Below, one piece after another: positions 1 to 64,000 of a DNA stretch of 64,000 bases; the first letter of the stretch is position 1, and each line of letters starts with the position of its first letter. This DNA is from Natronosalvus caseinilyticus. GTDB lineage: Archaea > Halobacteriota > Halobacteria > Halobacteriales > Natrialbaceae. Under the pieces are notes generated by a model. That model worked only from the letters and a program-made list of their open reading frames with translations. It was not told the DNA's origin and did no database searches. The stretch is from positions 62,001-126,000 of the forward strand of contig NZ_CP100395.1 in NCBI RefSeq assembly GCF_017357105.1, in the 5' to 3' direction. Made by a program: the position numbers and the translations under genes.

Positions 1-2
1 CG

Positions 3-95
3 AATGATTGGATACGAACTCTGAAGGAGATAAAGGTAGGGCCACTGTCTCGAGGCGCTAACATCGAGATTCTGGAAACAGTGGTGTCTTGTTGA
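3..95 (+). CDS. 3' end of an ORF entering from the left edge
   Basis: Frame 3 is open from the window edge to a TGA at 93-95 (about 30 residues, beginning NDWIRTLKEI). The Trp, hydrophobic spacing and acidic residues are compatible with the tail of a winged-helix or replication protein, but no family can be assigned. It lies upstream of the iterons, so it may be the end of another plasmid-maintenance gene. It could also be chance. Confidence 0.25.
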   Translation, partial: NDWIRTLKEIKVGPLSRGANIEILETVVSC

Positions 96-237
96 GAATC
101 GAGTTACCCCCACAGAATGAGTCATCGTACTTCGTGGGCTAACCAATACCATGACTGCCACCAGTGAAATCCTATCGCTTGTCTGTACTGGCTTCGTCCG
201 CTAACTGGAGACGAAATCGTAGAACCACCAGCTATTG

Positions 238-278
238 TTAACCAACAAAGGATGGTTATCCCGGCGTCTGTTGGTTAA
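238..278. promoter_or_regulatory. 10-bp inverted repeat TTAACCAACA / TGTTGGTTAA
   Basis: The arms TTAACCAACA (238-247) and TGTTGGTTAA (269-278) are perfect inverted repeats separated by 21 bp. The same arms with a 23-bp spacer occur at 26145-26187, 15 bp upstream of the broken DUF6788 gene. A conserved palindrome at two distant places suggests an operator or recombination site. No gene reads directly from this copy. Confidence 0.5.
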
Positions 279-336
279 ATACGTGGGGTGAATACACCTC
301 ATGTGCGATCTGAATTACTGAGAGAAGTCTACAAGG

Positions 337-443
337 AGCACCTCTATCGATTTGTTCTGGAATAATCCGTTAGAGAACGCACCCCCTATCGATTTGTTCA
401 GGGAAGCCAAGTCGGCAGGGACACACCCCTATCGACTTGTTTT
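337..443. repeat. Three iterons of an ORB-like element, 42-43 bp apart
   Basis: Three direct repeats centre on TATCGA at 345, 387 and 430. Read on the minus strand they give AACAAATCGATAGGGGG-type sequences (third copy AACAAGTCGATAGGGG). This has the ORB layout of a conserved half followed by a G-string, but a different core from the ACACATCGATGACGGGG boxes nearby. The 42/43-bp spacing is about four helical turns. They are probably initiator binding sites, perhaps for a different Orc1/Cdc6 paralogue. Confidence 0.6.
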
Positions 444-850
444 TCGCACTCACTGAGAATCGTTGCGAGGTTGAGCCTGTACTACCGCTCAGAGTTCATC
501 ACCATGAACGTCGTTAAACCGAGAGTCTTCACGAAAGGTGTCCATGATCGTTACAGGGCTCTCAGCAAACAAGAACTCGAGATAACTGCCTGAGTGTGGG
601 CCCTGCTTTTGCATTCGGATTCGACGAACGAGTATGTCGATAGCTCCTTCATCTTGTTGACGTACGTTTTTGGTGATACAGTCGACTTTTACACATCGAT
701 GACGGGGGGTGGGCCGCAGCGATATACTTCGCCACCGGCTCAAGCCAAGAGCTGAAAGAAGGGCGAATATGAGGGGTAGAACAAATGACATGGGGAGATA
801 TACATCGACGGAGGTCAAGTTTTTTAGTACCCCCGCCATATAGCAGAGGT
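444..850. other. Leader region upstream of orc1/cdc6
   Basis: No convincing gene is seen between the iterons and the orc start. Open frames here are shadows, and one would run through the ORB at 687-713. The region holds that ORB and presumably the orc promoter. Confidence 0.5.
687..713 (+). repeat. Origin recognition box (ORB), plus orientation
   Basis: TTTTACACATCGATGACGGG followed by more Gs is a haloarchaeal ORB-type repeat with a terminal G-string. It recurs in inverted orientation at 2345, 2379 and 2587 and in direct orientation at 2944, all around the orc gene. Known biology: Orc1/Cdc6 proteins bind such boxes next to their own gene. Confidence 0.8.
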
Positions 851-2314
851 ATGGACGGCAGCAATCAAGGTGGCACTGATCAACCTACGATAGAAGGGGA
901 AACGACACAATCAGAGACAGAGGAAAAGCCCGACGTCACCCAGGACAATTTCGCTGCCGACAACGCGCCTCTCGGCCTTCCCGAAGGCGCCTCTGACGAG
1001 AGTACGCAGCAGTCGATCCGGGATATGCTCAACGAGGACGGGAGTGGGTCAGTATTCGTCAACCGTGATCTCGTCGAGCCCGACACCATCATCGATGAAG
1101 AGCGGATCGTCGGTCGCGACGATCAACTTGAATCAGTCGTGTCATTCCTGAGGCCGACACTGCAAGGAAACCGGCCGCCGAATATGCTCCTCTACGGCCC
1201 TGCTGGAACTGGGAAGTCACTCATCATCGGTGCTGTGACACAGCAGATCGTCGAACTCTGCAAGTCGAAGGGTGAGAACTTCGGTGTCGTCGATATCAAC
1301 TGCCAGCCGATCAACACTCTTGACCAGGCTGTCTACGAACTCGTCCAGACAGTTGCAAAAGACATTGACGCAAAAGTGGGCGTGCCCGAAACTGGCGTGT
1401 CGACTAAGCGCAAGTACCGACGTCTCTACGAACTTATCAACGAACACTACGACTCGGTCATCTTCATCCTCGACGAGATCGACCTTCTGGTGGGACGCCG
1501 CGCCAACGACGAACCCGCTTACTCGAAATTGCTCTATCAGCTCTCGCGAGCCAGCAACACAAACGAGATCGAGGGACGAGTTTCCGTCGCAGTGCTGACG
1601 AACGATCCGAAGTTCATGGAGGACATCGACGGGCGTGCCGAGAGTTCGTTCAATCCTCGAGACGTCTACTTCCCAGATTACGATGCAAATCAGCTGCGCG
1701 AGATTCTCCGGAATCGTCGCGATGCCTTCCGACCGGATGCACTCTCCGATGACGTAATCCCACTCGTTGCTGCCTTCGCAGCGCAGAGCCACGGGGATGC
1801 TCGGAAAGCCATCGACCTGTTTCGTGGCGCCGGCGACCTTGCCGACGAACGCGGAGACGACAGTGTCGAAGAACACCACGTCCGCGAGTCTCAGGAGGAA
1901 ATCGACAAGGATCGGTCGCTGAAGCTCGTTGAGGGACTCACAACTCAAAAGAAGATCTCGTTGTATGCTACCGCCGCAGTGGCCCATTACTCGAAGCGCT
2001 CGGGAAACTCTGTTCCGAGCCCAGTTGGTTTCAAAGTGTATCAGTGGGTGACCGACGAACTCGACACAGATCAGATGACTCGGGAGACATACGTCAAGTA
2101 CGTCAAGGAGCTTTCTACGTACGGACTGATTTCGACGTCGAGGAAGAGTCGGGGTCGCGGTGGTGGGATGTATATGGAGTTCACCTTCACGGGTGATCCC
2201 ACAGGGATCATGAACCGGCTCACTGAGGATACTCGATTAGAGAGTATTGCTGACCAGGAAGAATTCCTTCGAACGGTGGTCAACGCACAACTGAATGAGT
2301 TCCACCAGGACTAA
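851..2314 (+). CDS. Orc1/Cdc6 family replication initiator
   Basis: An AAA+ initiator that binds ORBs, melts the origin and recruits MCM. The chosen ATG (851) gives 487 residues; an upstream ATG at 785 would add a non-acidic, Arg-rich leader crossing the ORB-proximal DNA and is less likely. An acidic N-terminus of about 70 residues precedes the AAA+ core. Walker A is GPAGTGKS, Walker B is FILDEID, and a sensor-like VLTNDP follows. The C-terminal third (from about residue 370) fits a winged helix, with a glycine/arginine-rich turn near RKSRGRGGG. ORBs on both sides mark this as the initiator of the origin here. Confidence 0.93.
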   Translation: MDGSNQGGTDQPTIEGETTQSETEEKPDVTQDNFAADNAPLGLPEGASDESTQQSIRDMLNEDGSGSVFVNRDLVEPDTIIDEERIVGRDDQLESVVSFLRPTLQGNRPPNMLLYGPAGTGKSLIIGAVTQQIVELCKSKGENFGVVDINCQPINTLDQAVYELVQTVAKDIDAKVGVPETGVSTKRKYRRLYELINEHYDSVIFILDEIDLLVGRRANDEPAYSKLLYQLSRASNTNEIEGRVSVAVLTNDPKFMEDIDGRAESSFNPRDVYFPDYDANQLREILRNRRDAFRPDALSDDVIPLVAAFAAQSHGDARKAIDLFRGAGDLADERGDDSVEEHHVRESQEEIDKDRSLKLVEGLTTQKKISLYATAAVAHYSKRSGNSVPSPVGFKVYQWVTDELDTDQMTRETYVKYVKELSTYGLISTSRKSRGRGGGMYMEFTFTGDPTGIMNRLTEDTRLESIADQEEFLRTVVNAQLNEFHQD

Positions 2315-2344
2315 GATAGGCGATCTTCGTGAAGCTAGAGTGTA

Positions 2345-2404
2345 GACACCCCCCCCGTCGTCGATGTGTAATTCTTGACCTCTCCCCCCGTCATCGAAGT
2401 GTAA
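2345..2404 (-). repeat. Tandem pair of ORBs, minus orientation
   Basis: Two boxes directly downstream of orc: 2345-2372 (C-string then GTCGTCGATGTGTAA) and 2379-2404 (CCCCCCGTCATCGAAGTGTA). Both are reverse complements of the ORB at 687-713, with single-base differences in the core. Confidence 0.75.
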
Positions 2405-2586
2405 ATGTTCTCGATGCGATGGCTGGATTCTCGAAACCGAGCAAGGATGATTCGATATTAGTGAACGTAAATTCCAGGCCACTCCAAAGAGGGTGTGCTC
2501 TCATGAGGATTTACTGGTTTTGAGAGATGCGTTCGTCCAAATGAGGCGAAGTGGGTCACAGACGAATCTTGACTCGTGATTCAACC

Positions 2587-2612
2587 CTCCCTCTCCGTCA
2601 TCGATGTGTAAA
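2587..2612 (-). repeat. ORB, minus orientation (left flank of candidate origin)
   Basis: CCGTCATCGATGTGTAAA preceded by a pyrimidine string is the reverse complement of the box at 2944-2971. The two face away from each other and enclose about 330 bp. Confidence 0.75.
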
Positions 2613-2943
2613 CCACCGATGTAAGAAGGGTAGAGACGATGAAACGAACGGTCTCAACCATGGGAAAGGATCCAACTGCAGCGATATCAGGAAAAGAAAG
2701 TATAGAATAACGGTCGACGATAGCAATCTACCTTGTTCGGTCAGCTGGAGTGATACTCCACATAACACTCACTCTAGGTCCATTGCGGCTCTGGTTTATT
2801 CGGAGGTTACTTAAAACTTTGCCAGATCAAAGGTATAAGTTTCATATATGGTATTTCTGGGTGTTAAGACCTCTCGCCCGTGTTTACGACGGCTCCGCCT
2901 ATTTTCGACGGTCTCGTTTACTAACCCCGGCCTCTTCTCACGC
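2613..2943. other. Candidate replication origin core / DNA-unwinding element
   Basis: This gene-free interval lies between inverted ORBs (2587-2612 and 2944-2971), immediately downstream of the orc gene. The stretch around 2806-2862 is clearly AT-rich (runs such as TTACTTAAAACTTT and TTTCATATATGG). An AT-rich unwinding element flanked by inverted ORBs is the known haloarchaeal origin layout. Which ORB pair is used is inferred. Confidence 0.6.
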
Positions 2944-2971
2944 TTTTACACATCGATGACGGGGGGAGAGG
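2944..2971 (+). repeat. ORB, plus orientation (right flank of candidate origin)
   Basis: TTTTACACATCGATGACGGG with G-string, almost identical to the box at 687-713. Confidence 0.8.
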
Positions 2972-3060
2972 GTCATCCTTACCAGTCTCGCCAAATATCC
3001 AAGGTCACTACCCCACCCTACTTCGCTCGGCCTGACGGCCTCGTTTGTGGAGGAGCACTA

Positions 3061-3198
3061 GGTTTATACAGCTCGCAGCGCTTCCTTCATGTATGAGCCT
3101 CGAAGAGACAGTCGATCACCTCGCTGAGGAACTCGACCTCGAGCGAAGTGACCACGTCCGAGAGGTCGGTCAGTCGGTCGCAGAGCTTCGCGACTGAT
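3061..3198 (+). CDS. Short ORF with its own TATA box (possible 5' gene remnant)
   Basis: TTTATA at 3062-3067 lies about 28 bp before an ATG at 3094, the spacing of leaderless haloarchaeal transcripts. The coding part is 3094-3198 and encodes 34 residues beginning MSLEETVDHLAEELDLE and ending at TGA. The composition is typically haloarchaeal. The frame stays open for about 100 more codons after the stop, but that part does not look protein-like. It overlaps the minus-strand ORF 3087-3386 antisense. It may be a real micro-protein or the surviving start of a broken gene. Confidence 0.35.
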
Positions 3199-3386
3199 CG
3201 AAACAGTTCTCTGAAATCTCGTTCGACGAGCCCAGATTCCAGATAATCGATGAACTCCGGCTTTGTCGGCCCCGCTTCCTTCAGGAGATCGCCTCGCTCT
3301 GTGCGTTCCAAGACTGCACAAGCAAACTCCGTACAGTGGTCTTCGTGCCGAGTGGCGTACGTCGACAGTGCATCACGCCAGTGCAT
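3087..3386 (-). CDS. Hypothetical acidic protein, probably 5'-truncated
   Basis: Ninety-nine residues from the only in-frame ATG, rich in Glu, Asp, Cys and His (segments TRHEDHCTEFACAVLER and ERDFRELFRSVAKLCDRL). The frame continues upstream for about 21 more residues in the same style (RYLHFRSETDCFYPGVD) to a TAG, with no start codon. This suggests an N-terminally truncated copy of a larger protein. The family is not recognised. Its last 35 codons are antisense to the 3094 ORF. Confidence 0.5.
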   Translation of the reverse strand: MHWRDALSTYATRHEDHCTEFACAVLERTERGDLLKEAGPTKPEFIDYLESGLVERDFRELFRSVAKLCDRLTDLSDVVTSLEVEFLSEVIDCLFEAHT

Positions 3387-3661
3387 ATCAACTCCTGGAT
3401 AGAAACAGTCCGTCTCGGAACGAAAGTGAAGGTAACGAGCAACGGTAGGAGACTATACTGGCCCAAATTATGCGGTGTGAAGGGCGTGATCAGATCTATA
3501 GCGGTATAGGATCGTTTCGGGCGGACTGTACCTCCGGACGTCGTTCTGTGACGTCAGTTGTGGTGTGGGCGGCGCTGTTTGGCGATTCAGCAGACTCCAT
3601 CAGATGGAGACTCTCTCTGTGGCGTCATCAATGCCCATCTTCGTCGACCGAGTGGCAGAGC

Positions 3662-3886
3662 TTACTCCCACGTGAAATCCTTCGCTGTTTTCTTGTGTAC
3701 CTGCTTCGCTGGTGTGTATTCGGTCCTTTTTTCGTGATATCCGTATTCAGGAACGACGACCGCAGCCTTTCCGACGGGTCGATCAGTCGTGTAAAGGCTG
3801 GTCTTGATCGTCTCGTTGGTCTCGAACAAACGTCCATTTCTTCGGCAATATTGGGTGTGATTGTGTGTCACTATCAACCTCCGCAC
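3662..3886 (-). CDS. Small hypothetical protein, 74 aa
   Basis: This minus-strand frame encodes a plausible soluble basic protein (central part TIKTSLYTTDRPVGKAAVVV, ending KKTAKDFTWE). It has no recognisable domain, and no clear promoter or ribosome site was seen. The plus-strand frame on the same DNA looks like noise. The only support is residue composition and a sensible C-terminus. Confidence 0.35.
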   Translation of the reverse strand: MRRLIVTHNHTQYCRRNGRLFETNETIKTSLYTTDRPVGKAAVVVPEYGYHEKRTEYTPAKQVHKKTAKDFTWE

Positions 3887-4011
3887 GGTAAGAGAAAACG
3901 CCCCTGAAGCTTCAATGACGATTCTTCGGGGCTAAGCACCCACCTACCACCGGAAAGGAATCCCCACCCTTTCCTTTTCGTGTCAGCACAAACTCGTATT
4001 ACTCAGCCCCG

Positions 4012-4190
4012 CTCATGGACGGGTCGTGGAGTTCGAATGGATAGGAATAGCGCGGGGTGACAATGATGTGGTAGCTGGTTGGCTATGAGGGCGACGTTGG
4101 CAACGACTAACCCCCTCCCCCGCGCTGTTAGAGAATTGGTCCCAGTGAACGTAACCGAATTGGCCGCGTCGGCCCGCCCTACCCAAACTC
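4012..4190 (+). ncRNA. Candidate structured RNA, family 1, copy 1
   Basis: This region is repeated, in the same orientation, at 36778-36960. The core (4061-4126) is almost unchanged between copies while the flanks drift. The core folds into nested helices: outer stem 4049-4057 with 4118-4126 (AGCGCGGGG/CCCCGCGCT), middle GGTT/AACC (4077-4080 with 4109-4112), and apical hairpin CGTT-GGC-AACG (4095-4105). No sensible reading frame is shared by the two copies. It matches no RNA class I recognise; box C/D and H/ACA signatures were not convincing. Confidence 0.5.
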
Positions 4191-4367
4191 ACCAGTCTGT
4201 GTTATCACGGTTCCACTGCCATCAACAGGAGGGTAGAGGTACGAAACGTCCGCTTTCAATCGATCAACCAGGTCCTGAGCGTGGTGCGCGTTCTTTGCAC
4301 CATGAGATTACCATGCCCCTTAACGGCGCTTGCTGGAGGGAGGATTAGTGTCACTGCTCCTCGCTTT

Positions 4368-5864
4368 TCACGTCCGCCAGTAGGACGGAGTCAATAGCAC
4401 CAACACCGGAATGATCTCGATCCGCCCGACCCACATAAGGAAGATCATGACAAGCTTCGTTGACTGGGGGAACGGATCATAGCTTTCGAGTGGGCCTGCG
4501 ATACCGAACGCTGGTCCGATATTAAAGAACGTTGCTGCTGCAGCACTCATCGCCTCAAACTCCGAGACTGTTAATTGTACCCGGGAAGCGTCGATCACGA
4601 CGAAAATCGTCGCCAGAATGAAAAACACGAGGCTCACGAGGGTGTACGCATAGATATCCCGAATCGTCTCTTCGTCGATGACGGATCCACTCAGTCGGAC
4701 TGGGCGAATCGCGCTTGGACTAGCTGCCGTAAACAGGTCGCGTCGAAACGCCTTCACGACGACCAACCAGCGCAGAGTTTTAATCGAACAGGTCGTACTG
4801 CCGGCCATTCCACCGATGAACATACAGACGAACAGGAGGTGTTTGGGCCCCGCCGACCAGAGGTTGAAGTCTGTGCTCGCGTAGCCAGTGGTTGTTACGA
4901 TTGAGACAACTTGAAAGATAGCGTGTCGAGCGATCTCTTCGAGGTTCGTGTATGGCCCGCCATTCGCGAACAACATCCCACCAACACCGAGGGAAAAGAA
5001 TCCGAGGATCGCGACGTAGAACCGAAACTCGTCGCTGTTCCGGAGCCGGTCAAAGTTTCCTTGGAAGACGAAGTAGAGTAAAACGAAACTGGTTGCACCG
5101 ATCGCCATAAACGGAATAATCACCCACTGCACAGCAGGAGAGAAAGCAGCGATACTGTCCCCCCGCGGTGAAAAGCCACTCGTCGAAATCGTCGTGAACG
5201 CGTGCGCAATAGCATCGTACAACGTCATCTCCGGGGCATATCCGACTAGGTGAAGCCCGTAGAGAACCGCCACCTGAAGCCCGGTCAGACCGATATAGAG
5301 CTTCCAGAGAAGGGCGGCTGTTTCCGAAATTTGGGGGGTGAGTTTGTTGACGTCCTGTGTCTGGGTTTCGGTCTCCATGAGCTGTGCCCCACCGACGGAT
5401 AGCTGGGAGAGGACCGCCGTCGCTAGCACAAGAATTCCGAGCCCACCGAGCCACTGAAGGACCGCTCGCCACATGAGGATGGCCCGTGAGTGGCGTTCGA
5501 AATTTACGACGACCGTCGCCCCGGTCGTCGTGACGCCGCTCATACTCTCGAAGAGCGCGTTCACAGGTTCTGCGAGTGTGCCTTCCCCAGCCAGCAGAAA
5601 TGGAACGGCACCGACGAGAGCGATGCTCAGCCACGTCAGGGAGACCATCAGAAACGCCTCTCGTGCACGGAGGTCACGCTCGTCGGTCAGCTGTTCGAGA
5701 CCGAGTCCGAGAAGTGCTGTGCCAAATATCGGGAGGACGAACGGGAGCAGTGCCGTTCCGTCGTAGAGAGCGATTCCGAGTGGGAGTAGTAACGGCACCC
5801 ACAACCATTTGAGAATCGTTCCAACTAACCGGCAGCTTACCCGCCAGTCGACGCGAACACTCAT
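4368..5864 (-). CDS. trkH: TrkH-family K+ uptake channel subunit
   Basis: Membrane-embedded K+ translocation subunit of a Trk system, 498 residues. Four pore repeats can be seen with filter-like segments SGVTTTGAT, TISTSGF, VTTTGYAS and FNIGPAFG. The conserved GGMAGSTTCSIKTLRW loop follows the third pore. The start ATG overlaps the trkA stop by 4 bp, so the two are cotranscribed and translationally coupled. TrkH needs TrkA for nucleotide-controlled gating. The length is normal and there is no sign of damage. Confidence 0.95.
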   Translation of the reverse strand: MSVRVDWRVSCRLVGTILKWLWVPLLLPLGIALYDGTALLPFVLPIFGTALLGLGLEQLTDERDLRAREAFLMVSLTWLSIALVGAVPFLLAGEGTLAEPVNALFESMSGVTTTGATVVVNFERHSRAILMWRAVLQWLGGLGILVLATAVLSQLSVGGAQLMETETQTQDVNKLTPQISETAALLWKLYIGLTGLQVAVLYGLHLVGYAPEMTLYDAIAHAFTTISTSGFSPRGDSIAAFSPAVQWVIIPFMAIGATSFVLLYFVFQGNFDRLRNSDEFRFYVAILGFFSLGVGGMLFANGGPYTNLEEIARHAIFQVVSIVTTTGYASTDFNLWSAGPKHLLFVCMFIGGMAGSTTCSIKTLRWLVVVKAFRRDLFTAASPSAIRPVRLSGSVIDEETIRDIYAYTLVSLVFFILATIFVVIDASRVQLTVSEFEAMSAAAATFFNIGPAFGIAGPLESYDPFPQSTKLVMIFLMWVGRIEIIPVLVLLTPSYWRT

Positions 5865-7198
5865 ACGACAGCCATTACGTCAGAAAGTGCATCTGCAGCA
5901 ACGAAGAGGACGACGTGGTCGCCGGGTTCAACCACGGTATCGCCACGAGGAACGACGAACTCTTTGTTGCGAGTAATCGCGCCAATAACGACTTCAGCAG
6001 GGAGTTCCGGAACACTTTCGTGGATGGACCGACCCGCCAGGACGCTCTCCTTGTCGACCTCGATTTCCAAAACCTCGGCTTGTCTATCTTCGATGAGCGA
6101 GAGGTTTTCGATCTTGCCTTCCTGTGTGAAACGGACGATTTCCTCAGCAGTTGATTCACGTGGGCTGATGGCGACATCAATCCCAACAGCCTCGAACAGT
6201 TCGGCGTTGTCGCCTGCTTCAACGACTGCGACTGTTCGCGGCACACCGATATTCTTTGCAAGTAATGATACGAGGAGATTCTTTTCGTCGCTTTCAGCTG
6301 TCGCGATCACCGCATCTGCATCGTCGATGTTCTCACCGATGAGGTAGTCTATATCCGTGGCGTTGTGCTCCATCACGACAGTGTCTGGGAGAATCTCGGC
6401 AAGTTGATGGGCACGGTCGCTTGACTGCTCGATTAGCCGCGGATTGAGCCCACGTTCCTCGAGGAGTTTTGCCGTGTGGTATCCTATATCGCTCCCACCA
6501 ATTACAACAATATCCTGTGCTTCGTTCGAAGCTTCAGCGGGGACAACCGTCTTCGAAAACACTTGGACGCTGTCTGGTCGGCCAATAACGATCACCCGGT
6601 TGTCGGCTTCGATCCGCGTCTGCCCACGGGGAATCACTACATCCCCATTACGGACCAATGCAGCAAACGTGAGCGCCTCGAACTGGTCCGCCTCTTCGAC
6701 AATCTGCCCAACAATCTCACTCTCTGCCGAGACTTCGAACTCGGACATCTGGACAAGACCCCCAGCGAAGGGGTCGACATCGACTGCTGCCGGGAGACTG
6801 ACCACCCGAACGATGTCGTTGGCAGTTAAGAGATCAGTCGAAACCATGAAATCGACATCGAAAGCCCCCTCTGACTGGGTCCACGTCTCGAGGAAATTCG
6901 CGTTCCGGACTCGGGCGATCGTAAAGGCGTCGGCTACGGTCTTTGCTGTCATACACGTAACTAGGTTGATTTCATCATCATCCGTACTAGCGATGAGCAT
7001 ATCCGCCTTCTCAACACCGGCTTCCTGAAGAACCTCGAGCGATGTACCATCACCTTCTATCGCCAAGATACCGCGGGAATACGTGAGCTCCTCGACCTTA
7101 TCGGGGTCGACATCGATGACGATGACGTCATGACTTTCAGTAAGGCTGGCAGCAATATTCGACCCAACCTCACCGGCCCCGACAACGATCACTCGCAT
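5861..7198 (-). CDS. trkA: TrkA, regulatory NAD-binding subunit of Trk K+ uptake
   Basis: Cytoplasmic gating ring subunit made of two RCK units, each an N-terminal Rossmann domain and a C-terminal ligand domain. The first Rossmann motif is VVGAGEVGSNIA at the very start (with VIDVDPDKVEEL following); the second is VVIGGSDIGYHTA near residue 230. I chose the internal ATG at 7198 because RCK proteins begin with this motif; the longer frame to 7267 adds 23 poorly conserved residues. The gene is first of an operon with trkH. RCK_C domains are known c-di-AMP receptors in other prokaryotes, relevant because a DacZ-type cyclase is encoded 1.2 kb away. Confidence 0.94.
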   Translation of the reverse strand: MRVIVVGAGEVGSNIAASLTESHDVIVIDVDPDKVEELTYSRGILAIEGDGTSLEVLQEAGVEKADMLIASTDDDEINLVTCMTAKTVADAFTIARVRNANFLETWTQSEGAFDVDFMVSTDLLTANDIVRVVSLPAAVDVDPFAGGLVQMSEFEVSAESEIVGQIVEEADQFEALTFAALVRNGDVVIPRGQTRIEADNRVIVIGRPDSVQVFSKTVVPAEASNEAQDIVVIGGSDIGYHTAKLLEERGLNPRLIEQSSDRAHQLAEILPDTVVMEHNATDIDYLIGENIDDADAVIATAESDEKNLLVSLLAKNIGVPRTVAVVEAGDNAELFEAVGIDVAISPRESTAEEIVRFTQEGKIENLSLIEDRQAEVLEIEVDKESVLAGRSIHESVPELPAEVVIGAITRNKEFVVPRGDTVVEPGDHVVLFVAADALSDVMAVV

Positions 7199-7543
7199 TG
7201 GCTCATCCTCGGAGGACTCATTACCGCTATCTAACGGTGGAACCATACTAAAATGTCTTTTTCTCATTCGATCAACACTCGATAATGGTGACGTCGTCGA
7301 TGGTCACGCTGATGAGGGTGTCGATTACGATCTCACAGTTATGAGGCGACCCGGGAGAGTGTTGTTCAGCAGCTGCTGTTTGACGTGATTCCGAAAGCTA
7401 TCGGAAAACGTTCTTCCACTATCGGAATCATAACTTAATGTCATCTCAACCGTGCCATCGTGGCTAAACAAATGGACGGAGAAGCTCCGTTATTGGGTAG
7501 CTGGTACCGTTTTTCCCTATGGAGCTCGGGAGTGATCGGTTTG

Positions 7544-7551
7544 TAATGGAC
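7544..7551. repeat. Target-site duplication TAATGGAC (left)
   Basis: Direct 8-bp repeat with 8369-8376, exactly flanking the inverted-repeat element 7552-8368. Confidence 0.85.
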
Positions 7552-8368
7552 GGCTCTGTTGGAATCCTTGGCCAATGATAGATATATGTGACCGTGCTGA
7601 ATACAGAGCGCGAATCGGTCACTCCTCGTTCAGTGAGAAGCGGCGATACAGATTGGTCGATACAACCTGTGGAGAGTATGGCCGCTCAGTCGTCAAGATA
7701 TGGTTTCTCAACATGTGGGTCGCCCCCAATAAGCGTCGTCAGCCACCGAGTGACGGTATCGAACAACGCAACGAGTGGACCCAGTGCGCGTTCGACGTAC
7801 GAAATCGGGCGGGCGACGCGGAGACTCCAGGACTCTGCATGGCCGAGCCCGTAGGATTTCGGCACGATTTCTCCGAAGACGAGGATTAGAACGCTGACGC
7901 TGAGTGTTGCTATTACGACGGCGAACCCAGGGGGAACGAACCGTGCAACAAGAAGTGTGATGATGCTGGTGATGGCGATGTTAACGAGGTTGTTCCCGAC
8001 CAGCAGTGTGACGAGGAGTCGATGCGGGTTCGCACGGAGTTGTTGGAGCGTACGACTATCTCGTGTACTATTTTCGGGAGTAGTCTCCACCCATTCATCC
8101 GGGAGCGAAAAGATCGCTGACTCACTGCTGGAAAAGAACGCACTCAATGACAATAGAATCACGACTGCGAGAAGGGACGGTACCAAGAACAAGTATGTAC
8201 TCATGTTTGACTCCTACAAAGGGAGGTGTATGAATACCGGTGGTTGATTCGCAAGCGTAGTGAGCGGGTGGTCCAACTTTCTCAACGTGAAACAAACACA
8301 GCAATCGTGCTGTACCCTCTGTATTCAGCACGCGCCTTCTATCCATTTCCAAGGACTTCAACAGAGCC
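7552..8368. mobile_element. Transposase-less passenger cassette (817 bp) carrying a DUF21 gene
   Basis: The left end starts GGCTCTGTTGGAATCCTTGG and the right end, read inward, starts GGCTCTGTTGAAGTCCTTGG. Similarity continues to a shared GTGCTGAATACAGAG block about 42 bp in. The element is bounded by perfect 8-bp direct repeats TAATGGAC, which proves transposition as a unit. The only gene inside is the DUF21 protein 7686-8204; there is no transposase. The left end is nearly identical to the solo end at 24456-24525. The TSD length and CTGTTG-type ends recall IS6-family elements (inference), so it was probably mobilised in trans. It sits in the region upstream of the DacZ gene. Confidence 0.85.
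7686..8204 (-). CDS. DUF21/CNNM domain membrane protein (no CBS domains)
   Basis: A 172-residue protein with three or four membrane segments and the CNNM/DUF21 signatures: SLSAFFSSSESAIFSL near the start, LLVTLLVGNNLVNIA, and VLILVFGEIVPKSYGL. CNNM/CorC proteins handle divalent cations, notably Mg2+ export. This copy stops after the DUF21 domain, without the CBS pair and CorC_HlyC domain present in the homologue at 30042-31424. Transport without the regulatory half is possible but unproven. It is cargo of the mobile cassette 7552-8368, which separates it from its neighbours' evolution. Confidence 0.85.
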   Translation of the reverse strand: MSTYLFLVPSLLAVVILLSLSAFFSSSESAIFSLPDEWVETTPENSTRDSRTLQQLRANPHRLLVTLLVGNNLVNIAITSIITLLVARFVPPGFAVVIATLSVSVLILVFGEIVPKSYGLGHAESWSLRVARPISYVERALGPLVALFDTVTRWLTTLIGGDPHVEKPYLDD

Positions 8369-8408
8369 TAATGGACGGTCTTTACCGACGGCCCATCGAA
8401 TGGAGGGT

Positions 8409-8969
8409 ATGAGAACGGAAGACCCGTTGGATATCGAGTACCGATCTCACGACCGGGTACAAAAGCTCACAGACGTTGTCCGATTCTGTGTCGAGGATAT
8501 CAGCTTGTCGTTCGATCGCTGGGATGAACCCTACATTACTGGCCCAGGACTATACTTTGCCATTATCTCTGGATACACGGTACGGGATCACGCTGATCCG
8601 ATGGGAGATAATCGATGGCCAATCTCCAAGTGCCGTGATGTCCTCAACGACGTCGATAGCTTCTACGAAGCGACATCAGACGTTGCTCGCTTACGGGATG
8701 GGGCAGTCGTAATAAGTGTGGACGGGATCGTTCAGGAGCAGATGGTTCGGTTTCGGGATTATGCATCCACATCTGATGAAGACAATGGACACACAGTCGA
8801 GTATGCCGACTGGATGGGTTCACGCCATATGAGTGCCGCCGACACGTCAGCACGACCTGAAGTCATAACGGCCATCACGCTTAGTGCTGAAAACGGGCGT
8901 GTCACCCTTTTTGAGGATGGAGACTATACCACCATGCCTCGGAATGACCTCTACCAAGCGTGGCTATAG
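8409..8969 (+). CDS. dacZ: DacZ-like diadenylate cyclase (c-di-AMP synthase)
   Basis: A DisA_N/DAC-domain protein of 187 residues that would condense two ATP into c-di-AMP. Two diagnostic motifs are present in the right order: RDGAVVISVDG (DGA loop) and MGSRHMSAADTS (the RHxxA/S catalytic motif). The preferred ATG (8409) follows a GGAGG-like stretch; the frame extends upstream to 8226, but that part lies in the cassette end and its 8-bp duplication and is not coding. In haloarchaea DacZ-derived c-di-AMP controls osmotic behaviour. Here the gene lies between Trk, MscS and UspA genes, which fits. The downstream MscS gene converges on it. Confidence 0.8.
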   Translation: MRTEDPLDIEYRSHDRVQKLTDVVRFCVEDISLSFDRWDEPYITGPGLYFAIISGYTVRDHADPMGDNRWPISKCRDVLNDVDSFYEATSDVARLRDGAVVISVDGIVQEQMVRFRDYASTSDEDNGHTVEYADWMGSRHMSAADTSARPEVITAITLSAENGRVTLFEDGDYTTMPRNDLYQAWL

Positions 8970-8992
8970 TCATTTAATCCCTTAGACCTCCG

Positions 8993-10162
8993 TCATCTCC
9001 CTCTCTTATCAGCCCCTTCAGCCGGATACTGATATTCCTTTTCGGTTTCTGATTGATCCGTAAGAGTTTCATTTGGTGATTCGTCTTCAGCTTCGAGAAA
9101 ACTGATTTCACGTTGTGGGAAGGGGATAACAATGTCTGCGTCATCGAATTCGTCGTAGACCAGTCGATTAATCTGGTCAATTGCTCGCTGTTCGCTAAAT
9201 GGATGGGCAACGAAGGCCCAGAGTTCGAAGACGAGCGCAGAATCACCAAATTCGCGGAACATCACTCGTGGTGAGGGTGAGTCGAGGATGAGTGGGATTC
9301 TGTCGCAAACGCCAAGGAGAATCTCTTCGACATCTCGGTAGTCTGTTCCATATGCGACTGTAATTGGTACACGGATTCGCTTTCGCCGTTGTGGAGCTGA
9401 CTCGTTAACGACCGATGCGGAGTTCAACACCGCGTTCGGGACTGTAATTAGGATATTGTCGCGTGTGAGAACCGTCGTACTCCGGATTCCGATGTCAGTG
9501 ACTGTCCCTCGCTGACCGTCCTCCAAGATAATCACGTCTCCGGTTTTATAGGTGTCGTCGAAATACAGTGAAACACCACCGATCAAATTACCGATAGCTT
9601 CCTGTGCAGCCAACCCGAGGATAATTCCGATGATCCCTGCCGAAGCGAGAAACGGGGTGACATCAATCTCCCAAATGACGAGGAGGCTGATCCCAGTCCC
9701 GAGTACGATGAGGAGCGTCCAGAAGTTCTTGAAGATTGGCGAGAATTCATAGTCATTCTCAGTCGCATTCACGGCCTCGATCCATAGTCCTCCGAAGCGT
9801 TTTGCTGTTCGCATCCACAGTACGACGAGTATCGATAGGATAGCGCCGACGAGGAAGTAACTCGATTCGACGACCCCAAGAACGCTTAGACTGAGGTAAA
9901 TCCCACCGAGAGCCACCGAAACGTACAGAGGCATGTGGATCTCCTGGAAAAAAGCACGGTTGATCGAGTCGTCGGGCCACTGGTCGGATTGGTCCAGGAG
10001 TTTATGCCCACTCCACTCGATAAGCCGTGAAAAAAGGTACGAGATGACGAGGATAGCAATGACGAGTACCCACGGCCGATCGCTAAGGGGAATATTGTCG
10101 GCGCTTTGGAGTAGAAATTCCGGGCTGTGAGAGATATCGATCATCGCCAATGTCCTGTCCAT
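8993..10162 (-). CDS. MscS-family mechanosensitive channel
   Basis: A small-conductance osmotic release channel, 389 residues, with about five membrane segments. The pore helix and beta domain are recognisable: FLASAGIIGIILGLAAQEAI, then NLIGGVSLYFDDTYKTGD, then GQRGTVTDIGIRSTTVLTRD. The soluble part after residue 250 is the usual alpha/beta vestibule, with a hydrophilic acidic tail. A TATA-like TTATA lies 20-25 bp before the ATG at 10162, favouring this start over the Met at residue 7. It is a likely safety valve when K+ or turgor rises. Confidence 0.93.
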   Translation of the reverse strand: MDRTLAMIDISHSPEFLLQSADNIPLSDRPWVLVIAILVISYLFSRLIEWSGHKLLDQSDQWPDDSINRAFFQEIHMPLYVSVALGGIYLSLSVLGVVESSYFLVGAILSILVVLWMRTAKRFGGLWIEAVNATENDYEFSPIFKNFWTLLIVLGTGISLLVIWEIDVTPFLASAGIIGIILGLAAQEAIGNLIGGVSLYFDDTYKTGDVIILEDGQRGTVTDIGIRSTTVLTRDNILITVPNAVLNSASVVNESAPQRRKRIRVPITVAYGTDYRDVEEILLGVCDRIPLILDSPSPRVMFREFGDSALVFELWAFVAHPFSEQRAIDQINRLVYDEFDDADIVIPFPQREISFLEAEDESPNETLTDQSETEKEYQYPAEGADKRGR

Positions 10163-10233
10163 AGTTGATTCCGGGTATAAGTGTGTAGTGAGTGGTTCTC
10201 GAACTCATTTCGGGCTTCCGATTTCCACCAACG

Positions 10234-11118
10234 TTAGAGACGAGGTATTTCGCGTCGGAGGCGTGTGGTGAGCCGTAACAGTCGAGAGGGGAGATTTCGG
10301 TATTCTTGGACCATCAGCACCGAGCTAGCTGATCGTCGCCCTACCTGTTCTGGAAGCGACCCGATAACAGAACGACGGAAGAGGTCTTCGGATGTCGCTC
10401 CGAGAACGACGAGATCAGCGTTCTGCGATTGGTCCACTATCGTATCTCCAACAGAGTCACTCTCCACAATTTCTTGAGTGATTACTGGAACGCCCGTGAA
10501 GCCGGCGATAACACTGGCTAACATTGTTTCTTTTTCGTCATGTGTTGTTGCCGTCTCGTTAGGTGAGTTGACGATGATAACATGGATCTCTGCATCGTGA
10601 ACGCGAGCGAGGGAGCCTGCTACGGTTGCTGCTAGGTCGGTGTTCGGACCTCCAGCGATGGGAAGCAGAATACGCTGTAGTTCCTCGTTGTCGTCCATCC
10701 GTTTAACGAGTACATCACACGGTGCTTTTCGGAGTACCTGATCAAGATGTGATCCTAGGATGATGTCTCGACGACGTGGGCGCCCTCGCCATCCCATGAG
10801 AGTCGTCTCAATGTCTTGTTCCTCTGCTCTGCTGAGGATTCCGCTCGCTATCGAACGAGCAAATCGAATGCGGCTCGTTACCTCGATAGCCTGATCGTTG
10901 ACGATATCAGCAGCATAGTCGAGAACCTCACGCTCATCATCGATGAGCCGGTTGCCTTCAGAAAGCGGCAACTGCTGGGGAACTCGGACCACCGTCAGCA
11001 GTTCAAGTGGACGCCTGGTGTCGGCCGCGATATCTGCAGCTGTCGAAACAAGTTGGTCTGCCGTCTCTGGATTCGAGATCGGAACGAGAATTGAGCCCTG
11101 TGTGGTCGTAGTAGTCAT
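10234..11118 (-). CDS. Universal stress protein with two USP domains
   Basis: A cytoplasmic stress protein of about 294 residues. Domain one begins SILVPISNPETADQLV and ends in a GSHLDQVLRKAPCDVLVK block. Domain two begins RILLPIAGGPNTD and ends LVVLGATSEDLFRRSVIGSL plus SSVLMV. The G-2x-G-9x-G(S/T) ATP-binding pattern of ATP-binding USPs is only partly conserved. Met at 11118 is preferred to the upstream Met because the USP fold starts eight residues later. It lies next to the MscS gene on the same strand. Confidence 0.88.
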   Translation of the reverse strand: MTTTTTQGSILVPISNPETADQLVSTAADIAADTRRPLELLTVVRVPQQLPLSEGNRLIDDEREVLDYAADIVNDQAIEVTSRIRFARSIASGILSRAEEQDIETTLMGWRGRPRRRDIILGSHLDQVLRKAPCDVLVKRMDDNEELQRILLPIAGGPNTDLAATVAGSLARVHDAEIHVIIVNSPNETATTHDEKETMLASVIAGFTGVPVITQEIVESDSVGDTIVDQSQNADLVVLGATSEDLFRRSVIGSLPEQVGRRSASSVLMVQEYRNLPSRLLRLTTRLRREIPRL

Positions 11119-11232
11119 TACGTATTGAATGTTCCACACCAGATTTAGGAGTTCGGTCTGAACAATATGTGAGAAAAATAAATTGATTTACAACGATACC
11201 GGAGGAGTTCAGCTTTGAATTACTGCTCCTCG

Positions 11233-11517
11233 CTATCGAAATTCCAAGTCCTCGTGTAACCGGCGTTTGTTCCGTAAGCGCAACTCTTTAAGGGACACGT
11301 CTTCGGTGAGTATCGTTCGAATCTTGTCCAGGAGCTGTTCCGAGGCGAGGAAGTCGGGAACGATAGCTCGGCCAGCTCGGCAGCGCCGCCAGTCGAGTGC
11401 AAACAGTCCGGTGGCGGACAGATCAGTAGAACGACCGTTGATAAGCATACCAGCGTGCCCCGTAGTGGTTGGGCCATAACAGGGCACGCCAGTACCCCAT
11501 AGCCGGTAGGGCCTCAA
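11233..11517 (-). CDS. Hypothetical protein fragment
   Basis: The last 70 residues (from GMLINGRSTDLSATGLF to the end HEDLEFR) read like a genuine alpha-helical protein; the first 20 residues do not. It is probably the 3' remnant of a larger gene. The family is not recognised. It ends just downstream of the UspA gene and runs antisense to the leader of the TrmB gene. Confidence 0.35.
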   Translation of the reverse strand: MRPYRLWGTGVPCYGPTTTGHAGMLINGRSTDLSATGLFALDWRRCRAGRAIVPDFLASEQLLDKIRTILTEDVSLKELRLRNKRRLHEDLEFR

Positions 11518-11666
11518 GTAGCTTGTGTGATTATCTGAGTGAACGTTTATCCTCTCTCAATCCATCTGAAATGGAATTCAGCTTTGACAGGAACCGGCTA
11601 CACGAATCCTTTTCCGTCCCCATCTCTTATCGGGCACGTTCGAAGAATCGGACTTGGGGTTGGGCC

Positions 11667-12488
11667 ATGACTCAGGAAGAACGTATCTCGGAGGCGATTA
11701 ATCTGCTACAGGAACTCGGGCTCAAGGAGTACGAAGCGCGCTGTTTTCTGGCGCTCACACAGCTGTCCACCGGCACGGCGAAAGAGATTAACGAAATCTC
11801 CGAGGTGCCTCGGACGCGAGTGTACGATGCAATCGGTGTACTCGAGTCAGAAGGGTTAGTCGAAGTACAGCACGCGAACCCGCAGCGGTTTCGAGCCGTG
11901 GGGATCGACGAGGCGACGCGGACGCTTCGCCGAAAATACGACACCCGTATCGAATCGCTCGAATCGAATCTTCAGACTATTGAGCGGCGAAAACTCGAGG
12001 AGGATGACACCCAGCTCCAGGAGGTGTGGTCGCTGATGGGCAACGAAGCGATCGAGTCCCGGACGCTCGACCTCATCGACGAAGCGGAGTCGGAAATCGC
12101 CCTGCTCGTCGTCGACGAGGAACTGCTGTCGGACGCGCTGTTCGAGCGCCTCGACGCGGCCCGAGAACGAGACCTCTCGATTTTGCTCGGCGGACGAACG
12201 GCGTCGATCACCGAGCAACTCGGAACGGGACTTCCCAACATACGCACGTTCGAAACCGGGTTGGACTGGCTCACCGGACCGACGATCGCCCACGAGGTCG
12301 CGATCAGTCGAATCTTGCTCGTCGACCGCGAGACGTTGCTGATCGGCTCCTATTATCCAGACGCCGACGACGGGAAGGCGAAAGAGCAGGCGGTGTTCGC
12401 ACGCGGTCTCGAAAACGGAATCGTGGTGCTTTTGCGCCGGCTGGTGTCAGCTGGGTTGACCACGTCGAAGGATCCGGGAAAGGCGTAG
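11667..12488 (+). CDS. TrmB-family transcriptional regulator
   Basis: A DNA-binding regulator of 273 residues. The N-terminal winged helix (residues 10-80) has the TrmB pattern GLKEYEARCFLALTQL...GTAKEI...VPRTRVYDAIGVLE. A coiled helix follows (IESLESNLQTIERRKLEE), then a phospholipase-D-like regulatory domain seen in many haloarchaeal TrmB proteins. The ATG at 11667 removes a 66-residue non-conserved leader. It is a paralogue of 12918-13700 and of the broken copy at 43860-44498. TrmB proteins usually sense sugars; no sugar gene adjoins it, so the ligand is unknown. Confidence 0.9.
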   Translation: MTQEERISEAINLLQELGLKEYEARCFLALTQLSTGTAKEINEISEVPRTRVYDAIGVLESEGLVEVQHANPQRFRAVGIDEATRTLRRKYDTRIESLESNLQTIERRKLEEDDTQLQEVWSLMGNEAIESRTLDLIDEAESEIALLVVDEELLSDALFERLDAARERDLSILLGGRTASITEQLGTGLPNIRTFETGLDWLTGPTIAHEVAISRILLVDRETLLIGSYYPDADDGKAKEQAVFARGLENGIVVLLRRLVSAGLTTSKDPGKA

Positions 12489-12561
12489 ACAGCTCCGTGA
12501 GTAGTCGGTTGTGGGTCCGGGTTACGCGATTGGAGATCGGTCTCCTGACCGATGTGCAGCT

Positions 12562-12850
12562 CTACGGAGAAGAGGGATCGATCGCTTCAGAGACGACCAG
12601 CTCGCCACTGTCGAATCGGGCCTGATAGCGATCGATCGAAATGGTGACAGCGATCGATTCCGATTTCCGCTCTCGGACGAGGATATCGAGCGCCTCCGGG
12701 TCGACGTGTTCGTAAAGGCTTGTCTCGAGCACGGTCAGCAACTCGGTTGGGTCGACGCTCTCCATGGTCGCGAGGGCGTCGATCACCGCGAGACTTGGTG
12801 CCGTGGCCGACCAGTCGTACCTTCTCGATCACTTGCGACCATTGCTCGTC
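12562..12850 (-). pseudogene. HalOD1 output-domain gene, probable one-base frameshift
   Basis: The downstream frame (12562-12786, GTG start) encodes a HalOD1 domain (SVDPTELLTVLETSLYEHVD, FDSGELVVSEA). The same frame upstream reads DWSATAPSLAVIDALA, the usual HalOD1 beginning, but no start codon precedes it before a stop. One frame over, an ATG with MVASDREG leads directly into this point. A single missing base near 12820 would join them into a normal protein of about 90 residues. HalOD1 is a small haloarchaeal output domain of unknown activity. It may still be expressed from the internal GTG. Confidence 0.6.
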
Positions 12851-12917
12851 TAATGCGGCCGAGCGGTATTAAGTTGGTGTGATAATGTGAGTGAATTTTT
12901 GGACAGTATCACGCCGA

Positions 12918-13700
12918 TCAAGTGCCGTCGAGTCGCCACGCGAAGATGGATCGCAGGACGACGACGAGGCTGTTGCGGTCGCCAGCGCCCCAGATCGCCG
13001 TCTCCTCGATATCGTCGGCGTCGGCGGCCTCGTCCTCGAGCACACTGACGAGCGCCGTCTCTTCGTCGGTGATCAACAGGCTCCCGGCGGGTGTATCCCG
13101 CCACCCCCAGAGGGTTTCGAACAACTCGATCGACGATACCTCTTCCCGAACGCGATCTTCGACCGCTTCCGAGATGCCCGCCAGATAGATCTCGACCCCG
13201 CGGTCGGCGGCGTCCCGTAGCGCCTCGAGGTGGTCGTCTGTGAGCAACTCATCGACGGTCATGTAGACGATTTGCTCGTCGGCCTCGGCGATGAACTCGT
13301 CGATGCGGGACGAAACTGCTTCCCGACCGGTGACCGTCCAGACGCCGTACTGCTCGCGCTGTGGCTGGGCGGGGCCGATCGTCTCCAAATACTCCGAGAG
13401 TTCGGTAATCGTGGCTTCGCGTTTGGTATTGAGCATACGGACGATGGTCTCCTTCGAGATCACCGTAAATTTCCGCGGCGTCGTGTGCTGGATATCGATG
13501 AATCCCATCTCGTGAAGTCGATCAGCCGCTTCGTACACCCGAGTCCGGGGAACGTTGTTGATGCGGGTGATGTCTTGGGCGGTACCCGTCCCGAGTCGAA
13601 GGAGATTGATGAGCGTCTGGGCTTCGTATTGTGATAAGCCGAGATCCTGTAATCGGTCGAGCGCCTCGGCTTCAGCCTGCTCTTCGTCAAACGATACCAT
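12918..13700 (-). CDS. TrmB-family transcriptional regulator (paralogue)
   Basis: A 260-residue protein with winged helix GLSQYEAQTLINLLRLGTGT...NNVPRTRVYEAADRLHEMGF and an adjoining PLD-like regulatory domain (VWTVTGREAVSSRIDEFI, TVDELLTDDHLEALRDA). The end (AIWGAGDRNSLVVVLRSIFA) is the conserved haloarchaeal TrmB tail. It is intact here; a closely related, truncated and frameshifted copy lies at 43860-44498. Confidence 0.9.
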   Translation of the reverse strand: MVSFDEEQAEAEALDRLQDLGLSQYEAQTLINLLRLGTGTAQDITRINNVPRTRVYEAADRLHEMGFIDIQHTTPRKFTVISKETIVRMLNTKREATITELSEYLETIGPAQPQREQYGVWTVTGREAVSSRIDEFIAEADEQIVYMTVDELLTDDHLEALRDAADRGVEIYLAGISEAVEDRVREEVSSIELFETLWGWRDTPAGSLLITDEETALVSVLEDEAADADDIEETAIWGAGDRNSLVVVLRSIFAWRLDGT

Positions 13701-13783
13701 AGTGGGTCAGACGAGGGTGAGTGCAAAAAAGCCCCCCTCAAAGCGGCACGCTCGAATCCGCCTCGAGCCAGTCGGTGAGCAGA

Positions 13784-14116
13784 CTACTCGAGTTCAGTAG
13801 TGACGAACTGGTGCAGTTTTTCGACACGGTCGTTCGGATGATAGTGAACCGTTTCCGTTCGATTGTCGTACTCGACGAGGCCGGCGTCTTCCAGTTTCGG
13901 GAGATGGTTGTGATACAGATCGAGACGGAGTCGGTCGGAGGGGATCGCTTCAGTTGACTCTGGGAGAATTTCGGGCGACATGTGTTCGATGAGTGCGTCA
14001 ATTGCCACGGAATTCCGCTCGCTTTCGATTAGCTTATCGAGAACCGACCGGCGGTGTTGATTGGCGACGAGGTGCAGTGCTGTTTCGGTCGAAACAGTGT
14101 GGGTGATGTGACTCAT
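13784..14116 (-). CDS. DUF7344 winged-helix protein
   Basis: A 110-residue haloarchaeal regulator-like protein. It has the family pattern ALHLVANQHRRSVLDKLIES, then a central LDLYHNHLPKLEDAGLVEYD wing and a HPND-type end. DUF7344 proteins are thought to bind DNA through an ArsR-like winged helix, though targets are unknown. Two further family members lie in this window (34767-35123 and 63811-64000). Confidence 0.85.
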   Translation of the reverse strand: MSHITHTVSTETALHLVANQHRRSVLDKLIESERNSVAIDALIEHMSPEILPESTEAIPSDRLRLDLYHNHLPKLEDAGLVEYDNRTETVHYHPNDRVEKLHQFVTTELE

Positions 14117-14514
14117 CGTTGTTCTCCTGTAACTGAATAATGGTTGCTATAGGGATTAACTCCGTACTTCACTCAGATTCTCACATCTCAGATGTCGAAA
14201 GACTACAAATGGGCGGAAGAATCTTCTAAGCAACGATGGTTGGGAACACTGATAGACCGGGTCTGAGAGACACACTCCACAGAACCTGTCGATTAGCGAC
14301 TCCATGGTCAAGGTCAGAGCACGCTGAATATGTGCCGTGTCTGCAGCACGACTCGACGAACAGTAGCTGACCTCGAAAAAATCCGACGATCAGTCCGTAC
14401 GTTGTTGTAAGCGTGCGATTCATGTAAAGTATGTCTGAAAATGAAGATTCCAACAAAGTCCGCCAAAACATTTGGGAAGAATCGGTATCCCGTTAATATT
14501 CATTGGTAGACGTA

Positions 14515-14982
14515 GTGACTGGGAGTGCGTATACTACTCGACGAGACGATCGTGCCTATGATATTCTAGTGGTGGAACCAGATTCCGAGAGTGTCTCGCG
14601 ATTCACTGAGTCACTCGAGGCGGCAGCGAATACGAACACGATAACGATTGTCTCCACCAGCGCTGACGCGTTGGATTTCGTCAATCAACGCGGCGACTAT
14701 ACCGAGGCGCCACGACCCGATCTCATCCTGCTTGATCTCCACCTCCTCGATGCGAGTGGAACCGAGCTGCTCGCCGAAGTCAAAAATCTTCCTCACGTTC
14801 GCCAGATTCCGATCCTCGTACTGACTTCCTCGGATGCGCCGGAAGATATCTACCAGTCGTACGAACTCCATGCGAACGCCTATCTGCAAAAGCCAGCGTC
14901 GGCAGACGAGTCCGATCAGCTCGTCCGGGCGATCGAGGACTTCTGGCTCACCTCCGCTCACCTGCCGCCGAAGGGACAATAA
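14515..14982 (+). CDS. Response-regulator receiver domain protein (Rcp1/CheY type)
   Basis: A single receiver domain of about 155 residues without an output domain. The acidic pocket is altered on the first strand (LVVEPDSES instead of a paired D/E-D). The phosphoacceptor Asp is in LILLDLHLLD, the Thr/Ser in VLTSSD and the Lys in LQKPAS. There is no ATG; GTG at 14515 or TTG at 14503 must be used. A TTAATATTC stretch just upstream could be a TATA element for a leaderless transcript. The partner kinase is not in the window. Confidence 0.85.
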   Translation: MTGSAYTTRRDDRAYDILVVEPDSESVSRFTESLEAAANTNTITIVSTSADALDFVNQRGDYTEAPRPDLILLDLHLLDASGTELLAEVKNLPHVRQIPILVLTSSDAPEDIYQSYELHANAYLQKPASADESDQLVRAIEDFWLTSAHLPPKGQ

Positions 14983-15107
14983 GCGCTCTTCTCCGGGAAA
15001 CGAGCATAATGTCGAGAGAGATAGGGCCGGTTCAAGTCGATTATGAGCAGCAGTGGTACCTCCCAACTCTTCTGATGAGTGAACGGGTAATCGAGCGTGT
15101 ATGGCAC

Positions 15108-15584
15108 TCAAACCACGAGCGTGTTGCCGTTCACGCGAAGCCACTCACAACGATCTTTGTAATCCGGGAAACGGGTCCACCGTATTCCAGAACGCGTCTG
15201 AGTGATCGTCATGGACGCTGTGAGCCAGCTCGTGAACGATCACGTAGTCTTGAATCCGAATGGACGCGAGGATCAACCGCCAGTTCAGCTGGATCGTGCT
15301 GTCGAGATACTCGCCCTAGCTCCCCTCGAGTTCTCCGACCTCGATCGGGATGGCTGAGGGGCCGAGTTTCGCCTCGTAGCGCTCACTTTGTTCGGGGAGA
15401 TCAGCCTCGGCTTGTCGAAGGTACCAGTCGACGATCGCTTGGCGCTTGCGGCAGATACTGACGTGGCCGCTCGGCGCGTCGAACCGATGGGTGCGGAGGG
15501 TGACTCGTTCTCGTCGAGCGAGAGCCGCGGCCCGGGATCTCGGCCTTATTTCGTCAAGGTAGTACTGGCGGCCCTGGTAGGAGG
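15108..15584 (-). pseudogene. SprT-like/YgjP (DUF45, M48-type) metallopeptidase, broken
   Basis: The minus strand reads YQGRQYYLDEIRPRSRAAAL, then CRKRQAIVDWYLRQAEADL, a TAG where homologues have Trp (before GEYLDSTIQLNWRLILASI), then the zinc motif VIVHELAHSVHDDHSDAFWN. After NTV the frame shifts, and the normal ending PDYKDRCEWLRVNGNTLVV continues in another frame to TGA at 15108. So there is one nonsense mutation and one frameshift. The HELAH zinc site and the second histidine are intact. Plus-strand frames over this DNA are shadows. Confidence 0.85.
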
Positions 15585-15734
15585 GTATTCTCCTATTTGG
15601 ACTGCACTTTTGAGTCCGAGAACTCCCGATTCTTTGACGTCAAGAATAGATGAACCCAATGTCTCAGTACACGTGCGAATTGAGCATACCCAACCCAACA
15701 GAAAGACTATACATTTTCGTAATATGGTAGCCAT

Positions 15735-16145
15735 ATGAAACGACGCTCTTTGCTCACCGGTGGGCTACTACTTGGAATAAGCGGTTGTCTGGGAAGCATC
15801 GGCAGTACCTCAGACCCTGAAATCGATTGGGAGACGAAACAGGGTACGGGTACTGGTGAGGGAGGCGATATGGTTGGTTTCTACCATAGAGGTGGTGACA
15901 CTTTGGATTTGACCGAAGGAACACTCGAACCCGGGTATACCGGAGATGTAGACGTTCGTTTTGTCGGATTTGACCACTCAACCGAGAAAATCAGCAACGG
16001 CGATGATATCGCAGTTGGGACTGCTGCAACCACACCGCGATCAGAGTTTGTGAAGGGCGAAATAGTCCAGTTACGATGGACTGCCGGAGACGAGAGTGAA
16101 AGCATTGTTCTCGCCGAACACGAATGGACTCCACCATCTCCGTAA
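15735..16145 (+). CDS. Tat-exported lipoprotein, pilin-like domain
   Basis: A 136-residue secreted lipoprotein. The N-terminus has KRRSLL followed by a hydrophobic stretch and lipobox LLGISGC, typical of haloarchaeal Tat lipoproteins. The rest resembles the C-terminal beta-rich part of archaeal type IV pilin domains (GEIVQLRWTAGDESESIVLA). Function is unknown. A cassette-family subterminal sequence begins about 80 bp after the stop (16226-16290), suggesting the gene once rode in such a cassette. Confidence 0.75.
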   Translation: MKRRSLLTGGLLLGISGCLGSIGSTSDPEIDWETKQGTGTGEGGDMVGFYHRGGDTLDLTEGTLEPGYTGDVDVRFVGFDHSTEKISNGDDIAVGTAATTPRSEFVKGEIVQLRWTAGDESESIVLAEHEWTPPSP

Positions 16146-16225
16146 CGTTATCCTATATGTAGGAGACTGTTTCGACAGCAATCGGAAAGGTCGAATGGTT
16201 CTTCGATACCTGCACTACCTGTACT

Positions 16226-16420
16226 GAGCGTTCGACCTTCACGTTGATCCCTCCTCAGTCCGTGCAACATTCGCGCTATGGATTCAGCACAGCCTTGACG
16301 AACTATCGGAGTGCGGTCAGTAGCGGTGTATGAGATACAGAGGATGGATGCAGCACAGTGGCGCCGTTTATTTCGCGCGCTCAGATCGGAACCAACCGCT
16401 ACACACGAATGCGAACTGAA
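16226..16420. repeat. Two cassette-family ends back to back (R end then L end)
   Basis: 16226-16290 matches the R-type subterminal sequence (GAGCGTTCGACC ... CATTCGCGCTATGGATTCAG) also found at 17692 and 24418. 16334-16420 matches the L-type sequence (ATACAGAGGATGGATGCAGC ... TTTATTTC ... CTACACACGAATGC) found at 24013, 29047 and, inverted, at 48127 and 61690. The terminal GGCTCTGTT repeats are not recognisable here, so the junction has decayed. Confidence 0.6.
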
Positions 16421-16455
16421 CGGTCCCTCCCACGGTAGCAGAGAAGTGTGCGATA

Positions 16456-16650
16456 TCAGTTCGACATGGTCTCGACTTGGGAGTCAAGGTCCACGTGTAG
16501 TCTCTCTAAACTGCTCTCGCCACACGGACACTGGTTTAGTAATCCAATGCCGATAAGAAATACCGATCCGTCGCTCTTGATTTTGACGGTGTGGATTTCA
16601 CCACAACTACTGCACCGTGCAACGGTCTTCTCAGCCTTAGTATAGGACAT
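16456..16650 (-). CDS. Small zinc-ribbon protein
   Basis: Sixty-four residues with two probable zinc knuckles, CSSCG near residue 13 and CPCG near residue 42, spaced by a hydrophobic GSVFLIGIG segment. The same layout (C-x2-C-G, then an xIG turn, then C-x-C-G) occurs at 22941-23123 and 31971-32126. It is flanked on its downstream side by an L-type cassette end. Confidence 0.65.
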   Translation of the reverse strand: MSYTKAEKTVARCSSCGEIHTVKIKSDGSVFLIGIGLLNQCPCGESSLERLHVDLDSQVETMSN

Positions 16651-16821
16651 ACCACATACGTCATCACGGCCCAGGATAAAGGCGTTTCAAAAAAATATTG
16701 GAATAAACTAAGATAAATCAGAGAACGTAACCATAATGAATGTACACATATCTGCTAATCGGTAATTGTGTTTTCTCACTGTGTAGCTTTTCGAGTGAAC
16801 GAATAGCTTTTCCCTATAAAT

Positions 16822-17325
16822 ATGTACTATAGCCCAGTGACCAGTGACGAAATTGATAACGTCGATAAGGGAATCCTCTATCTGCTCCAACAGGATGCCC
16901 GAGGAAACACGGTTACCGAGATTGGCGAGAAAGTCGGTGTTTCCTCCAGTACAGTCGCCAACCGGATCAATCGCCTCGAAGAACATGGTGTCATCCTCGG
17001 CTACCATCCCATCGTCAAGTACAGAGAAACCGGGCTGGGCCATCACCTGCTCGTGACTGCGACGATCCCGCTTACAGATCGAGAGGAACTGTTAGATGAC
17101 ATTATGGAAGTCTCCGGGGTCGTAAGCATCCGTGAGTTATTGACAAATTCCGAGAACTTGTCATTAGAATTGGTCGGTCACACCCAAGAAGACCTTGAGG
17201 AGAGCATCGAAGACTTGGACAAGCTCGGTGTACATATCGAACAGATGGAGATTATGAAACAAGAACGATCCAATCCATACAATCACTTTGGAAAAGAGTT
17301 CGCAGACGAGGAACCCGATGGTTGA
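16822..17325 (+). CDS. Lrp/AsnC-family transcriptional regulator
   Basis: A 167-residue DNA-binding protein. The helix-turn-helix is at residues 10-60 (DEIDNVDKGILYLLQQDARG, then VSSSTVANRINRLEEHGVI) and the effector/oligomerisation (RAM-like) domain follows (GHHLLVTATIPLTDREELLD, VVSIRELLTNSENLSLELVG). CCCTATAAATATG spans the start, so the TATA box and initiation are close; a later in-frame start is possible. A HalOD1 gene follows on the same strand. Confidence 0.9.
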   Translation: MYYSPVTSDEIDNVDKGILYLLQQDARGNTVTEIGEKVGVSSSTVANRINRLEEHGVILGYHPIVKYRETGLGHHLLVTATIPLTDREELLDDIMEVSGVVSIRELLTNSENLSLELVGHTQEDLEESIEDLDKLGVHIEQMEIMKQERSNPYNHFGKEFADEEPDG

Positions 17326-17403
17326 TTTCCAGACTGGTTTAAGCCCCTCTGGAAATTGTTTAACTTCCGACAGGTTCAAGAAGGGCGCTGGCCTACAGGG
17401 GTT

Positions 17404-17655
17404 GTGAACAAAATCCAGACCGAAATAGCCGAGGAGAGGTGTGTTAGTCAGGCTGTGGTTGAAGCAGTTGCCGAAGCGGAAGGCGTTCGCCCTATAGAAC
17501 TCACTCCCCCATTGTACGAGGTCATTGATCTCGATGCCTTAGACCACATTTTTGACGATACCCTGACCATTGGGAAGGTGACATTCAACTATAACAGTTG
17601 CAAGATCAATGTGTTCTCTGACGAGTATGTGGCCGTCGAGAAGCACGACGGATAG
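17404..17655 (+). CDS. HalOD1 output-domain protein
   Basis: About 83 residues from a GTG at 17404 (a TTG at 17356 would add 16). HalOD1 pattern: VSQAVVEAVAEAEGVRPIEL, then PPLYEVIDLDALDHIF, then a beta segment KVTFNYNSCKINVFSDEYV. It lies 80 bp behind the Lrp gene and may be cotranscribed with it. An R-type cassette end follows at 17692. Confidence 0.85.
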   Translation: MNKIQTEIAEERCVSQAVVEAVAEAEGVRPIELTPPLYEVIDLDALDHIFDDTLTIGKVTFNYNSCKINVFSDEYVAVEKHDG

Positions 17656-17691
17656 TCTCTTCTGTTATCCGATCAAAACGTCCCCTATACG

Positions 17692-17755
17692 AGCGTTCGA
17701 CCTTCCGCGTTGATCCTTCCTCAGCCCGTGCAACATTCGCGCTGTGAATTCAGCA
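17692..17755 (+). repeat. Cassette-family R-type subterminal sequence (solo)
   Basis: GAGCGTTCGACCTTCCGCGT through CATTCGCGCTGTGAATTCAG, nearly identical to 24418-24484. The sequence diverges after ATTCAGCA, so the outer inverted repeat is lost. Confidence 0.6.
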
Positions 17756-17793
17756 GACACTGGACGAGCTACCGAATCGTTGTCAAGAGAAGC

Positions 17794-19037
17794 ATGCAAT
17801 ATACAGGTGAGCTAATTGGCGTCCAAGTTATCGAGCTCAGTGACGATCTCGATGCTGCATTGGATAACGTCTCAGCCGGTGATGCATTTATCCTCGAGCC
17901 CGGAATCCACGAAACTCCACAAATGTCGGCGCAACCGTCGATAACTTGCACATCACTGGTTTCGGTCGTGGTGTCACCGTCATCAAGTGGGGAGACGGCG
18001 AATCAACCGACGCCACTCCCCTGATGTCCGTTACCGGGAACGGGTGCACGATTGAGAATCTGACCTTTGACGGGAATCGGGCAAATAACAGTCCCTCGAG
18101 CCCCGGGCAAGTTCACAACCTCAGAATCCTCTCCGTAAACGAGGTGACGGTTAGAAACGTCGAAGCCCGGTCCCATAACGGCGACGGGATATGCCACACT
18201 GGCGACACTGTGAACGGCGCGAGCGGGGACGTGGGCGGCCACAACTGCACCTACGAATCCATCTACTGTTGGGACAACAACCGGCACGGAATGGCGATCT
18301 CAGGGGGGCGGTCGATCACCGTGGCCAACTCACATTTCTTCGCCAATAACGGTACAGATGTGAACGACGGCGTTGACGTTGAGACGGCTTCGGGACGCCA
18401 TGCCGAGGACTTGGCTTTCGACGGCTGTCACTTCTACAACAACGACTGGAACGGGATTAAGATCGACAAAGGGATAGACGAGGTCGTCACCAATAGCACC
18501 TCAAGAGGGAACGGGCAGAACGGCGTGATGATGGATAACGCCGTCGAGTGTAAATTCACATCCGGGATTGTCAAAAACAATTCCAACGACGGGGTTTGAT
18601 TGTCGAATGTCACCGGGTGTGCAGTCTCGGATAGTGTGATCCAGAACAATGGACAGGACGGTGTCGCCCTCTATTCAGGCCCCGACGATGTCGAGATTGC
18701 AGACTGCGATATTCGGTCTAACGGGGGCAACGGGGTCGAGCTTGGTGGAGATGACATCCACATTAACGGTTGCGATGTTGTCGGCAACGATGTGTATGGG
18801 GTCGAAGGGGCTGCGACCCGCCTCCGAGTCACCGATACGCTTTGCCAGGGGATGAGTCGCGGGTTTGCGTTATACAGCGCAACGACCGGCACTATCGGCA
18901 ATTCTGTTGCGGAAGGAAACGGCGGCGTTGGCCTTCGGGTCGACTCTGACGACGTGACGGTGACCGGGTTCTTTAGTCGCAACAACGCGGTGAATTACGA
19001 CCTTTCCAGCGGCGTCACAGAAGCCGGGAATATCTGA
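17794..19037 (+). pseudogene. Right-handed beta-helix (pectate-lyase-like) protein, broken
   Basis: The start (MQYTGELIGVQVIELSDDL) reads to about 17920, where the frame shifts by one. It then continues as NVGATVDNLHITGFGRGV through 18597. A TGA at 18598-18600 interrupts, and the same frame runs on to 19037. Parallel beta-helix rungs with NNxxNG repeats are clear (NGDGICHTGD, NNDWNGIKID, NGQNGVMMD, NGQDGVALY, NGGNGVELGG). Intact relatives are carbohydrate-active or tail-spike-like proteins, often exported. No signal peptide is visible at the start. One frameshift plus one nonsense mutation make it non-functional. Confidence 0.85.
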
Positions 19038-19123
19038 TCAACGCTGAGATGCATACACACAATACGTTCGGCGTAGTATAGTGCGAAAACAATCTCGACT
19101 ATCTTGACAACTTCCGAGTGACC

Positions 19124-20041
19124 ATGCTACTCAGAATCGTACTTGAAGCGGTGCAGACAGCCATCGACGAATTGCTTGACAACCTTTCCGACGACAGTGA
19201 CGCTCGCGGCGATCGAGGCGATCGCGACGTCGTCGACGAACCAGAACCGGAGCCAGACGGGGGCGGCGGCTTCCCGTCGGTCTACGAACTCAACGACGTC
19301 AGCCCGACTTCCAGAGTGCAGCGCTCGGCGAGCTCAGCCTTGAGGAGCACGGCCACCTGGTCCACGATCCAGCCGACGGCATCGGCACTGTGGTCCGGAT
19401 CGATTACGCCGAGGATGCATTCCTCGGCATGAACGCGCGGCACAAACTCGAGGACGTCGTCGGCTACCAGCCGCACGTCGCCCACGCCAGGTGCCAGATC
19501 TACGTCCCGGAGGACTTCGCTACCGTGAGCAAAGAAGCCAACGGCGGCACGAAGTTCTCGGGCTTCGTCCATCACAACGACGACTGTGGCGCCGGCGGCG
19601 ATCCATGTCGCGGCGAGGGGTTCAGCGGGCGGATTTCCTGCCCCGCAGCGGCGGCGCGTACGACGAGACGGGCGGGGACGACTATCCGCTCGCCATCCAA
19701 ATCTACGACGGCACGCACGACGTCGACGAGCAGGAGTATGGGTGGCACGACGCCTGGTTCCGAGGCGGCGCAAAGGGCAAGTGGATCACCATCGACTACA
19801 GGATTGAGCCCAACTCACCTGGCGAGGCCGACGGCGTGATGGAGGGCTGGGTCAACGGCAACCCGGCCTACCACTGCGACGACCTGCTCTTTTTGATGAG
19901 GATCACAGTGACCTCAGCATCGACGAGTGGCACTGGCACTTCTATTTTGGCGGCAGCTGGGGATCGCCGGAGGAAAATAGTCTGTATGTACGGAACTTCT
20001 CGCTCTGGACGCCGGACACTACCAAGCGCCGAGAAGCTTGA
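19124..20041 (+). pseudogene. Polysaccharide lyase family 14-like protein, multiply frameshifted
   Basis: Four successive frames each carry part of one protein: an N-terminal acidic linker (DEPEPEPDGGGGFPSVYEL), then from about 19300 DFQSAALGELSLEEHGHLVH and QIYVPEDFATVSKEANGGTK, then from about 19630 YPLAIQIYDGTHDVDEQEYG with NSPGEADGVMEGWVNGNPAY, and from about 19890 HWHFYFGGSWGSPEENSLYV to TGA at 20041. The order and motifs (PEDF, GGTKFSGF, WITIDYR, DGxxEGWVNG, FxFGGSWG) fit PL14/alginate-lyase-like folds. Three frameshifts are needed. Together with the preceding beta-helix gene it looks like a lost polysaccharide-degrading locus. Confidence 0.8.
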
Positions 20042-20186
20042 GGATTACCGCCATCATTACGAAGCCGAGAGCGATGTCCGCGTAGAGCGACGATTCTTCA
20101 GAGCGCGATGCACCCATCAGCTTTGCTACCCATCCCTTCCTTGCCTTCTTCCAGACAATATTCCACCCTCTGTCGTTTCCTGACAT
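20019..20186 (-). CDS. Small membrane protein
   Basis: Fifty-five residues from Met at 20186: a charged N-terminus (GWNIVWKKARKGWVAKLMG) and one C-terminal membrane segment (ADIALGFVMMAVILKLLGAW). Its end overlaps the PL14-like pseudogene on the other strand. The family is not recognised. Confidence 0.45.
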   Translation of the reverse strand: MSGNDRGWNIVWKKARKGWVAKLMGASRSEESSLYADIALGFVMMAVILKLLGAW

Positions 20187-20250
20187 ACACTCGATATGGA
20201 GTGGCATGCACTTAATTGTTTCAATTAGTTATACAATATGTCTATCTGAT

Positions 20251-20457
20251 CTATATCCGGCCTATCCTCAGAACCTTCAACGTGACCTCGAGTTTTGCAG
20301 CGGCCCCCGTCGGAGTGAGTCCGTACGCCTCACCTATGCCGACCGCGAGCCAGTGCGCTCGCCGAGCGATCGTCTCGTCGACGTCGTCGCTGCCCGCAAA
20401 CTCCTCGAGGGCGACGATCGTCATCCAGTCCTCTTCCGGTGTGGTCTCGAAGTCCAT
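20251..20457 (-). CDS. Hypothetical acidic protein, 68 aa
   Basis: Acidic N-terminal half (MDFETTPEEDWMTIVALEEF) with a helical remainder (ARRAHWLAVGIGEAYGL). Codon use with G/C in third positions supports coding. There is no domain call. Confidence 0.5.
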   Translation of the reverse strand: MDFETTPEEDWMTIVALEEFAGSDDVDETIARRAHWLAVGIGEAYGLTPTGAAAKLEVTLKVLRIGRI

Positions 20458-20618
20458 CGGTGGTACTGGCCGCGTGACCGTATAAAAACTACAGCACAGT
20501 CTGCGGAAACGCCAATATTTCCCAATTCACTCGAGTGAGAGGCTCTCTGGCATGGTTTGTTGACATTTCATTGGCGAGTGGCCACAGGGTTCTATAGTGT
20601 AGCGTTTGATCCTCGGAT

Positions 20619-20846
20619 ATGAAACGTCGCCTCTTGCCAATCTTCATTGTACTCGGGATTGGATTCGGTATTCTGTTCTACTTCATCGGCCGGCATATCG
20701 TTCGAGAGATACTGGCGGATGCTGAGGTAACGTTTGGTCCACTCTTGGGAACGTCACTCTCGATCGTGGTTCCTCTTCTGGTCCTAATTTTGATTTCAGG
20801 GCTCTCTATCAGTTTGGTCTCGAAGCTCGAGATCCACAAGATGTGA
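20619..20846 (+). CDS. Small two-span membrane protein
   Basis: Seventy-five residues: a positively charged start (MKRRLLP), a first span IFIVLGIGFGILFYFIG, a short loop, a second span LSIVVPLLVLILISGLSISL and a charged tail. It is probably a two-helix inner-membrane protein. The family is not recognised. The DUF7522 gene follows 59 bp later. Confidence 0.6.
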   Translation: MKRRLLPIFIVLGIGFGILFYFIGRHIVREILADAEVTFGPLLGTSLSIVVPLLVLILISGLSISLVSKLEIHKM

Positions 20847-20905
20847 CGGGAGACTGCTCGAGTCGGCCTATAATATTATCATTAGCGACAGTCAATCTAT
20901 CTGTA

Positions 20906-21289
20906 ATGGTTCAAGAGACGGCAGCCCAGTTGACCGATTATCTGGATGAGGAGTTCGGCGACGAACTCCGCAGTGTTGGCTATTACACGCCGGAGAACAG
21001 CGAGTTTATCTATGCCCGTGAAGACGTCGAGTCAGCCTACGACTGCGGCCAACTCCAACGTGTGTTTCGCGATAACCGATTGGAAGCACTCGATACGCCC
21101 CACCAGGAGTCGCTGTATAATCACGGGGATTTGATTGCGACCGCTCGGTTTTTCGAACACGCGACAGAGCTCCACTTCGTCATCGACGAGACTGAAGGGA
21201 TCGTCGCCTCGATCGATGCAGGCACCGCTGACGATGTTCGCGAGCTGGTGTGTGAGTGTGCCAACGTCGTCGAGCCCAGTAGTGCGTAA
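20906..21289 (+). CDS. DUF7522 family protein
   Basis: A 127-residue soluble haloarchaeal protein with the family pattern LRSVGYYTPENSEFIYARED, then YNHGDLIATARFFEHATELH, then a short DDVRELVCEC end. The ATG at 20906 is chosen because the family begins with VQETAAQL-like helices; the upstream in-frame extension to 20843 is not conserved in style. Function unknown. Confidence 0.75.
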   Translation: MVQETAAQLTDYLDEEFGDELRSVGYYTPENSEFIYAREDVESAYDCGQLQRVFRDNRLEALDTPHQESLYNHGDLIATARFFEHATELHFVIDETEGIVASIDAGTADDVRELVCECANVVEPSSA

Positions 21290-21720
21290 ATCAGAGTGCT
21301 GGCGCCACACCTACTAACAGTAGAATCGGACTCAAGGACCGAAGACGTTGGTGATGTCAGTGTGTCAAACGCGGGGAAATGATGGTGGTGGTTGGAGGAT
21401 GAGCTACACCTGGGTTGGTGATCTCCCCCGCCCCGCGCAGTTGACCGTCTTGGCTAGACCTATGTTATTCTATCAGTCAAAACGTACTCGAGAGCCCTTC
21501 TTCATACATTTTTATAGGAAATTTTGCCGTTGCTGAGTGAAAGGTTCTGTTTAAATCCTATTCTTTATATGTGTTTTATATTGAAACAAATGCTCACTAC
21601 ACATGCTTACTGATCGAAATCTATGCTATTAGCTAACTGATGTCTTCTCTCTTGGTAAGCGTGATACACCTAACTCGTCCTCCCGTACGGCGACGAAATC
21701 GATCCCAATCGCGGTTATTG
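21290..21720. other. AT-rich gene-free stretch
   Basis: No coding frame looks real. The DNA from 21500 to 21620 is strongly AT-rich (ATTTTTATAGG, CTTTATATGTGTTTTATATT), unlike its surroundings, which suggests foreign or decayed sequence. Confidence 0.5.
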
Positions 21721-22632
21721 CTACGTCATGAATGGGGTGATTGACGCAATATGCTGGGCCACTGTTGCTACCCGGAGGATAAACGCTATCAGGAGCGCAA
21801 GAGGGATGAGACCAACCACAATCGTCAGGAGAGTGAAAACGAATACCGTTGGCATAGGGGTAGCCGCCGTGGGAAAGGTAGCAAGCTCGATGAGTAACGC
21901 GACTGGGAGAGAAATAGCCAGCACTCCGACATACAGGAGCGAGCGAGAGAGCTTCGCGAGTTCTTCCTTCATGAACGCGGTCGTAAAGTACTGTCGAGCA
22001 ATGTCGAGATTCTTCAAATCCGCGCTCAAGGCATCGAGCGTGGAGAGTAACTGTTCATGCTCACCCCCCTCGTAAGCCGATTCAAGCTGATGACATTCAT
22101 GAATGTGGGTCGCGTATTCGATACCGAGGAGGGGAACGATCACCGAAGAGAGCTTATCCGATCCTGTCCCGAGTTGCTCGCTAATCTGGGCACATTCCTC
22201 CGGTAGCTCATCGGTAAGGTGGGTATCCGGTTCACTGGTCGAGTCGGGGAGAAATTCCGCGAGCGAACCGGCGCGTTCTTGAGTCTGCTGAAGGAGCTGT
22301 TGCAGGAAGTCGGCTGGATCGGTCGGTGGTGCCGGCTGGTCAAGTGCTGCCTGCCGATAGTCGGCTGATTGGTCAATCTCGTCTCGGAGCGACCCCGGTG
22401 ACTCCAGTTCCTGGGAGAGAATCACCTGGTTGATCGCGACCACAAGGGTGATGAGCGTAATATTCCCCCCGATCAACGCGCTCGCGAGATAGATCAACGG
22501 CGTGAGATTGCGGATGGCGAATTGGGAGAAGAGAGGGATAAGCACCACCACAGCCATGGTGAAGAGTATCCCAGTCGCGACGTTGAATCGATCCCCTGAG
22601 AGGAGCAGCCATTGACTGAATCGGTCGTCCAT
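21721..22632 (-). CDS. Uncharacterised membrane protein (four predicted spans)
   Basis: About 303 residues from Met at 22632; an upstream Met at 22686 is possible. Two adjacent membrane segments near the N-terminus (GILFTMAVVVLIPLF and LTPLIYLASALIGG) are followed by a long acidic cytoplasmic region with Gln-rich stretch FLQQLLQQTQERA. Two C-terminal spans follow (SLLYVGVLAISLPVALLIEL and TVFVFTLLTIVVGLIPLALL). No family is recognised. It is likely a haloarchaeal membrane sensor or scaffold. Confidence 0.75.
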   Translation of the reverse strand: MDDRFSQWLLLSGDRFNVATGILFTMAVVVLIPLFSQFAIRNLTPLIYLASALIGGNITLITLVVAINQVILSQELESPGSLRDEIDQSADYRQAALDQPAPPTDPADFLQQLLQQTQERAGSLAEFLPDSTSEPDTHLTDELPEECAQISEQLGTGSDKLSSVIVPLLGIEYATHIHECHQLESAYEGGEHEQLLSTLDALSADLKNLDIARQYFTTAFMKEELAKLSRSLLYVGVLAISLPVALLIELATFPTAATPMPTVFVFTLLTIVVGLIPLALLIAFILRVATVAQHIASITPFMT

Positions 22633-22940
22633 TCGTTGATTGGTATTTCGTCGGTCAGCCAGAAAAGGTGTGGTGTCTCTCTTCACCTTCTCTCTGTATC
22701 AGGATTTGATTCTCCGATTACGGACGATCCTTGTGTCCCCTGTATTGATCGATCACTACCCCTCATTGATTGACTCTCACCTCGTGCCCCATTCGCGCCC
22801 TGAGTTCAGCATACACTAAATGAGCTACCCAGTACTTGTCAGAAACGACGTGACCGACTCAGAGGTTAAATTCACCACAACAGGTTCGCGTCTTTCCTCG
22901 GACTGCTCAGTAACCTAGCGTATCCCACTCGTCGGTCAAC

Positions 22941-23123
22941 TCAGTCGTCACTAACACCCGTAGTACTCGTCTTTTTGACGGCCTGAAATTCGGTTGATCC
23001 GCATTGACACCCGTTTCTCGCCCCGATCGGTTGTGCCGTGCCGTCAGGCCATTGCCTCGCTGCATAGGCAGTTCCGCAATCGAGACATGTGACGGCTATC
23101 CGTGTGCTCTCTCCACTTGGCAT
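22941..23123 (-). CDS. Small zinc-ribbon protein
   Basis: Sixty residues with CLDCGTAYAARQ and CQCGSTEF motifs separated by a PIG turn. Same family as 31971-32126 (CTECGTAHAA ... PIG ... CPCGSQNF). Degenerate cassette-like sequence lies just downstream of the stop (22785-22870). Confidence 0.65.
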   Translation of the reverse strand: MPSGESTRIAVTCLDCGTAYAARQWPDGTAQPIGARNGCQCGSTEFQAVKKTSTTGVSDD

Positions 23124-23180
23124 AACTATCCCTCCAACGGGTACTTCTGTTAACGCTATTTTTGGGTATCCAACGGGTTT

Positions 23181-23849
23181 TTACGTACTTTCTTGATTCG
23201 ACTCCACTGTTTCGGGAAGGGTGCCCTCGAGGGTGTGTTTGATCCCCCGGCGGAGTCGAGACGCGATGGCCTGCTGAGAGATGCCGAGTTCGTCGCCAAG
23301 TTCTTCCATCGTCACTTCGCGCGGGGATTCGAAGTACCCACGCTCGTGGGCGAACACCAGTGTGTCTTGTTGCTTGTCAGTGAGTGCTGCCTCGGTTTCC
23401 GTCTCGACCGGCGTCAGGGCGTGCAGTTTCGTCAGTGTGACCGGGATCTCTAACTCTCGGCAGCGAGATTGAAAGATTGCAAGATCGCTTCGCGTGTCCC
23501 CGCGGATGTCGAACGTCCACTGCTGGTTCGTGCCGGTTACTTTGATGAGCGGAACGCCGGTCTCGGTCAGCACGCTCAGCACGTCGTCGTACTCGAGTGA
23601 CCACTCGACGCGCAGGAGATATTCGTTCTCAATGGAATCGACGAGCTGGATGTCCCTCACGCCCGGGTGGGCAGCAAACGCCTCCTCAATGTCGTCAACT
23701 TCCGTTCCTCGAACCCAGAAGTAGGGGATCACCACGTCCTGTGACGGGATCAATCGCTCCAGTTCGACCGTCACGTCCGGGAGTTGTGCGAAGATGGTGC
23801 CGAGGGGGAACTGATCGGATGGGACGGTAAAGGTCGCCTCAGTTGCCAT
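23181..23849 (-). CDS. Bacterio-opsin-activator-type (HTH-10) transcriptional regulator
   Basis: About 222 residues from Met at 23849. The N-terminal part is the Bat-associated sensor-like region (FTVPSDQFPLGTIFAQLPDV, VELERLIPSQDV). The C-terminal HTH-10 domain is clear: LTDKQQDTLVFAHERGYFES then EELGDELGISQQAIASRLRR. This is the most common haloarchaeal regulator type; targets cannot be inferred from the neighbours. Confidence 0.9.
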   Translation of the reverse strand: MATEATFTVPSDQFPLGTIFAQLPDVTVELERLIPSQDVVIPYFWVRGTEVDDIEEAFAAHPGVRDIQLVDSIENEYLLRVEWSLEYDDVLSVLTETGVPLIKVTGTNQQWTFDIRGDTRSDLAIFQSRCRELEIPVTLTKLHALTPVETETEAALTDKQQDTLVFAHERGYFESPREVTMEELGDELGISQQAIASRLRRGIKHTLEGTLPETVESNQEST

Positions 23850-24012
23850 GACTCGAACGATGTCGTGCTGATTGTAAAACCCTTCCATGGAACAATATGG
23901 TGGGGACGACGGACTCCGTCAATCCGCTTTGATCGCTCTCGCCGTGCTAACTACGCGCCCTAAGCTCTGACATACCAAATGAATTGCCCGGCTCCTTTCA
24001 AAAACGACATGA

Positions 24013-24525
24013 GCGACACAGAGGGTGTATGCAGTACGGCCAGCCCATTTATTTCACCGTTTCAGGAAGAGACCAATTGCTACATACGAACGCTTACAGA
24101 CCAGATCTCACGATAGCCGTACACGGTCGATTTCAGCAATATTCGAATCCATAACGTACTCTCTGATACAGTCCTCGCAAACGAATGCCCAATAGATCTT
24201 CCCACTCTCATATGTTACTTTAGTCACTTTCCCATCCTCACTTTGACAGTCGGTACATTCGATAGTTGATTGAGGGGATAGAAACGGATACTCATGTTCT
24301 ACAGAATAGTTCATGGTTTCACTACAGGCTACAGTGACTTATCCTTGGTGTGATTATCTGGGTTACAAGTCAGACTCTCTATTCTTCTGAACTGGCGTTA
24401 TGTCTATTATCTATACTGAGCGTTCGACCTTCCGCGTTAATCCTTCCTCAGCCCGTGCAACATTCGCGCTTTGTATTCAGCACGGTCACAGATACCTATC
24501 ATCGGCCAAGGATTTCAACAGAGCC
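24013..24525. mobile_element. Decayed passenger cassette carrying a zinc-binding protein gene
   Basis: The left part (24013-24093) is L-type subterminal sequence (ACAGAGGGTGTATGCAGTAC, CATTTATTTCACC, GCTACATACGAACGC). The right part (24418-24525) is a full R end finishing ATTTCAACAGAGCC. The right end is nearly identical to the left end of 7552-8368. The left terminal repeat is degenerate (perhaps near 23963) and no target duplication is visible. The only gene inside is 24108-24314. Confidence 0.6.
24108..24314 (-). CDS. Small zinc-binding protein
   Basis: Sixty-eight residues with two Cys pairs, CTDCQ near residue 20 and CEDC near residue 50, joined by a beta-rich segment (KVTKVTYESGKIYWAFV). 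It resembles a rubredoxin/zinc-ribbon fold. It is the cargo of the decayed cassette 24013-24525. Confidence 0.6.
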   Translation of the reverse strand: MNYSVEHEYPFLSPQSTIECTDCQSEDGKVTKVTYESGKIYWAFVCEDCIREYVMDSNIAEIDRVRLS

Positions 24526-24551
24526 CTCTATCTATCGTTTTTCCGGATCAC

Positions 24552-25129
24552 TCACGAGAGGTCCTCGGCACACTCGACGAGATCATCCTCAATCGTCCAC
24601 CGACAGAGACGCCCACCATCATCGAGCATCTCGAAGATTGCCGTCTGCATCCCGCTATACGGGTTGCTGGTATCGATGCCCGTGTCGAGCGTGTTCACAT
24701 CTATTGTGTCGTACTCTCGTTTGAACACGTGTGTCTTCGCGAATTACCCCTCGAGGGCAGTGAAGTGCCCTGTTCGACGAGAAAGCCGCCCTGAGCGTGT
24801 TCGGCGACGTCAACGATGACGTCCGTGTAATCGGCGAGCAGCCGGAATTTGAGGTAGGTGTTCGTCCACTCGCTTCGGATATCGACCATCAGGAACGCGT
24901 ACGCACCGGGCTGACGGTTGAGACGGTCCTTCACAATCTGGAGACGACGGATTTCGGGTTTCCCGTAGCTGCCGAGGACAAAGTACGAATTTTCAGCTGA
25001 GAATATCGGCGTGAGCTCTGTAACACTCTGTTTGAGCGCTTCGTACTCCTCCGGCGTGAGTGAGGCCTCGTGAAGATACTCGTCCGCTTTCTCGGCAAGT
25101 CCGTCGACAGTGACCGGTTCCTCACTCAT
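24552..25129 (-). pseudogene. DUF7509-like haloarchaeal protein, frameshifted
   Basis: Met at 25129 starts a good frame (MSEEPVTVDGLAEKADEYLH ... FLMVDIRSEWTNTYLKFRLL ... AEHAQGGFLVEQ). Near 24775 the frame shifts; the continuation GHFTALEG is followed by an in-frame stop and then THVFKREYDTIDVNTLDTGI and MQTAIFEMLDDGGRLCRWTI to TGA at 24552. Rejoined, the protein would be about 192 residues. The family call is from memory of similar haloarchaeal proteins. It is divergent from the winged-helix gene at 25250. Confidence 0.75.
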
Positions 25130-25249
25130 ATAGTCGGGAATTCTCCCGTACCCTGCTTTAATGCAGCGAACGCATCGGCGACCGTATCGCTTCAGACCAA
25201 TTCGCATTTAAGCGAACGCTTTTGCACGCACCACTCGAACAACGAGGTA

Positions 25250-25660
25250 ATGAGTACGTCCGATCACCCGCCAAGTGACCTGGAGTCCGTACGGGAGCGG
25301 CTCAACGTCGTCACTCAGGAGACGCGATTCGCGCTTCTCCAGGACATCTTCGGTCATCCGTCGGAACTGACGACACTGAAGGAACTCGACTACGTTAACC
25401 CGAGCAAGAGCCAGACGACGATTCGTCAGCACCTCCAGCACCTCTTCGACGCCGGCATCGTCGAGGAAGTACTCCTGCCAGGGGACCGTCGGCAGAACGA
25501 CCTCCCGTACAAGTTCTACGGGATCAGTGAGAGTGGTCGGCAGTTCCTCGAGGAGCACAAGTTCCTCCGAGCGCAGGAGACCCTCCGAGAGATCTACGAT
25601 CGAGTGGAGAAGACCGACGCCATCAAACGCTACGAAACCGCTCCCCGTCCCGAGCACTGA
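25250..25660 (+). CDS. Winged-helix transcriptional regulator (ArsR-like)
   Basis: A 136-residue DNA-binding protein: VTQETRFALLQDIFGHPSEL, recognition region PSKSQTTIRQHLQHLFDAGI, wing VEEVLLPGDRRQND, then a helical tail KFLRAQETLREIYDRVEK. The start is fixed by an ATG at 25250 after GAGGT. The intergenic region to the divergent DUF7509-like pseudogene contains a short inverted repeat AAGCG-AA-CGCTT (25209-25220), a possible operator. It probably once regulated its divergent neighbour (inference). Confidence 0.85.
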   Translation: MSTSDHPPSDLESVRERLNVVTQETRFALLQDIFGHPSELTTLKELDYVNPSKSQTTIRQHLQHLFDAGIVEEVLLPGDRRQNDLPYKFYGISESGRQFLEEHKFLRAQETLREIYDRVEKTDAIKRYETAPRPEH

Positions 25661-25805
25661 TTGACTCTCCTTTTATTTCGCAAACGAGGGGTCCCGTTCA
25701 TCCTATCAGTCAATTCATCTCTCACGTGGGGGTGTTCCTCTACTGAGTGCAAAATCATCTCGCATACAGGGTGTGTTAATCCTACGATCAGGACAGTTAT
25801 CCGCT

Positions 25806-26130
25806 CTACTTGTCGGAGTTGACCGGTCCCTTGTATTTGGACTTGATCTGATTCCCCTCTCGCCACTGTCAGTAGTAGTAGCGGTTGTCGTTGATTTCCT
25901 TGATCGTGATCGTCGCCTTTGCGGGGACATCGTCCGGAAGATCGTCGGGCCGCCCCCTTGATGTCGTCCTCGTCCGATTTTTCCTCGAGACGAGCCTTGC
26001 GCTCCTTGTGTTCGGCCAGCTCTTCGGCGTAGCGGGCAATGTTCCGGAGGCGCTCCGGAGTAGACTCGTTGAGGGTGTTGACTATCTCCGTCGGGAGGTT
26101 TGCCGGTGGGGCCGGTGGTTCGTAGGACAT
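25806..26130 (-). pseudogene. DUF6788 family protein, frameshift plus nonsense
   Basis: The start MSYEPPAPPANLPTEIVNTL is intact and continues through LRNIARYAEELAEHKERKAR. After about residue 65 (EDDIKG) the frame slips, and the family's second half follows in another frame: PDDLPDDVPAKATITIKEIN, DNRYYY, then TGA in place of TGG, then QWREGNQIKSKYKGPVNSDK and TAG at 25806. The normal YYYWQWREG signature is thus broken by one substitution. The inverted repeat at 26145-26187 lies just upstream. Confidence 0.85.
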
Positions 26131-26144
26131 CGGCAACTCTCGTG

Positions 26145-26187
26145 TTAACCAACATAGAACGACTATCCAATAGTTTTGTTGGTTAAG
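26145..26187. promoter_or_regulatory. Inverted repeat TTAACCAACA / TGTTGGTTAA upstream of DUF6788
   Basis: Arms 26145-26154 and 26178-26187 are perfect; the spacer is 23 bp and includes AT-rich CCAATAGTTTT. The position, 15 bp before the DUF6788 start, fits an operator overlapping the promoter. The same arms occur at 238-278. Confidence 0.55.
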
Positions 26188-26549
26188 ACAAGCCTGATCC
26201 ATCTGCCCCGCTGGCTGTAACACTACTTGAAATATCCTTATAATGAAGTTACGTACTATATTACATTGCACCCCGGCGTACCGAACTCGAGATTCCCGCT
26301 ACCGTCGAACGTGGGGACACGATCTCCGAGCTCGCCTCACGTGATCCACGTCCCCCATAAAGCGGAGATTTGTGTCATGAACACTCGCAGCCTCCCGCTT
26401 CAACTCCTTTATTTACTAACCTATCTCGACACCACCTAGTGATTCAACACAGCCGGTCAAACCGGCCGGTCACCTACATATTCGGTTGGCTTCCCGCCAT
26501 TTTCGTGATGGGGGTACCGTGTATCTCCTCGGGAAACTGTACGAGTAAG
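26188..26549. other. Gene fragments only
   Basis: Two short protein-like pieces are visible: about 26277-26357 in plus frame reads LEIPATVERGDTISELASRD (resembling part of a haloarchaeal HTH regulator), and 26496-26549 reads RHFRDGGTVYLLGKLYE to TAA. No complete gene is present. Confidence 0.4.
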
Positions 26550-26744
26550 CCGGTGGCTCGAGGGTTCCGGTACGTGGATCAGTGACAGAGGACGGCCACC
26601 TGGGGGAGTGGCCGGGTTATGGTGGTGCGATTTTCGTCCGCTTCGATGCCTAACGGTCTGTACCTCTGGCACGGGAGGGTATCAGACCGGGCTGACCTCC
26701 ACCAGTGAGTAACAAGGTTGTTGGCCCGTCGTATTCAGGGGAAG
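26550..26744 (+). ncRNA. Candidate structured RNA, family 2, copy A
   Basis: Similar over its whole length to 27024-27217, about 470 bp downstream in the same orientation. Shared blocks include CTCGAGGGTTCCGGTACGTG (CTCGAAGGTTCAGGTACGTG in B), GACGGCCACC, GCCTAA, ACCA and CCCGTCGTATTCA. Predicted helices: GGCCAC/GTGGCC near 26593, and a long hairpin CGGTCTG...CAGACCG with inner TACCTC/GAGGGTA (about 26653-26690). No shared reading frame is seen. Confidence 0.45.
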
Positions 26745-26801
26745 TCGAGACAACCGTCAGAGTCAACGAACACTCAAGTACATTGACTCAAGTCTCCTCC
26801 T

Positions 26802-27011
26802 ATGGCGCTATAAGACGTCCTCCCGGACCGACCGCTTTCCTTCGACGAGTTTCAAGACCTACAATCGAAAGACGCGTTTGATAGCGTAATGACGCTGGAT
26901 ACACCTGGTGTCGGGAAGGAGTACCTCATTTTGAAGAAGGCCGAAACCGAGTACCTCCTCCACCATATCGACGAGAAAGGCTGGCACCGGTGCGAAGAAC
27001 CACACAAGTAA
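26802..27011 (+). pseudogene. Small haloarchaeal protein gene with stop at codon 4
   Basis: ATG GCG CTA is followed by TAA, after which a strong coding frame continues: DVLPDRPLSFDEFQDLQSKD, then MTLDTPGVGKEYLILKKAET, then EYLLHHIDEKGWHRCEEPHK and TAA. A single change (GAA or similar to TAA) explains it. An internal ATG at 26889 could still give a 40-residue product. The family is not recognised. It lies between the two structured-repeat copies. Confidence 0.6.
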
Positions 27012-27023
27012 ATACAGGCGTTT

Positions 27024-27217
27024 CGTGGCGTAGCTCGAAGGTTCAGGTACGTGAATCGGTAGGGAAGACGGCCACCCGGGTGAAGGTGGCCGCCATGGGG
27101 TTGCGACGCCTAAGCGGCGCCATGCAAACTGGCCTGCGTACCCTGGGCCTTAGGGGTCAAGCCACCACTAGACATGCTACCAGAGGTCAATATAGTTCGC
27201 CCGTCGTATTCAAGGGC
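27024..27217 (+). ncRNA. Candidate structured RNA, family 2, copy B
   Basis: Partner of 26550-26744. The hairpin GGCCACC/GGTGGCC (about 27070-27091) corresponds to GGCCAC/GTGGCC in copy A with a different loop. A second hairpin with ACCCT/AGGGGT (about 27139-27157) takes the place of copy A's TACCTC/GAGGGTA. Conserved helices with changed bases favour a structured RNA over a degraded gene. Confidence 0.45.
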
Positions 27218-27387
27218 CGCTCGCTCGCACTTTCACACCTCGATTTCAGCACGTAGAAGCAGGTTCAGCCACGAGTCGACGCTTGTCACACGTCGGGCAC
27301 TCGAATCAGCTGTGAGATACCCGAGGGCCAGACCGACATACCGGCTTCCAGCGAGGGCCTTTTCCCTCGTTATCGTGTTATTACGAT

Positions 27388-27546
27388 ATGGCATCACAAT
27401 CCGACGCATTTTGCCATCTGTGTAATGACACGATGGACTCCGGCGAAGACGTTCAACAACACCTACTGAACGAACACCAGCCGCCTGAATTGGCCGAAGA
27501 ACTCGCCACTCTGTGGGAATCGGAGGAACATGGCAACCCTGAATAA
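27388..27546 (+). CDS. C2H2-type zinc-finger micro-protein, 52 aa
   Basis: CHLCNDTMDSGEDVQQHLLN followed by EHQPPELAEELATLWESEEH. Cys-x2-Cys and a later His-x4-His form a classical small zinc finger. Same length and same C-terminal helix (PELAEELA) as 27864-28022, so the two are paralogues. A TATA-like TTATTACGATATG spans the start. Likely DNA-, RNA- or protein-binding; its role is unknown. Confidence 0.75.
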   Translation: MASQSDAFCHLCNDTMDSGEDVQQHLLNEHQPPELAEELATLWESEEHGNPE

Positions 27547-27581
27547 CCTCGCTCGAGGCCCCGTTACTCGCCATCACCACC

Positions 27582-27776
27582 TCACATCTGTTCGGCCTCG
27601 TTGGCGAGCTGGCGCTCGAGCGACGTCGCCCCGTCGACGAGGTCAGTGGCCGTCTCGTGTTTCGGCTGGTCCAGGCCGGCGGCCGGCACCTTCTGGGGTG
27701 ACGCCAGCACGTCGCGGACGTGTGCGAGTGACTGTTCCCGGATCTCGAGGTCTGAGAGCGGGTCCTGTTCAGACAT
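27582..27776 (-). CDS. Hypothetical acidic protein, 64 aa
   Basis: Starts at Met 27776 (MSEQDPLSDLEIREQSLAHV) and ends LERQLANEAEQM; helical, acidic, with no domain call. Lies between and antisense to the two C2H2 genes. The longer upstream frame is a shadow of 27864-28022. Confidence 0.55.
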   Translation of the reverse strand: MSEQDPLSDLEIREQSLAHVRDVLASPQKVPAAGLDQPKHETATDLVDGATSLERQLANEAEQM

Positions 27777-27863
27777 CGCGTTCACCCCAAAGAGTCCGTG
27801 AGACGATCTCGAATCGACGTATCTCGGCGAGATCCTTTTGCCCTGACGAGGCGTATCTACTGC

Positions 27864-28022
27864 ATGGCAGTCATCTCCGAGCCGCTCTGCTTGCTGTGTA
27901 ACCAATCGGTCGACGACGACGAAGAGCTCGAACACCACCTGTTATTCGATCACCGGCCGACTGAATTGGCCGAAGAACTCGCGTCCCGGTGGGAGCCCGA
28001 GGAACTCGGCGATTTCCAGTAA
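27864..28022 (+). CDS. C2H2-type zinc-finger micro-protein, 52 aa (paralogue)
   Basis: CLLCNQSVDDDEELEHHLLF then DHRPTELAEELASRWEPEEL. The same Cys/His spacing, length and C-terminus as 27388-27546 indicate a local duplication. Confidence 0.75.
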   Translation: MAVISEPLCLLCNQSVDDDEELEHHLLFDHRPTELAEELASRWEPEELGDFQ

Positions 28023-28344
28023 CCCTGTTTTCGACCACCGCTGCATGACCCACGCGCCCGCACTGTGATTACTCGCCATCGTCACCGCCCAGTTCAGATC
28101 CCGCACCTACTGTTCGCTGAATACAGAACTTTGGGTGAGGGTGTGGTAATAATTGGCACAGTGGTGTGAGTTTATACGGATTCGGGCTGGTATCATCACC
28201 TGTCCTGGAGACCTGCCGTGGCATCCTGCATACGATCCAACGGCTCTCCAGTGACGTACTGAGGCATCGCCGAAAAACCCTCTCCCACCCCATGGTTTCT
28301 CGATCGGCTGGAAATATCCAGAGTGATCAATAACGTTCGAGGCG
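28023..28344. other. Gene-free stretch with cassette-like fragment
   Basis: No real gene is seen. GCTGAATACAG at 28118-28128 matches the inner block of the passenger-cassette ends but lacks the rest. Confidence 0.4.
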
Positions 28345-28605
28345 TTACTCGCCATCGTCCACCTCCTGCATCAGCCGCTCAAGGACGCCGCTCGAGAGCG
28401 TCAGGCTGTCGTAGATATTCTGTGCTTCGACGCGCTGGACGAGATGCACGCCGCCGTCTTCGAGAATTTCGAGGCGCGTCTCGCGTCCGACCTGCTCACC
28501 GCAGAATTCGTAGTTCTCCGTGGCCTTGAGCGCGGTCTCGATGCCGTTACCCAGCGGCCCGTCGACGGTCTTGAACTCGATGTCGATCAACTCACTCATC
28601 GTCAT
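28345..28605 (-). CDS. Hypothetical protein, 86 aa
   Basis: Begins MTMSELIDIEFKTVDGPLGN; Met at 28599 is an alternative start. Mixed alpha/beta composition with an acidic tail (VLERLMQEVDDGE). The start overlaps the end of the preceding helix-hairpin-helix frame, so the two form an operon. The family is not recognised. Confidence 0.65.
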   Translation of the reverse strand: MTMSELIDIEFKTVDGPLGNGIETALKATENYEFCGEQVGRETRLEILEDGGVHLVQRVEAQNIYDSLTLSSGVLERLMQEVDDGE

Positions 28606-28767
28606 TCATCACTCGTTCTGGACGCTCGATCAGCCTGTTCGCCACGGCCGCCTCACGATCCTTGAGGCACTCGACGGGCCAATCCCATCCGCTTGCTGGA
28701 GTGCCACTGGATCCTCAAGCGGGATGTCGCCGGCGTCGTCCCACTCGTCGACGAGCGCCTGAATCAT
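28592..28767 (-). pseudogene. Helix-hairpin-helix small protein, probable frameshift
   Basis: MIQALVDEWDDAGDIPLEDP then a HhH-like VALQQADGIGPSSASRI. The frame then ends abnormally (VRRPWRTG, stop at 28630). Shifting by one base gives REAAVANRLIERPERVMNDD ending at 28592 and overlapping the next start codon, as expected for the native end. HhH motifs bind DNA non-specifically. The shift lies near 28665. Confidence 0.55.
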
Positions 28768-28776
28768 CGTTTGGCC

Positions 28777-28830
28777 GGCTCTGTTGAAACCCTTTGAAGG
28801 TGATAGAAATAGCGTGCTGAATACAGTGCT
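28777..28830 (+). repeat. Solo cassette-family end (R type)
   Basis: GGCTCTGTTGAAACCCTTTG followed 40 bp later by GTGCTGAATACAG. It is a terminal inverted repeat of the passenger-cassette family with no visible partner. Confidence 0.65.
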
Positions 28831-29206
28831 CTGTAGGATCCTAGACGAGGCTGTGATTAGCCTAATACCATCGGAGAGCAGTCAACCACTTGGCTAGTAT
28901 CTGGAATCCACTGCAGTCTCTTGATTTTACAGGAATCTGTTCATCCAGCCATTAGCATCCGGGAAATTTCACCCATATCACATCGCAACTAACCACCTCC
29001 AATTGATCCAAAACCGGCGCAGCCTAGTGATCCTACAGAGCAGAATACAGAGAATGGAGGCAGCACAGCAGATTCGTTTGTTTCACAATCTCTGGCCGGA
29101 ACAACCGATACATACAGATGCGTACTGTCCGATGTTCTCCAGTACATGACACTCAGATTACGCAGTCACCATAACTGCTTATGGAGCGAGGAGATGTCTC
29201 TCCTCT
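28831..29206. other. Gene-free region with an L-type cassette end (29047-29130)
   Basis: ATACAGAGAATGGAGGCAGC and GTTTGTTTCAC with CCGATACATACAGATGCG match the L-type subterminal sequence at 16334 and 24013. The outer terminal repeat is not recognisable. No gene is seen before the DUF2270 start. Confidence 0.5.
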
Positions 29207-29926
29207 ATGACCGATTCGAATAGCGACGAGTTCGACCCAACAGCACCCGACCAACGGGAGATCGGCCGCGAAATGGTTGACGACAGCACGGGACTCGGTT
29301 CGGTGATGGCCCACGCCTACCGCGGAGAGATCGACCGAGTGGGGACGTGGCGCCAGCGCCTCGACGAGACGACGACGTGGGCGGTGACGCTGATGGCAGC
29401 AATTTTGACGTGGGCGTTTTCGAGTACCGATAACCCACACTATATCGTGCTGATCGGGATCGTCGTCGTCACCGTCTTTCTGGGCATCGAAGCACGGCGG
29501 TACCGGGACTACGACGTCTTTCGCTCTCGCGCTCGAGTCATCCAGGAGAACCTGTTCGCAAACGCCCTCGATCCGTCCCAAGGCACTGAAAGCCACGACT
29601 GGCGAGCGGAACTGAGCAGGGACTATCGCCGGCCGACGCTGAAAGTCTCGTTCTACGAAGCACTCACAAACCGGCTCCGGCGTGTGTACCTTGCTCTGCT
29701 CAGTGTCCTACTGGTCGCGTGGGTCTTCAGGATTACAGCGTTCGCGCCGCGCCAGGACTGGCTGACAACCGCTGGAATCGCCCGTCTCCCCGGGATTGCT
29801 GTGGTTGCCGTTGTGGGCGTGTTCTACGTTGTACTGCTGGGCGTCACCTTCTGGCCCCGTGAACGCCATGCCAAGGGTGAATTCCGTGAAGGGGACCCGG
29901 ACGATTGGAAAGAGACAGACCGATAA
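29207..29926 (+). CDS. DUF2270 membrane protein
   Basis: A 239-residue protein with four membrane segments in two pairs (TTWAVTLMAAILTWAFSS / YIVLIGIVVVTVFLGIEARR, and LALLSVLLVAWVFRITAF / IAVVAVVGVFYVVLLGVTFW). The DUF2270 signature MAHAYRGEIDRVGTWRQRLD precedes the first span, and RRYRDYDVFRSRARVIQENL follows the second. Function unknown, widespread in halophiles. The CNNM gene follows on the same strand. Confidence 0.9.
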   Translation: MTDSNSDEFDPTAPDQREIGREMVDDSTGLGSVMAHAYRGEIDRVGTWRQRLDETTTWAVTLMAAILTWAFSSTDNPHYIVLIGIVVVTVFLGIEARRYRDYDVFRSRARVIQENLFANALDPSQGTESHDWRAELSRDYRRPTLKVSFYEALTNRLRRVYLALLSVLLVAWVFRITAFAPRQDWLTTAGIARLPGIAVVAVVGVFYVVLLGVTFWPRERHAKGEFREGDPDDWKETDR

Positions 29927-30041
29927 CTACATTGACAGCAGTCGGTCACCCGCGAACCACTTAGAGGATTTTAGTCATTGGGGAGAGATGTATAGCTATG
30001 GACACACCACAATTGAACGGCAGTACTTTCTGGGAGTATCG

Positions 30042-31424
30042 ATGGTAGACGTTGCGCTCTCGGCGGCACAACTCGTCTTAGCGCTGATTCTCGTGGTATT
30101 AAACGGCTTTTTTGTCGCTGCAGAGTTCGCCTTCGTTCGAATTCGGGGGACATCGGTCGACCAGCTCGTCGAGGAGGGGCGGCCCGGCTCGGGGACGCTC
30201 CAGGAGGTGATGACGAATCTCGACAACTACCTCGCCACGACACAACTCGGCATCACCATCGCCTCGCTCGGGTTGGGATGGGTCGGCGAACCCGCAGTGG
30301 CGGCGCTCATCGAGCCCATTCTAGAATCGGTTCTCCCGGCGGCTCTCATCCATCTCGTCGCGTTCGCAATCGGCTTTAGCATCATCACATTTCTCCACGT
30401 CGTCTTCGGTGAACTCGCCCCGAAGACACTCGCAATCGCCCAGACCGAGCGACTCTCGCTGTTCCTCGCCCCGCCAATGAAGGCCTTCTATTACCTACTC
30501 TATCCGGGCATTGTCGTCTTCAACGGGGCGGCCAACGCGTTCACGCGGTCGCTCGGTGTGCCGCCCGCTTCCGAAACCGATGAGACACTCGGTGAGCGGG
30601 AGCTCCTTCGAGTACTAACACAATCCGGTGAGGGAGGGGGCATTGACGTGGCAGAAGTGACGATGATCGAGCGCGTCTTCGACCTTGACGATATCGTGGT
30701 GCGGGAGGTCATGGTCCCACGACCGGACGTGGTGAGCGTTCCGGCGGATGCCACACTATCCGAACTGCATTCGATCGTCTTAGAGGCCGGACACACGCGC
30801 TATCCGGTTCTCGAGGCCAACGACGGTAATCAAGTAGTTGGATTCGTCGATGTCAAGGACGTGCTGCGAGCAGAGGTGACCGGTGGGGATGCCGAGAGAG
30901 TTGGTGACCTCGTCCGCGAGATTCGCATCGTCCCGGAGACGATGGCAATTAGCGATCTCCTGTTACAGTTCAGGGAGGATCGACAGCAGATGGCCGCAGT
31001 CATCGACGAGTGGGGAGCATTCGAGGGGATTGCAACGGTTGAAGACGTCGTTGAGGCCCTCGTTGGAGACCTTCGAGACGGGTTTGATCTCGATAAGCGC
31101 GAACCGTCGATACGGCGGCGCGACGATGAGGGGTACGACATTGACGGCGGAGTCCAATTGTCGAAAGTGAATGAGACCCTCGCTGGGGACTTCGAAAGCG
31201 AGGCGGTCGAAACGATCGGTGGACTGGTACTCGAACAACTCAACCGCGCACCAGAACCTGGCGACCGCGTCGAGGTCGCCGGTCACGTCGTTGAGGTAAC
31301 GAGCATCGAGGGGCCCGAATTTCGACGGTACGGGTCCACGAAAGAGATATCGATGATCCAGCGGTGGACTAAATGGGTATGGACTCGCTCGTTTAGGTCC
31401 GTTCGGCTTCGCGCCGTCGTCTAA
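30042..31424 (+). CDS. CNNM/CorC-type transporter: DUF21, CBS pair and CorC_HlyC domains
   Basis: A 460-residue membrane protein related to Mg2+/Co2+ exporters. DUF21 domain: VVLNGFFVAAEFAFVRIRGT, LATTQLGITIASLGLGWVGE and VVFGELAPKTLAIAQTE. The CBS pair is at about residues 215-340 (VMVPRPDVVSVPADATLSEL, MAAVIDEWGAFEGIATVEDV). The C-terminal CorC_HlyC domain ends RVEVAGHVVEVTSIEGPEFR. The Met at 30042 matches the family's N-terminus; the frame extends to 29796, overlapping DUF2270, without similarity. The last 25 residues (Trp/Arg-rich) are unusual. Compare the CBS-less copy in the cassette 7552-8368. Confidence 0.92.
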   Translation: MVDVALSAAQLVLALILVVLNGFFVAAEFAFVRIRGTSVDQLVEEGRPGSGTLQEVMTNLDNYLATTQLGITIASLGLGWVGEPAVAALIEPILESVLPAALIHLVAFAIGFSIITFLHVVFGELAPKTLAIAQTERLSLFLAPPMKAFYYLLYPGIVVFNGAANAFTRSLGVPPASETDETLGERELLRVLTQSGEGGGIDVAEVTMIERVFDLDDIVVREVMVPRPDVVSVPADATLSELHSIVLEAGHTRYPVLEANDGNQVVGFVDVKDVLRAEVTGGDAERVGDLVREIRIVPETMAISDLLLQFREDRQQMAAVIDEWGAFEGIATVEDVVEALVGDLRDGFDLDKREPSIRRRDDEGYDIDGGVQLSKVNETLAGDFESEAVETIGGLVLEQLNRAPEPGDRVEVAGHVVEVTSIEGPEFRRYGSTKEISMIQRWTKWVWTRSFRSVRLRAVV

Positions 31425-31525
31425 TTGGTGTTTTGTTCTCTACCGGTCTGACTCGTAGTCGTTCATCAATCGGATCAACAATTGATGAGTCTTGGATTCC
31501 AGCGATGGAATCAGATCTACGGTTT

Positions 31526-31562
31526 GACATCCTCTCTGCCCTGAAGGACGAGGATTCCCGAG
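31526..31562. mobile_element. Solitary right end of an IS200/IS605-type (tnpB) element
   Basis: GACATCCTC...GCCxxxAA...GAGGATTCCC is the same end signature seen at 40920-40955 beyond the intact tnpB. No tnpA or tnpB coding sequence adjoins it. Confidence 0.55.
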
Positions 31563-31878
31563 TCAAGCGAATCGATACGGGAGGTCGATGGTGCCACTGA
31601 CGGCAGTGTGTCTTGTTCGGACGAAACCGTCTGAGCGTTCGTAGTTTTGGCTAATGAATTGACTGGTTCGCCACGAAATTCGCGTTCGTGAGTTTCGAGC
31701 GCCTTCGTGATTTGGCGTTTCGGCGGATCGAGGATCGACTAAGATTGACTAACTGACTGCGCTCGTTGATACAGCCACACAAACTATCCTCAATGTCCAC
31801 TGTACGGCCTAAAATATCATGTCTTGCCCGAACGCAAAAGATTGCGACCTCCGAGAATGAGCACGAATAATTCTCAAT

Positions 31879-31933
31879 TCTCGATTGGAAAGACAGGCGT
31901 GGGTGGCTTCGCGTGAATGACAACACGCTCTAA
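31879..31933 (+). pseudogene. 3' remnant of a SprT-like/YgjP metallopeptidase
   Basis: Reads ILDWKDRRGWLRVNDNTL then TAA, matching the C-terminal PDYKDRxEWLRVNGNTL of the broken gene at 15108-15584. It is a second relic of the same family. Confidence 0.6.
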
Positions 31934-31970
31934 GTCTAAGCTATAGTGCTCACTGTATGGGCGGTACTGA

Positions 31971-32126
31971 TCAATCCATTATTTTAAAATTCTGGCTGCC
32001 GCAGGGACAGTCGTCTGTACCGATCGGTCGAATTCTATTGTTTGCACAGACTACTGCTGCGTGGGCTGTTCCGCACTCAGTACAGATAGCGACCACACGG
32101 TTCTCACCACCTATCTCTCGAGACAT
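31971..32126 (-). CDS. Small zinc-ribbon protein, 51 aa
   Basis: MSREIGGENRVVAICTECGT with CANN, PIGTDDCPCGSQNF and end IMD. Two zinc knuckles (CTECG and CPCG) around a PIG turn place it with 22941-23123 and 16456-16650. The start is the ATG at 32126; the ORF is short but the pattern is clear. Confidence 0.7.
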   Translation of the reverse strand: MSREIGGENRVVAICTECGTAHAAVVCANNRIRPIGTDDCPCGSQNFKIMD

Positions 32127-32255
32127 AGGAGTACCACTCGACCATGCATATTCAAGCCTGTTCCTGCATACCGCGAAAGTCCTTTAGAAGGAAATGTCCC
32201 TATTTGTTAGACACTATTCCCAAGAGGTGAGTGCAATGCCGAGTACCGATTTGGA

Positions 32256-32411
32256 TCAGTCACGATTGGGTTCGAAATTCTTTAATTCGAACCAGACCTC
32301 GATTAGAAGGGCTACGAATACGACGAAAAGGCTAGCCATCCCAACGCTTTGTCCCCGCCTAATGATCTCCAGAAACAGGAATCCGTGGCTCTGTTGAAAT
32401 CCTTTGAACAT
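32256..32411 (-). CDS. Short membrane-protein ORF fused to a cassette end
   Basis: Starts within the cassette terminal repeat (MFKGFQQSHGFLFLEIIRR) and continues with one membrane helix (VGMASLFVVFVALLIEVWFE) and a polar tail. It may be a gene remnant whose 5' end was replaced by the repeat. Low certainty. Confidence 0.3.
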   Translation of the reverse strand: MFKGFQQSHGFLFLEIIRRGQSVGMASLFVVFVALLIEVWFELKNFEPNRD

Positions 32412-32455
32412 GATCGGTTTGGTACCGTCTGCGGTAAGTACAGTGATATGGTGAC
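32389..32455 (+). repeat. Solo cassette-family end (L-like)
   Basis: GGCTCTGTTGAAATCCTTTG followed about 50 bp later by GTACAGTGATATGG, resembling the L end (terminal repeat, about 48 bp, ATACAGAGGATGG). No partner end was found. Confidence 0.55.
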
Positions 32456-32547
32456 CACCAAACGAACAAAGCTGCATCCGACCTTCCCGACGGGTGCAGG
32501 CACCATCGTTTTCCGCATATGAGGGGTACGAGCGGCGAGGAAAAATC

Positions 32548-32991
32548 ATGAGCAATACACCGACCGACACCGGAATGGACTCCGACGCTGGGTCAGCCCG
32601 GAACAGAGAGACGCTGAATACGGACGTGATGCAGTGGTTGAGCGCCCTTGTCGCCCTGATCGGGTTATACCTCGTCGCCTCGCCGTTTATCTTTGAGTCG
32701 ACAGACGCAGCGACCTGGAACGATACGCTCGTCGGAACAGGTATCTTTCTGCTTGCCGGGTACAACTTCTACCGACTGTCGAAGGACCGATTGGCAAGTG
32801 TCGCCGTTGCATCGCTGACTGTCTTGCTCGGCCTTTGGACAGCGATCGTCCCATACGTCATGGAGATGGGGAGCAACGAACTTGCAACCGGGACCACACT
32901 CTCCGGCCTGGCTGTCGCTGCCCTTTCGGCCTACAACGCATACGCGAACGGGAAAGCCGACGCACCAGACCACGTCCGCACTCGCGCCTAG
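32548..32991 (+). CDS. SPW-repeat integral membrane protein
   Basis: A 147-residue protein with four membrane segments in two repeats: VMQWLSALVALIGLYLVASP then GTGIFLLAGYNFYRL, and VASLTVLLGLWTAIVPYVME then LSGLAVAALSAYNAYAN. The SP(F/W) and W-containing repeats match the SPW family. The ATG at 32548 follows AGGAAAAATC and removes a non-conserved leader. Function unknown. Confidence 0.85.
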   Translation: MSNTPTDTGMDSDAGSARNRETLNTDVMQWLSALVALIGLYLVASPFIFESTDAATWNDTLVGTGIFLLAGYNFYRLSKDRLASVAVASLTVLLGLWTAIVPYVMEMGSNELATGTTLSGLAVAALSAYNAYANGKADAPDHVRTRA

Positions 32992-33334
32992 CTCACCTAT
33001 TGATGGCTCTTTTCGAGTTCTTGGAACGCAACGTAGCCCGAATACGGTCCGACTGACAGTTCTCCTTCTGACAGGGATACCTAAGTAATCCATACACAAC
33101 TGTAGTGAGCAATAGCTCCACAAAAATTATGTATGATGGAACGGGTTTGAACAGAAACTCCCGAGAAGTTGCTGATGATCTGAGCCTTCACGACTATCCG
33201 TAGTCCACGTGGACATCCTTCAATCGCGAATCTATCTGAAGTGTTAGCCGACCGTGTTGTCATCTAGATCTAGTTTCTCGTGTAATCGCAGGGCGAACGT
33301 ACTTCTGGCTGTCTCAGATCGTTTAGGTATAACA

Positions 33335-34489
33335 GTGCCGTCCAGTAACACCGATCAGGGCGCGTTCATCTTCGACTCAGCTGACGGATCGAAAGAGACG
33401 CGTCGATGTCGAGCGGGAGAGAAACAACATTTTGAGTACGCCGTAGGGGAGAACTATCTGGGCCAGCCCATCAAAATGCCGGTAACGATCATCAACGGCG
33501 AACGGTCTGGACCGCGGCTCTTACTCACTGCCGCGGTCCATGGCGACGAAATAAACGGTGTGAAGGTCCTCCAGCGGATGGCGAACCGGTATGAGCCAAC
33601 TGAGCTCCATGGCACGCTCGTCTGCATCCACGTGGTAAATGTGCCGGGCTACCAGGCCGAAGAACGGTACCTGCCGATATATGATCGAGATTTGAACCGT
33701 TCGTTTCCGGGCCTCTCCGACGGGTCAGAGGCGTCACGGATGGCGAAGATAATCTACGATCAATTCGTCAGTCGGTGCGACATCGGACTCGACTTCCACG
33801 CGTCGACGCGGAACAAACTGGCACTAATGCACGCTCGAGCGGACATGGACGACGACGGCGTCGAGCGTCTCGTCAACGCATTCGGCATCGAATTGGTGTT
33901 GTCCGGCGCGGGCAATGAGGGCGCGTTACGACGAGAAGCAACCGAAGACGGCATCTCGATGGCCACGATCGAGATGGGGGAGGCGAATCGATTCCAGCCC
34001 GTATTGATCGAACGGGCGATTGACGGTGTCGAGAATGTCATGGCAGAGTACGACCTTTTGCCGGAGACCGACCCAGACGCACCTGAGTTCGGGAAGGTGC
34101 TCCAGAGCGACGGTGAGAAGGAATGGCTTCGCGCGGATACCGGCGGCCTGGTGGATATGAAGTGGGGGCCACACCCGATCGTGAGCGAAGGCGAGACAAT
34201 TTGCGTTATCTCAGATCACTTTGCGCAGGAGGAGCACGCTGTTGAGGCACCATTTATGGGCCTGCTGATCGGCATTCTGGCGAACCCGCGAGTGCTACCC
34301 GGTCGTCCGTTGATCCACCTGGTCGAAATATCTGAGGACGAATACGATGAGGCTGAGGCGACGTTTGAGGAGCTCGGATTTCAGGCCCAACGAACGTTCC
34401 ACTGGATGGGTGAGATGAGCGAGGTCATCGTCGACACGACCCTCGATGACGCCAAAGAGGCAACTGAGGGAACACTCGACGAGGGGTGA
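33335..34489 (+). CDS. Succinylglutamate desuccinylase/aspartoacylase family hydrolase
   Basis: A zinc-dependent carboxypeptidase-like amidohydrolase of about 384 residues. The zinc motif is TAAVHGDEINGVKVL; the third ligand lies in IGLDFHASTRNK. Substrate-binding DLNRSFPG and a catalytic Glu region (ATIEMGEANRF) are also present. The C-terminal beta domain (GLVDMKWGPHPIVSEGETIC) is typical of haloarchaeal members. GTG at 33335 is preferred, with TATA-like TTTAGGTATA just upstream; the ORF runs back to 33254 with an atypical leader. The substrate is unknown. Confidence 0.9.
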   Translation: MPSSNTDQGAFIFDSADGSKETRRCRAGEKQHFEYAVGENYLGQPIKMPVTIINGERSGPRLLLTAAVHGDEINGVKVLQRMANRYEPTELHGTLVCIHVVNVPGYQAEERYLPIYDRDLNRSFPGLSDGSEASRMAKIIYDQFVSRCDIGLDFHASTRNKLALMHARADMDDDGVERLVNAFGIELVLSGAGNEGALRREATEDGISMATIEMGEANRFQPVLIERAIDGVENVMAEYDLLPETDPDAPEFGKVLQSDGEKEWLRADTGGLVDMKWGPHPIVSEGETICVISDHFAQEEHAVEAPFMGLLIGILANPRVLPGRPLIHLVEISEDEYDEAEATFEELGFQAQRTFHWMGEMSEVIVDTTLDDAKEATEGTLDEG

Positions 34490-34766
34490 AATAACGAAGA
34501 CGACGATGCACTCACGGCGACTGATGTTACGCCGAACACCGGGCTCTCCCAACGTTTGATAGATCAATCTTCTGTATTCAGCAGGCTCTCTCTGACAGAT
34601 TCTCGGCAGATGATTCGGATGATGCAAGATACAAAGCGCGAATGTCGCATGATATCTGGTTCAATTTGTGAAGGTGGTCGCTCAGTATAGGCGTTGTAGT
34701 GAACGAATTTGCATTCTACTATCGTCACCACACCGGAACGTCTCGCGAAAACCCTTGGACAGTCGT
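34490..34766. other. Intergenic with cassette-end fragments
   Basis: TCTGTATTCAGCA at 34571-34583 abuts GGCTCT at 34584, followed 41 bp later by GATACAAAGCGCGAATG (34628-34644), which is the R-type left end. It looks like one decayed end inserted into another. No gene is seen. Confidence 0.5.
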
Positions 34767-35123
34767 CTATGCGTTAGCGTGACCGCTGAGTTCCAGATAC
34801 GGCGCAACTACCGTTCGCCCGACCGCTAATTCCACCTGTTCCTCGTCCGTGCTGTATCGAACGAGTCCCGCATCATGGAGGTGCGGCAGGTGACAGTGCG
34901 CCAAGTCGGTGAGAACACGCTCGTACCGTTCGTTCGTCGGCTCGCCTTCTTGAATCGCGATGTACTCGGCCAGATCGCCGATCGGGATGGCCGCCGGTTT
35001 TTGCGCTAGATATGCCACTACGTGCTGTCGACGGTCGTGGGAAAAGGCCGTAAACAGCTGCGTCGGGGTGATATCGCGGCGCTCATCGTCGGGCTGGTTC
35101 GGGTCTCTGGTTAGTGCTGTCAT
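34767..35123 (-). CDS. DUF7344 winged-helix protein
   Basis: A 118-residue protein with PTQLFTAFSHDRRQHVVAYL, central RVLTDLAHCHLPHLHDAGLV and a strand VELAVGRTV. Same family as 13784-14116. Putative DNA-binding regulator. Confidence 0.85.
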   Translation of the reverse strand: MTALTRDPNQPDDERRDITPTQLFTAFSHDRRQHVVAYLAQKPAAIPIGDLAEYIAIQEGEPTNERYERVLTDLAHCHLPHLHDAGLVRYSTDEEQVELAVGRTVVAPYLELSGHANA

Positions 35124-35313
35124 GGTTATCTGCTGGTACTGTACCTACACGGCGTTTTATCCAACACATCATCGTGCGCCAACTTCAGCAGAGTACGTCT
35201 GGCACTACGTGCATTAGGAACCCTCATATATCTTCTTGTTCTCTTAAAGTGCTAGAAAACTAATATACTGTATATGCTGTCGATCGGCTCGGGTTATCTA
35301 TTCAATTTCCTGA

Positions 35314-35532
35314 TCACTCTTCGAGCAGTGATGGATCGTATGTCCGCTCAGCGGGCGGTACTTTTTCGATCGTGACTCGCCAATTCGGGGCATCGGAAAC
35401 AGGTCCGGGAAACTCCCACGTATCTTCAACGGCGGCTCCACGGCCATACGCCGAGATGATCAGGTCCTTGAGTTCGTGTTCGAATGTGGCCGATGCGTCA
35501 GTGGAGGATGTTGAGGGGTGATTGGCTTCCAT
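35314..35532 (-). CDS. Small hypothetical protein, 72 aa
   Basis: Starts at Met 35532 (MEANHPSTSSTDASATFEHE), then LKDLIISAYGRGAAVEDTWE and a beta-like end (DAPNWRVTIEKVPPAERTYD). This pattern is common in uncharacterised haloarchaeal proteins, but I cannot name the family. The upstream in-frame extension is not convincing. Confidence 0.65.
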   Translation of the reverse strand: MEANHPSTSSTDASATFEHELKDLIISAYGRGAAVEDTWEFPGPVSDAPNWRVTIEKVPPAERTYDPSLLEE

Positions 35533-35764
35533 GATGGATAGAGGCGTCAGGGCGGTGATCACGCTCGGAACGCTCACAGTATCCAAGCATGGGGCATAGA
35601 TAACGATGTCGTTCAGCGATTACGTTCACAAGACTCTGATGAAACCTTCTTTCTTAGACAGCAGTCCTAGTGAAGCTATTGCTCACTACGCACCTCTACG
35701 CAATGACTGATTCGCCGTAATGAAGATGAAAGAAAGAATCTCTCCTTGATGAATACAGCCTCTG

Positions 35765-36743
35765 GGCCCTGTTTAGACGCCTGAATTCATCGGGTTGAAT
35801 CCTCGATGGCGCGTTCGATGTTTCGAACCGCGGATTTCATGACCAGTTCGCGGAATTTACCGAACCGGGTTCGCGACCAGGGCGTCTCGCCGTAGCGACG
35901 ACGCAGCTCGAAAAACACCGATTCAGAGTTCGAACGTAGGTGATACACCCGATCATAGATGAGTACATCTCTCGCCCATCCCCGCATCCCGGGAGCTCGC
36001 TGCGGAATCAACGGTGTGACACCTTCCGAACGCAACTTCGTGCGAAGATTCTCCCAGTCGTAGCCTTTATCAGCAGCGACAGCCGTTAACTCGTCGAGAT
36101 TCCGCACCAGCACTTGCCACCCGATCTGTGTATCGTGCGGTTGTTTCATCGAGCAGTGTCTATCGAGAATCGCACTGGTCTCACAATCAATGAGCACCGA
36201 CGTTTTCACCGCTTCAAACGTATACTCCGTCCGCTTGGCGTAATGCTGGCTGGCCTGGACGTGATCAACATCGGTTGCGTCGATCGCCTGGACATCACCA
36301 AGATCATACAATTCAATAGAAGAATCAAGAATTGCTCGCCACCGCTTCATCGGGATCTCTTGTTTTCGCGTACACACCGTCGAGAAGTGTGGGACCGTTT
36401 CAGGCGTCAAACCCAATGATTTCGTCACTCTCGGCATCTCTTTGAGCACATCCAGCAGCTTCCTATAGACCTGTCCGAGATACTCTTTCAGCCCCTGAAC
36501 GGCCAGAACTACCCAGTCAGCGTACCCGTCCTTGCCCGATCGATAGGCTGGGCCGGGATCGCCAGCGACGGCTTTTTGAGCAAGCGATACGACTGTCTCC
36601 GTGAAGCGAGCTATCTTGGTTTGCACACCGAATACATCCCGCTTTACTTCCTAGTAGATTTGGTATTTCCTTGGAGCTACTAGCACGCCGATACTAGATC
36701 CAGAGGCGCCACGCTTCCTGAAGCCGACCGTCTAAACAAGGCC
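35765..36743 (-). mobile_element. IS5-family insertion sequence (about 979 bp)
   Basis: Terminal inverted repeats GGCCCTGTTTAGACG (35765-35779) and, on the other strand, GGCCTTGTTTAGACG (36729-36743) enclose one transposase. The same ends bound the larger element 59539-61490. The flanks AGCCTCTG and GAGTGACA do not match, so the target duplication has been lost or the element was rearranged. Confidence 0.85.
35787..36626 (-). CDS. IS5-family transposase
   Basis: A 279-residue DDE transposase: first Asp in GDVQAIDATDVDHVQAS, second in ELTAVAADKGYDWENLR, Glu in SNSESVFFELRRRYGETPW. The signature DKGYD and the C-terminal FGKFRELVMKSAVRNIERAI are intact. The stop is 22 bp from the left terminal repeat. 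It appears complete, and is a paralogue of 60524-61417. Confidence 0.92.
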   Translation of the reverse strand: MQTKIARFTETVVSLAQKAVAGDPGPAYRSGKDGYADWVVLAVQGLKEYLGQVYRKLLDVLKEMPRVTKSLGLTPETVPHFSTVCTRKQEIPMKRWRAILDSSIELYDLGDVQAIDATDVDHVQASQHYAKRTEYTFEAVKTSVLIDCETSAILDRHCSMKQPHDTQIGWQVLVRNLDELTAVAADKGYDWENLRTKLRSEGVTPLIPQRAPGMRGWARDVLIYDRVYHLRSNSESVFFELRRRYGETPWSRTRFGKFRELVMKSAVRNIERAIEDSTR

Positions 36744-36777
36744 GAGTGACAGTGTCTAGTTTGGCCAATTTGAGCCA

Positions 36778-36960
36778 TGAGCAAGTCATGAAGTTAGCGT
36801 GGATAGGCATAGCGCGGAGGAAACAATGATGTGGTAGCTGGTTGGCTATGAGGGCGACGTTGGCAACGACAAACCCCCTCCCCCGCGCTATGAGAGAATT
36901 GTTCTCAGTGAACGTAACCGTATTGGCCGTGTCGGATCACTCAAAACAAACTCGCCAAGA
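36778..36960 (+). ncRNA. Candidate structured RNA, family 1, copy 2
   Basis: Partner of 4012-4190. The core CAATGATGTGGTAGCTGGTT and GGCTATGAGGGCGACGTTGG is unchanged. The outer stem is AGCGCGG/CCGCGCT (36811-36817 with 36883-36889), GGTT/AACC is kept, and the apical CGTT-GGC-AACG is unchanged. It lies 35 bp beyond the IS5 element's right end. Confidence 0.5.
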
Positions 36961-37051
36961 TATGTTATCGAGGCCTCACTAGTATCAAATTAGCCAACAG
37001 GGTATCAGTGGTTCAATCCCGCCTCCCGCTATTGTTTAGACACTATTTCCG

Positions 37052-37429
37052 CTACTCGTAGACCTCGTCCGGATCAAATACCTTTTCACTGACGGTCTCG
37101 CCTTCGATCGTCCGATAGAAACAGGACCGATAGCCTGTGTGACACGCCCCGCCTTCCTGATTGATTCGGTAGAGCAGTGCATCACCATCACAGTCGACGC
37201 GGATCTCTTTGACCTCTTGGACGTGCCCGCTGGAGCCGCCCTTCTGCCAGAGTTCGTCACGACTTCGAGAGTAATAGTGAGCGAGCCCCGTGCTCTGGGT
37301 TGCGGCGAGCGCTTTCGGGGAAACGTACGCGAGCATCAAGACGTCGCCTGTTTCGATGTCCTGTGCAATCGCGGGAATCAGTTCGTCCTCACCGAAATCA
37401 AGCTCGACATCTAGACGGTCTTCTTCCAT
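37052..37429 (-). CDS. hisI: Phosphoribosyl-AMP cyclohydrolase
   Basis: A 125-residue enzyme of histidine biosynthesis that opens the PR-AMP ring (third step). Core motifs are all present: [40 protein letters not shown], metal site DCDGDAL, and zinc Cys in [14 protein letters not shown]. The length is normal for archaeal HisI. No other his gene adjoins it. It may be the only copy or a second copy, which the window cannot decide. Confidence 0.95.
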
Positions 37430-37857
37430 ATTTATCTGATACCGCAGACCCGAGATACCAGTTGTTATTTCGGAATCCCCTGGCGTGCGTATCGTGTGCG
37501 GATCGACTTGGTGACCTGTTACGATTGGCGGATTTTCGATGGCCGTATCTCCCTACAATATTAGAGAACATCGCAGCACCGATGCGCTCAATATTGACTT
37601 CTGAGTGACCAGCTCCCGTTGTCCGTAGCTTTACTCCGTCCGCGATGACCAGTTGCTCACCACTCAGCACCTTGTTTAACGCATTCCTGAAGGTTATTTC
37701 GTGACGAACGGCCGTGGAGGTACTTACCCAACAACAATTTAGACCACTGAGACGACGAAATGTCCGGACTATTGACTCTTATTAGAGCTACACACCGTAC
37801 ACGAGGTTAGATACCATCTAAAATTGACACGAACTGGTGAATGTGAAATTTTTACTT
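37430..37857. other. Region without a convincing gene
   Basis: A minus frame at about 37530-37670 starts like a protein (GEQLVIADGVKLRTTGAGHS) but degenerates into Arg/Ser-rich noise, so it is likely a gene remnant. 37740-37860 is AT-rich. Confidence 0.4.
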
Positions 37858-38100
37858 ATGTCCAATATTACTCTGATACACGTATGGGTATTTCCTTTAA
37901 TGGCCATATTATTGAACACGATTATCTATGTAGGGGCAAACACAACCACAGCCTTTATTTTTGCCTGCACAACAGGCTCCAATACCGTGACTACACAAGG
38001 AGAGACATTTCGTCTTCGAGGTGAAACGGCCGCGGATTCGGTCCAGTTGACTACGCGGGTCGAGACTTACTGGATTTCCAAGGCGCAGACTGATTCATGA
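37858..38100 (+). CDS. Possible small membrane protein upstream of the antiporter
   Basis: MSNITLIHVWVFPLMAILLN then TIIYVGANTTTAFIFACTTG forms one or two membrane segments; the rest is polar. The stop TGA overlaps the antiporter ATG (38097), which suggests coupling. Codon use is AT-richer than neighbours. It could be a real leader gene or chance. Confidence 0.35.
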   Translation: MSNITLIHVWVFPLMAILLNTIIYVGANTTTAFIFACTTGSNTVTTQGETFRLRGETAADSVQLTTRVETYWISKAQTDS

Positions 38101-40430
38101 TCCTCATTCAAAATACGGAAGCCGAGGTCATTGAGCCAATCGCTCACGAGCAGCTGCTTTGGCTATTTCTCATGCTCACTGTGCTTCTCGTTGTTGCTCG
38201 GGGATTGGGCGAAGTTGCGAAATATTTTGATTTGCCTGCTGTCGTTGGTGAACTCTCTGCCGGCATCTTGCTCGGTCCATCGGTAATTGACGCCACCTCA
38301 ATCGTCTTCCGTTCCGTCTTCTCTCCCGAGACGCCGATCGATCCGCAGTTTCATCTCATAGAAGTCGTTTCGTGGCTGGGGCTCCTTATGCTCATCATCC
38401 TTACTGGATTGGAAACCGATCTCGATCTCATTATCAGTCGAGGCGTGGATGCGACGATCATCTCGGTTGCGAGCATTGTCGTTCCGTTCGTGATGGGATT
38501 CGCCTTCGCCTGGTATCTTCCTGATCGGTTCATCGCCGGACCCGGTCAGCGACTTGTCTTCAGTCTCTTTGTCGGCACAGCACTCAGCATCTCTGCGATT
38601 CCAGTCATTGCGAAGATTCTGATGGATATGGGTGCAATCCGTCGTGACTTCGGCCAGATCTCACTCGCTGTGGGGATGATCAACGACACCGTTGGATGGA
38701 TTCTACTCGCACTCGTTGCGGGACTCGCTAGAACAGGACAAATTGAACTCGGTGAAACCGCACTGACGATCCTCTACCTCGCAGTCTTTCTCGGGGTCGG
38801 GCTAACGCTCGGCCAGCGGGCTGTTGCGTGGATTATTCGCGTCGTGGACGATACGATCGGAGGTCAAGTGGCGAAGCTCACAACGTTGATGGCGCTTTCA
38901 CTCGGGGTTGGATCGTTCACGCACTACCTCCATCTCGAAGCGGTACTCGGAGCATTCGTCGTGGGCATTCTCGTTGGACAAGTCAAACGGTTTGACTACG
39001 AGACGGAACACACGTTCGAAATGATCACGATTGGCGTGTTCGCACCGATTTTCTTCGCCACTGCGGGGCTTCGCGTCGATTTAAGAACGCTCGCAGATCC
39101 GACCGTACTAGCCGTCGCTACAGCTGCATTAGGAATCGCAGTTGCGGGTAAATTCGTCGGGTCGTACGTTGGGGCGAAAGTCGCGGGGTTGTCCCACTGG
39201 GAAGGGGTAACGCTGGGTGCCGGACTGAACGCTCGAGGAGCCATGGAAATCATCGTTGCGATGATCGGCCTCGGGCTTGGTGTTCTGACGATCGAGATGT
39301 ATAGTATTATTGTAGTGATAGCCGTCGTCACCTCACTCATGGCTCCGCCGTTGTTGCGGTGGAGTCTCCCGCACGTCCCGATGTCGGAAGAAGAACGAAC
39401 ACGCCTCGAGCGTGAAGAACAGGAAGCTGAGAGCTTCCTCGGTCGGATGACCACAGTCCTTCTTCCAACTCGCTGCGGGATTGACTCGCAATACGCCGCA
39501 CAGATGCTCGGTTCACTTACGCACGAACACGAGATTGACGTCACTCATATGTACATTGATCAGCCGAGTGGACCACCATCAACTCAGTCACAATCGCTTG
39601 GTTCCCGTACTCGCCAATTGTTGCTCTCGAAGATATCTTCGACAGGAGAGAGAGGACAAGATACAGAAAATCCGTCAAGTAGGTCAGTACAGACCGATGA
39701 TCCAGGGCTTCTCAACGAGGGCACCCAGTGTCTTAACGTAATGCAAGAACAGTTCGATCCATCTGGCGATCGAACTGCTCGAACGATGCTGCGACAGGAA
39801 ACGGACAGTCTCAAAGAGACGGTTCTTTCAGAAGCTCGTGAAGACTACGATATGCTCGTTCTGGGAAGCGCAGAACGAGGTGCACGGCCTAACGATCCTC
39901 CATTCGGAGACCTCATCGACAGCATCATTCGAGACAGTCCATGCCCGGTCACGGTTGTCCATGCAAATGCCAAACCTGACGGTGTCGTCCTCCAACGAGA
40001 GGGGATCTCACGAATCTTGCTCCCAACGGTCGGGGCCGAATACAATCGTCACGCAGCCGAGGTCGCATTTTCGATTGCCCAGACTGAAAATGCGCTCGTG
40101 GAGATCATCCACGTTGTCAATAAATCACAAGTCAGTGATCGGTTTATCGAAGAGCCCGACATTGAACAGGCTCGACAACTCGGCGAGGAGATCGTCGATG
40201 GCGAGGCTGACCTCGGACGACAACTCGGTGCCGAAGTTACGACAAGCGTCATTGTCTCAGAACAGGAGCCGGAAGACGAGATCGTCGAGCTCGCCCGTGA
40301 GAACGAGGATGATCTAATCATCATGGGAGCGAGCCTTCGTCCGGTCTCTCAACGAGCATTCTTCGGGCACCGGGCCGAGTACGTAATTCGCAACGCTGAT
40401 TGTGCTGTTGCTATCGTGTGTTCGGTCTAA
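38097..40430 (+). CDS. CPA2-type cation:proton antiporter fused to two USP domains
   Basis: A 777-residue protein. Residues 15-410 form a 12-13 span Na+/H+ (or K+/H+) exchanger: LPAVVGELSAGILLGPSVID, LLMLIILTGLETDLDLIISR, GTALSISAIPVIAKILMDMG, GLNARGAMEIIVAMIGLGLG. From about residue 450 there are two universal-stress-like domains (YDMLVLGSAERGARPNDPPF with SPCPVTVVHA; then SRILLPTVGAEYNRHAAEVA, DDLIIMGASLRPVSQRAFFG and DCAVAIVCSV). The fused USPs probably sense nucleotide or stress. Known haloarchaeal antiporters share this layout. Confidence 0.93.
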   Translation: MILIQNTEAEVIEPIAHEQLLWLFLMLTVLLVVARGLGEVAKYFDLPAVVGELSAGILLGPSVIDATSIVFRSVFSPETPIDPQFHLIEVVSWLGLLMLIILTGLETDLDLIISRGVDATIISVASIVVPFVMGFAFAWYLPDRFIAGPGQRLVFSLFVGTALSISAIPVIAKILMDMGAIRRDFGQISLAVGMINDTVGWILLALVAGLARTGQIELGETALTILYLAVFLGVGLTLGQRAVAWIIRVVDDTIGGQVAKLTTLMALSLGVGSFTHYLHLEAVLGAFVVGILVGQVKRFDYETEHTFEMITIGVFAPIFFATAGLRVDLRTLADPTVLAVATAALGIAVAGKFVGSYVGAKVAGLSHWEGVTLGAGLNARGAMEIIVAMIGLGLGVLTIEMYSIIVVIAVVTSLMAPPLLRWSLPHVPMSEEERTRLEREEQEAESFLGRMTTVLLPTRCGIDSQYAAQMLGSLTHEHEIDVTHMYIDQPSGPPSTQSQSLGSRTRQLLLSKISSTGERGQDTENPSSRSVQTDDPGLLNEGTQCLNVMQEQFDPSGDRTARTMLRQETDSLKETVLSEAREDYDMLVLGSAERGARPNDPPFGDLIDSIIRDSPCPVTVVHANAKPDGVVLQREGISRILLPTVGAEYNRHAAEVAFSIAQTENALVEIIHVVNKSQVSDRFIEEPDIEQARQLGEEIVDGEADLGRQLGAEVTTSVIVSEQEPEDEIVELARENEDDLIIMGASLRPVSQRAFFGHRAEYVIRNADCAVAIVCSV

Positions 40431-40919
40431 GCTTTCATCTAGAATCGACTCCTCGAACCGTCAATTTCTCGTTGAAAAAAGGCGAAACAACAAAGTTAGT
40501 CCGCCTCGGGCATGGCGAACCCGAGTCCACTAGGAAGACGTATGCGTCTGACGCCGCGGACTATTCCCTCAGCCGAATGGCCTCATCGGGCCGATTCCTG
40601 TGAGGATAGAGAGTGAACCTCCCACGCCCATATCCTGATCTCATGTACAAGTAACCAGCCGATGGGCTTAACAATTTGGATTTGTCCAGTACATTATGAA
40701 ATAGAGTATAAGTCGTTACGCTCAGATTCATTTATATAGGATGATCTATTTTTAGCGAACGGTTTCATCTGTTTACCATCCGCTGAGTAAACCATACCCA
40801 GTATGACCTCTCAAAATCGGCTTTCAGGGCTTCAGCAGGGTCTGGTGTGATCGAGACTCTACCAACAATTCAATTTTCGAACGTATGCACTGTGCAATCT
40901 AGAAACGTCTGACTAGCGT
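40431..40919. other. Gene-free stretch before the tnpB element
   Basis: No supported coding frame. AT-rich patches at 40680-40760 (TTCATTTATATAGGATGATC) could be promoter-like, but no gene follows. Confidence 0.4.
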
Positions 40920-40971
40920 GACATCCTCCTCGCCGTAAACGGCGAGGCTTCCCATACATGGGGAATACCAG

Positions 40972-42282
40972 TCAGTCGTCGTCTCCAGAACCTTCGGTTC
41001 TGGCGGGCTGCACGAGACTCTTAGTCTCGTGAACGCTGGCAGAGGGTTTCGACTCTTCGTAGGCCGTGAGCGTCATCTGCGCTGATACGCTCTGCTCACA
41101 GTGAGTCGTGGCGGTGTCACAACCGCTCCCGTCCCGTGGTGAGTCATCGCGCTCCGCCTTGTCAAGCGGGACGCTCTCTCCCCACGGGTCAACCCGGCGC
41201 GCGATATTCGCGGAAGCGTTGATGTCGGCCTGAAACGCCGAAACGTGGCAGTCGTCGTGCGGACACTGGAACTCGGCTTGGGAGTCCCGCCGCCCGATAC
41301 GGTGGCACGAGTGGCATGTTTGCGAGGTGTACGCCGGGTTCACGTACTCGACTGAGATGCCTGCTTCTGTCGCCTTGTCCTCGATGCGCCCTTGCAGTCG
41401 GGCGAACGCCCACGAGTGAAGGCGACGGTTCATGTACTTCCCGTAGTCGAGACGCTCACGGATGTACGTCAAGTCCTCCATCACCAACATCGGGTTCTCG
41501 AACTGTTTGGCGTACTCGACGGTCTGTCGAGACGCTTTTTCCACGATGTCGGTGAGCGCGTTCTGGTAGTGCGAGAAGCGGTCTTCAATCCGCCACTCGG
41601 ATACGTTACGCTCTTGGAGGCGTTTCAGGGTCGTGTGCATCTCTTTGCGGAGATGCTTCGCTCTGCTTCCGCTACACACGAACGGGTCAGTCGGAGACCC
41701 GTCCTTGAGGGCACAGCCCGTAATGAGGGCGGTTTCTCCGATGTCTAAGCCGATGTGCGTGGCGTCACCGTCCGTCGCTGGTTCTTCGACCAGGTACTCA
41801 ACGGTGACGTGCAGCACCCAGTTCTTCCGGTGGTTCTGAAGTCGTATCTCACCTGCTTTCGCGTCCTCCGTTACGAGGGCGTGCCAGAGGTCCTCCTGTT
41901 CGGGATTGATGCGGAGCGGAATCCAAAAGTTCGTTCCCCGACCGGGACGCGGGACCCACCACGTGAACTCGTAGTCACGTTCGTCGGAGTGGTCGAACTC
42001 CGCAGCTTGATTCGTGAGCCGTATCGGGTGGCCGTCGTCCAACTCCTTGGCGTTGTACGTCTTCCGCAGTTTCGGAACGTAGTTGCAGAGTGCTGCTTTG
42101 GCCTGATACGGCAGGTCGTAGGGCGTCACGATATCGCTCACCGCCGACATGGTACTCGCTCCGGCGTCGAACGCCTCTTGCAGACCGTCACGGTAGGTCT
42201 CGAGTAGGTCGTTCAGTTTCGACTGCTTGTGGGCTGTCGGTGGAGCGAACGTCGCTTGAAGCGTCTTAGTTATCGTTGTCAC
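40972..42282 (-). CDS. tnpB: TnpB, RNA-guided endonuclease (IS200/IS605 family)
   Basis: 436 residues, intact. RuvC-like catalytic residues: Asp in IGLDIGETALIT, Glu in MLVMEDLTYIRERLD, Asp in FQADINASANIARR. The zinc ribbon is CHSCHR with C-x4-C in FQCPHDDCHV. The N-terminal beta region (FWIPLRINPEQEDLWHALVT) and helical region are normal. It has a long acidic/serine tail, as in haloarchaeal members. It overlaps a 41-residue upstream ORF by 17 bp. TnpB cuts the empty donor site to favour transposon retention (established for other TnpBs). Confidence 0.92.
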   Translation of the reverse strand: MTTITKTLQATFAPPTAHKQSKLNDLLETYRDGLQEAFDAGASTMSAVSDIVTPYDLPYQAKAALCNYVPKLRKTYNAKELDDGHPIRLTNQAAEFDHSDERDYEFTWWVPRPGRGTNFWIPLRINPEQEDLWHALVTEDAKAGEIRLQNHRKNWVLHVTVEYLVEEPATDGDATHIGLDIGETALITGCALKDGSPTDPFVCSGSRAKHLRKEMHTTLKRLQERNVSEWRIEDRFSHYQNALTDIVEKASRQTVEYAKQFENPMLVMEDLTYIRERLDYGKYMNRRLHSWAFARLQGRIEDKATEAGISVEYVNPAYTSQTCHSCHRIGRRDSQAEFQCPHDDCHVSAFQADINASANIARRVDPWGESVPLDKAERDDSPRDGSGCDTATTHCEQSVSAQMTLTAYEESKPSASVHETKSLVQPARTEGSGDDD

Positions 42283-42391
42283 TGGCGTCTAATCCTTTCT
42301 CGATTAGTTCAGCGTAGGCACGAGGATGTCGGATGCCATTGTCGCGAGCGTACTCTTTCACCCGCTCGTGTAGGCCGCTCCCTCGTTCCAT
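42266..42391 (-). CDS. 41-aa ORF translationally coupled to tnpB
   Basis: MERGSGLHERVKEYARDNGI then RHPRAYAELIEKGLDASDND. Helical, with a short basic N-terminus. Its end overlaps the tnpB start (ATG at 42282), so the two share a transcript and are probably coupled. It could be a small regulator or accessory factor of TnpB; this is inference from position only. Confidence 0.6.
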   Translation of the reverse strand: MERGSGLHERVKEYARDNGIRHPRAYAELIEKGLDASDNDN

Positions 42392-42782
42392 ATCGATTTC
42401 AGTTCGCACAATACTTTGTACGTTATTTTGGTACTAATAACTTCTGTTTGGCATTCGGGCTGCTGTAGACGGTGGGTTGCGTAATCGAGTGACGCGATTC
42501 ACGCCCGCCGTGAACGGCGGGATTCTCTCGCTGTTCAAGGATAGGGAGAAGCTGTTTACACTCAGTGTCCATATCAAGATATACTCTTCTGGTAGTTCAC
42601 TGAGCGAAACTTATTTGTGAATGCACCTCCAAATTTTGCCGGATATAGGGCTTTGTCCCGTGTTTTCTCTATTCGCCACGGTTCACCACTGCAACAAGTG
42701 GTGATAGGGCATTGCTCATAGCATGCCCAGCCACGCACCCTTCACATGGTGCTTCCTGCGGGACCAAGCCGTTCTCCTGATC

Positions 42783-42995
42783 ATGATTCACGAAACAGAT
42801 CTCCCATGTTCGGACTGCGACACGAGGCTTGTTGAGCAAACCGCACACGTAACAGAGTTAGAGATACCAACAAATTGGCAAGGAACTGTTGTGGTTGCTG
42901 AGTGCCCGAAGTGTGGTGCTCGGTACTACCCAGAAGAAACGCTCTCAAAACTGAGGGACGTGATGAGCGATTCACACTCTTGGAGCGATAATTGA
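42783..42995 (+). CDS. Zinc-ribbon protein of a zinc-ribbon/DUF7504 pair (copy 1)
   Basis: Seventy residues: LPCSDCDTRLVEQTAHVTEL, then VVVAECPKCGARYYPEETLS. Two CxxC knuckles form one zinc ribbon; the YYPE(E/Q)TL end is shared with 56818-57021. The DUF7504 gene begins 6 bp after the stop. Met at 42783 is chosen because the upstream frame does not match copy 2. Confidence 0.8.
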   Translation: MIHETDLPCSDCDTRLVEQTAHVTELEIPTNWQGTVVVAECPKCGARYYPEETLSKLRDVMSDSHSWSDN

Positions 42996-43001
42996 GTAAC
43001 C

Positions 43002-43658
43002 ATGAATGATTTCTCACATGCAGCGGCAGACCTCAGTTCAATGTCTCTTCCTTCGTTTCCAGAGACTCTAGGAAGTGGATCAACAGTTCTCGTTGCAGGG
43101 ACTGTTGATCCATCTCACTATGCGCTTGGACTTCGGGCTCTTTGTCAGTATGGCCACGATAGTGAGTCTGCTCTCGTTGTGACTACTATCGAAAGTGCCG
43201 ATCAAACATGCAGTGCTTATGAGAGAGTCTGTTCGACGGACCGCCCCCTGATCGGCCTTGTTGATACGACCTCCGAAAGACAGTACGTGTCTTCGTTTTA
43301 TAGAGACTCACCTACGGTCTATACGCCATCATCAGCTGATCTCGAACGAATCGTGATTGCACTTTCAGATTTAACCGAAAGTAAGCTTCCTACTACAGAG
43401 ACTCGCCATCTTGTTATTCGCTCACTCACGCCGTTGCTTCGCAGTTCACCGTCAAAACGAGTCTGTCGAGTTCTACAACGAATTACAGGATTGCGAACCG
43501 GAACCGGAATCGGATTCTTCGGTCTCAATTATACGGAACACGATAAGCAAACGATCGCAGAGTTATCGCATCACGTCGATGGGATTCTTTGGGTTACACA
43601 GGGATCTGACCACGACCTTGAGTTTGAATATCAAGCAGCAAGGAATTATTCTCGCTAA
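43002..43658 (+). CDS. DUF7504 family protein (copy 1)
   Basis: A 218-residue haloarchaeal protein with a degenerate RecA/KaiC-like alpha/beta fold: TVLVAGTVDPSHYALGLRAL (strand-loop where a Walker A would be, without GKT), GLVDTTSERQ, HLVIRSLTPLLRSSPSKRVC and GTGIGFFGLNYTEHDKQTIA, HHVDGILWV. ATP binding is unlikely. Cotranscribed with the zinc-ribbon gene. Role unknown, possibly a signalling scaffold. Confidence 0.75.
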   Translation: MNDFSHAAADLSSMSLPSFPETLGSGSTVLVAGTVDPSHYALGLRALCQYGHDSESALVVTTIESADQTCSAYERVCSTDRPLIGLVDTTSERQYVSSFYRDSPTVYTPSSADLERIVIALSDLTESKLPTTETRHLVIRSLTPLLRSSPSKRVCRVLQRITGLRTGTGIGFFGLNYTEHDKQTIAELSHHVDGILWVTQGSDHDLEFEYQAARNYSR

Positions 43659-43859
43659 ACAACATCGATTCCTCCATGCACTGGGAAACTTATCAAAAAG
43701 AGGATCTTAGTTTCAACGGTTCGTACGCTCTGTAGAAGTGAATAGTGATTGAATCAGACCTGCACTCGTCGCTCGCCTGGGCGTCTTCACTCATAGCCAG
43801 CCTATGCTAATGGCTCTCATAAACTTACTATGATTTTTCGAGTGAATATCGTTGTGGGT

Positions 43860-44498
43860 TCAGGCTGCTTGCTCTTCGTCGAGTCGCCACGAAAAGATTG
43901 CTCGGAGGACGACGACGAGGCTATTTCGATCGCCTGCGCCCCAGATTGCCGTTTCTTTGATCTCATCACCGCCGTCGGAACCGTTCATAAGCGCACTCAC
44001 GAGTGCCGTCTCTTCATCAGTGATCAACAGGTTCCCGGCCGATGTATCTTGCCACTCCCACAAGGTTTCGAACAGCTCGGCTGACGGAACCATTTCCTGA
44101 ATCTGATCTTGGACCTCGTCTGAAATTCCCGCGAGATAGATGTCTACCCCCCCCGGTCATTGGCGGCCTGAAGCTGATCGAGATGGTCGTCGGTGAGTAG
44201 TTCATCGATGGTCATGTAGACGATTTGCTCGTCTGCCTCGGCGATGAACTCGTCGACACGAGATGCGACCGCTTCCCGTCCGGTCACCGTCCAGACGCCG
44301 AACTGTTCGCGTTGTGGTTGGGCCGGCCCGATCCCCTCCAGACACTCCGCAAGTTCGGTAATCGTATTTTCGCGTCTCATCTTGAGCATACGGATGATCG
44401 TCTCCTCGGATATCACGGTGAATTTTCGCGGCGTCGTGTGCTGGATGTCGATGGAGCCCAGCTCGTGGAGCCGATCAGCCGCTTCGTGTCGAGTGTTT
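43860..44498 (-). pseudogene. TrmB-family regulator, 5'-truncated and frameshifted
   Basis: Closely related to 12918-13700. The 5' end is missing: sequence similarity begins at EAADRLHELGSIDIQHTTPR. It runs through VWTVTGREAVASRVDEFI to ANDRGG, where an eight-G run (minus strand, near 44150) throws the frame. The rest (VPSAELFETLWEWQDTSAGN, AIWGAGDRNSLVVVLRAIFS) follows in another frame. The homopolymer means a sequencing error could explain the frameshift but not the missing N-terminus, which is replaced by the DUF421 gene end. Confidence 0.8.
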
Positions 44499-44507
44499 CG
44501 CCAAACA

Positions 44508-44999
44508 CTATCCCATTCTCGACAGACCCGATGACAGAGAATCTCCACCCGATTCGAGCACGACCGTCTCGACCTCATCGAGCGAGCCGAACTTTTTCTT
44601 GCGAACAGTCGTCTGCACTTCGGACTTTGTCACTCGCTGGCGGCGCATCGACTCGTCGATGAACTTTCCGCGGAAATACAGCAACGATGGCGGGCTCGTA
44701 ACGACGCGGCTGAAAAACGGCCACCGGATCTGTATCCACGTCACCATATACTGAATCGCGACGAGCAGCCCGAATGCGACAAGTGCCTCGGCAAGCGCGA
44801 CGCTCTTGGCCGTCAACGCCTGCCCGAATACTGAGCCGATGGCGACGGTCACGATGAAGTCGAACGCGTTCATACTCGACAGCGTTCGACTCCTCGAGAT
44901 ACGCAGAAAGAAGATCAGCGCGACGTACATGGCAATCCCGACGACGACGGTTCGAACGATCGGTGCCCAGCCAGCGAAGAAGAAATTGATACTCGTCAT
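44508..44999 (-). CDS. DUF421 (YetF-like) membrane protein, C-terminus altered
   Basis: 163 residues with three membrane segments (TVVVGIAMYVALIFFLRISR, FIVTVAIGSVFGQALTA, LVAFGLLVAIQYMVTWIQIR) and the cytoplasmic DUF421 domain (PPSLLYFRGKFIDESMRRQR, GSLDEVETVVLES). The last dozen residues (GGDSLSSGLSRMG) are not family-like, because the gene runs into the truncated TrmB copy. The start overlaps the stop of the channel gene (ATGA), so they form an operon. Confidence 0.85.
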   Translation of the reverse strand: MTSINFFFAGWAPIVRTVVVGIAMYVALIFFLRISRSRTLSSMNAFDFIVTVAIGSVFGQALTAKSVALAEALVAFGLLVAIQYMVTWIQIRWPFFSRVVTSPPSLLYFRGKFIDESMRRQRVTKSEVQTTVRKKKFGSLDEVETVVLESGGDSLSSGLSRMG

Positions 45000-46054
45000 T
45001 GGTCAGTCGGTGGCCAGTGCCAGGCATCTGCTTCCACGACGCCGAGGAGTTTCCGACGCCGTTCCGCCAGGTCGTCGAGGGCGTCCGCAAACTCCTCATC
45101 GGAGACGGTGGGGATTCCCTCGCCACCGAGCCGATCGAGATCAGGTGGTGGCGGTACATCGTCGGCAGGGTCGATGAACGCCTTGTCGAGCGTTTTCAGG
45201 TAGTTATCGCTGGCTGATCGAGCGTTCTTTAGCAACACCGAGTACGGCTGCGCGTCGTCCGTGACACCGAACCGGAACAGCGTGAGCGCCTCGTCGAAGA
45301 CGGCGACAGCCATTGCCGAGGCGTCCTGGGACTGTTCGCTGTGATAGTAATGGAGGATCGGGTAGGCCTTGTGTTGGTTCGAGAGTAGATCAAGCTGGGA
45401 GGTGAGCGAGTTCAACGGCAGATCAAATCCCTCGAAGTCCTCACCGTTCCAGCTGCTCTCGACGATCTCTTCGCCCCGCGTGCCGAGTCCGTTCACACTG
45501 CTGGCGAACGACCGCTTCTCGGCGACAGCACCGAGGACCGAGAGGACGTACGAGACACCCATCGTGACGAAGAGCATTCCGCTGGCGGTCGTGAGTGAGG
45601 TGGCGATCTGCCAGATGCCAGCTGGCGGGTAGAAGTCGCCGTTCCCCATCGTGAACATCGTGTATGCGACGAAGTAGATCCGCCCTGTCCATGTTACGGG
45701 GACATCCGAACGGGCGGCGATGAGCGCGTTTTCGCCGCCGGCGAAGAGGAGCGTCCAGCCTGCCCAGATGAACCCCACCCACATCACGAGCGTCAATGTG
45801 AGAATGATCGGGCCGGCGAGACCCAGCAGTCGCGACCGTTCGCTCCCGGAGCGACGGAGGCCTCGCCACACCCAGGACGTCAATCGCGCGGAGAGCGGGC
45901 CAGACCCACCGTCGACCCACAGGGTGGTCCACAGAATGTCGATGATCGCGGCGACGAGCAACGCCGCCCCGAGAACCAAGTATACCAGCCGCATCGACGC
46001 CGATAATTGCAGGGGTATATCGGTCAGCCAATTCCCGATAGAGAGCGCACCCAT
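44996..46054 (-). CDS. Two-TM potassium-channel-like protein
   Basis: About 352 residues from Met at 46054; Met at 46078 or 46153 is possible. Four membrane segments are visible, with a pore-like FVAYTMFTMGNGDFYPPAGI between the last two (a GNGDFYP filter in place of GYGD). A long cytoplasmic helical domain follows (LDLLSNQHKAYPILHYYHSE ... DDVPPPPDLDRLG). The altered filter leaves ion selectivity open. It is the first gene of a coupled pair with DUF421. Confidence 0.8.
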   Translation of the reverse strand: MGALSIGNWLTDIPLQLSASMRLVYLVLGAALLVAAIIDILWTTLWVDGGSGPLSARLTSWVWRGLRRSGSERSRLLGLAGPIILTLTLVMWVGFIWAGWTLLFAGGENALIAARSDVPVTWTGRIYFVAYTMFTMGNGDFYPPAGIWQIATSLTTASGMLFVTMGVSYVLSVLGAVAEKRSFASSVNGLGTRGEEIVESSWNGEDFEGFDLPLNSLTSQLDLLSNQHKAYPILHYYHSEQSQDASAMAVAVFDEALTLFRFGVTDDAQPYSVLLKNARSASDNYLKTLDKAFIDPADDVPPPPDLDRLGGEGIPTVSDEEFADALDDLAERRRKLLGVVEADAWHWPPTDQ

Positions 46055-46214
46055 AGTGAATATGAAGCTCTCACACATCTTAGCTAGTCGTACAACGCGG
46101 ACGCGGAAAATGGTGGTGACCCGAACAGAACTAGCAGTCGTCGATACCTTCACTTCAGGTTCTGTTCTAAACCTAGGGACAGATTTTTCTCTGTCTCCTG
46201 ACTCTATTACTGGT

Positions 46215-46643
46215 GTGAGAAAGACGAGCCGGAAATCTCAACCAGTGGAGCAGTATCGGTCTGCCGTCGATGGAGTCACACTTTTGCTCGTTCTCGCCCT
46301 CGTAGTAGTACAATTGTATCGCGGCCTGACGGCAGGGGTCATTCAAGATCCGACCTCGATGCACAACTTTGGGATCGCATTCACCCTCCTCGCCGGGCTG
46401 GGCCTCTATTTCACGCCGTACTGGCGCCCCGTCCTGTACTTCGTCGGCGCCATCTTCATGGGAACGCTCACCGTCTTCTGGGGGTTGCGAGAGCCCGTCA
46501 CCGACATCCTCGAGGTAAGCCGACTTGCCCTTGGCAGCACCCTTGTTCTTCTGTTCAGCTATCTCTTCTATCGAGCACGCACTCGGTACGTACAAGCAGA
46601 GAATCGAGCGACAACTGACGCACCACCCGACGACGGCCAGTAA
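46215..46643 (+). CDS. Four-span membrane protein
   Basis: About 142 residues from GTG at 46215. Spans: GVTLLLVLALVVVQLYRGL, FGIAFTLLAGLGLYFTPYW, VLYFVGAIFMGTLTVFWGLR and LALGSTLVLLFSYLFYRART, then an acidic tail. The longer upstream frame (to 45720) is antisense to the channel gene and spurious. It lies 34 bp before the CPA1 antiporter gene on the same strand, so it may be an accessory subunit (inference). Confidence 0.7.
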   Translation: MRKTSRKSQPVEQYRSAVDGVTLLLVLALVVVQLYRGLTAGVIQDPTSMHNFGIAFTLLAGLGLYFTPYWRPVLYFVGAIFMGTLTVFWGLREPVTDILEVSRLALGSTLVLLFSYLFYRARTRYVQAENRATTDAPPDDGQ

Positions 46644-46677
46644 CGCAACACGCTAACACCGCCTTCCAGTAATTTCA

Positions 46678-47910
46678 ATGTCCGACGTTGCCGCGCTGGT
46701 CATCCGGGTGTTAGCGGTCTTCTGTCTCGGGTTGGCCGTCCGGATCTTCGCGGTGCGGAGCGAACAGGTCGTCTATCCCGTCGCGCTCGTTCTCGTCGGT
46801 CTCATCGTTGCCATCACGCCGTTCGAACTCGGTATCCGGCTCTCCCGAGACATCATCATGATCGGGCTGTTACCAATCATCCTGTTCCAAGGTGCCGCCG
46901 AACTCGACCTCGACCAGCTCCGTGAGACGGCGCTGCCACCGCTTCTGTTGGTGATTCCGGGGTTACCCTTGACCGCCGCCATCCTTGGCGGCTCAGTCGC
47001 ATATTTGCTCGAGCTACCGCTGCTCGTTGGCCTGCTCTTCGGGGCGATTATCGTCCCGACTGACCCAGCCGCTGTCCTAGCAATCTTTCAACAACTCGAC
47101 GCGCCCGAAGACCTTGAATCAATCATCAAAGGCGAGAGCGTCTTCAACGACTTCGTCGCCATCGTCCTCTTCACCGTTCTCGTAGATCTCGTGGAAACAC
47201 AGGAAGGGACAGGCCAGACGGTCACGGAGCTCACGGGACTGGCGACGATTCGACGACTCCTCGTCGAGATGCTCGTCGTTGGTGGCGGTGGCCTCTTTGT
47301 CGGTCTCCTCGTTGGGTTTGTGGGGAATGCCGCGATTCGCTGGGTGCGTGACCGGCAAGCGACGCTGTTGATTACGGTCATCGCTGCCTACGGCAGCTAC
47401 CTCATCGCCTCCCAGGTGATCGGGATCAGTGGCGTCCTTGCAGCCGTGACGGCAGGCCTGGTTATCGGTCATACGGGTGGCTGGGACGAGGAGCCGACGC
47501 GGACGGTCGAGTTCATGAAGGAAGTCTGGCAGACGGCAGTCTTCCTAGTCAACACTCTCCTCTACATCTTGATCGGTGAACTCGTCGCGCCTGGTCTCCT
47601 GCTGGATAACGCTGTACTCGTGAGCGGTGCAGTCATACTCGTTCTCGTAGCGCGGGGGGTCGTGGTGTATCCCCTGATGAGCGCTGCGAACCGAGTGCTC
47701 ACGAGGCCAGTACCGAGGAAGTATCAGCACGTCATCGTCTGGGGGAGTCTCCATACGGTCATCCCTGTTGCACTCGCGTTGAGCCTCTCCGACGCCATGC
47801 AGTTCAGCGAGGAGATTCGAGCGATGGTGTTCGGTGTCGCCGTCCTGAGCGTCGGGATTCAGGGATTATTGATGCCAACGGTTCTGAAATACACTGGAAC
47901 AGCGTCGTAG
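46678..47910 (+). CDS. CPA1-family Na+/H+ antiporter (NhaP-like)
   Basis: 410 residues, about 12 membrane segments. Catalytic and structural motifs: GLLPIILFQGAAELDLDQLR, IIVPTDPAAVLAIFQQLDAP (TDP), and IIKGESVFNDFVAIVLF (ESxFND), followed by ISGVLAAVTAGLVIGH and LYILIGELV. There is no C-terminal nucleotide-binding domain. It exports Na+ (or K+) in exchange for H+. Part of the ion-homeostasis set of this window. Confidence 0.93.
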   Translation: MSDVAALVIRVLAVFCLGLAVRIFAVRSEQVVYPVALVLVGLIVAITPFELGIRLSRDIIMIGLLPIILFQGAAELDLDQLRETALPPLLLVIPGLPLTAAILGGSVAYLLELPLLVGLLFGAIIVPTDPAAVLAIFQQLDAPEDLESIIKGESVFNDFVAIVLFTVLVDLVETQEGTGQTVTELTGLATIRRLLVEMLVVGGGGLFVGLLVGFVGNAAIRWVRDRQATLLITVIAAYGSYLIASQVIGISGVLAAVTAGLVIGHTGGWDEEPTRTVEFMKEVWQTAVFLVNTLLYILIGELVAPGLLLDNAVLVSGAVILVLVARGVVVYPLMSAANRVLTRPVPRKYQHVIVWGSLHTVIPVALALSLSDAMQFSEEIRAMVFGVAVLSVGIQGLLMPTVLKYTGTAS

Positions 47911-48487
47911 CCACCAAGAGAACCGTTCTATCGATTCCCTGTTTGAGCCGAGAGAGCAGAGGACTGGTATGAGAACCGTTGTATGACATCCGATACGCCT
48001 ATTAGAATCGAGTTCACTGGAGCCACCCTTTCTCAACGTAGTAGACTACCACCTCAGCACGTTGGGATTCGATGAGTGGTCCGGTCGGTAGCTGAATCGC
48101 TGAGTACATCAGTCGGTAAGTATGCATCCGTATGTACCGGTTGGTTCTACCCGGTGTGATTGAAATAAACGAGGTCAATGTACTGCATCCATACTCTGCA
48201 GTCAGCACACCTGATAAGAATCAATCATTGATAAAAGATTTCAACGGACCGTTTATTATAATTTGGCCAGTAATTAGGAGACAATCAGCGATAACCTGAA
48301 TATCAGGATGAATGATTAACAGAGGGAAAGAACTATAGAAATCCTATAAATGGCCTTTTTGACCAAGGATATAGAGGAAAAGAATACAATATTCGGAAGG
48401 CCTTATAGGTCTCCTACATAGAGGATACTGCTTGAGAAGTACGTAGGAACCTGTTTTCTTCCCTGCTGACTGATTTAAATAGGCCTC
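47911..48487. other. AT-rich gene-free stretch with an L-type cassette end (48127-48251)
   Basis: TGCATCCATACTCTGCAGTC with upstream GTGATTGAAATAAACG and terminal AGATTTCAACGGACC matches the inverted L end at 61690-61797. Its partner was not found. 48240-48480 is AT-rich without a gene. Confidence 0.5.
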
Positions 48488-48718
48488 TCACTCGATTTGT
48501 TGAATAGTCGGTTCATTTTCATCGACTTCCCCCTCATATACCAACTCGTAGCTCGCTTCCTCTGGCCCTCCAACCTGGAATAGCGTTGTCTTGGTTTCTC
48601 CATTAAATGAATAAGAAATCGAAATATCGGATGGATGGTCGAGCATTTGAACGATTGTATCAACAGCTTCCTGAAGCGTTGCGGCATTGAGTGTACTAGT
48701 CGCCATTTCGTCATTCAT
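48488..48718 (-). CDS. Small hypothetical protein
   Basis: About 76 residues from Met at 48718 (MNDEMATSTLNAATLQEAVD), ending GEVDENEPTIQQIE; a start at 48760 is possible. Acidic, mixed alpha/beta, with no family call. It is divergent from the next gene and shares a short AT-rich promoter region (CTATAAGGATTC). Confidence 0.5.
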   Translation of the reverse strand: MNDEMATSTLNAATLQEAVDTIVQMLDHPSDISISYSFNGETKTTLFQVGGPEEASYELVYEGEVDENEPTIQQIE

Positions 48719-48777
48719 CGAGTTTGTATTGAATATCCTGCTATAAGGATTCATTCCCATAGTATGCTACTGAAGAA

Positions 48778-49785
48778 GTGCGATCAGAAGGCCACATCGG
48801 GGACTTAGTCGCACACACATCAAGATTGGCCACTCAAGCGAATTGTGATTTCTCAGGAACATATATTGAATCGCATTATGCAGACTACTTTTATCGAGTG
48901 GGAAAAGTAGTCTCTCACATGGCTCAGGAATTCATTTCTGAATATGGACTCGATCCAGACGAGTTCATTAAACGTCTCGCTGATCGTTTCCAGAATCGTT
49001 TCTCCAAAATAGAGCGACGATCTATTGAAGAAGCAATTTTCGTTGACGGTGGGCCTGTCGACTATCTCGTGTGGATTTCGCTTGAGGGGTATGAGAATCA
49101 CACGTTTTTCTACCATGACGAGGAACCCAATGTAGAGTTTGTTCAACGGCTACTTCTCACATCGCCTGCGAAAGAAGAAATGCCACTATTCAAATCATTT
49201 CTTCAACAGAATTACGAGACATACACCGACCTCAACAATACAGTTCTACTCGAAATTCGTGACACGTATCTTCCTCAAATGGGTGAACGACCGCGGGCCA
49301 ACATCGGAATCTGCCACAATCCTCTTGACGATCGAATTGTCTCTGGCGTGAGTGGAATCCCACGACGGCAAGAGCAAGAGATTTTCGATGATATGGATAA
49401 AATCGTGCCAGACAGGACATTTGAAAAGTTCATCACTTCTACCGTACAGACCCTCCAGACAGAAATCGAAGAGGAAGCAGATCGGCATACGATTTCTGGG
49501 GAGATCCGCGATATTCTTCAACAGGACAGAGGATTTACGTTGGAAACAACGAAAGAGCTTCCCAAAGGTATCCATCCGCAATACACGGGCGAAGAGGCTG
49601 ACCTCTGGCAGAAACCTGCCTCACGAGTTGACTATATGGACGGGGCTCAGGGATTCCTCCAGATTTGGATCCCTATTGATGAAGAAGAAATCGCGTTAGT
49701 GAGCGCAACTGCCGGTGAATATGACCGAGAGGCGATTGTTGACGCCATCCGCGAGGAGTTTGAAGTTGTTCTCGGGACGTGTTGA
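48778..49785 (+). CDS. Uncharacterised protein, 335 aa
   Basis: GTG start. A soluble acidic protein with no motif I recognise: ADYFYRVGKVVSHMAQEFIS, VDGGPVDYLVWISLEGYENH, NIGICHNPLDDRIVSGVSGI, and a distinct C-terminal unit GAQGFLQIWIPIDEEEIALV. Codon use is AT-richer than surrounding genes, suggesting foreign origin. The length and absence of stops support a real gene. A toxin or phage-defence role is possible given location, but nothing in the sequence shows it. Confidence 0.7.
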   Translation: MRSEGHIGDLVAHTSRLATQANCDFSGTYIESHYADYFYRVGKVVSHMAQEFISEYGLDPDEFIKRLADRFQNRFSKIERRSIEEAIFVDGGPVDYLVWISLEGYENHTFFYHDEEPNVEFVQRLLLTSPAKEEMPLFKSFLQQNYETYTDLNNTVLLEIRDTYLPQMGERPRANIGICHNPLDDRIVSGVSGIPRRQEQEIFDDMDKIVPDRTFEKFITSTVQTLQTEIEEEADRHTISGEIRDILQQDRGFTLETTKELPKGIHPQYTGEEADLWQKPASRVDYMDGAQGFLQIWIPIDEEEIALVSATAGEYDREAIVDAIREEFEVVLGTC

Positions 49786-50049
49786 TACGTAACGCGGTCA
49801 CAACGATCTAGCCGCGTTTCTGTTGTCTACGACCGACGAAACAATCCTTTGATACGGATGAGTATACTACTATAGAACGGCGGCGATGACGAATGGTTAC
49901 CCCACTGAGCCCCTTGTGATGACGCGGGAAGCCGAGTCGCCACTTCTGGAAAACGGCTTCATTGCCTTGAGACCTTCTATACCATCAATTCCACACCAAT
50001 CAGCCCAATCGAGTGCGGACGATAGCTTTGAGACTGTATTAGTAACGTC
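49786..50049. other. Intergenic; possible start fragment
   Basis: A plus frame at 49886 begins plausibly (MTNGYPTEPLVMTREAESPL) but decays after 30 codons, so it is probably a gene remnant. Confidence 0.3.
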
Positions 50050-50184
50050 TCAGTTGAGATTGACCTGCCATTCATGGCCACATTCTTTGCACTTGAACCG
50101 AAGGATTTGATTTCCGTTCTTATCTCGACCTCTGCCAACTGATCTTGATACGAAATTCTCGCATTTGGGACACGTGGTTGGCAC
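50050..50184 (-). CDS. Zinc-ribbon protein, 44 aa
   Basis: From GTG at 50184: PTTCPKCENFVSRSV, then GNQILRFKCKECGHEWQVNL. Two CxxC pairs and the CGHEWQ end are typical of a TFIIS/RPB9-like zinc ribbon. An upstream in-frame TAA fixes the GTG start. Confidence 0.65.
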   Translation of the reverse strand: MPTTCPKCENFVSRSVGRGRDKNGNQILRFKCKECGHEWQVNLN

Positions 50185-50229
50185 AGGAATCTCTTATCTA
50201 TCCATTGTAAAGAGGGCATCGCTGCTTCA

Positions 50230-50616
50230 GCAGATTACTTATATTCCGTCACCGCCGAAATGGAGGACGTCGAGCCGCGTAGAGTCTCCTCGTCAAGTTC
50301 AATTTGGGCATTATACGCATGCTCGCCAGTGAATGGCATATCCTCTGCGAATGAGATACACACTCATTCATACCCCACTCATCATAATTGCTCTCCGTTA
50401 GCTAAGAAATCAAATTATGAACCGGTCTCGTTCCGAATGCTGTCTATACAGCAATAGAGCGGCTAATAGTGCTTTAGCTAAAAACCTCAGTTGGTCATAT
50501 TACTTCTATATAACATCAATTGATAATATACTAACAGACTACGAAAAAGACGATGTTTTTGAACATATTGAAAGCCTCATCTTGAAGAGTTCTCGTGTGG
50601 TACGCTACCTTGAATC
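50230..50616. other. AT-rich gene-free stretch
   Basis: Nothing convincing on either strand. 50450-50560 is markedly AT-rich (ATTGATAATATACTAACAGA) and may hold the promoter of the CBS gene. Confidence 0.4.
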
Positions 50617-51042
50617 ATGACCGTTGGCAACCTCGGACCAAGCGATGTCGTAACGGCAAGTCCAGAAAGTACGCTTGGAGAAATCACTGAGCTGCTGGAC
50701 TCCGAAAACGTGGGCGCGATTGTACTCACAGAAGATGAGTCGCCGGCCGGAATCGTAACTGACCGTGATGCTGCTCTGGCAATCCACCAGCACGACGATG
50801 TTGCAGACATCTCAGTACAGGAAGTGATGTCAGAAGATCCAGCGACGCTACGAGAGGATGAAGAGGCAATGGAAATCTCCCGGGCGATCAAGGAAAACAA
50901 TGTTCGTCGCTTCCCGGTTGTTGATGAGAATGGGAGTCTCACAGGAATTGTCACTCTTGATGACCTCGTCGCGACAATAGGTGAGCAATTGGATAATGTC
51001 GCAGATACAATCGAGTCCCAATCGCCAGAGTACACCCCGTAA
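50617..51042 (+). CDS. CBS-pair protein
   Basis: A 141-residue stand-alone Bateman module. CBS1: LGPSDVVTASPESTLGEITE to ESPAGIVTDRDAALAI. CBS2: QEVMSEDPATLREDEEAMEI to RRFPVVDENGSLTGIVTLDD. It binds adenine nucleotides in known homologues and usually regulates a partner. No partner is obvious here. Confidence 0.9.
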   Translation: MTVGNLGPSDVVTASPESTLGEITELLDSENVGAIVLTEDESPAGIVTDRDAALAIHQHDDVADISVQEVMSEDPATLREDEEAMEISRAIKENNVRRFPVVDENGSLTGIVTLDDLVATIGEQLDNVADTIESQSPEYTP

Positions 51043-51958
51043 ACAGGACTCTCGTACGATGGCCGACGTTTAGTCATGCGTAAGACGGGAGAAATTCTTG
51101 CTGATTGATAGCAGAGACCTCCCACTTCAGCGGCAATGTAGACCGGATTGAGTTAGCATTTGTGGAGTGCAAGCGGACACCTGGGCTAGCAATGGAGCTG
51201 GATATTTAACCCTATGTTTCAGGTTGCCACTACCGAATATCGTCGGATTGCTCGGTTGCTAGGGTATCAACCGCAGTCGGAAAGCAGCCTACAATTGGGT
51301 GCAACAAGCCGATCTACAGATAGAATCTGGGCGAGCACGCATCAGATTGCTCTTGACGAACCAGTGATTCGGATCAACGACCAGCCTCCGACTGTACGTC
51401 GCTGCTGCCCCTAAACAAACGACCAGCTCCGTGCCCGGCTGTTTTCGACGACAACCGCCGCACTCACCAAGATGCCTCTCACTGGACTTCAGCAGAAGCA
51501 CCACATCGAAACTACCGTGTTTCTCGTTCATGAGGTGATGCCCCTCCAAACCACGCTTCAACGAGCCAGCCTCCGATTCTGATGCATCGTCACGGAAATC
51601 GAAACGCTGTCGAACGAACTTTCTGAGAACTCAAACGCTGAACCTCGTCGCCCTCGAACTGCTTCAGTCACGTTGAACCAGAAACCGATGAATCATTGCT
51701 ACAAACCTTCACACCGGCGCAATGAGGCAAACTAAACATAACCTGCTGCACAGTGGGAAGGTTTTTAACCCTCGTTGCGAAGATACTGGTACCAGTTCAT
51801 CGCGTCTCTCGACAGCTTTGACCGAGCGCTCGGTACTCGATTGACCGATTCTTCCGAGAGATTCTGGCCAGTCGGTCTCTCGATACCGAGTACGCCACCG
51901 ACGTAGACCACAACAACCGATCTCGGTCAGATTGTAACGAGACAGCGATCCCCTCTCT
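51043..51958. other. Long stretch without a supported gene
   Basis: About 900 bp with only short, poorly coding frames on both strands (one minus frame near 51290-51560 has two Cys-rich spots but no consistent composition). It is most likely decayed DNA plus the promoter of the aCPSF1-type gene near 51900-51958. Confidence 0.4.
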
Positions 51959-53869
51959 ATGAGCGACGATACGACCCACTCAGACTTACACGAACGCATT
52001 GTCACGCAGGTGCCCTCACATCTGGACGTTACCGAAGTCCAGTACGAGGGACCAGACCTCGTCATCTACACCGAGACCCCTCGCAAGTTCGCTGAAAACA
52101 GCGATCTCATCGGGGACCTCGCACGGTCACTCCAAAAACGGGTGACGATACGGCCAGCGCCGGGGGCACAGTCGAGTCCGTCGGACGCAGAAACGAAAAT
52201 TCGCGACATTGCTCCTGATGAGGCCCACATTCAGGATCTCGAGTTCTATCCGACGATCGGAGAAGTGATTGTCGAAGCTGAGAAGCCGGGGCTTGTCATC
52301 GGACAGCGAGGGAGTACGCTCCGCGAGATCACCCGAGAGATCGGCTGGAACCTGGAAGTGGTTCGAACGCCGCCGATGGAGTCCTCGACCGTCGACAGCG
52401 TCAGGAACTTCCTGACCCAGGAACGCGGAGAACGACGCGACTTCCTCGCAAAGGTCGGCGAGAAGATACACGGCGAACCCGCAAAGGACCTCGAGTGGGT
52501 GCGGATCACGACGCTGGGTTGTTGTCGCGAAGTCGGTCGCGCGAGTTTCGTGCTTCACACCCCAAATACGAGGATTCTCATTGACTGCGGCGACAAACCG
52601 GGTGCCGAGGGGGAAGTTCCCTACCTTCATGCGCCCGAGGCGATGCCATTGACGGGTATCGACGCCGTGGTGCTGACCCACGCTCACCTCGACCACAGTG
52701 CGTTGCTTCCGCTGTTGTTCAAGTACGGATACGACGGACCGGTTTACACGACTGAACCGACGCGTGATCTGATGGGGCTGTTGCAGTTGGACTATCTGAC
52801 CGTGGCCTCGAAGGAGGGTCGAACGCCGCCGTACTCAAGCGAGCAGGTCCGACAGGCGATCAAGCACACGATTCCAGTCGAGTATGGTAACGTCACCGAC
52901 ATCGCACCTGACGTCAAACTGACGATGCACAATGCGGGGCACATCCTGGGAAGTGCGTCCGCTCACTTTCACATCGGAAGCGGGTTCTACAACATCCTCT
53001 TCTCGGGCGACGTTCACTACGAGCCGACGCGGCTGTTCAACGGCGCCGTGAACGATTTCCCTCGCGCGGAGGCGATGGTCATGGAGTCGACGTACGGTCG
53101 CCGTGGCGACTATCAGACGGACACCGAGGAGAGCGAAGCGAAGGTCCACGAAATCATCAGGGAGACGTACGAGGAGGACGGGATCGTCGTCATCCCCGCG
53201 TTCGCAGTCGGTCGCTCCCAGGAACTGATGTTGGTCCTGGAGGAGGCGATGCGAGAGGGAACGATTCCGACGATGCCGGTCTATCTGGACGGCATGATTC
53301 GGGAAGCGACCGCGATTCACACGGCGTACCCCGATTACCTCAGGGATGGGCTACAACAGCGTATCCTCCATGAAGACGAGAATCCGTTCATCGCAGACCA
53401 GTTCCGGCAAGTAGACGGCGGACAGGAGATGCGCGAGGAGATCGCGAGCGGCGACCCTTGCGTGATCCTCTCGACGTCGGGGATGGTGACCGGCGGGCCG
53501 ATCATGTCCTGGCTCGAACTGCTCGGACCGAATCAGACGAACACCCTCCTGTTCGTCGGGTACCAGGCCGAGGGGACCCTCGGGCGCAGAATTCAGGGCG
53601 GGAACGTGGAAATCTCCCTCCCTGGACGGGCTGATCGCGCGAATCGCCTGACGCTCGAACTCAGGATCGAATCGGTGAGCGGTTTCTCCGGCCACGCCGA
53701 CCGAGCCAGCCTCGAACAGTACGTCGACGAGATGAACCCCCGACCGGAGACGATTCTCTGCGTTCACGGCGACGAACAGGCGACAGATCAACTCTCCTCC
53801 GCACTGTACCAGAATCACAACGTCAGGACGTATCAGCCGAAGAATTTGGAGACGTTCCGGTTTCCCTGA
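51959..53869 (+). CDS. aCPSF1-type beta-CASP ribonuclease (KH, MBL, beta-CASP)
   Basis: 636 residues. An N-terminal KH pair (VIYTETPRKFAENSDLIGDL; VIGQRGSTLREITREIGWNL), then a metallo-beta-lactamase with VVLTHAHLDHSALLPLLF and NAGHILGSASAHFHIG, a beta-CASP cap (VIPAFAVGRSQELMLVLEEA, VILSTSGMVTGGPIMSWLE) and motif GFSGHADRASLEQYV with CVHGDEQA. It is the archaeal homologue of CPSF73 that cuts transcript 3' ends and terminates transcription. Archaea normally carry one essential copy on the chromosome, so this is probably a second copy. All catalytic residues are present. Confidence 0.94.
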   Translation: MSDDTTHSDLHERIVTQVPSHLDVTEVQYEGPDLVIYTETPRKFAENSDLIGDLARSLQKRVTIRPAPGAQSSPSDAETKIRDIAPDEAHIQDLEFYPTIGEVIVEAEKPGLVIGQRGSTLREITREIGWNLEVVRTPPMESSTVDSVRNFLTQERGERRDFLAKVGEKIHGEPAKDLEWVRITTLGCCREVGRASFVLHTPNTRILIDCGDKPGAEGEVPYLHAPEAMPLTGIDAVVLTHAHLDHSALLPLLFKYGYDGPVYTTEPTRDLMGLLQLDYLTVASKEGRTPPYSSEQVRQAIKHTIPVEYGNVTDIAPDVKLTMHNAGHILGSASAHFHIGSGFYNILFSGDVHYEPTRLFNGAVNDFPRAEAMVMESTYGRRGDYQTDTEESEAKVHEIIRETYEEDGIVVIPAFAVGRSQELMLVLEEAMREGTIPTMPVYLDGMIREATAIHTAYPDYLRDGLQQRILHEDENPFIADQFRQVDGGQEMREEIASGDPCVILSTSGMVTGGPIMSWLELLGPNQTNTLLFVGYQAEGTLGRRIQGGNVEISLPGRADRANRLTLELRIESVSGFSGHADRASLEQYVDEMNPRPETILCVHGDEQATDQLSSALYQNHNVRTYQPKNLETFRFP

Positions 53870-53973
53870 CACCCGTTCTCGAGTGAGGGGGCACTAGCGG
53901 ATCTCTGGCAACGGGGCGGTCGTTCGCCATCATGCGAACGCTTGCTCGTGGCAATTGACCGAGGATGACGACG

Positions 53974-54216
53974 TTACTCTGTCCATCGGATTTCGTACTC
54001 GAGTTCGTACCGCTTCTCGCCGGTTTCGGAGTCGGTGAGTCGCTCGAGTTCGATCTCGAACGTCGTCCTGTCGGGAATCGTCACGCGCTCTTCCTCTGTC
54101 TCACTCTCCAGGTGGACAGAGCCGGTTTTGATCTGTTCGGCAGCGGCAATGAGGACCTCGGCAATCTCCGCTCGGGATCGTGATTCCTCCGTTTTGAAAA
54201 GTTCTTCTTCGGGCAT
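53974..54216 (-). CDS. Amphi-Trp domain protein
   Basis: Eighty residues from Met at 54216: ELFKTEESRSRAEIAEVLIA, TGSVHLESETEEERVTIPDR, FEIELERL, ELEYEIRWTE. The EIxW-like end and alternating strands match the amphi-Trp family, short proteins with an amphipathic Trp-bearing strand. The longer upstream frame is not coding. Confidence 0.8.
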   Translation of the reverse strand: MPEEELFKTEESRSRAEIAEVLIAAAEQIKTGSVHLESETEEERVTIPDRTTFEIELERLTDSETGEKRYELEYEIRWTE

Positions 54217-54369
54217 CAGTCGATACCACTTCGGCCCGCACAATATAGCACCCACCCGCTTCCCACGCGTTGGCAACAGTGTGTACTCGCGAGCTGCTCT
54301 CTCGCAGCGGTGGATTCCGCTCTCTGAGATAATCGAAATATCTTTACTCGGATCGTCAAAAACCAGAGT

Positions 54370-55725
54370 GTGGACGACAAACGAGTCCAATTTTGGGTAC
54401 TTTATCTCACACGTTTCGCAGAAGGGTTTGGCTTTATCACCTTGATCACGCTGCTGCCGTACTACATCAATACGCTCGATCCCTCGAGTACGACCGTTCT
54501 CGGCGTAACGATCAGCGCCGGTCTCATCATCGGACTGTATACGACCGGGTTCACCCTCGCCCAAACCGTCGCCGTCGTCCCTCTTGCTTGGGCAGGTGAT
54601 CGCTTCGATAAGCGGCTCGTCTTGCTTATCGTGCTCGGTGTCGGCGTTGGCGTCTACGCGCTGTTCCCAGTCGTCGACTCAAGCGCCTCGTTCATCGCGA
54701 TCCGCGCGCTCCAGGGCGTCGCCGTCACGGGCACTGGCCTGATGACGCTGTCGTTGGTCGGTCAGATCGCCGATGTGGGAACGCGAGCAAACTACATCGG
54801 GAAGGCAAACGCGGCGAGCTTCGGGGCGTCGATTCTCGGCAGCATCAGTGCGGGCACGCTCTACGACGCGTTCGGGTTCGGTCCGATTTTCCTCGTCATC
54901 GTCTGTATCATGGTCGTCGCCTGGGTCGGAACCTTCTGGTTTCTGAACCCGGACGAGACGCGGATCGAAGGGTTCCCGTTTTCGGGGTTGGCACTCAATC
55001 GGCGCATCTTGACGCTCTCGACGTTTCGCTTCCAGTACGCGTTCTCTGTAACCCTCGTTCGGACGTGGGTGCCGATTTTCGCTGGCGTCTCTGCCGCTGA
55101 AGGCGGTCTTGCATACGGCGGCTTCGCTGTCGCGCTGACGGTCGTTGCTGAAAAGTTCACCAATATGTGCTGTCAACCGTTTACCGGACGGCTCTCGGAC
55201 GGATATGGACGGGCGCTGTTCGTCTTTGCAGGTGGAGCAGCTTACGGGCTCATCGCGTTGGCTGTCCCGCTTTCACCGTTGGTAGGGGCGGCCCTCGGGT
55301 TTCCCTCTGAACTCGTCGTGGCAATTCCCGCTGTACTCGCTGGGAGCACGCTCCCTGCGTGGCTGCCATACAACTCGACCGGCGATCAACTCGTCTTGAT
55401 TGGCGAGGTATCTCCGGCATTTTTCCCGCTCGTTTTCCTCTCCGGACTCCTCGGCATCGCCGATAGTTTCCGCGAACCAGCGAGCATGGCGTTGTTCGCC
55501 GACGAAGGCACCGAAGAAGGCGGTGTCGCCTCGAGTTTCGGTATCCGCGAGCTCGTCTGGCGTCCAGGAAGCGTGATCGCTCCCTTGCTCGGCGGCTGGC
55601 TGATGGTCGAGGTGAGTATGGCGTCGGTCTTCTACGTCGGGGGTGCGTTTGCGCTGACTGGCGTGACGACATTTTTCGTCATTCTCGTACGTTTTCATGG
55701 ACGAAGTGCGCTCATGAAGTGGTGA
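54370..55725 (+). CDS. Major facilitator superfamily transporter
   Basis: 451 residues, 12 membrane segments, GTG start. The MFS loop 2-3 motif is present as LAWAGDRFDKRLVLLIVLGV, and its repeat in the second half as GRLSDGYGRALFVFAGG. ALQGVAVTGTGLMTLSLVGQ and IGKANAASFGASILGSISAG lie in spans 4-5. The substrate cannot be inferred from the neighbours. Confidence 0.9.
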   Translation: MDDKRVQFWVLYLTRFAEGFGFITLITLLPYYINTLDPSSTTVLGVTISAGLIIGLYTTGFTLAQTVAVVPLAWAGDRFDKRLVLLIVLGVGVGVYALFPVVDSSASFIAIRALQGVAVTGTGLMTLSLVGQIADVGTRANYIGKANAASFGASILGSISAGTLYDAFGFGPIFLVIVCIMVVAWVGTFWFLNPDETRIEGFPFSGLALNRRILTLSTFRFQYAFSVTLVRTWVPIFAGVSAAEGGLAYGGFAVALTVVAEKFTNMCCQPFTGRLSDGYGRALFVFAGGAAYGLIALAVPLSPLVGAALGFPSELVVAIPAVLAGSTLPAWLPYNSTGDQLVLIGEVSPAFFPLVFLSGLLGIADSFREPASMALFADEGTEEGGVASSFGIRELVWRPGSVIAPLLGGWLMVEVSMASVFYVGGAFALTGVTTFFVILVRFHGRSALMKW

Positions 55726-56131
55726 GCAACAGGAACCGATTCGAGTTTATCGTTGGCTCACGCAAAAGTTTTGTAGGAGTTTCGTGAGATGATTCTGCAT
55801 TCGACTGTGTGGCAGCTTGGAGAAAGCAGCCCTCTTGACCACCTCAATTGATGATAGGTTTAATACCTCAGTCATCAGCATAGGTGATCACAGGAAACGC
55901 GCTTAATCTCTAAAAACCAGAAATATACAAGACATTTGAAAAAGACCTTTGTTTGTTCATGCCATTGTGGAAACATACGGTAGGATGTGCCTCTGACACC
56001 GACATTCCTACCGCTTTAGCTGTATCGCCCTAACTATAAGACTATGTTCAATAAGCGCTCGTATTGGGGCATTTATTTCGTTCTAAAATACGTGTGGGGA
56101 ATTGGGTTTCAACAAAGCTCGAAAAACGCAA
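55726..56131. other. AT-rich gene-free stretch
   Basis: No supported gene. 55850-56060 is AT-rich with several TATA-like runs but no start context. Confidence 0.4.
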
Positions 56132-56803
56132 TCATATGCCATCCAGATGTGCGTGTACTCGCCGGTGCTCCGCTGAAATTGAACCGACTGTTTGTTCTTC
56201 GATCCAGACGATTCCATCGACGATCTCTTTCAGTGCAGAGAGCGTGTCCTCATCGTGTTTGGTGTACTCGAAACCAAGGACGACGAGCCCCGAGTCAGTC
56301 CGCCCCTCGATGAGGTGTTTAAGGACACTGATGGTGCGTTCCAGACCGTCGTCTGCGAGTAGCGGCGTGAGTGATCGAATCCCAAAATGGGTCTTCTGGC
56401 TATCGCTCGCCATCGAGGCTTCTAGCTCCCAGAGTGCGAGTACGAGCCGAGTCAATTCGACCGAGTGCGGTAACGAGACGACTGGATACTTCTGGAATGG
56501 AGAAGAGGGGTGATTTTGCGGAGTCGCATCGACAACCCCGAATCGGCCAGATTCTGGTGATGCGAGAAATATTTGTTGTTGGATCGTTCGTTCAGCAGAA
56601 ACAGCCGTCGTGACGATAATTCGGCGTTCTGCGGGAGACGTAAAACGATCCAAAATCCGTAGCGAGACGGCGTACTCATCCAGTGGCGCAGGTTTTGCAA
56701 CGAGAATTACTGAATCCTCGGTGAGACTGTTCGGGAGTTCCTCGAAATCGATTGCTCGGAGTGGTTTTTCGGAATCGGGCGTTGGCATAGGTATCTGTTT
56801 CAA
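56132..56803 (-). CDS. DUF7504 family protein (copy 2)
   Basis: A 223-residue paralogue of 43002-43658 with the same landmarks: SVILVAKPAPLDEYAVSLRI (degenerate P-loop position), FGVVDATPQNH, FGIRSLTPLLADDGLERTIS, TDSGLVVLGFEYTKHDEDTL, EIVDGIVWIEE. It starts 14 bp after the zinc-ribbon stop. Confidence 0.75.
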   Translation of the reverse strand: MKQIPMPTPDSEKPLRAIDFEELPNSLTEDSVILVAKPAPLDEYAVSLRILDRFTSPAERRIIVTTAVSAERTIQQQIFLASPESGRFGVVDATPQNHPSSPFQKYPVVSLPHSVELTRLVLALWELEASMASDSQKTHFGIRSLTPLLADDGLERTISVLKHLIEGRTDSGLVVLGFEYTKHDEDTLSALKEIVDGIVWIEEQTVGSISAEHRRVHAHLDGI

Positions 56804-56817
56804 GTTGAGGTTGTTCG

Positions 56818-57021
56818 CTAGCTGTTCGATTCTGGAGTCGATGACTGATCGAGCGTACGGAGTGTCTGTTCGGGATAGTACCGTTCACCGCACGATTGGC
56901 ATACGGCGACAACGATCGAATCAGTCGTTGTCACTGAATCCCCTGCTTCCAACGGGTCAACCGTCGCTTCTTCGAACCTCTCCCCGCATGCTGAACAGGG
57001 AAGATCGTATTCTACGGTCAT
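56818..57021 (-). CDS. Zinc-ribbon protein of a zinc-ribbon/DUF7504 pair (copy 2)
   Basis: Sixty-seven residues: MTVEYDLPCSACGERFEEAT, then VVAVCQSCGERYYPEQTLRT. Same CxxC spacing and YYPE end as 42783-42995, and the same gene order before DUF7504. Confidence 0.8.
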   Translation of the reverse strand: MTVEYDLPCSACGERFEEATVDPLEAGDSVTTTDSIVVAVCQSCGERYYPEQTLRTLDQSSTPESNS

Positions 57022-57265
57022 GATTCACGGGCGTGTATGGTAACCGCTCAGGGGTGAGAGCATGAAGCGGTTTCAAGCAAATGTGCGGCCCGATCGATCA
57101 GATCCGATAGAGGCTAGCTATGAAGGGTGAAGATACGTAGCCGCACTGAAGCTGAATTCTAGTTTTTTAGTGGTACGTAAGTAGGTTTCGTTCACTTACG
57201 ACATCTCTTTATACCGAGATAGTTGAACCGCTGGAACTATACCGCTGGGCCCCAGTGTTACTACT

Positions 57266-57460
57266 ATGGGTTTTGGAAGCTACGACGAGTCTGAGCAACA
57301 GCATCAAAATAAGGATACAGAAGACGATGAAGATGCAGCTGTGAGTGTCCACGAGCACGAACACGAAGGAACGATTACTGTCGAAACTGGTGGCTCAACG
57401 GACGATCTACTCGGTCAACTCGAAGATATCAAAGCAAAAAAAGCACAGGACGACGAGTAA
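57266..57460 (+). CDS. DUF5786 family protein
   Basis: Sixty-four residues beginning MGFGSYDESEQQHQ, a start typical of this haloarchaeal family, then a His/Glu-rich stretch (VHEHEHEGTITVETG) and an acidic helix (DDLLGQLEDIKAKKAQ). Cytosolic; function unknown. Confidence 0.85.
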   Translation: MGFGSYDESEQQHQNKDTEDDEDAAVSVHEHEHEGTITVETGGSTDDLLGQLEDIKAKKAQDDE

Positions 57461-57529
57461 TCCACACAGGAGAGGTGCCCCACAAATCAGAGGTACTATC
57501 ACTCGACCAAGTGGGGGTTACGCCTCAAT

Positions 57530-58873
57530 TCAAACGAGCTGAATAATATTTCCGTTCGACGTCGGATGGAGATCACGACCGAGCGCGTAGCCCTGATTCG
57601 AAGCGAGGTCAACGTACCCTGAGAAGCCCTTGAGATCCTGGTGGGCAGGGATCACGTGCTGGGGCTGGAGCGCGTCAAGCATTTGGTAGTGACCTTCCTG
57701 ACAGAGGTGACCCGACACGTGGATATCGGAATATACGCGAGCACCCTGCATACCGAGTAGTTTTTCGGCCTGGTAGCGCTGCCCTTCGTTGGTCGGTTCA
57801 GGGATGACGCGGGCAGAGAAGACGACCTTGTCGCCGTCATCGAGTTCGTATGACGTCTCGCCTCGAGCCATTCGCGTGAGCATCGCGCGCGGTTCCCCCT
57901 GATGACCTGTCACAAGAGGAAGGAAGTTCTCTTTTCCGTCGTTCATAATCCGTTCGAACGTCTCATCAATGGCATGCCGATATCCGTACATCGGAACGTC
58001 CGATGGGAAGTCGATACCCACCTGTTGTGCGGTCCCAGAGTAGTGGTCCATCGATCGACCGAGTAGTATCGGTTGGCGACCGATCTCGCGGGCAAATTCG
58101 ACGAGGGATTTTACTCGAGCGATGTGACTTGAAAAAGTCGTTGCAACGATTCCACCGTCGTAATCTTCCATACTATAGAGCGTATCACGAAGATGTTCTC
58201 GAGCAACGTTTTCGGAGGGCGTACGTCCTTTTTTGTTTGCGTTGGTACAGTCCTCAATGTAACAGAGGACACCGTTACCCTCGCGGCCAATCTCACGGAA
58301 TCGCTTCATATCGATTGGCTCGCCGATGACCGGTGTGTGATCCATGCGCTTGTCCAGTCCATAGACGATCGCGCCCTCAGGCGTGTGAAGAACTGGATTA
58401 ATCGCCTGAACGATTGAGTGGGTGACGTTGACGAACTCAAGCTCACAACCCTGATCGCCGATACGCATCGTTTCGCCCGCGTCCATCGTGATCAGATCGT
58501 TTTCAGAGCCGAATTTTTGCTCGTCTTCGAGTTCCGCTCTGACCAGTTCGAGGGTGAATGGTGTGGCGATGACAGGTGCGTCGTACCGATGAGCCAGCTT
58601 GCTGATCGCCCCAATATGATCGAGGTGCCCGTGGGTCGGAACGATCGCTTGTACGTCGCCATCGAGGTCGCTCATCACCCGGTCGTCGGGGATGGCGCCC
58701 ATGTCGATCAGGTCGAGACTGTGCATCCCTTCTGTTTGGATATTGTCGTGAATAAGGACCTTCGATAGGTTGAGTCCCATATCGAAAATCACAATGTCGT
58801 CACCGGCACGGACAGCAGTCATCTGTCGGCCGACTTCTTCGTATCCGCCAATTGTCGCAATTTCAATTTCCAT
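57530..58873 (-). CDS. rnj: Archaeal RNase J (5'-3' exoribonuclease, beta-CASP)
   Basis: 447 residues. The MBL core has [35 protein letters not shown] and [11 protein letters not shown]. The beta-CASP part contains [56 protein letters not shown], and the C-terminal [20 protein letters not shown] with VIPAHQDL. It degrades monophosphorylated RNA from the 5' end. Haloarchaea normally carry one copy on the chromosome, so this is probably a paralogue. Intact. Confidence 0.94.
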
Positions 58874-59096
58874 TGGTAGACCCGATCATAGCAGTCCTAC
58901 GGCACAGATATGAGAGCCAGAATGGCCATCGTGTGGAGGAACACGAACGTTCGGCAACGTGAGCAACTACGTCAATCACGTCCTTGGCGGCATAGCCTAA
59001 TCGAACGTTCCGTCCCAACTGTGCCAAGGACAGCGCCTCTTTCGGTTGAGTGAACCTTGATGCTCCGAACGTAAGTACCTCCGGGTCCCAAGAAAG

Positions 59097-59104
59097 GAAA
59101 TCCG
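59097..59104. repeat. Target-site duplication GAAATCCG (left)
   Basis: Repeated exactly at 61798-61805, flanking the outer cassette 59105-61797. Confidence 0.8.
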
Positions 59105-59271
59105 GGCTCTGTTAAAATCATTGGAAACGGACACAAGTGGTTTGCTGAATACACAGCGCGAATGTGGCATTGCCCGAGGAGCGATTACACAGAAGACCAA
59201 ACACTCAGTACAGGAACTGCACATAGTGCTTGTCCAGAAAACATTTATCAATGTGATTATGATTGGATGAT

Positions 59272-59550
59272 ATGGATACACCTCAGTTGTCCCGCCGGCA
59301 TATCATCGGAACTGTGGCTCTTTCAGCTCTTGCGGGCTGTACAGCCTCCAGCTCCGAATCCGAAATCCAAATCGGGAACATTATGATCGGTAACTGGCGA
59401 GATGATCCGGTCACTATTACGCTCCGTCTTGATCGAGAGGGAATTACAGTCTTTGAAGAGGCTATCGAGATCGATGGTGATGGGGAAAACCTCATCGAGC
59501 AGTCATGGGATGCTGACCCCGGTGAGTATACTATTATGGGCCTCGTTTAG
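59272..59550 (+). pseudogene. Tat lipoprotein gene, 5' part, split by a transposon
   Basis: MDTPQLSRRHIIGTVALSAL then lipobox ALAGC, then IGNWRDDPVTITLRLDREG and EQSWDADPGEYTIM, where the element at 59539 begins; the last codons (GLV) come from the transposon end. Removing 59539-61490 and one CTATTATG copy joins this frame directly to YSTETEGRIYNLSLPEDVES at 61499 and on to TGA at 61654. The intact product would be about 144 residues. Confidence 0.85.
59531..59538. repeat. Target-site duplication CTATTATG (left)
   Basis: Identical to 61491-61498; flanks the inner element 59539-61490. Confidence 0.9.
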
Positions 59551-59740
59551 ACGTAGATATACAGTAGAACGAGGCTGCTCCCCTCACTCTTTAGATCAAA
59601 TTCGGAATAAAACACTCGGTCAGTTGGGCGTGTAAATCTATCGCTGAGATCGTGGACACTTTCGATAGGTGGCTCAGAACGACAATAGCCACAGGATTAG
59701 GGACGCACCATTATGAAGACGGATTACGTCTTGTAAAAAC

Positions 59741-60472
59741 ATGGGTATAACTAGCCATGGGTCGGATATGCTTGAAGAGAATGGCGTGGTTGGACTGTTT
59801 GCAGCATATCAACTTGAACGGCCTCAAACAGCCGACGATGATGTCGAGATCTCCACTGAAGAAGTTTGCAACATCCTTGAAGATAGCAATAGGCCAGAAG
59901 AAGTGCTCGTTGATACGTATCTAATGAGTGAGCTTACCCCCGGAGTGGACTACCTTGTCCGTATCCATGCGCACGACTTGACCACTGCTCAGGAAGTCCT
60001 CCGAGAGTTTCAGGCCACATCGTTTGGACGGTACTCGAAACTCATCGATGTGCTTACTGGGATTATCCGGGATGCCGTCTACCTCCCGCAAACACCTGAT
60101 CTCGATGCAATCGAAAAGGCAGCGACCTTCGAAGGAACGGAACCGCCGGACTACGCGATCATCATCCCTGTGGATAAAAACGCCGCATGGTGGAATCTTC
60201 CCGAATCTGACCGCATTGAAAAAATGCGAGATCACATCGAAGTGGCGCTCCCCTACCTCGATCGTATCCGCCGTCAGCTCTACCATTCCAGCGGTCTCAC
60301 CGATTACGAGTACATTACCTATTTCGAGACGAATGACCTCGGCGCGTTTATCGATCTCTACCGAGACTTGGAATCAATCCCCGAATACCACTACGTTACC
60401 GACGGCGATCCTACGTTGATCGGTCGTATCGAATCGTCTGAAACTATTGTCACCAAGCTTCTCCAAACTTAA
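59741..60472 (+). CDS. Chlorite dismutase/HemQ-family heme protein, transposon cargo
   Basis: 243 residues; Met at 59768 is an alternative start. Family landmarks: VVGLFAAYQLERPQ, YLMSELTPGVDYLVRIHAHD, a YPxxK-like IIIPVDKNAAWWNLPESDRI, then MRDHIEVALPYLDRIRRQLY and LTDYEYITYFETNDLGAFID, ending HYVTDGDPTLIGRI. The His in MRDHIE sits where the proximal heme ligand is expected, though alignment is needed. Haloarchaeal relatives act in heme handling; true chlorite degradation is not implied. No ABM domain is fused. Converges on the transposase gene with 51 bp between stops. Confidence 0.85.
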   Translation: MGITSHGSDMLEENGVVGLFAAYQLERPQTADDDVEISTEEVCNILEDSNRPEEVLVDTYLMSELTPGVDYLVRIHAHDLTTAQEVLREFQATSFGRYSKLIDVLTGIIRDAVYLPQTPDLDAIEKAATFEGTEPPDYAIIIPVDKNAAWWNLPESDRIEKMRDHIEVALPYLDRIRRQLYHSSGLTDYEYITYFETNDLGAFIDLYRDLESIPEYHYVTDGDPTLIGRIESSETIVTKLLQT

Positions 60473-60523
60473 AATATTTTATATCTTCACACACACTTTG
60501 ACGAATAGTAGGTAGATTGGCGG

Positions 60524-61417
60524 CTAGTGTAGTATGTTCTTCCCCAGTATTGACCAATATGAACGGATCACACGCGAGAAGCGTGTCTTGAAGCAGATAG
60601 CAATCTCGATGTTTCGGACAGCGGATTTTAACACAATTTCGCGGAACTGACCGAACCACGTTCGTGCCCGGAGCGTATCGCCATAACGCTGTTTGAGAGC
60701 GAAAAAGATCGCCTCGACCGCAGACCGCCGATGATAGGCATTATCATCTTGGCGAACGTTATGAGCTACATCTAATGGCGTAAATTCACGATGCTTGATC
60801 ACAGGGCGAACATCCGCCTCCCGTAGGCGGTGACGAAGGGCGTCCCAGTCGTAGCCTTTGTCGGCAGTGACCGTCTGAAGCTGGTCGAGATTCCGTGTGA
60901 GTACTTGGCATCCGACTTGCGTGTCGTGCGGTTGCTGCATCGAGCAGTGGACATCCAACACGGCACCGGTCTCACAATCGACTAACGCAGTCGTCTTCAC
61001 CGATCTGAAGGTGTAGTCCGTCTGGTTCGCGTAGTGGCGGCTGGCCGAGTGTCGGTCGAGGCCGGTTGCGTCGATAGCCTGTACCTCACCGGTGTCGTGA
61101 AGATCAGCGGAGAGTCGGAGGAGCGTTCGCCAGACAGCCATCTTAAGTTCCCGCTTCCGAACGCACACGGTCGTGAAGTCCGGAAGTTCGCTGATTTTGA
61201 GGCCCATCTTCTCGACGATTCCGTGCATCTCGTGAAGAATATCGAGTAGTCGTCGGTACGGAAGGTCGAGGTATTCACGGAGGCCATGGAGGACGATAAC
61301 CACCCAGCCAGCGTATCCGCCGTCACCCTTCTTGACTGCCGTATCAGGAACGCCCGAAACAGCGCGTTTCGCCAACGTAACAAGACGATCAGTGAAACGT
61401 GAGAGATGGGAGGACAC
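60524..61417 (-). CDS. IS5-family transposase (paralogue with altered C-terminus)
   Basis: 297 residues. DDE residues: TGEVQAIDATGLDRHSASRH, QTVTADKGYDWDALRHRLRE, RSAVEAIFFALKQRYGDTLR. It matches 35787-36626 up to KSAVRNIEIAI, then continues for about 20 extra residues (CFKTRFSRVIRSYWSILGK) not present in the sister, where cargo DNA joins. The catalytic domain looks intact, so the element may be active. Confidence 0.9.
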   Translation of the reverse strand: MSSHLSRFTDRLVTLAKRAVSGVPDTAVKKGDGGYAGWVVIVLHGLREYLDLPYRRLLDILHEMHGIVEKMGLKISELPDFTTVCVRKRELKMAVWRTLLRLSADLHDTGEVQAIDATGLDRHSASRHYANQTDYTFRSVKTTALVDCETGAVLDVHCSMQQPHDTQVGCQVLTRNLDQLQTVTADKGYDWDALRHRLREADVRPVIKHREFTPLDVAHNVRQDDNAYHRRSAVEAIFFALKQRYGDTLRARTWFGQFREIVLKSAVRNIEIAICFKTRFSRVIRSYWSILGKNILH

Positions 61418-61490
61418 ACTGCTTGTTTCTGCCTTTGACGTGGATTAGTTTACCGGAATTAGTGCCTCTTTCCGGCGTCTAAACAAGGCC

Positions 61491-61656
61491 CTATTATGTA
61501 TTCGACGGAGACGGAAGGACGAATCTACAATTTGTCTCTTCCAGAAGATGTGGAAAGTGCAAATGGAGACTGTATCGACATTCAGATTCACTGCCGAGCA
61601 GACCTGACTGATATCGTTTTCAGAGACGATAGCCCACCGTGGGGCAAATGTTGAAG
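61491..61656 (+). pseudogene. Tat lipoprotein gene, 3' part
   Basis: Starts with the duplicated CTATTATG and continues in frame as YSTETEGRIYNLSLPEDVES, CIDIQIHCRADLTDIVFRDD and SPPWGKC to TGA. It has no start signals of its own (an ATG inside the TSD could initiate a short product). It is the missing second half of 59272-59538. Confidence 0.85.
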
Positions 61657-61837
61657 TGATCGTTCAATAAGCAGCTGTATGCGCCGATTGGTTTCGGACT
61701 TAAAGTGTGAAATAAACGTGGGCGCCGTGCTGCACTCATCCTCTGTATACAGCACGACCAGCGAAACATATCACTGCTTTAGGATTTCAACGAGGCTGAA
61801 ATCCGTTATGTCAAAATAAATATGTTACTAAATAGCC

Positions 61838-62989
61838 TTATGGCCGCTTGAGCGCACCATCGCTGTCAAAGAGACTGTGGCTATCTTTCGGTTCCCCAGG
61901 GTATTGGCGCGCAGCCTCTGCGTCGAATTCAACACCAAGACCAGGTTCGTCAGGTACTTCGATCGCCCCGTCTTCGACTTCGAAATCATGTTTGACGATT
62001 TCGTCGCCCCATTTGACGTCTCGACTCATATGTTCGAGCACTTCGAGATTTTCGACCCCTGCACAAAGGTGCAAACCAGCGGCCGTACTCACACCAGCGT
62101 TGGGATTGTGGGGTGCGAACGTCATGTACCTCGATTTGGCAATAGCTGCCGCGTGCTGGAGTTCCTGTAAGCTTCCGTAGTTCGTTAGGTCGGGCTGTAC
62201 GATGTCACAGGCTTGTTTGCGAACAATCTCTTCCATCGTCTCGTTATTATAGATGCGTTCGCCGGTTGCGACGGGCATATTGACGTGGTGAGCCACGTCG
62301 GCCATCACATCTCGATCTTCGAGTTCGACGGGCTCTTCAATGAACATGATGTCGTATTCTTCGAGAGCATTTGCGACCTCAATCGCCCCACGGCGTGAAA
62401 ATCGTCCGTGGCAGTCGAGAGCAATTCCGACATCCCAACCGACCGCTTCCCGAACAGCTTCAAGTAGTTCGGCGACTTCGTCGATCTGATCATTAGTCAG
62501 TGAATACTCATAGTGAGCGAACGGGTCGCATTTCAGCGCCGGATAACCCTGCTCTTCGACCGCTTTTTTCGCGTGGCGGGCGTAATTCTCTGGTGTCCGT
62601 TCCCCGATATGCCAGCCATTTGCATACACTGGAATTTCGTCATGAACTTTGCCACCGAGCAATTTCCAGACAGGTTCACCGTAGTACTTCCCGGCGATAT
62701 CCCAGAGTGCGATGTCGAACGCAGACGCGACGGCGTTAATCAGTTTTCCTGCGCGCCACGCAAATGGATAGCGACGCAATTTCCGGCTGATTTGCTTTCG
62801 GTTTAGTGGATCCTCGCCGATGAGGTAGTGCTTATGTGCGTCAGCAGTCGCTTCAAGCGCTGCGGTCAATCCTTCTCCACTGAGCGCTTCACCGACGCCA
62901 GTAATTCCCTCGTCTGTTTTGACCTGGACAAAGAACCAGTTACGCCAATCTGCATCGACGACGAACGTCTCGACATCAGTAACTCGCAT
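61838..62989 (-). CDS. Enolase-superfamily sugar-acid dehydratase (mandelate racemase/MLE type)
   Basis: 383 residues from Met at 62989 (63004 possible). Capping domain: FFVQVKTDEGITGVGEALSG. The barrel carries LKCDPF (a K-x-D base), metal ligands in ALDCHGRF, IEEPVE and ATGERI, and HNPNAG. These resemble D-galactonate/gluconate/xylonate dehydratases, which feed sugar acids to the semi- or non-phosphorylative pathways. No kinase or aldolase adjoins it. The upstream MarR-like gene is divergent and may regulate it (inference). Confidence 0.9.
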   Translation of the reverse strand: MRVTDVETFVVDADWRNWFFVQVKTDEGITGVGEALSGEGLTAALEATADAHKHYLIGEDPLNRKQISRKLRRYPFAWRAGKLINAVASAFDIALWDIAGKYYGEPVWKLLGGKVHDEIPVYANGWHIGERTPENYARHAKKAVEEQGYPALKCDPFAHYEYSLTNDQIDEVAELLEAVREAVGWDVGIALDCHGRFSRRGAIEVANALEEYDIMFIEEPVELEDRDVMADVAHHVNMPVATGERIYNNETMEEIVRKQACDIVQPDLTNYGSLQELQHAAAIAKSRYMTFAPHNPNAGVSTAAGLHLCAGVENLEVLEHMSRDVKWGDEIVKHDFEVEDGAIEVPDEPGLGVEFDAEAARQYPGEPKDSHSLFDSDGALKRP

Positions 62990-63116
62990 ATGAGTACTAT
63001 TCATCAGCCGTTGAAAGAAGTTATGAGTTCTCTTTAGCTCAGTTGATCACTCAAGTGAAAGCGGATCATAGGTCATTTGCTGGTTCGCGTTAGAGGATAT
63101 CGTGTACGGTTATCGA

Positions 63117-63359
63117 ATGTCGAACACAGAACTCTCAGACCTACCCCCGAGCGCTAAACTCGTCTATAAGGTGATTGAATTGGAAGGTGAACTGACCCAG
63201 AAACAGCTCATCGATGAAACTCTTCTGTCTCCGCGTACAGTACGTTATGCATTAGAGCGACTAGAATCGATCGGCGTAATCGAAGAAGAGACGTATTTTC
63301 GAGATGCCCGTCAGAGTCTGTACCGAACCACGAAACCGACTTGCACTGCGTGCGAGTGA
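63117..63359 (+). CDS. MarR-like winged-helix regulator
   Basis: Eighty residues from ATG 63117 (a GTG at 63102 is possible): LPPSAKLVYKVIELEGELTQ, then recognition helix region LSPRTVRYALERLESIGVIE and wing DARQSLYRTT. It is a compact DNA-binding domain, as in haloarchaeal stand-alone MarR-type proteins. Divergent from the dehydratase gene. Confidence 0.85.
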   Translation: MSNTELSDLPPSAKLVYKVIELEGELTQKQLIDETLLSPRTVRYALERLESIGVIEEETYFRDARQSLYRTTKPTCTACE

Positions 63360-63798
63360 GACATCGAACATAAATCAAACATATAACCAAGATGATTGTA
63401 GCTGCACAAGACGACAAAGAGATGAGATTGCCGCGGAAGGCATTGATCCCATCTGTCACCTGTTCGTCCTATTCGCAGAAACTGCGAGATGCACTTATTC
63501 TGGGACATCAGAAAGTGGACTTCGATACGTCGAATCAAGCATGAGCGAACTTCCTAACGAACTTGATATTTCTCACTAGGTCATCCCGAACTGGATTCGC
63601 AGAGAAAGAAAACACGTCCTGAGCGAGTACTGCTTTCAGCCACGACAAATTTTGGGTGGTCGGGAAAATCATCCAAAAAAGTCGTGTAAGCTATAGATGC
63701 CCTCTTATAGGGCGGTACACTATCACTGCTTACGTCACTGTGCAGCCACAGTTGCAATTCTCGGATTAAGTATAGCCGAGGGGTCAACTGGTGTTGAT
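63360..63798. other. Gene-free stretch
   Basis: Short frames only, none coding-like. AATTCTCGGATTAAGTATAG (63758-63777) may be the promoter of the following DUF7344 gene. Confidence 0.4.
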
Positions 63799-63810
63799 AT
63801 GGGCGGTATC

Positions 63811-64000
63811 ATGATCAACAGAACTATTGAGTTTGACACAGTTCTCGACCTGTGTCAGAGCCGACGTCGTCGCATCGTTCTCGCACTATTCGCGGATCAA
63901 CAGCGGTCATTGACAGTGAACGACCTCATAAAGGCTATCGTCAAACACGATCATCACGAGTCTATCACTGAGGTTTCTGCTGAGGTACTGACACAGATTG
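63811..64000 (+). CDS. DUF7344 winged-helix protein, runs off the right edge
   Basis: MINRTIEFDTVLDLCQSRRR then RIVLALFADQQRSLTVNDLI; matches the N-terminal half of DUF7344 proteins (compare 13784-14116 and 34767-35123). An ATG at 63799 is an alternative start. At least 63 codons are inside the window. Confidence 0.75.
   Translation, partial: MINRTIEFDTVLDLCQSRRRRIVLALFADQQRSLTVNDLIKAIVKHDHHESITEVSAEVLTQI

Follow-up and report, generated by a model that had tools for sequence, protein, structure and literature searches.

Positions 59105–61797 of the window hold a transposon-like element, a frame whose ends are inverted and which is flanked by a perfect 8-bp duplication, GAAATCCG; it probably belongs to a haloarchaeal system of mobile gene cassettes that operates on two levels. 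The window, the whole stretch of 64,000 nucleotides that was analysed, belongs to replicon C2 (230 kb) in a haloarchaeal genome of 4.2 Mb. On the first level of the proposed system, a frame without its own transposase would jump as a unit, most likely by means of an IS5-family transposase, and it would hold either one cassette, as at 59105–61797, or a row of several. This level is well supported. On the second level, cassettes of usually one gene, parted by compound sites within the frame, would be swapped, gained or lost by recombination at the arms and junctions of these sites; this step is supported by comparison and calls for an enzyme that we infer, probably a tyrosine-type recombinase. 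The element at 59105–61797 would then represent the one-cassette form, which brought a Tat-lipoprotein cassette to its insertion point at GAAATCCG before an insertion sequence (IS) disabled it. A preliminary description of this DNA had recognised a one-gene cassette at this place. That observation is real, yet understated: it caught one piece of a larger system and missed that the lipoprotein gene is broken by a nested IS, that the arms recur in array sites, and that whole arrays carry ends and a duplication.

Structure of the Element at 59105–61797

The left copy of GAAATCCG (59097–59104, no strand) stands directly outside an R-type terminal inverted repeat, GGCTCTGTTAAAATCATTGG (59105–59124, + strand; match to the R2 model at 59105–59170). 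The right copy (61798–61805, no strand) stands directly outside an L-type repeat, AGCCTCGTTGAAATCC, which reads inward from 61797 (61778–61797, − strand; R2 model and end comparison). This arrangement of R-type left end, L-type right end and flanking duplication had been described before, and both the sequence and the end comparison bear it out; the right terminal repeat is indeed homologous to the left one. As a control for the duplication, an unshifted match of eight bases out of eight was found in none of 20,000 random position pairs.

Inward from the left end follow the R arm TGCTGAATACACAGCGCGAATGTGGCATTG (59143–59172, + strand), which a short spacer (38 bases) separates from the frame end, and the gene-proximal junction motif CTCAGTACAG (59204–59213, + strand), where the conserved R part ends; the position of this motif is known from 165 sites. 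On the opposite side, the gene-proximal junction of the L part was located by the junction consensus at 61662–61683 (− strand; GTTCAATAAGCAGCTGTATGCG on the + strand), and the L arm TGCTGTATACAGAGGATGAGTGCAGCACGG, read inward, occupies 61725–61754 (− strand) at a long spacer of 43 bases.

Between the junctions lies a Tat-lipoprotein gene with an RRHIIG...LAGC lipobox. Its 5′ part (59263–59538, + strand) starts at 59263 (TTG) or 59272 (ATG) and is cut off by the nested insertion; on the far side, an open frame at 61496–61654 (+ strand) resumes the interrupted gene. The gene is split by an IS5-type transposon of 1,952 bp (59539–61490) with the terminal inverted repeat GGCCTYGTTTAGACG and an 8-bp duplication of its own, CTATTATG (59531–59538 and 61491–61498). 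It encodes a transposase (60527–61417, − strand; DDE_Tnp_1, E 4.4e-20; NCBIfam IS5_2, E 1.7e-65, above the cut-off) and, as a passenger, a chlorite dismutase/HemQ-like protein (59741–60469, + strand; Pfam PF06778, E 4.4e-29). This insertion is later than the frame, and its transposase is not part of the frame. When the IS with its passenger was sought in plasmids, the matches were limited to the transposase half. Removing the length of the nested transposon and one copy of its duplication leaves a cassette of 733 bp, the size given previously. The accompanying statement that the cassette holds exactly one gene stands insofar as there is a single lipoprotein gene, but this gene is interrupted. 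Three further genomes have relatives of the lipoprotein in their arrays (L264, L250, L278), and another relative is found at locus L066 of the source genome.

Frame Ends and Target Duplications

A search of the whole genome with the terminal repeat (at most 3 mismatches) returned 15 matches, compared with none for the reversed control. Ten paired elements of this genome have shared ends and unrelated cargo, which includes a CNNM-domain protein (twice), Tat lipoproteins, a response-regulator-like and a RibD/DHFR-like protein (both named by eye), and proteins without assignment. The sole transposase recognised among the ten is that of the nested IS in 59105–61797. The window contains a full sister element at 7552–8368, with the R end at the left, the L end at the right, the duplication TAATGGAC at 7544–7551 and 8369–8376, and a CNNM N-terminal domain gene (7689–8204, − strand) as cargo.

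The R2 model, which describes R-type frame ends, matched 109 of the 121 genomes of the family (E ≤ 1e-6), and paired ends around single genes were found in other genomes. The earlier proposal, that the repeats reflect a cassette system and not chance, is thereby supported: 24 non-redundant R/L-paired elements were collected from the loci examined, and 17 of them carry a duplication matching in 7/8 or 8/8 positions. An earlier list of 22 pairs was drawn by hand from 170 R2 matches; an end was included if it was considered to represent a terminal repeat, its match starting at model position 7 or lower. Twelve of these 22 have an unshifted 7/8 or 8/8 duplication, a match that random pairs reached 9 times in 20,000 at 7/8 and never at 8/8; eight reach 4/8 to 6/8 at best, with shifts allowed.

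Each frame end consists of three layers. A terminal repeat of 20 bp is followed by a spacer that includes a TGATAGG box, and then by the arm (TGCTGAATACAGAGCGCGAATGTTGCAC on the R side, TGCTGAATACAGAGGATGAGTGCAGCAC on the L side); the arms form the inner halves of the frame ends. Frame end and arm lie either about 38 or about 43 bases apart. Twenty of the 24 non-redundant elements combine a long R with a short L spacer, four, including 59105–61797, combine a short R with a long L spacer, and none has equal spacers (Fisher p = 9e-5, uncorrected for relatedness; L049 and L155 represent the same insertion, present in two species). Among the 22 pairs listed earlier, one entry with spacers of 43/43 (L252) has two R-type ends and is probably no real pair, and one end (L051) gave no spacer score.

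Copies of IS5-family (DDE_Tnp_1) elements in related genomes (L314, L324 and L329 among others) are bounded by the terminal repeat GGCTCTGTTGAATC and 8-bp duplications. Since the terminal repeat of the frames, GGCTCTGTTGAAATCC, is close to theirs (about the first 12 bases are alike), the frames probably jump by the transposase of haloarchaeal IS5-family insertion sequences. Transposases related to this family are present in 98 of the 121 genomes, and no autonomous element bearing exactly the terminal repeat of the frames was found. Haloarchaeal IS5-family insertion sequences (ISHtu1 and ISNma1 are names from record annotation) are among the known elements nearest to the frames; the IS5-family copies in related genomes resemble the frames in the 8-bp duplication and in the beginning of the terminal repeat, whereas the frames have arms and sites and no transposase of their own. 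IS6 was rejected as a candidate mover: it shares the 8-bp duplication, but the IS6-family ends seen here are of the GGCACTGTCTAGTT type (GG-CTGTT-AAA ends of IS6).

Cassette Arrays

The arms of the frame ends reappear in array sites, where the two arms stand back to back on either side of a core of some 40 bp, between single genes. Such a compound site measures about 190 bp; its two arms together make an imperfect palindrome, and each adjacent gene has a junction motif next to it. In a chromosomal array (C1:1126623–1140941), the site is repeated between single genes for a Bat/HTH regulator, a response regulator, SnoaL, a FilR1-like regulator, EamA, a Na/Ca exchanger and methyltransferases. The window holds a plasmid array at 16260–24525 (+ strand; R1 and R2 model matches), with array-type sites at 16260–16357, 17726–17806, 22782–22878 and 23941–24038 and an R-type terminal-repeat end (24453–24525) that closes it.

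The R1 model, built from ten array sites and from sequence only, gave 35 matches in the source genome (E < 2e-6). Matches were also obtained in 97 of the 121 family genomes (E ≤ 1e-5) and in 216 of 391 sampled genomes of the class, covering 63 of 86 genera (E ≤ 1e-6). In a sample of the phylum, 43 of 392 genomes gave matches, all 43 inside one order, that of the source genome. One genome (G060) contains a superarray with dozens of sites clustered over 100 kb. Viral contigs contained no exact match to one L-arm pattern, a narrow test with a single pattern.

Several frames enclose internal array sites and hence hold two or more cassettes. A duplication matching at 7/8 flanks three frames of more than 3.5 kb. 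Two of them, L281 (5.9 kb, with four internal sites) and L274 (3.7 kb), are multi-cassette arrays with unshifted copies; in the third, L266, one end is shifted by one base. A two-cassette frame of 2.9 kb (L049) has a perfect duplication. In this sense, arrays and frames are a single kind of structure.

Spacing, orientation, junctions and cassettes were compared on a hand-entered list of R1 matches down to about E 3e-10, with weaker matches excluded. The median spacing between sites is 1.1 kb, and 97 of 100 neighbouring site pairs (from 149 bounded units of R1 loci) are arranged head to tail. This regularity bears on one alternative, that we are dealing with ordinary mobile insertion cassettes (MICs): IS5-type ends with chance passengers, arrays built from stacked insertions, and swaps by homologous recombination or gene conversion. 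The solo elements speak for it, since they have the ends of an IS and an 8-bp duplication, carry a single gene and lack a transposase, and the identity of 15–30 bases between arms might suffice for short-homology recombination. Stacked insertions, however, should leave terminal repeats and duplications between cassettes, whereas the array sites are without a terminal repeat and hold their arms about 40 bp apart around a conserved core. The head-to-tail order and the recurrence of breaks at arms or junctions (see below) also argue against this explanation, which we regard as rather unlikely. The description of a mobile insertion cassette suits a solo element but not the arrays.

The orientation of the cassette genes is mixed (55 versus 44 of 99 intervals, with the open reading frame picked by length and acidity). 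The cargo is varied, with 92 Pfam families assigned to 80 proteins, comprising 78 of the 99 array reading frames and the two window cargo proteins; four reading frames shorter than 70 residues and 17 that appeared non-coding or belonged to IS were dropped. A Tat/lipobox pattern, sought with a simple regular expression, is present in 16 of 99 cassette reading frames versus 3 of 179 acidic background reading frames.

With respect to the sites themselves, we found that in a hand-named structure over 150 sites 10 of the 12 inner pairs of the arms change on both sides with pairing kept. The covariation score is 0.178 versus 0.114 after shuffling (none of 500 shuffles reached it), a contrast that kinship can inflate, and at most 0.075 for slid alignments. 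The outer helix is only 64% paired, and RNAalifold predicted no consensus fold from the 10-site alignment. The L-side junction is a palindrome, GTTCAGTA-8-AACTGAAC, with an inverted 8-8-8 layout that resembles a recombinase site. At one locus (L252:11667) the junction is empty: the L part is fused straight to the R part with no gene between them.

Probable Exchange of Cassettes between Frames

Two species (G000 and G078) share one frame insertion, with the same flanks, a near-identical duplication and the same terminal repeats, and yet different cargo (2.9 kb in G000, 0.63 kb in G078). Sequence identity between the two breaks off within the R arm and within the L arm. The same R-arm break separates L051 from L267. 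L059 and L258 also break in the R arm, but this arm bears a later insertion, which makes the case less clear. Conversely, the CNNM cassette of the window element at 7552–8368 recurs in three different frames, the other two being L052 (98% identical) and L340, an element on a Natronosalvus rutilus plasmid (93.5%); the breaks lie in the arms and the outer ends differ. The spacer arrangement of L340 is opposite to that of the window element, and its duplication matches at 7/8.

A second type of breakpoint emerged from three gene cassettes that are 93–98.5% identical across genomes while both flanking sites differ. Here, homology ends at the outer limits of the conserved site, at GTACTG-like motifs on either side of the gene. 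Altogether, nine cassette families occur in at least two contexts (20 of the 137 units without IS).

We read the G000/G078 and CNNM cases as exchange at the arms and the three-cassette case as exchange at the junctions. From these comparisons we infer that a dedicated enzyme would perform the exchange, in a site-specific manner. The position of the break varies by event between arm and junction, a variation that a single crossover point would not predict.

The same cases bear on the reading that the sites are static intergenic signals, such as terminators, promoters or chromatin elements, which spread as repeats while the genes are not mobile as cassettes. The sites are always intergenic and their arms are palindromic, as this reading would have it. 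In contrast, the same gene is found between different sites in different species, target duplications surround whole arrays, and the genes within one frame insertion differ between two species, which makes this reading very unlikely.

Candidate Enzymes

Three tyrosine recombinase genes of the source genome adjoin arrays or frames at distances of 12, 41 and 107 bp, the last of them upstream of the first site in one chromosomal array. Across 30 recombinase loci, a site match of any kind was present within about 1.5 kb in only four, and two of those matches are weak. A tblastn search of array loci, including the 100-kb superarray, detected no such recombinase beyond those three and one orthologue; the superarray contained none of the searched type. 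The array-adjacent tyrosine recombinase is thus unsupported as the general enzyme outside the genus, and we retain it as a candidate only.

The gene at 107 bp, together with the rows of varied one-gene cassettes and palindromic intergenic sites, might suggest a true integron with integrase gene, attI and canonical attC sites. Several findings contradict this assignment. RYYYAAC/GTTRRRY boxes at attC spacing are present in 2 of 165 sites, compared with a shuffled mean of 1.6. The adjacent recombinases match XerC/XerD models weakly and fall far under the integron-integrase cut-off (sole match, TIGR02249, 17.6 versus 265 bits). Gene orientation is mixed, and a recombinase is missing near most arrays. 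A true integron is therefore extremely improbable.

Alternatively, the IS5-type transposase itself could exchange the cassettes, with the arms and the sub-terminal boxes serving as its alternative ends; no tyrosine recombinase would then be involved. IS5-type transposases are as widespread as described above (98 of 121 genomes), whereas recombinases do not track the arrays, and IS5-type copies repeatedly insert into sites, as seen in 7 of 30 transposase loci, whose duplicated target comes from within an arm. However, the 8-bp duplications expected at array sites were not seen in the site alignments, and the inverted 8-8-8 layout of the L-side junction is recombinase-like. We consider exchange by the transposase to be distinctly unlikely.

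Recombination at arms and junctions by a putative tyrosine-type enzyme is the reading that we prefer. A more specific version of it, which we put forward tentatively and hold at somewhat less than even likelihood, is that of an independently evolved haloarchaeal counterpart of integrons, in which a recombinase would move the cassettes, their rows would ride on IS5 transposases, and the 38/43-base pairing of spacers would be a rule for mobilisation.

Relation to Known Systems

Integrons with bacterial-type IntI and attC have been described in archaeal metagenome-assembled genomes of nine phyla (Ghaly et al. 2022, PMC9668308); a text search of this article did not return the word "Halobacteria". 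The haloarchaeal arrays resemble integrons in their rows of diverse one-gene cassettes, their palindromic sites and the varied contexts of their cassettes. They differ from integrons in that their sites are without canonical attC boxes (the 2 of 165 above), that no integron integrase stands beside them and gene orientation is mixed, that a whole array lies within transposon ends and a duplication, and that each cassette has two kinds of breakpoint. With MICs and miniature inverted-repeat elements (MITEs), as far as these are described in PMC3129680 and, for haloarchaeal MITEs, PMC3119063, the frames share IS-like inverted repeats, a target duplication, a passenger, the lack of a transposase of their own and, probably, movement in trans. 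Unlike these, haloarchaeal frames can contain several cassettes and shared internal compound sites (four in L281), cassettes are exchanged within one fixed insertion, and one short spacer is paired with one long spacer.

The spacer pairing of the frames may be likened, by analogy only, to the 12/23 rule, with frame spacers of 38 and 43 bases. In recombinase-mediated cassette exchange, two unlike sites exchange, and under the 12/23 rule of V(D)J recombination, ends need a partner of unlike spacer. We know of no enzyme related to either process for the frames.

Judged by sequence, the whole system appears to work like an integron riding in a transposon, while lacking canonical attC boxes, an integron integrase and a prevailing gene orientation. 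No description of a haloarchaeal system of frames and array cassettes was found in the open-access PMC literature. Because the recombination step is deduced from comparison of sequences and the literature check covered open-access articles only, we propose with moderate confidence that this would be a new kind of system.

Haloarchaea exchange genes intensively. Cassette-type gene traffic has so far been tied to bacterial-type integrons, and an array system spread across the class would, if true, be a second solution to gene shuffling. Such a system would be expected to yield circular cassettes and loci with empty junctions, to obey a rule of spacer pairing and to depend on a recombinase. It could also explain some of the lipoproteins and regulators carried on haloarchaeal plasmids.

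Further Sites in the Window

Alongside the sister element at 7552–8368, the preliminary description had named two more places in the window for alignment with the ends of 59105–61797. The first, 24013–24525, proved to be the last cassette of the plasmid array, with an array-type site at the left (23941–24038, R1 E 1.7e-18) and a terminal-repeat end at the right side only. The second, 48127–48251, did not hold up as a pair of ends: it contains a single degenerate L-type end, and neither the R1 nor the R2 model matched it. An additional array-type site lies at 34557–34651 on the − strand (R1 E 1.1e-16).

Target duplications of the IS5-type elements at the loci L227, L228, L229, L234, L235, L240 and L245 consist of part of a cassette-site arm (CGCGCCCTG and similar). 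Since these duplications are pieces of the arms, the cassette sites are insertion hot spots for IS elements. The IS5-type transposon at 59539-61490 of the window, nested in a cassette element, encodes a transposase together with a chlorite dismutase/HemQ-like passenger, and its best plasmid matches span the transposase half only. Frame ends without a partner, lone or degenerate, were observed in the window at 28777-28829, 32387-32406 and 48232-48251.

Tyrosine recombinase genes adjoin an array or frame end at three loci, all of them from the source genome, with their 3' ends at a distance of 107 bp (L054:3471-4517), 41 bp (L055:4047-5045) and 12 bp (L049:1664-2704). Outside the source genome this arrangement is rare. 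The superarray of genome G060 (L247-L251, G060:C1:780000-879999), which holds dozens of cassette sites within about 100 kb, contains no recombinase of the searched type; orientation shifts occur between its blocks.

A stretch of about 610 bp occurs in the window in two copies (12926-13534 and 43877-44487) of 80% identity. Locus L064:379-2508 (G000:C1:970378-972507) matches itself at several offsets, with copies about 81-85% identical, a pattern that resembles a tandem repeat.

Follow-up and report, generated by a model that had tools for sequence, protein, structure and literature searches.

The 64,000-nucleotide stretch of DNA analysed here (the window) contains an IS5-family element of 1952 bp (59539-61490) in which a transposase gene and a chlorite dismutase gene (cld) share one pair of inverted repeats. 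We consider it very likely that this element is a transporter IS and that it belongs to a clade with a fixed slot in which passengers have been replaced several times. A transporter IS (tIS) is an IS derivative with passenger genes within its own ends (PMC9330008).

The boundaries of the element are well defined. Its 15-bp left inverted repeat GGCCTCGTTTAGACG (59539-59553, + strand), which has one mismatch relative to the clade consensus GGCCTTGTTTAGACG, is complementary at 14 of 15 positions to the right inverted repeat CGTCTAAACAAGGCC (61476-61490, - strand). Directly outside the repeats, the 8-bp target sequence CTATTATG is duplicated without mismatch (59531-59538 and 61491-61498). The element interrupts a lipoprotein gene, of which the 5' part occupies 59272-59538 (+) and the 3' part 61499-61654 (+), with the duplication copy counted once. 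When the element and one duplication copy are removed, these parts form a single open frame of ~140 codons. An intact paralogue on the same 230-kb replicon of the host genome (G000:C2:16430-16849) reads GTGAGTATACTATTATGTATTCGACGGAG uninterrupted across the target, and it is 97% identical in DNA sequence over 519 bp to the interrupted gene and its flanks after the same removal. This locus is a paralogous empty site and not the ancestral one. Short lipoprotein-like genes lie in a row around it (L231, G000:C2:14500-18500). The 1952-bp unit itself occurs once in the host genome.

The first-pass annotation had proposed recent transposition of a cargo-bearing IS5-family element, citing a perfect duplication within a split lipoprotein gene, a frame restored on excision, and ends shared with a 979-bp IS at 35765. 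All three observations held up, the second also agreeing with the uninterrupted paralogue. Transposition of the cargo-bearing element is further supported by its exact ends, the empty paralogue, and the existence of two additional full-length copies (described below), and the undamaged target halves are consistent with a recent event.

The transposase gene (60524-61417, -) encodes an IS5-family DDE transposase of 297 aa in the window copy, which scored 221 bits against NF033579 (cut-off 140) and matched DDE_Tnp_1 at 4e-20. The 15-bp repeats and the target duplication (8 bp here, 9 bp in most relatives) are also those of an IS5-family element. Among the elements compared, the nearest named ones were ISHtu1 and ISNma1 (loci L029 and L035). 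These share the transposase model, the DDE domain, similar ends, and 8-9-bp duplications, but unlike the window element they are 934 bp long and cargo-free. The 979-bp IS (35765-36743, -) is likewise a cargo-free cousin, with a transposase 53% identical to that of the window element. No target duplication was found at this copy, which may therefore have been rearranged after insertion. Close relatives of the window transposase were not found in viral contigs. The transposase gene is convergent with cld (59741-60472, +), and its C-terminus had been thought to be altered where the cargo joins. Comparison with the sister copies led us to discard this idea. At the position of the ancestral stop codon, 60593-60595 (-), both sister copies, whose transposases have 274 residues, read TGA and the window copy reads TGC. 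Loss of this stop accounts for the 23-residue C-terminal extension of the window transposase, ruling out the cargo joint as the source of the changed terminus.

A search for other copies of the unit yielded two close relatives at unrelated sites. Genome G302, from another genus of the same family, and genome G225, from another family, each contain a 1950-bp element with both genes and the same ends, 88.4% and 88.8% identical to the window element, respectively. The same joint between cld and the transposase gene is present in all three copies, and the left subterminal region together with the cld leader (59554-59740, +) is >90% conserved. The G302 element is flanked by the 9-bp duplication CTTGACATC and lies just past an RNase-HI-like gene, with no lipoprotein gene at the site; no target duplication was found at the G225 copy. 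The three sites, as read from the assemblies, establish independent insertions of one enclosed unit. Between G302 and G225 the elements are 98.5% identical, compared with 83.7% for the rpoB region. A difference of 1.5% in the element against 16% in the rpoB region indicates recent passage of the element between families. In the comparison of the window with G302, divergence is about equal in the element (88.4% identity) and the rpoB region (87.8%), so that pair alone does not show transfer. For the same pair, dN/dS was about 0.16 (NG86) or 0.28 (YN00) for Cld and 0.16 (NG86) or 0.24 (YN00) for the transposase, as expected for genes under selection. Like the passenger of a transporter IS, cld has no role in transposition and is found within a single pair of ends, here in three genomes. 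Three observations support joint movement of passenger and element: the unrelated insertion sites, the duplications at two of the three copies, and an identity between families that exceeds that of a core gene. The cld and transposase genes thus appear to travel together as one unit.

Could cld instead have been resident, with an ordinary IS landing beside it, so that the unit is an accident of neighbourhood? Free-standing haloarchaeal cld genes exist and two of them adjoin transposase genes, but the repeats and target duplication in the window surround both genes, the target gene is continuous in a paralogue that lacks both, and the joint recurs in G302 and G225. These observations make a resident cld extremely improbable. 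The element is also not a composite transposon, since its cargo is not flanked by two IS copies; a single transposase gene and a single pair of ends are present.

Chlorite dismutases convert chlorite to chloride and oxygen. The passenger, a protein of 243 aa with no visible signal peptide, matches Chlor_dismutase at 4e-29, and among solved structures it is closest to chlorite dismutases (best E 3.6e-46, over residues 10-239). Residues W150, H165, R178, and E215 share alignment columns with Cld heme-pocket and catalytic residues, and H165, R178, and E215 are aligned in six sequences. By analogy with Azospira Cld, we take these three to be the proximal histidine, the distal arginine, and a proximal-pocket glutamate. 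The passenger is thus predicted to be a true lineage-1-type chlorite dismutase with conserved catalytic residues, which is more precise than the membership of the chlorite-dismutase family assigned in the first-pass annotation. The passenger might instead be a coproheme decarboxylase of the HemQ type or some other heme protein, since the Pfam superfamily is the same and a HemQ model is matched weakly. However, the passenger scores 68 bits against HemQ_actino (cut-off 235), its best solved relatives are chlorite dismutases, and it has residues aligned with the distal arginine and proximal histidine of Cld, making this assignment very unlikely.

Because no leader precedes the Cld domain, we infer a cytoplasmic location, and the enzyme is presumably active and would protect the cytoplasm against chlorite. 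Some basal lineage-1 Cld proteins have been reported to be non-periplasmic (PMC9751292). A respiratory role in the host was rejected because no candidate nitrate, chlorate, or perchlorate reductase was found in the host genome; the sole PF00384 protein there is a molybdopterin oxidoreductase of 698 aa that appears, by eye, formate-dehydrogenase-like. Cld has been reported in organisms without such reductases (PMC9751292). The likeliest role suggested by the gene content is protection against chlorite that originates outside the cell or from oxidative chemistry. Scans of genome_contigs and viral_contigs returned no close relatives of the Cld protein. Free-standing haloarchaeal cld genes might have been expected beside heme genes, but inspection of their neighbourhoods by eye revealed no heme genes; one nicotinate phosphoribosyltransferase-like gene was seen, in addition to the two cases adjoining transposase genes. 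Other cld genes, ~52% identical, have transposase genes within ~2 kb in G118, G297, and Halomarina sp. PSR21 (L045, L046, and L056), and cld may therefore use other vehicles too.

Related transposases and their surroundings were gathered, ends and duplications were located by script, and a clean tree was built from 75 transposases that we picked after inspection. Every one of the 18 clean members of the clade that includes the window element has additional DNA at one and the same location, bounded by the left end and the 3' end of the transposase gene. A branch with support of 100/97, recovered in 99% of the bootstrap trees, separates these 18 from all 57 cargo-free elements. Cargo-free elements are mostly 933-980 bp long, and nearly always ~40 bp separates the end of the transposase gene from the end of the element, compared with 319-1396 bp in the cargo clade. 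This longer distance of 319-1396 bp is seen in elements with a transposase at least about 73% identical to that of the window element. Perfect 8-9-bp duplications flank at least 11 of the cargo elements; several others, beside the G225 copy, have none. An earlier quick tree of 97 rows gave the same picture except for mis-paired elements. L073, L083, and L084, candidate cargo elements outside the clade, lacked target duplications and were judged to be end mis-pairings; these three and the internally deleted L213 were not included in the clean tree. The sample of the clade amounts to about 20 elements and spans many haloarchaeal genera. The generalization that IS5-family elements rarely carry cargo is therefore untrue for this clade.

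At least 10 different cargoes occupy the slot, on either strand. In addition to Cld, found in three genomes representing three genera and two families, they include a HAD-phosphatase/NUDIX fusion of 415 aa (Natrialba aegyptia, Natrialba taiwanensis, Natrinema zhouii, and G459), a 225-aa protein (Haloprofundus salinisoli), lipoprotein-like proteins of 169 aa (Halostella pelagica and Salinibaculum litoreum) and 153 aa (Haloprofundus halobius), and a 131-aa membrane protein (Haloglomus irregulare, Halorubrum sp. CSM-61, G236, and G007). The others found so far are membrane proteins of 161 aa and 54 aa, a protein of 139 aa, and a zinc-ribbon protein of 70 aa (Haladaptatus salinisoli); the last type has a broken transposase and was therefore not placed in the clean tree. 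For the two shortest passengers, of 54 aa and 70 aa, the reading frames are putative genes. One 131-aa-type element of 2148 bp (L203, G236:C9) has in its slot an additional gene (217 aa) that resembles a transposase of a different kind, and this locus is one mobile element nested within another.

The borders of the slot were compared between passenger types. Elements carrying the HAD-NUDIX and 225-aa genes are 89% identical over the left 76 bp and 88% identical over the transposase segment, and no similarity was detectable between their slot contents. Similarly, the 70-aa and 161-aa elements share 82% identity over 74 bp of the left end and 86% over the transposase segment, and their slot contents are unrelated. 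At the level of sequence, these pairs document unrelated contents between matching borders within a single clade. Across all pairs, which are not independent, left-end identity tracks transposase identity (Spearman 0.53). The Cld, 131-aa, 139-aa, and 169-aa types have left subterminal sequences that are little alike past the 15-bp repeat. Given shared borders in some pairs and dissimilar left ends in four types, slot replacement and capture with a new left end are both possible. An inner-border inverted repeat (CTCAGT / GGTCAGT) was considered as an exchange site and rejected, as it performed no better than shuffled sequence.

These comparisons bear on two further explanations. According to one, a lone IS5 element took up a neighbouring cld by chance, and the event has no wider meaning. 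According to the tree, each cargo type was apparently gained a single time (9 changes for 10 states), as such a capture would have it, but the cld unit is found in three genera and two families, and nine other passengers occupy the same slot in sister elements; we regard a one-off capture as very improbable. According to the other, diversity arose when a new left repeat, from a solo end or miniature element, was used past a neighbouring gene, so that gene and left end were taken together. The four types with dissimilar left ends are in keeping with this route, as is the existence of miniature elements of ~141 and 230 bp with the same 15-bp ends. The two pairs whose left ends match over 74-76 bp (82-89% identity) around unrelated slots argue against it, and as a general account we find it possible but not probable. 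Part of the cargo diversity may nonetheless represent new left ends and not fixed-slot swaps. Under the favoured explanation, a transporter IS with a replaceable passenger, the transposase would move cld and itself jointly within the single pair of inverted repeats, and insertion into the lipoprotein gene duplicated 8 bp. Passengers would be exchanged in the slot, from the left end to the transposase 3' end, while the ends and transposase are kept, with new passengers presumably entering the slot by one of the routes discussed above.

The passengers also have relatives outside the clade. Free-standing homologues lacking clade ends or transposase were found for all three cargoes tested (Cld, HAD-NUDIX, and the 131-aa protein); free-standing Cld genes are 41-64% identical and HAD-NUDIX genes 66-78% identical. 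Full-length genes for HAD-NUDIX (92%) and the 131-aa protein (76%) are found in Haloarcula hispanica and Haloferax larsenii next to a single left repeat and a transposase remnant. These decayed copies suggest that a passenger, once delivered, can persist after its vehicle has degenerated. A stronger proposal, that the clade is a dedicated system of gene capture and delivery in which passengers are exchanged, genes stay after the transposase decays, and haloarchaea gain a steady source of new genes, appears doubtful to us.

Passenger-carrying IS elements are usually catalogued as isolated oddities. ISKpn21, ISKpn65, and ISRel10, for instance, are single tIS cases in the IS1202 family (PMC10132070). 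The window element resembles them in that its passenger is enclosed by the element's own pair of ends, but where the described tIS are single cases, here a whole transposase clade carries many passengers in one slot. Mobile DNA bearing cld is also known, from chlorate-reduction composite transposons such as those of Ideonella and of an Alicycliphilus plasmid (PMC7349173, PMC9751292). Those structures hold clr genes between IS copies, whereas the window element has a single transposase, lacks a reductase gene, and encodes a Cld with no signal peptide. Transporter IS elements and cld on composite transposons are thus established; for an IS5 clade with passengers throughout we found no report, in a literature search from which subscription papers were largely absent. 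The clade offers a compact, testable system for cargo gain and exchange by a minimal transposon, and it suggests a simple route by which genes could spread among haloarchaea. The patchy distribution of cld has been noted without a vehicle of this kind as its explanation (PMC9751292), and elements of the window type would offer a specific route by which chlorite dismutase could spread.

Mobile insertion cassettes and MITEs have the same ends; the window element, by contrast, retains its own transposase. One unit in G162 (L209, G162:C2:3541-4663) has the two ends and only a transposase remnant, and it carries a methyltransferase gene to which the final portion of the 131-aa passenger is fused; it is a cassette without its own transposase. 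Pairs of ends lie ~141 bp apart at G446:C27:46868-47008, G257:C45:152397-152537, G459:C4:150188-150328, and G065:C2:912936-913076, and ~230 bp apart at G001:C2:87959-88188 and G093:C1:1813805-1814034. These are probably MITEs of the same end type, distributed over several haloarchaeal families.
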